From Staphylothermus sp. (lineage in GTDB: Archaea; Thermoproteota; Thermoprotei_A; Sulfolobales; Desulfurococcaceae): 13,050 nucleotides of DNA. The first letter of the stretch is position 1; every line of letters starts with the position of its first letter. A model generated the notes under the pieces. That model was not told the origin of the DNA. It worked only from the letters and a program-made list of their open reading frames with translations, and searched no databases. This document shows, piece after piece, positions 1-13,050 of this stretch. A program made the position numbers and the translations under genes. The stretch is taken from NCBI GenBank assembly GCA_021159785.1, contig JAGHDU010000151.1:1-13050 (forward strand), given 5' to 3'.

Positions 1-203
1 ACACCTCTCAGATCTCTACCAACCTTTACAATAATCTCTCTATTACCATGCTTTAACTTATAAACCCCTTCCTCTGATATCCTTGAAGCAATACCCAGCA
101 TTTCCGAGACTTCCTCGCTTGTTATAGGTCCTGCTCTATATACTACTTCTCCATTACTGCTAAATACAAGTATCTTCGTAGTATAGGGTTCTGCCTCTGC
201 CAT
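1..203 (-). CDS. Unknown small protein, N-terminal part (runs off left edge)
   Basis: An open frame starts at the ATG at 203-201 and continues for 67 codons without a stop to the left edge, so only the N-terminus is visible. The start is supported by a GGGTGAT ribosome-binding site a few bases upstream and a TTTAAAT box about 40 bp upstream. The visible protein begins MAEAEPYTTKILVFSSNGEV and alternates beta-like and helical stretches; there is no signal peptide or membrane segment. I do not recognise the family. It sits where arlJ would be expected after arlI, but it is clearly not ArlJ, a polytopic membrane protein. It has its own promoter, so it need not belong to the motility operon. The ORF is very likely real; its function is unknown. 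Confidence 0.7.
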   Translation of the reverse strand, partial: MAEAEPYTTKILVFSSNGEVVYRAGPITSEEVSEMLGIASRISEEGVYKLKHGNREIIVKVGRDLRG

Positions 204-236
204 GATATCACCCAACCTATAATGGCCTAGGCATTG

Positions 237-248
237 CTATTTAAACCC
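237..248 (-). promoter_or_regulatory. TATA-like box for the gene at 203
   Basis: On the minus strand this reads GGGTTTAAATAG, an archaeal TATA-box-like element about 40 bp upstream of the ATG at 203. This would put the transcript start near 215-218 with a short leader that still includes the GGGTGAT ribosome-binding site. Assigned by pattern and spacing only. Confidence 0.5.
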
Positions 249-316
249 TTGGACTGCTGTAGCCTTGGTATCATGTATACGGCATTTATTTTAATAACAC
301 CCCATTCGTTCTAGTG

Positions 317-331
317 ATTTAGAAGAAAACA
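317..331 (-). terminator. Possible T-rich terminator after arlI
   Basis: About 70 bp past the arlI stop the coding strand reads CTTGTTTTCTTCT, a T-rich stretch of the kind at which archaeal RNA polymerase terminates without a hairpin. It is only moderately T-rich. The 197-bp gap (204-400) holds no gene that I can see, only this stretch and the promoter of the next gene. Confidence 0.3.
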
Positions 332-400
332 AGCGGTAAGACTGACTCTCGATCTTTAGTTGGGGAGAAGGTATAGACTGAAATTAGAGATTATTCAAAG

Positions 401-2179
401 CTATCTGAGCTCTCCCTTTCTAAGCAGTTTTAGTGAGTACCGGAGCCCTTCAAGTATTGCTAGTTGAGTTTCCTCCTTACTCTTGCCTTTCGAGGTCTCT
501 TCTGTAATGTTGTAAATTCTCGCGATTATTTTGAATACATCATAGTAGTCCACTATGTTTCTATTCACCATTTCTCTAAGTATCTGGGCTCTAAGTTCTA
601 GCTCTTCGTAGATCAATTTCAGCTCTCTCCTCGGAATTCCTCTCATAGTCGCTATCTTTTCCTCTAGTAGGTAGCTTGCACCTTTTCCCCTGAAGTAGAA
701 TCTATCGGTAGCTGGATCCCACGTGAACACTGGTATGTAGATTATAGAGTCTGCTTCCGCATCGTAGCCCAGTATCTCATTTACACTAAGCATTCTTCTA
801 AGCATTATTCCCTCTCTGTATACAGCGCTCTGTATAATGATAAAGTTCAGATTATCAAGCTGTGTTTTAGGAACGTTTATAGGTGGTGAAGTCACACGCT
901 GTATCAACCTCTCTACGCTTCCAGCGTGGAATGTCGAGAGCACTGGATGCCCAGTCTGCATGGCTTGGAAAGCTACATTGCCTTCTGCTCCACGTATCTC
1001 TCCAACAACGATATAATTAGGCCTTTGCCTAAGAGCTGCCTTAAGTAAATCAAACATCGTTATACTGCTCTCAACGCTCCCGGTATCCCTAGTTAACTCT
1101 CGTACCCAGTTTTTATGCGGAACCTGTACCTCAGCAGTATCTTGGATCGTTATTATTTTGGCAGTTGGTCTAATGAAAGTTATGATAGCATTAAGCGTTG
1201 TAGTTTTACCAGAAGCCGTCTCTCCAGAGATCCACCCGCTCATACCCTCTAGCAACAATATCCAGAGATACGCTGCTATTCGTTCGTCAAGAGTCCCCCA
1301 TTTTATAAGCTGTATTATCGATATGGGTTTTTTCGAGAACTTTCTAATTGTGAAGTTGCTTCCGTGAAGGCTTACGTCTTTACCAAATACTATGTTTATA
1401 CGGCTACCATCGGGTAGTGTAGAGTCTACGATTGGTCTGGCATGGCTTACAGGTTTACCTATACGTTCACTAAGCTCTATGACGAATCTGTCTAATTCCT
1501 CTTCGGTTTCAAACTTAATACTGGTTTCGAGGGAGCCAAATATCTTATGTACTATAAACACGTAACCTACGCCATCACAGCTTATATCTTCGATATAGGG
1601 ATCCTTGATGAATGGCTCAAGAATGCCTAAGCCCACTTTATCTCGTATCAAGTAGTACTTGAGTCTCTCGTAGTCCATCTTGTATACTGGGATCTTCTTA
1701 AAGTTGTTTCTTTTCTTTCTTGTGAGGGAGTTATAGTCAACAGGCGAACCAACGATCGAGACAATTGCGTCTAGAAACCTGATAAGCATTTGTTCTTTCT
1801 CTTCTGGAGATTTAATTATATCTTTCTCGGTTATGAGCTCGGCCATTTTCTCCTCTATTAAGTCGAAAAGCACTGCTGAAGGCCTAGGTGGTTCGATCAC
1901 TATGTACTTCTTATAACCCGATTCTGTTCCTTCTGGAGGCATATAGATATGAACGTAGATACCATTCCCTACGGGATAGATCACGTTTACTCTAGATGCT
2001 TTCTTTAACTCACTTGGTAGGCCCCTTGTGTAATAGTCAGGCACTCCAACTTGAGGAACTATTCTATTCACATATTCGGCCAGGTAAGGTACTTTTCGTA
2101 TCTCTGCTACCAGTTCCCGGTAACCTACAGGAGGTCTTCTCTGAAAACCTGCACGGACAGACCGTAGGGTAGTAGACAA
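401..2179 (-). CDS. arlI: Archaellum motor/assembly ATPase ArlI (FlaI)
   Basis: Secretion superfamily (type II/IV) ATPase that powers both assembly and rotation of the archaellum, working as a hexamer at the membrane with ArlH and ArlJ. The 592-aa product has the family motifs in order: the LPDGSR segment at 255-260, Walker A GETASGKT at 319-326, an Asp box (IITIQDTAEV) at 342-351, Walker B VVGEIRG at 391-397 and a His box ending LSTFHAG at 414-420. It resembles ArlI rather than a pilus ATPase chiefly because it directly follows arlH. It starts at a TTG 19 bp after the arlH stop, preceded by GGAGGTGG with a 9-nt spacer. The protein is somewhat longer than I recall for Sulfolobus ArlI. The usual next gene, arlJ, is not adjacent. 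Confidence 0.93.
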   Translation of the reverse strand: MSTTLRSVRAGFQRRPPVGYRELVAEIRKVPYLAEYVNRIVPQVGVPDYYTRGLPSELKKASRVNVIYPVGNGIYVHIYMPPEGTESGYKKYIVIEPPRPSAVLFDLIEEKMAELITEKDIIKSPEEKEQMLIRFLDAIVSIVGSPVDYNSLTRKKRNNFKKIPVYKMDYERLKYYLIRDKVGLGILEPFIKDPYIEDISCDGVGYVFIVHKIFGSLETSIKFETEEELDRFVIELSERIGKPVSHARPIVDSTLPDGSRINIVFGKDVSLHGSNFTIRKFSKKPISIIQLIKWGTLDERIAAYLWILLLEGMSGWISGETASGKTTTLNAIITFIRPTAKIITIQDTAEVQVPHKNWVRELTRDTGSVESSITMFDLLKAALRQRPNYIVVGEIRGAEGNVAFQAMQTGHPVLSTFHAGSVERLIQRVTSPPINVPKTQLDNLNFIIIQSAVYREGIMLRRMLSVNEILGYDAEADSIIYIPVFTWDPATDRFYFRGKGASYLLEEKIATMRGIPRRELKLIYEELELRAQILREMVNRNIVDYYDVFKIIARIYNITEETSKGKSKEETQLAILEGLRYSLKLLRKGELR

Positions 2180-2198
2180 GTCCTCTTACCACCTCCTA

Positions 2199-2972
2199 CT
2201 AGGCTCTGGCCAGAGCTAGAGGCACTACCTTGATGCCAAACGCGGGATCTACGTCGAAAGCTATAGTAGAATCAACCAACCCACCTGCTCCTTTCAACTT
2301 GATTACTTTCATAACTTTGATTAACTTTCCACCAAATGTAGCAAAGTCTAGCTTTATATAACTATCACTTATAGCTCTAATTCTTATCATTATTTCGTTT
2401 GGAAGAATATTGGGATGAATCGTTAGGATTATCAGTTTTCCCTCCCTAACTATAGTCCTAGCTCTTGTCAAGAAGTCTAGTACAACGCTTGTATCAGCAT
2501 AAACAGCTAATACGCTGAAGGAGTCTATGACTATCATGTCATAACTCTCCTTTGTATAAGCCATATAATTACCCAGTACATGAAGCAACTCTTTTGCAAC
2601 TCTTTTAGCCCATCTAACACCTTCCATGTGTATGGGTAGGATCATTATCTGGCCTTTCAAGAACTCATCGGTAAAGTCTAGGCTGAGTTTTTTTGTCTGA
2701 ATAACCATTTCCTTGATCCCTGTCTCAGTCGTAATATACACCACACGCTTCCCCGACTTAGCTGCACCATATGTTATCTGTTGTGCTAAGAGACTCTTAC
2801 CCGTACCATGATCTCCCTCGATCGTTAGTAGATTAGGGACAGGTATCCCACCACCAAGCCTCATGTCAAGCTCTTCATTACCAGTAGACAAGAGATAACC
2901 CTCCAGACTACTCTCTTCTTCCTCGAATTTACCCATCTCCATGCTCTCAAAATCCAACTCATCTTTACTCAC
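2199..2972 (-). CDS. arlH: Archaellum regulatory ATPase ArlH (FlaH)
   Basis: KaiC/RecA-like ATP-binding protein that forms a ring with ArlI at the base of the archaellum. Counting from the chosen start (257 aa), Walker A GDHGTGKS lies at 53-60 and the Walker B MIVIDS at 146-151, with Asp150. An acidic N-terminal stretch of about 25 residues precedes the RecA fold. The frame opens at a GTG at 2981, but the GGGGTGAG at 2984-2977 overlaps that codon. With a 4-nt spacer it points to the GTG three codons later, at 2972, as the true start. It follows the ArlF/G-type gene and precedes arlI, which is the conserved order in archaellum operons. ArlH normally binds but hydrolyses ATP poorly; nothing in the sequence contradicts that. 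Confidence 0.93.
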   Translation of the reverse strand: MSKDELDFESMEMGKFEEEESSLEGYLLSTGNEELDMRLGGGIPVPNLLTIEGDHGTGKSLLAQQITYGAAKSGKRVVYITTETGIKEMVIQTKKLSLDFTDEFLKGQIMILPIHMEGVRWAKRVAKELLHVLGNYMAYTKESYDMIVIDSFSVLAVYADTSVVLDFLTRARTIVREGKLIILTIHPNILPNEIMIRIRAISDSYIKLDFATFGGKLIKVMKVIKLKGAGGLVDSTIAFDVDPAFGIKVVPLALARA

Positions 2973-2976
2973 TTTT

Positions 2977-2984
2977 CTCACCCC
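2977..2984 (-). promoter_or_regulatory. Ribosome-binding site deciding the arlH start
   Basis: GGGGTGAG on the minus strand lies 4 nt before the GTG at 2972. Because this motif swallows the upstream GTG at 2981, that earlier codon is unlikely to be the initiator. The same GGGGTGAG motif, similarly close to a GTG, precedes cheW1. Confidence 0.6.
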
Positions 2985-2987
2985 GAC

Positions 2988-3500
2988 TTAAGGGGTGAAA
3001 CCATAGCTGGATTTCACACCACTAGGCGTAGCAAAAACAAGTATTACTGGATGGGTTTGTTCGAGAATGTATGAAGGAGACACAACTATTTCACATATAG
3101 TACCTGGGGGTATTTCAACATATGAGGTATTAGATATATTTATAGTGTAGTTTCCAATGTACAGTTTGACGGGATACCATTTACCATATTCGAGAAGTTC
3201 TAGACGACGTACACCACTTGTATCTATGTAGTCTAGGACTATATCCGACTTATCTCCTATTATTATCGAGTCCATTCCCTCATTGGTTAGGTTAAATACT
3301 ATGATGTTCTTCTCTGATAAATACTTGGCCGAGACTATTTTCAAGACTATGCTTACACGTACAGCTGTATCATCAGATACATATTCAGTTACTTTTGTCA
3401 TATAGTTAAACCAGGCGAAAGAATTATACGTAACAACCATTACTACAAACATAGTCGCAAGGATCATAATAACACTACCAGCAACTGTACCAAAACCCAC
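2988..3500 (-). CDS. Archaellum stator-type protein, ArlF/ArlG family
   Basis: A 170-aa protein with one N-terminal membrane segment (about residues 8-32, GSVIMILATMFVVMVV core) followed by a predicted beta-rich extracytoplasmic domain containing NxT/S sequons (NLT, NYT, NIS, NTS). This is the architecture of ArlF and ArlG, which form a stator complex in the pseudoperiplasm and bind the S-layer. The MGFG start and position just before arlH favour ArlF, but ArlG cannot be excluded. Only one of the usual pair is present here. The GTG start overlaps the last base of the upstream TAG stop (TAGTG), and GGAGGTGG sits 6 nt before it, so translation is coupled to the ArlC/D/E gene. Confidence 0.7.
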   Translation of the reverse strand: MGFGTVAGSVIMILATMFVVMVVTYNSFAWFNYMTKVTEYVSDDTAVRVSIVLKIVSAKYLSEKNIIVFNLTNEGMDSIIIGDKSDIVLDYIDTSGVRRLELLEYGKWYPVKLYIGNYTINISNTSYVEIPPGTICEIVVSPSYILEQTHPVILVFATPSGVKSSYGFTP

Positions 3501-4753
3501 TAACTACCACCTCCTCCGCCAATTATATCGAGTAGCTCCTTAGCCGCCTCGCTTGGAGAAGATGTCTCAGTCTCTTCTTCAACTTCTTTAGTTTCTTCCT
3601 CCATAAGAGTATGTTCTTTCCCATTCTTTTCTTCTTTACTTCCGCCACTAGGTTTAGAACCGTTTACACCAGATAGTAGCTCGCGTAAAAGCTCTACTTG
3701 TTCTTTTGGATCTATATTGATCGTTCTAAGTTCATTCACTATTTCTACTATTTTCTTTAAAGCATTACCCATGTCCTCCTCTATGAGACCAATATCAATG
3801 TAATAATCGATTAACTTACTGAACTTCTCTTGACCAATCCTATTCAGTACATTATTAGCCCAATCTACGAGTTTTTCATATACGTCAATACTCATCTTCT
3901 TCGAAATTCCTCGTATAATCTCTTGCTTTTGAGAAGCTCCAGTATTTTCTCTTTTTTCTTCTCCATCCAAACTAGTTTTTTGCATTGTATCTATACTGTT
4001 GTTATTTTGTGCCATATTCAATACTTGGTTCTGCCGATAATTATTACCCTGTACTGGTACGGGGCTTGGAATAACAATGGGTATTATCTGTGGCATTGTA
4101 GGCTGTGATTGATGTTCTGTTTTCTTGGGTTCATTACTACTTTGTTCTTTTCTCTCCTCTTCACCCCCGAAGAAAATGTCGGCATACTTCCTTAAAATAT
4201 TAAATGGGTTGCTTAACTCAGCCATAGCTGAGCGGAGGTCTATGAGTGTGGCTTTGATACTATCAATGCTTAGCTTAACATATTTCTTTATCTTATCAAT
4301 TTCTGCTTCAAGCGAGTTAATTCTCTCAAGAACCTCATTAGGTACATCAACCCGTACATTTTGATGGGAATTCTCTTCGTTCTCACCCTCTTCCCCTTGT
4401 TCTTGGATACTAAACTCGGATTCGTGGAAGTTGGGTGGGGATTGAGGAACTTGTCCATTTAACATGGGATTTTCTATGGATTGATTAATAGATTGAAGAG
4501 GTTCGGGACCTTCCTGTGGCATCCTTACGACTTTAGCTGGGTATCGTCTAACGATCTCTCTTAGACTCGGATTATTTATTTGTATACTCTCTGCTTCATT
4601 AACCTGTGCACTGGTTATTCCTTCACCAGGTTCCACAATATCTACTCCGACTGAAAACTTGTGTTCTAAATCACTCATCCTAACAACTCTACTTATAACT
4701 GGCTTTACTAAGACTCTACATATTGGGCAGTTGCATGGCCAAATGTCCCTCAA
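3500..4753 (-). CDS. Archaellum switch-complex protein, ArlC/ArlD/E fusion
   Basis: A 417-aa cytoplasmic protein combining two archaellum accessory modules. Residues about 137-190 form a helical/coiled-coil segment like ArlC (FlaC). Residues about 288-345 match the ArlD/E (Arch_fla_DE) domain, with the typical pattern of a helix ending in W and a KLIDYYIDIGLI segment. Between them (about 200-280) is a disordered stretch rich in Q, N, S and P, and the tail (366-417) is acidic and ends in GGGGGS. ArlC/D/E proteins form the cytoplasmic ring that receives CheY signals in Euryarchaeota; Crenarchaeota are generally described as using ArlX instead. The frame opens at a TTG (4753) with GAGGT about 10 nt upstream, giving a short N-terminus with Cys7, Cys9 and Cys12. 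An ATG at 4678 is an alternative start but lacks a ribosome-binding site. Specific subunit naming is uncertain. Confidence 0.8.
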   Translation of the reverse strand: MRDIWPCNCPICRVLVKPVISRVVRMSDLEHKFSVGVDIVEPGEGITSAQVNEAESIQINNPSLREIVRRYPAKVVRMPQEGPEPLQSINQSIENPMLNGQVPQSPPNFHESEFSIQEQGEEGENEENSHQNVRVDVPNEVLERINSLEAEIDKIKKYVKLSIDSIKATLIDLRSAMAELSNPFNILRKYADIFFGGEEERKEQSSNEPKKTEHQSQPTMPQIIPIVIPSPVPVQGNNYRQNQVLNMAQNNNSIDTMQKTSLDGEEKRENTGASQKQEIIRGISKKMSIDVYEKLVDWANNVLNRIGQEKFSKLIDYYIDIGLIEEDMGNALKKIVEIVNELRTINIDPKEQVELLRELLSGVNGSKPSGGSKEEKNGKEHTLMEEETKEVEEETETSSPSEAAKELLDIIGGGGGS

Positions 4754-4782
4754 CTCCGCTATTACCTCATTCAGCGTTAATT

Positions 4783-4802
4783 ACAATACCGTATAATACC
4801 GT
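4783..4802. repeat. Tandem 10-bp direct repeat in the arl promoter region
   Basis: On the plus strand ACAATACCGT is followed directly by ATAATACCGT, two copies differing at one position with a period of 10 bp, close to one helical turn. It lies about 30-50 bp upstream of the ArlC/D/E start and next to a TATA-like box, a suitable place for a transcription factor binding side by side. No function is shown. Confidence 0.4.
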
Positions 4803-4813
4803 CCACTTAGGCT

Positions 4814-4825
4814 TCCATATAATGT
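4814..4825 (-). promoter_or_regulatory. TATA-like box for the archaellum operon
   Basis: The minus strand reads TACATTATATGG about 60-70 bp before the TTG at 4753. A transcript starting 25-27 bp downstream would begin near 4793 and include the GAGGT ribosome-binding site. A second, weaker AT element (TATTATAC, near 4792-4799) overlaps the direct repeat and could be an alternative. Confidence 0.4.
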
Positions 4826-4909
4826 ATTAGATATATCGACAAATAAGTTTCAGCTTCGTTTTGCGACTACTGGTAGAAATGAAAACACAGATGCGCTTGT
4901 AAGTAGAGG

Positions 4910-4936
4910 AATTAAAGAGAAAATGTTTTAAACTCT
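4910..4936 (-). terminator. Possible T-rich terminator after cheR
   Basis: Beginning about 12 bp past the cheR stop the coding strand is T-rich (short runs TTTAAAAC, ATTTTCTCTTTAATT). This is compatible with archaeal factor-independent termination before the archaellum operon, but the T runs are short. The 194-bp gap contains no gene I can see. Confidence 0.35.
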
Positions 4937-4947
4937 ATATACTCAGT

Positions 4948-5775
4948 TCACCCTATCTTCTGAAATATTCTAGCATGCTGGTCATAAACCCTAAACATGC
5001 TTCTTACATTTTCTGGCAGGTATTCACTAATACCTAGAACCAGAAACCCGTTTGTATTAAGTGACTTGTAAAGATTCATTACAACGTTTTTCTGAAGTTC
5101 TTTGTTAAAGTATATTAGTACGTTTCTACAGAAAACCATATCCATAAGCATTAATGGTGGATCCTTTATTAAATCGTGCCGCCTGAATTTCACCAATTCC
5201 TTCACAGAATCCTTGATCCTATACTTACCTATGTTTATTTTATCAAAGTATTTATATAGTAGATATTTTGGAACATTCTTTAGTGAAGATTCACCATATA
5301 TTCCCTCCTGTGCTCTCCTTATAGCATCAGCATCTATATCAGTAGCGTATATAGTAACCTTTTTGAATCCACTAATACCACTGATGACTTCTTTGGCAAG
5401 TATAGCTATAGTATATGGTTCTTCTCCTCTGGAACATCCTGCACTCCATATTCTTACAATAGTCTTCCTATTAATGAGGTCTTTCAATATGCTACTAATC
5501 TTCTCCCATACCCATGGATCCCGGAAAAACTCCGAGACATTTATTGAGAGCTCATTAAGTAGCTTATCTACCTCTTGGGGATCGTGTTTTAGGCGTTGTA
5601 AGTACTCCTTATAATCAGTTATACCTAAGGCTAGCATTCTAGCACGTACCCTACGCATCAAGAAATCATTCTTATATCCACTAATGTCCATGCTACCAAA
5701 TCTCTTTATTACGCGTTTGACTTCTTCTGCTAATTGATCCGTTTTTCCACGGATATTCACTTTGAACATTTTCAT
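4948..5775 (-). CDS. cheR: Chemoreceptor glutamate methyltransferase CheR
   Basis: Transfers methyl groups from S-adenosylmethionine to glutamates of chemoreceptors, opposing CheB. The 275-aa length is normal for the family. An N-terminal helical domain (about 10-75) leads into NVSEFFRDP (79-87), then the SAM-binding WSAGCSRGEEPYT at 110-122, the acidic ATDID at 144-148 that contacts the cofactor ribose, and the FCRNVLIYF motif at 215-223. All match active CheR enzymes. I see no C-terminal extension for pentapeptide tethering. The ATG overlaps the CheD stop (TAATG), with GGAGG just upstream, so the two are translationally coupled in a cheC-cheD-cheR unit. No receptor gene is present to show its substrate. 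Confidence 0.95.
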   Translation of the reverse strand: MKMFKVNIRGKTDQLAEEVKRVIKRFGSMDISGYKNDFLMRRVRARMLALGITDYKEYLQRLKHDPQEVDKLLNELSINVSEFFRDPWVWEKISSILKDLINRKTIVRIWSAGCSRGEEPYTIAILAKEVISGISGFKKVTIYATDIDADAIRRAQEGIYGESSLKNVPKYLLYKYFDKINIGKYRIKDSVKELVKFRRHDLIKDPPLMLMDMVFCRNVLIYFNKELQKNVVMNLYKSLNTNGFLVLGISEYLPENVRSMFRVYDQHARIFQKIG

Positions 5776-6284
5776 TAGCCTCCGAAGAGCTTGAACTTAG
5801 GTATTATAACGAATAACCTACCATTAGCAACATCGAAGTATACCGACCTACTATGAGAACCGCCTGTATCTTCTGCTACGAGCTTTATACCATGGGTTTT
5901 AAGCACAGACTTAGCTGTTTCTATGTTTCTCTTACCTATCAACATGGACATAGTTGACTTGAGAATGCTGGCTCCACCAACTACAGAAGCTACAAGCATA
6001 CTTTTTCGTATACCCCTACTCTCTAGTTCCTCCACCGCTTTTGGGATAGCTGAACTAACATACTTATAGGGGTTATCGCTAGAGCTTTTTGGTTCTGGTA
6101 GGAGAGCGTGTATTAGTGCAGCTATTTTTGCATGGGGTTCGTATAGGATTATAGCGACACAGCTGCCCAAGGAGTACGTAGCTAGTATGTGTGGATTTGA
6201 AGCTATTTTACAATCCCCTATGCCAACATTGATCTTGGGCCTTGTCATGTCTGGGTACTTGTTCGTCTTGATAATCTCAATCAT
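5775..6284 (-). CDS. cheD: Chemoreceptor glutamine deamidase CheD
   Basis: Deamidates specific receptor glutamines to glutamate and, in two-protein systems, binds CheC and stimulates its phosphatase activity. In this 169-aa protein the catalytic triad is visible with the spacing of the Thermotoga enzyme: Thr36, Cys42 in LGSCVAI, and His59 in LIHALLP. Further family signatures are VGGAS (102-106), IGKRNIETAK (116-125) and EDTGGSHSRSVYFDV (138-152). The ATG overlaps the cheC stop as ATGA, with GGTGT 6 nt before it. Position directly between cheC and cheR fits its known partnership with both. A second in-frame ATG at residue 13 exists, but the coupling favours the first. Confidence 0.95.
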   Translation of the reverse strand: MIEIIKTNKYPDMTRPKINVGIGDCKIASNPHILATYSLGSCVAIILYEPHAKIAALIHALLPEPKSSSDNPYKYVSSAIPKAVEELESRGIRKSMLVASVVGGASILKSTMSMLIGKRNIETAKSVLKTHGIKLVAEDTGGSHSRSVYFDVANGRLFVIIPKFKLFGG

Positions 6285-6844
6285 ATAGATACACCGAACA
6301 TAATTATCCTTAGCTTAAGCTGTTCAGATGTAGACGAAATACTCATTTCGAGAAGCTCTATTACATCATGCTTAGACGCAATAGGTAGCACAATACTATC
6401 TATCACTGCTGTATCAAGATCTACCACAACTTCTGGAATATCATAATCTATCCTATATCTGTATCCTTTTGAAAAAATAGATGATATATTACCTATTACT
6501 ATGTTTCCAAACTCTCTTAGTATATCTTGAGCGTCTTCATCGCTTGGTTCCAGCTCGATCTTCTGGGCCAATAATTTTACAAGATCTCTTGCTACAGGTA
6601 TATCTAGCAACAATAGCACTTGTCCATCTATATCGCCGCCATATATACTCGATGCTATAGCTACTATTGGTTCATCTCTGCTGTATTTCTCAATTATTTT
6701 GGCAATATCCATAGTTCTTGTTCCAAAAACCTGCACTACTATGTCCGTCTCGGTCAGTGTTTTAAGAGCTTCAGTTATTTTCTCACCCAATAACTTGAGT
6801 AGTGTCGCGTGTTTGTACTCCTCGTTCAATGTGATACTATCCAA
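6281..6844 (-). CDS. cheC: CheY-P phosphatase CheC, apparently single-site
   Basis: CheC/CheX/FliY-family phosphatase that removes phosphate from CheY. Numbered from the TTG at 6844 (187 aa), the second active site is intact: Glu111 and Asn114 in the helix LREFGNIVIGN. The first site, normally LKEIGNIGAGN, is LLKLLGEKITE here, so Leu18 and Glu21 replace the catalytic Glu and Asn. The core GGDIDGQVLLL strand pattern (69-79) is typical. The frame opens at a GTG (6856), but the only ribosome-binding site, GGTGA at 6857-6853, overlaps that codon. It lies 8 nt before the TTG at 6844, which I prefer. It is first in a cheC-cheD-cheR unit and its stop overlaps the cheD ATG. Confidence 0.88.
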   Translation of the reverse strand: MDSITLNEEYKHATLLKLLGEKITEALKTLTETDIVVQVFGTRTMDIAKIIEKYSRDEPIVAIASSIYGGDIDGQVLLLLDIPVARDLVKLLAQKIELEPSDEDAQDILREFGNIVIGNISSIFSKGYRYRIDYDIPEVVVDLDTAVIDSIVLPIASKHDVIELLEMSISSTSEQLKLRIIMFGVSI

Positions 6845-6888
6845 ATTATGTTTCACCTAGATATGTAATTATCAACTACATTACAATC

Positions 6889-6901
6889 TTATATTATAAC
6901 T
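6889..6901 (-). promoter_or_regulatory. TATA-like box for cheC-cheD-cheR
   Basis: The minus strand reads AGTTATAATATAA here, a good archaeal TATA box about 40-50 bp upstream of cheC. A start site near 6869 would leave a short leader that contains the GGTGA ribosome-binding site. Its presence after a T6 tract suggests that cheC-cheD-cheR is transcribed separately from the cheA unit. Confidence 0.55.
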
Positions 6902-7025
6902 ACTTTGATAGCATGTATGTCTGTGTCGACCACAAGCAGAAATACCTCTAAGCGTAATCCTCATCTAAGTCAAAAGGTCTTCTCTTACACATAGTAGAAC
7001 GAGAGGTTATACGTAGAAGGGTGAG

Positions 7026-7034
7026 ATAAAAAAG
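7026..7034 (-). terminator. T6 terminator after cheW1
   Basis: Twelve bases past the cheW1 stop the coding strand reads GGCTTTTTTATC, a run of six T. Oligo-T tracts are the usual intrinsic termination signal of archaeal RNA polymerase. It marks the probable end of the large unit that begins near 12.9 kb. The 189-bp gap from here to cheC contains no other gene that I can see. Confidence 0.6.
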
Positions 7035-7045
7035 CCTTAGAGAAA

Positions 7046-7480
7046 CTAATATTGAAGAGCTGTCCCTCCAGACACTTTGTTTATTATCTTCTTCAAATCA
7101 ATTATGTTCACTGTCTTGTTCTTTATATTGACTATACCACCCACATGATCTCCTACTTCGTTTGGTGGAGGCGTGATTTCTGATTCATCTACTCTGTAGA
7201 CACCTATTACATCTTCAACTGCAATACCTATGAGCTCGCTATCAAGTGAGATAATTACTGCCTCTCTTAACTCGTTACCTCTACTAGTATTTAGGAATAC
7301 CGAGATATCTAGCAATGGCACTATCTGGCCTCTCAAATTAAACACTCCTAGTATGTAGTCCTGAGCACCGGGGACTTGTGTATAGTTCTTGATTTTTACA
7401 ACTTCTCTAACATCTAGTATGTTTAAACCCCAGTATTGTCCTCCAAGACTAAATACAAGAACCTGCATCTCCTTCGACAC
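7046..7480 (-). CDS. cheW: Chemotaxis coupling protein CheW (copy 1)
   Basis: Scaffold protein that links chemoreceptors to CheA through SH3-like subdomains. The 144-aa product is a plain single-domain CheW: an initial strand (QVLVFSLGGQYWGLNI), the DVREVVK segment, GVFNLRGQIVPLLDIS with the conserved Asn-Leu-Arg-Gly turn, and a closing VNIIDLKKII strand. It starts at a GTG preceded by GGGGTGAG with a 3-nt spacer, 10 bp after the cheA stop. It is therefore co-translated with cheA and is its most likely direct partner. It differs substantially from the second CheW at 12.1-12.6 kb. Confidence 0.94.
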   Translation of the reverse strand: MSKEMQVLVFSLGGQYWGLNILDVREVVKIKNYTQVPGAQDYILGVFNLRGQIVPLLDISVFLNTSRGNELREAVIISLDSELIGIAVEDVIGVYRVDESEITPPPNEVGDHVGGIVNIKNKTVNIIDLKKIINKVSGGTALQY

Positions 7481-7490
7481 ATTCTCACCC

Positions 7491-9668
7491 CTATAATATG
7501 GAAATAGGATCTATTATGAGACAGACTTTTCCATCACCCAGGATAGTGGCACCAGAGAATCCCTTAGCATTAGACAGTAATTTACTCAGAGGTTTCACTA
7601 CTATGTCTTCTTGACCTAAGATCTCATCAACTTGTAAACCAACTAGCTTTCCACGTTTTTCTATAAGTACTATATAACTCTTATCAGTACTCCGTGTGGG
7701 TATACCTAGAATTTCTCCTAGATTGTATACAGTTATTACCTTACTCTGGTACTTGATCACTCCAACACTACCAATCATATTCACACTATCAACCTTCATT
7801 GTTGTTACTACGGCAGATACGGGAATAGCATATAACTGGTCACCTAATTTAATCAGAAGAGCTCTTAGAGTCGCCATGCTAACCGGGATCTTGAAGGTTA
7901 CTCTTGTTTCAGTATCCATCTTACTATATATCTCAAGGGTCCCACCAATTGACTCTACACTGTGCTTTATGCTATCGAACCCAGATAGCTCACCATTCTT
8001 AAGAGAGAACCCTGGAAGAGTAACTAGCATCAACTTCTCCTCATTAGACATTTTCTCTACAGACGATGGTGGAATAAGTCCTAACTCTACTGCACGCTTA
8101 GCTATTTCATCTGGGTCTAGTCCTTTTCCATCAGATTCTACTGTGATTATAACTCTATTACCCTCTCTGAAAGCATGTACTCTTATTGTACCGATCGAGG
8201 CCTTACCTTTTTTAATCCTTGTATCAGAGTCCTCTATATCATCTCTAACTAGTATTTCTACTACTTTGAATAATGGTACAGAGAGCTCCTCCAAGACCTT
8301 TCTATCAAGAGCTATCTCTCCACCCTCATAGTATATATCAACGTCTTTGTTAAACTTCTTGGATAACTCGCTGACTATTCTTGGAAGCCTCCTAAAGATA
8401 TAGTGTAGCGGTACTAAGCGCATTTGCATTATCTCATTCTGTAGCTCGTTGACTAAACGCTCAAAGGTGCTCAATGCTTCCTTTAATGCCTGTATATCAT
8501 ATTGATTCGCAATGGAGATCAATCTGCTTTTTATTAGGACTAACTCACCCACTAGGTTAAAGAGGGCGTCTAAGCTCTTAACATTAACTCTAACCTCTTC
8601 TAGCTTCTTAGCTTCATCCGCCTTGGATTCAGATGGCTTAGCTTGCTCTTCATCTGCTTCCTCGATCTTCTTAAAGATATTCTCAAGCTCGGATAACCTA
8701 TCTACAGGTTCCTGTATCTTCAGCTCGTCCTTATTGACACCAAGGTCTTCCAAGCTAACCTTGTTCACATCATAGCTCGATATATCGTTCAGTTCCTTAA
8801 TGGCATCTTCTAGGTCTCCAAGCTTCTTGACACCTATCAAAACCTTTATAGTGTCGGTAGATTTCTTCGCTATCTCATTGCCGCTTGGTACAGCCTTTAT
8901 TACATCACCTACTTCTCCGAACTTCTGGAGAGCCTGGAAATATCTTATCACCAGTAATGAGGGATCCCTAAACTTAAGAGTGACAACATACAAGCCATAT
9001 TCCTTAGAAATTGCTTCAGCAAGCCTCTGCTTTTCTACATCATTCAATACAAACAACTGAGCATCTTCTATATTCTCTTTTTTATCTTCTAATCCATCAT
9101 GCTTCATATCTCGCTCCTCTTCTACTTTTTCCGATGTTTCACCCTCATCGGAAGAAACTATCTGTTCTCTAAGGAAATCTAGCGCAGAACGAGCCTCGTC
9201 TTCTAGCTTCTTAATATAGCTTTCCACACTTTCTCCTAATACAGTAGATCTCCCAGAAGACTTCTCATTAACACTACCTAATAGTGATTCAAGCTTCTCC
9301 AAAATACTAGTCTTATCTAGCTCTGGCTTCTTATCAGCAGATAGCGCGTTTATGTAAGACGATATAAAGCTTACAACGTCAAATAAAGCAGAAATAATCT
9401 CCTTATTAACCTCCAACTTCTCCTTCCGCACGAGATCTAATAAATCCTCGGTTTTATGAGCAGTCTCAGAAAGGTCTGAAAGCCCTAATACAGCCGCATT
9501 ACCCTTCAAACTATGCATAATTCTAAAGATCTCGTTAATTACTTCCTTGTTCTCAGGCTCCTTTTCTAACTTAGGTAGTAGATAATCTAGTTTATCTAGG
9601 AACTCAGATGCTTCATCAAGAAAAACCTCTAAGAATTCTTTATCAACAAATTTAGAAGAATCAGACAT
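7491..9668 (-). CDS. cheA: Chemotaxis histidine kinase CheA with degenerate ATP-binding domain
   Basis: Core of the signalling array. In this 725-aa protein the order is normal: P1 Hpt (about 1-125, phospho-acceptor His52 in MHSLKGN), a charged linker, a P2-like ferredoxin-fold domain (about 205-308), a second acidic linker, P3 dimerisation helices (about 358-430), P4 (about 445-597) and a CheW-like P5 (about 598-725). P4, however, lacks its ATP-binding residues. Where Thermotoga CheA has HLLRNAIDHG, this has KVVEILVRDD (468-477). The first Asp of the G1 DxGxG is Ser512, and the GRGVG of G2 is deleted after Ser562-Gly563. The frame is uninterrupted and the fold pattern is kept, so this is a pseudokinase-like CheA rather than a broken gene. 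The ATG overlaps the end of cheB by 8 bp, with GGTGA 6 nt upstream. Confidence 0.93.
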   Translation of the reverse strand: MSDSSKFVDKEFLEVFLDEASEFLDKLDYLLPKLEKEPENKEVINEIFRIMHSLKGNAAVLGLSDLSETAHKTEDLLDLVRKEKLEVNKEIISALFDVVSFISSYINALSADKKPELDKTSILEKLESLLGSVNEKSSGRSTVLGESVESYIKKLEDEARSALDFLREQIVSSDEGETSEKVEEERDMKHDGLEDKKENIEDAQLFVLNDVEKQRLAEAISKEYGLYVVTLKFRDPSLLVIRYFQALQKFGEVGDVIKAVPSGNEIAKKSTDTIKVLIGVKKLGDLEDAIKELNDISSYDVNKVSLEDLGVNKDELKIQEPVDRLSELENIFKKIEEADEEQAKPSESKADEAKKLEEVRVNVKSLDALFNLVGELVLIKSRLISIANQYDIQALKEALSTFERLVNELQNEIMQMRLVPLHYIFRRLPRIVSELSKKFNKDVDIYYEGGEIALDRKVLEELSVPLFKVVEILVRDDIEDSDTRIKKGKASIGTIRVHAFREGNRVIITVESDGKGLDPDEIAKRAVELGLIPPSSVEKMSNEEKLMLVTLPGFSLKNGELSGFDSIKHSVESIGGTLEIYSKMDTETRVTFKIPVSMATLRALLIKLGDQLYAIPVSAVVTTMKVDSVNMIGSVGVIKYQSKVITVYNLGEILGIPTRSTDKSYIVLIEKRGKLVGLQVDEILGQEDIVVKPLSKLLSNAKGFSGATILGDGKVCLIIDPISIL

Positions 9669-10758
9669 ATTTAATCACCTCTCCACCCCTTAACCTAAGT
9701 TTATTAACTAAAACACGATTGATTTCATACGCAATAGAATAAAGAGGGAGAACTTTATCAGCACATCCTCTATCAACAACGCATCTAGGCATTCCCCACA
9801 CAATACTAGTCTCTTCATCCTGCGCTATCACATATCCTCCATGTTTCTTAACAAGACAAGCTCCATCTGCTCCATCACATCCCATACCAGTTAAGATTGT
9901 TGCAACAGTGAATTCGCCGAAAACCTCTGCTACAGACTTCAACGTAACATCCGCGGCTGGTCTAACTCCATGGATCTTTGGACCCTTATCTAGTTCTAAT
10001 AGTAGCTTACCACGGCGCGATCTAATAACCATATGGTATCCACCAGGAGCAACATATCCATATCCAGCCAGGACTTCCTCTCCTTCCTCGGCTTCCTTAA
10101 TTCTGATCTCCGAAATAGCGTTCAAACGTTCTGCAAATGTTTTGGTAAAAAGCGGAGGCATGTGCTGTACTATTAAGTATCCAGCGGGTATTCTACCAGA
10201 AACCATTGACATAACTGTCATTAGTGTCTGTGGACCACCAGTTGATGCAGCTAGAACTGCTAGGACCGGAGCAGATAGTTCTTCCCTAGTCTTCTTTTTC
10301 TTTGAAATCCTTTTTAGAGTCAATCTTGTAACGAGTTTAGCTCTCCCTATAGTTGCTAGGATCCTCACTTTTCTAACAAGTTCTTTCTCCAAATCCCCGA
10401 GGTTAAGGACCGTAGGCATACCGCCAGGCTTAGCTACAACCTCGAGAGCACCTGCCTCCAATGCCTCTATTGTGGCTTTTGCTCCTTGTTGGGTAATAGA
10501 GCTAAATACTAGTATGGGTGTAGGTTTTTCAGCCATAATCCTTTTTATTGCAGTAATTCCATCCATTCGGGGCATTACTATATCCATTATTACAACATCA
10601 GGACTTAGCTCGTGTACTAACTTCACAGCTTCTTCTCCGTTCTTCGCCTCTCCAACTACCTTTATCTCAGGGTCTCGTTCAAGGGTCTTCTTTAAAACGC
10701 TCCTCATAAGTCTTGAATCATCAACAACTAGTACGTGAATGGGCCTAGTTCTTACCAA
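9661..10758 (-). CDS. cheB: Chemoreceptor methylesterase/deamidase CheB
   Basis: Removes methyl groups from receptor glutamates when phosphorylated by the CheA pathway. Numbered from the TTG at 10758 (365 aa), the receiver domain has Asp13-Asp14, phospho-acceptor Asp59 (VVIMDIVMP) and Lys110. A lysine-rich linker (about 138-163) follows. The esterase domain carries the Ser172 (AASTGGP), His199 (QHMPP) and Asp295 (TGMGCDG) triad, so it looks fully active. The frame opens at a TTG at 10767, but GAGGGTGG directly abuts that codon. A start three codons later, at 10758, gives a 9-nt spacer and is preferred. The gene overlaps the end of cheY and the start of cheA. Confidence 0.95.
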   Translation of the reverse strand: MVRTRPIHVLVVDDSRLMRSVLKKTLERDPEIKVVGEAKNGEEAVKLVHELSPDVVIMDIVMPRMDGITAIKRIMAEKPTPILVFSSITQQGAKATIEALEAGALEVVAKPGGMPTVLNLGDLEKELVRKVRILATIGRAKLVTRLTLKRISKKKKTREELSAPVLAVLAASTGGPQTLMTVMSMVSGRIPAGYLIVQHMPPLFTKTFAERLNAISEIRIKEAEEGEEVLAGYGYVAPGGYHMVIRSRRGKLLLELDKGPKIHGVRPAADVTLKSVAEVFGEFTVATILTGMGCDGADGACLVKKHGGYVIAQDEETSIVWGMPRCVVDRGCADKVLPLYSIAYEINRVLVNKLRLRGGEVIKYV

Positions 10759-11119
10759 TACTCTCAACCACCCTCACTATCTTGTCGGGCGTAAATGGCT
10801 TTGTTATGAAGTCTACTATTCCAATAGACTTTGCATACTTGATCACCTCGTCTTGACCAAGCGCCGAGACTATTACGATCCTGACATCTTTTTCAGTATT
10901 CCGTATAGCCTTCAACGCATTTAATCCATCCATTTCTGGCATGTTTATATCAATAAATACTAGGTCTGGGACTTCTTTCATGCTCTTCATGATTTCTATT
11001 AACTCTCTACCATTACTTGCCTCAGCTACTACATTATGTCCCATTCTCTCCACTATACGCCTAATGAAAGTTCTCATAAACTTCGAGTCATCGGCTACCA
11101 CGATGTTAAGCTTCTTCAC
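10745..11119 (-). CDS. cheY: Chemotaxis response regulator CheY
   Basis: Single-domain receiver that carries the phosphoryl signal from the array to the archaellum switch. The 124-aa length is standard. The acidic pair Asp10-Asp11 (VVADDS), phospho-acceptor Asp57 (LVFIDINMP), Ser85 at the usual Thr/Ser switch position (VIVSALG) and Lys107 (FITKPFTP) are all present. The GTG start has GGAGGTG 6 nt upstream, and the end overlaps the start region of cheB. In Euryarchaeota CheY acts on ArlC/D through CheF; no CheF is in this window, but an ArlC/D/E protein is. Confidence 0.95.
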   Translation of the reverse strand: MKKLNIVVADDSKFMRTFIRRIVERMGHNVVAEASNGRELIEIMKSMKEVPDLVFIDINMPEMDGLNALKAIRNTEKDVRIVIVSALGQDEVIKYAKSIGIVDFITKPFTPDKIVRVVESIGKN

Positions 11120-11135
11120 TCAAAACACCTCCACT

Positions 11136-11897
11136 CTAGCCTATGTTGTTTATAATGAATTCAACAACTTCCTTAATCCTCAGCGTATATGGGTGCTTAG
11201 GATGCTTTAATATAAACACACCTCTACTCCTATGCTGTAGTATTTCTGGATAAAACGGAACTACACCAATAACTGGTATCCCCAATAACTTACTAACCTC
11301 TGACCGTAACTCAACGGCTTTAGCCATATTTGGTGGAACCATATTTAGGACAACATAGCTAGTCTTGTTAAACTTTCTGAGCACCTGCGCCGTTACATAT
11401 GTACCAGTTATATCCTGTTTATCCATTCTCATCATCATTATAGATACATCACTGGATAATACAGCCAACAATGTATCTTCATTGAGACCAGGATGGGTGT
11501 CAAAGATCACAAAGTCTACTCCATAGGCTTCACCCAGCTGTCTCGTAACCTCCTTAAAGAATTGCTCGGAATACCCCTCTTTCAAAAGCTTAGCTATCTC
11601 TTCCGGCTTCATACTGGCACCTAAAAAGTATATCTTCCCCTTAGGCAATCCTAGCTGGTTCGTCAAGTCTATTACAACGTCTTCTAGAGCAGCTCTACCA
11701 AATACATAATCATTCAATGTTACCTTCATTATAGACTGTGATACTTGGTATATAACGTGCAATCCTGGGCTTGTTAAGTCGAGATCAACTGTTGCAACTT
11801 TTTTATCATACAGAGCCAACATTACAGCTAGATTAGCCGTAGTTGTAGATTTCCCCGTTCCACCTCTATAGGAGTGTATAGCTATGCCTACGACCAA
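11136..11897 (-). CDS. ParA/MinD-family ATPase, probable positioning protein
   Basis: A 253-aa P-loop ATPase of the ParA/MinD superfamily. The deviant Walker A is YRGGTGKST (10-18), with catalytic Lys16 but Arg11 where MinD/ParA usually have the signature lysine. The A' box VDLDLTSPG (37-45) and the switch II/Walker B region FVIFDTHPG (129-137) follow. The C-terminus lacks the amphipathic membrane helix typical of MinD. ParA/MinD ATPases encoded in chemotaxis operons position arrays in several bacteria, and MinD4 affects placement of arrays and archaella in Haloferax; a similar role here is inference. It starts at a TTG with GGAGGTGG 6 nt upstream and lies 16 bp after the 70-aa coiled-coil gene, a candidate partner. 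A general regulatory ATPase cannot be excluded. Confidence 0.85.
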   Translation of the reverse strand: MVVGIAIHSYRGGTGKSTTTANLAVMLALYDKKVATVDLDLTSPGLHVIYQVSQSIMKVTLNDYVFGRAALEDVVIDLTNQLGLPKGKIYFLGASMKPEEIAKLLKEGYSEQFFKEVTRQLGEAYGVDFVIFDTHPGLNEDTLLAVLSSDVSIMMMRMDKQDITGTYVTAQVLRKFNKTSYVVLNMVPPNMAKAVELRSEVSKLLGIPVIGVVPFYPEILQHRSRGVFILKHPKHPYTLRIKEVVEFIINNIG

Positions 11898-11913
11898 CCA
11901 GTACCACCTCCGT

Positions 11914-12126
11914 CTATTCGAGGAGCTCCTCCAACTTCTTCAACCTATTCTCGAGATCATCCAGTCTATCGAGTATTTCTTCCAGCCTCTTCTCGAAGGA
12001 AGAAACCTTCTTCTCTACTTCGTCAATATTTGTCTGCGTTGAGAGAAGAGTATCACTTATTTTCTTACGCAACTCCTGTGTTCTAGAATCTTGAGTACGT
12101 GTGAAATAATGCTTTTTCGGAGCCAT
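11914..12126 (-). CDS. Small coiled-coil protein with basic N-terminus
   Basis: A 70-residue protein with a positively charged N-terminus (MAPKKHYFTRTQDSR) followed by a helical region. From about residue 33 to the end it is a strongly predicted coiled coil with regular leucine/isoleucine heptads (for example LEEILDRLDDLENRLKKLEE). I do not recognise a named family. It begins at an ATG with GGTGG 4 nt upstream, 8 bp after the cheW2 stop and 16 bp before the ParA-type gene. A short basic tail joined to an oligomerising helix resembles proteins that stimulate ParA-type ATPases, so it may be the adaptor between the ATPase and the array. That is inference from context and composition only. Confidence 0.8.
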   Translation of the reverse strand: MAPKKHYFTRTQDSRTQELRKKISDTLLSTQTNIDEVEKKVSSFEKRLEEILDRLDDLENRLKKLEELLE

Positions 12127-12134
12127 TCTCCCAC

Positions 12135-12602
12135 CTACATATCCATATTTATTTCAGATCCTATGAGCTCGAGAATCTTTCTAGCATCTAAGATAAGGAT
12201 CAATTTATCTTGATGCCTGATGACCCTATCAACTACTTCGCTTGGAACAGTGTTCTTCTCGGACTCTACACTATTGGCTCTAAGCACACCAAGGACATGA
12301 TCTACTATTAGACCTGTCTCAGTCTTTTGTTCCCCGACATTAATGCTACCAGTATTCATGATAAGCACTTTCCGCTTATTCGTAGAGCTGCCCTCTTCTA
12401 TGTTGAGAATCCGAGAGAGATTAACCAAGGTAATTAATTTACCTCTTAGATCCATTATGCCCTCTACATAGTATGGAGCCTTCGGTAGCTTGGTTATCTT
12501 CTTCGGCTCAACTACTTCTCTCACATACTGAATGTTTATGCCATATATGTTCTCGCCTAGCTTGAATATAATGTACTGCTCTTCTCCAACCTTACTTGTC
12601 AT
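12135..12602 (-). CDS. cheW: Chemotaxis coupling protein CheW (copy 2)
   Basis: A second single-domain CheW, 155 aa from the ATG at 12602. Visible signatures are the first strand EEQYIIFKLGENIYGINI, YVREVVEPKKITKLPKAP, the GIMDLRGKLITLVNL turn and the closing LILILDARKI strand. A GTG three codons earlier is also in frame, but GGAGGTGG lies 5 nt before the ATG, which therefore decides the start. Its beginning overlaps the end of the upstream 75-aa gene by 11 bp. Its sequence differs clearly from cheW1 (for example DLRG against NLRG), so it is not a recent duplicate. The two may couple different receptors or occupy different positions in the array. Confidence 0.94.
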   Translation of the reverse strand: MTSKVGEEQYIIFKLGENIYGINIQYVREVVEPKKITKLPKAPYYVEGIMDLRGKLITLVNLSRILNIEEGSSTNKRKVLIMNTGSINVGEQKTETGLIVDHVLGVLRANSVESEKNTVPSEVVDRVIRHQDKLILILDARKILELIGSEINMDM

Positions 12603-12819
12603 GGGGACCACCTCCTTTTGCTTCTCTCTCTAATTCGTCAAGTAACCTTGCTAACTCTTCGAGATGAGATATAGCTCTTTCAGCTAGTACCTCTGCATGT
12701 TCTATCTCCTCGTTCCTCACGGCTAGTACAGCTTGGCTAATGAAAGCCTTAACGTGTCTAATGATCTGGCGGGCTTGTTTCAGCGAATCTATTATGTAAA
12801 GCTTTTTCTCGTACTGCAT
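12592..12819 (-). CDS. Small helical protein of unknown function, first gene of the che unit
   Basis: A 75-residue protein that appears almost entirely alpha-helical: one helix about 5-34 and a second, Glu/Leu-rich one about 37-67. It ends in GGGPHDK. There is no signal peptide, membrane segment or metal motif. I do not recognise the family. A GGTGA lies about 10 nt before the ATG. The terminal glycines are encoded by the ribosome-binding site of cheW2, which overlaps its 3' end, so the two are translated together. Its place at the head of the che unit suggests a chemotaxis role such as an adaptor or small regulator, but nothing in the sequence defines one. It is far too short to be CheF. Confidence 0.7.
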   Translation of the reverse strand: MQYEKKLYIIDSLKQARQIIRHVKAFISQAVLAVRNEEIEHAEVLAERAISHLEELARLLDELEREAKGGGPHDK

Positions 12820-12880
12820 TTTCCTGTCTTCACCACTAGAGAATTAATCAAGATGGAATAGAATTAAACTAATTTAACTA

Positions 12881-12897
12881 TTCGATAATTAATCGAA
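12881..12897. promoter_or_regulatory. Perfect inverted repeat upstream of the che unit (possible operator)
   Basis: TTCGAT and ATCGAA flank a 5-bp AATTA spacer, a perfect 6-5-6 palindrome. It lies 62-78 bp before the first start codon and just downstream of a TATA-like box, so a protein bound there would block or adjust transcription of the operon. TAATCGAA recurs at 13000-13007. No regulator is identified. Confidence 0.45.
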
Positions 12898-12912
12898 GGT
12901 AGCATAGCTAAG

Positions 12913-12923
12913 CATTTATATGG
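12913..12923 (-). promoter_or_regulatory. TATA-like box for the large che unit
   Basis: The minus strand reads CCATATAAATG, the best archaeal TATA-like element before the 75-aa gene. A start site about 25 bp downstream would fall around 12890, inside the inverted repeat, with a leader of about 70 nt. The 231-bp region 12820-13050 is AT-rich and otherwise holds no gene I can support. Confidence 0.5.
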
Positions 12924-12945
12924 AGAACATACTAGATCATCGTTT

Positions 12946-12960
12946 ACCAATCGACCAATC
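12946..12960. repeat. Short tandem direct repeat ACCAATCG/ACCAATC
   Basis: ACCAATCG is followed directly by ACCAATC, an 8-bp-period tandem repeat just upstream of the TATA-like box, where archaeal activators often bind. Being short, it could be chance in AT-rich DNA. Confidence 0.3.
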
Positions 12961-13050
12961 TATTTAAGAAGATAAAAAGAATAGCCGATAATCTACTGCT
13001 AATCGAACTAGTTAATATAACTTTATGATTAAAAATATAACATATAGTAT

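Follow-up and report, generated by a model that had tools for sequence, protein, structure and literature searches.

A crenarchaeal CheA without most ATP-site motifs as the probable phosphoryl-accepting half of a split kinase

Background

The division of a CheA kinase between two proteins has been described in Rhodobacter (Cereibacter) sphaeroides, where CheA3 carries P1 and P5 together with a non-functional HATPase_c domain and CheA4 comprises P3, P4 and P5, lacks P1 and provides working catalysis (PMC3591291, PMC10782961). A survey of 13,673 CheAs reports HATPase_c in each of them, presents the CheA3/CheA4 pair as a unique case of partitioning and describes CheA3 as having no domain identifiable between P1 and P5 by ordinary search and as missing a helix of P4 (PMC10782961). 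The biochemistry of the pair is the subject of a second paper, which cites 11 split versus 470 complete CheAs (PMC3591291). The genes encoding CheA3 and CheA4 lie in a shared operon.

In E. coli a short form of CheA arises from an alternative start, and trans-complementation between a kinase-dead and a His-less CheA is known from laboratory mutants. Pseudo-histidine kinases such as Caulobacter DivL, in which the HATPase fold has been repurposed, belong to a family other than CheA.

Crenarchaeota are said to lack chemotaxis and ArlCDE (PMC8978795) and two-component systems (PMC5300886), and the components of chemotaxis are placed mainly in Euryarchaeota, TACK and Asgard (PMC9680633). Among the titles and abstract openings listed from the openly licensed PubMed Central literature, none describes a split CheA or a pseudokinase CheA in archaea.

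The DNA analyzed here (the window, 13,050 nucleotides) is the whole of contig C214 of an archaeal metagenome-assembled genome (1.29 Mb in 257 contigs, 70% complete). Our reading, to which we assign a probability of roughly 0.83, is that its CheA provides the phosphoryl-accepting half of a kinase divided between two proteins.

Results

All genes considered here lie on the minus strand and are arranged, from low to high coordinates, as ArlI, ArlH, a short protein, an ArlD/E-like protein, CheR, CheD, CheX, CheW, CheA, CheB, CheY, a ParA/MinD-like ATPase, a coiled coil, CheW and a helical protein (Table 1). From family and gene order we take the T2SSE gene to be ArlI and the KaiC-like gene to be ArlH; the short protein in the FlaF/FlaG place has no Pfam match. 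The same cluster is present in Desulfurococcales archaeon S139_91 (WAML01000188) and Thermoprotei archaeon AUK086 (JAGGUY010000026). Loci L012 (from AUK086), L014 and L076 also contain the ParA-like and coiled-coil genes, and the 75-aa gene has a counterpart in L012. Despite the presence of the che operon, CheF was found in none of six genomes (G000, G004, G014, G062, G149 and G153; 55-93% complete); the control search detects it in 3 of 14, each of them archaeal. In the ArlI of AUK086 (L012:16066-19230) a large segment, intein-like by reading, is inserted in frame near residue 409, and ArlI matches broken at or near this residue within long frames suggest the same insert in eight more genomes (G049, G059, G018, G006, G037, G057, G044 and G060); G014 has two ArlI copies, on C117 and C8, which are 93% and 90% identical to that of the window.

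Table 1. Features of the window and the basis for each assignment
Feature	Position	Strand	Basis
ArlD/E (FlaD/E)-like protein, PF04659	3500..4753	-	23.5 bits, cut-off 21
CheR	4948..5775	-	Pfam
CheD	5775..6284	-	Pfam
CheX-like phosphatase	6281..6856	-	Pfam 38.3 bits, cut-off 27
CheW, second copy	7046..7480	-	Pfam
Pseudokinase CheA, 725 aa, P1-P2-P3-pseudoP4-P5	7491..9668	-	Open frame, phmmer, Pfam
P5 (CheW-like) domain	7494..7877	-	Pfam CheW, 92 bits
Pseudo-P4 (about residues 418-597), HATPase_c fold lacking most nucleotide motifs	7878..8417	-	phmmer, Pfam, model
Former GxGT region, SKMDTETRV (582-590), Thr588 retained	7899..7925	-	Alignment
Former G2/ATP lid, G553..G563, shortened	7980..8012	-	Alignment
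Former G1, S512-D-G-K-G516	8121..8135	-	Alignment
Former N-box, K468..D477, in place of H, N, D, H, G	8238..8267	-	Alignment
P3 dimerisation domain, residues about 357-417	8418..8600	-	Pfam H-kinase_dim 54.6 bits
P2 response-regulator docking domain, residues about 225-305	8754..8996	-	Pfam 25.1 bits, cut-off 23
P1 (Hpt) domain, residues about 10-117; His52 codon 9513-9515	9318..9641	-	Pfam, Hpt 55.2 bits
CheB (receiver and methylesterase)	9661..10767	-	Pfam
CheY	10745..11119	-	Pfam
ParA/MinD-like ATPase within che cluster	11136..11897	-	Pfam
Small coiled coil	11914..12126	-	Recurs in L012, L014 and L076
CheW, first copy	12135..12611	-	Pfam
Helical protein of 75 aa; lies between cheW and where relatives have the divergent short cheA	12592..12819	-	Counterpart in L012
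Contig end, aligned to relative L009 up to base 2771	13031..13050	+	DNA alignment

On the evidence of its sequence the che cluster is taken as crenarchaeal. The window ArlI is 65% identical to the ArlI of other families of the order, and the deoC on the corresponding contig of the relative G004 is 75-76% identical to that of two same-family genomes. The tetranucleotide correlation between window and bin is 0.83, with 0.41-0.81 for 11 readable, mostly shorter contigs; this fit is a weak test, since G004's contig reaches 0.79 and the GC content of the window (0.397) is above the 0.33-0.39 of the bin contigs. Against the published absence of both, this crenarchaeal genome has a complete che operon as well as a protein resembling ArlD/E (3500-4753).

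The reading frame of the window CheA is uninterrupted across 725 codons and its Pfam domains follow in the CheA order P1, P3, P4, P5, each above its cut-off, which bears out the claim of an earlier note on this DNA that the frame, P1 with His52, P3, P5 and the overall P4 pattern are intact. The P1 residues H52, K55, G56 and E74 are unchanged in all 21 aligned homologs, and His52 and Glu74 are present in 23 of the 23 proteins that we call pseudo-CheAs.

We used the solved T. maritima CheA (1b3q), which phmmer matches to residues 358-721 at 267 bits, as the reference for the ATP site. The gapless N-box pairing sets LLHLLRNAIDHGIE opposite LFKVVEILVRDDIE, with K468, I472, R475, D476 and D477 in place of H, N, D, H and G. 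In G1, VEDDGRGID of T. maritima is opposite VESDGKGLD: only the first Asp is replaced (S512), and D513, G514 and G516 are retained. In both boxes the alignment gives the replacements that the earlier note had named. The G2 loop, which that note considered deleted, has indeed lost the central Gly of its motif, but the stretch is six residues shorter (16 versus 22 in T. maritima) rather than entirely absent and its final Gly, G563, is present; the GxGT, also said to be deleted, is in fact substituted, at D585-T-E587-T588, in both Gly and retains its Thr. The statement that every ATP-binding motif has been lost is a slight overstatement: D513, G514, G516 and Thr588 remain. The Pfam HATPase_c profile matches residues 486-596 (31.5 bits, cut-off 26.4) from its position 19 onward and reveals no second set of ATP boxes elsewhere in the protein; intact boxes at another place are what the earlier note had named as refuting its claim. 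The window CheA does not have the N, G1 and G2 nucleotide boxes expected of a CheA P4.

The alignment used to follow these changes contains 358 distinct CheA-like proteins: 23 pseudo-CheAs, 9 short CheAs (see below) and 326 others. The 326 are the best matches listed plus fetched loci, with identical rows removed, and are not a random sample; at least three of them (L024, L026, L028) are truncated versions of L019, L014 and L013. The 23 include the near-copies L004 (of P0008) and L012 (of P0010) and the close P0002-P0006, and among the 9 one protein is counted two times (as P0127 and as a longer L012 reading) and the pair P0122/P0123 is 99% identical. All five N-box residues and the central lid Gly are gone in 23 of 23 pseudo-CheAs, the earlier note having proposed a search for its N-box substitutions in relatives, while among the matches listed the N-box Asn and the G1 Asp are kept in 326 of 326 other CheAs and the lid GxG in 325, the exception being L033 of G468. 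The first N-box His has become K in 13 pseudo-CheAs, T in 6, R in 2 and N or S in 1 each; the G1 Asp position holds Ser in 20 and has retained Asp in 3. New conserved residues occupy the old N-box (Asp476 in 23/23; Arg475 in 22/23, with K in 1), and Thr588 is kept in 21/23. Because it is shared by 23 of 23 homologs, we judge from the alignment that the motif loss is more than chance or sequencing error would give.

Domain identities were computed on 11 pseudo-CheAs, 8 intact CheAs and 6 short CheAs. The mean pairwise identity of the pseudo-CheAs is 0.417 for P1, 0.735 for P3, the most conserved domain, 0.647 for pseudo-P4 and 0.603 for P5, and the corresponding value for P4 in the eight intact relatives is 0.665. 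The closeness of the two P4 values indicates that the gene is being maintained and is not decaying; there are no stops within the pseudo-CheA matches in genomes G000, G004 and G062. An AlphaFold2 model of the pseudo-CheA, built with 44 sequences, has a mean pLDDT of 78.7 and a pTM of 0.50 over the whole flexible chain, with block pLDDT values of 72-94 across pseudo-P4; only the lid and an additional short helix set its helices and strands apart from those modeled for the short CheA P4. The top-ranking Foldseek matches are CheA structures, and P4-only CheA chains reach a TM of 0.87-0.95 of the target. As modeled, the pseudo-P4 fold is retained without most of the nucleotide motifs.

Three relatives (L008, L009 and L012) encode a short CheA that consists of P3-P4-P5 only, without P1 and with intact ATP motifs, its gene being divergent and upstream of the cheW of the operon; N, G1 and G2 are intact in all nine short CheAs. 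Pseudo- and short cheA are on one contig in G004 (L008) and AUK086 (L012), where the distance between the divergent genes is about 3.4 and 3.2 kb, respectively, and P0006 (pseudo, 88% to the window CheA) and P0124 (short) are both listed from an 18,085-base contig, a putative linkage by size match. A partner on the same contig was read for two pseudo-CheAs only (L008 and L012), to which the one size match may be added; the remaining pseudo-CheAs are database proteins for which no partner was identified in word-limited searches that may miss one. The G014 contig contains a short cheA and ends within cheB, and the pseudo-CheA of G014 was not found in its genome. An MCP gene (Pfam) follows the short cheA in L008, as MCP-like genes do, by reading, in L009 and L012. 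The identity between pseudo- and short CheA in P3 is 18-26%.

The HATPase_c profile gives three matches each in G004 (93% complete, 7% contaminated) and G062 (59% complete): the short CheA at 72 and 81 bits, the pseudo-CheA at 27 and 36.5 bits, and a protein of 600 and 545 aa, presumed to be topoisomerase VI B like its counterpart in the window genome. In four clade genomes of the six examined it finds the CheAs and one topoisomerase-sized protein each, and nothing further.

A second CheA, which the earlier note had suggested looking for, is found in relatives as the short CheA beside the operon; in the window's own bin (70% complete) no second CheA or other kinase was found, HATPase_c matching only CheA and topoisomerase VI B (687 bits) and a short-CheA profile only the pseudo-CheA, and no MCP was found there either. 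The DNA upstream of the first cheW is 78% identical to L009 over 464 columns, reaching the last base of the contig, which ends 11 bases before a GTG (2783) and 20 bases before a TTG (2792) that are possible short cheA starts in L009. An ATG that opens eight codons close to the contig end was considered as a short cheA start and dropped, as the L009 alignment puts this stretch upstream of the start. Because a che operon without receptors is implausible and short cheA and MCP adjoin in relatives, one missing contig may simply explain the absence of both from the bin.

Within the class, CheA matches are confined to 7 of the 229 genomes, and the same-genus genomes G001 and G002 contain none. An even sample of the phylum (398 genomes) gave 58 with a CheA-profile match, some weak and partial, and the 29 further loci that were read for P4 motifs include no other pseudo-CheA, so the trait looks narrow. 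Two trees were built, one of 93 sequences (six near-duplicates dropped; 35 other database proteins kept, seven named and 28 random) and one of 48, a hand-picked subset. The pseudo and the short clade are each supported at 100/99 in the large tree, and in the small tree a branch (100/99.5) separates the pseudo-CheAs, the short CheAs and related Thermoproteota CheAs from the rest. A single clade of pseudo and short CheAs is not rejected (p-AU 0.31), the short clade being long-branched. The pair may go back to one archaeal CheA whose core was duplicated, with complementary parts lost afterwards, an origin that the trees allow but the long branches make uncertain.

The intact CheAs of other Thermoproteota (G149 B82_G16 and G153; L013, L014 and L076) extend from P1 to P5 like the window CheA, and L014 and L076 have its gene order ParA-CheY-CheB-CheA; they differ from it in that the N, G1 and G2 boxes are whole and there is no short copy on their contigs. 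This includes G153 and the outgroup G149 (55% complete), which share the gene order and have intact, full-length CheAs. L031 and L033 are sister to the pseudo clade at 93/88 in the large tree, and the small tree, with L031 only, gives no resolution there. In the CheA of G534 the N-box differs at a single residue, the first His, which is Ser, and the CheA of G468, a possible sister lineage (85% complete), has a partly broken P4 (the same His to Ser, Asp to Lys, lid lost), with no short CheA found. At L073 (G468:C44), by reading, the P1 motif is changed, the CheY acidic pair is altered and CheB has no recognisable receiver; judged from these sequences, the chemotaxis system of G468 looks decayed.

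Discussion

The relatives have linked, separate genes for an acceptor half and a donor half. In the mechanism that we propose, the P4 of the short CheA would bind ATP and phosphorylate His52 of the pseudo-CheA in trans, either in a mixed dimer or between neighboring dimers held by CheW and receptor; the low P3 identity of the two CheAs does not favor mixed dimers. With P2 as docking site, the pseudo-CheA would then hand the phosphate on to CheY and CheB, CheX would remove it, and both CheAs would be coupled to receptor and CheW through their P5s. The arrangement recalls the E. coli short form and mutants, in which a protomer without P1 gives its P4 to a protomer that gives P1, except that here two genes are used.

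The likeness to CheA3/CheA4 is one of domain make-up; in the trees the pseudo clade groups with Thermoproteota CheAs. The window CheA, like CheA3, is a P1-bearing partner whose HATPase_c lacks the ATP residues, and the short CheA of the relatives corresponds to CheA4, its catalysis being predicted; the genes are close in both systems, although those of the relatives are divergent rather than in one operon. Unlike CheA3, the window CheA has recognizable P3 (54.6 bits) and P4 (31.5 bits) domains, the P4 elements of the short CheA model are also modeled in it, and the degraded P3 of CheA3 is absent, P3 being above the Pfam cut-off and highly conserved. Our best reading of the sequences is a split kinase that works like CheA3/CheA4 but is crenarchaeal, has a P3 that is not degraded and keeps its pseudo-P4 well.

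A more specific role for pseudo-P4, which we regard as possible but doubtful, is that of an allosteric partner, and not of a leftover, in an obligate mixed array. Its remade N-box pair R475-D476 would touch the catalytically active P4 of the short CheA or act on it as a switch, in the way that other pseudokinases activate partner proteins. If true, crenarchaea would have a two-gene kinase under receptor control that evolved independently of the Rhodobacter system.

The earlier note had proposed a pseudokinase selected for a non-catalytic role as scaffold, phosphotransfer hub or substrate of another kinase. Such selection is consistent with the conservation in 23 homologs, the P4 identities and the invariant His52 and Glu74, and a P1-less CheA with intact motifs, linked in relatives, fits the substrate option; we favor substrate and hub of a split kinase together and disfavor scaffold alone. 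A pseudo-CheA that serves mainly as scaffold and as a sink or phosphatase for CheY-P, with CheY charged by small phosphodonors or an unrelated kinase, would account for the conserved P3, P5 and P4 fold and the lost ATP motifs; we consider it unlikely, as a mere scaffold has no need of His52 and Glu74 in 23 of 23 proteins and the profile search of four clade genomes found nothing beyond CheAs and a topoisomerase-sized protein in each. Autophosphorylation by a pseudo-P4 that still binds ATP or another nucleotide through new contacts could draw on G514, G516, Thr588, the retained fold, the conserved R475 and D476 and the G1 Asp of three proteins, but we hold it to be very improbable given that the N-box, the lid and both GxGT Gly are lost together and that relatives encode an intact P4 close by. 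Gene decay in a lineage on its way to losing chemotaxis, or an artefact of assembly or binning, might be suspected from the rarity of CheA in the class, its absence from G001 and G002 and the altered system of G468, and has the slightest chance of all in view of a pseudo-P4 nearly as conserved as intact P4s, matches free of internal stops, the deoC identity on G004's contig and, as a weak test, the tetranucleotide correlation.

Conclusions

The split-kinase reading, if true, would provide an archaeal case of a split CheA in a lineage said to be without chemotaxis. Because its pseudo-P4 is so well kept, the system would separate by nature what P4 contributes to receptor arrays structurally from what it contributes catalytically, and the proteins, which come from thermophile-related archaea, would allow this separation to be tested.
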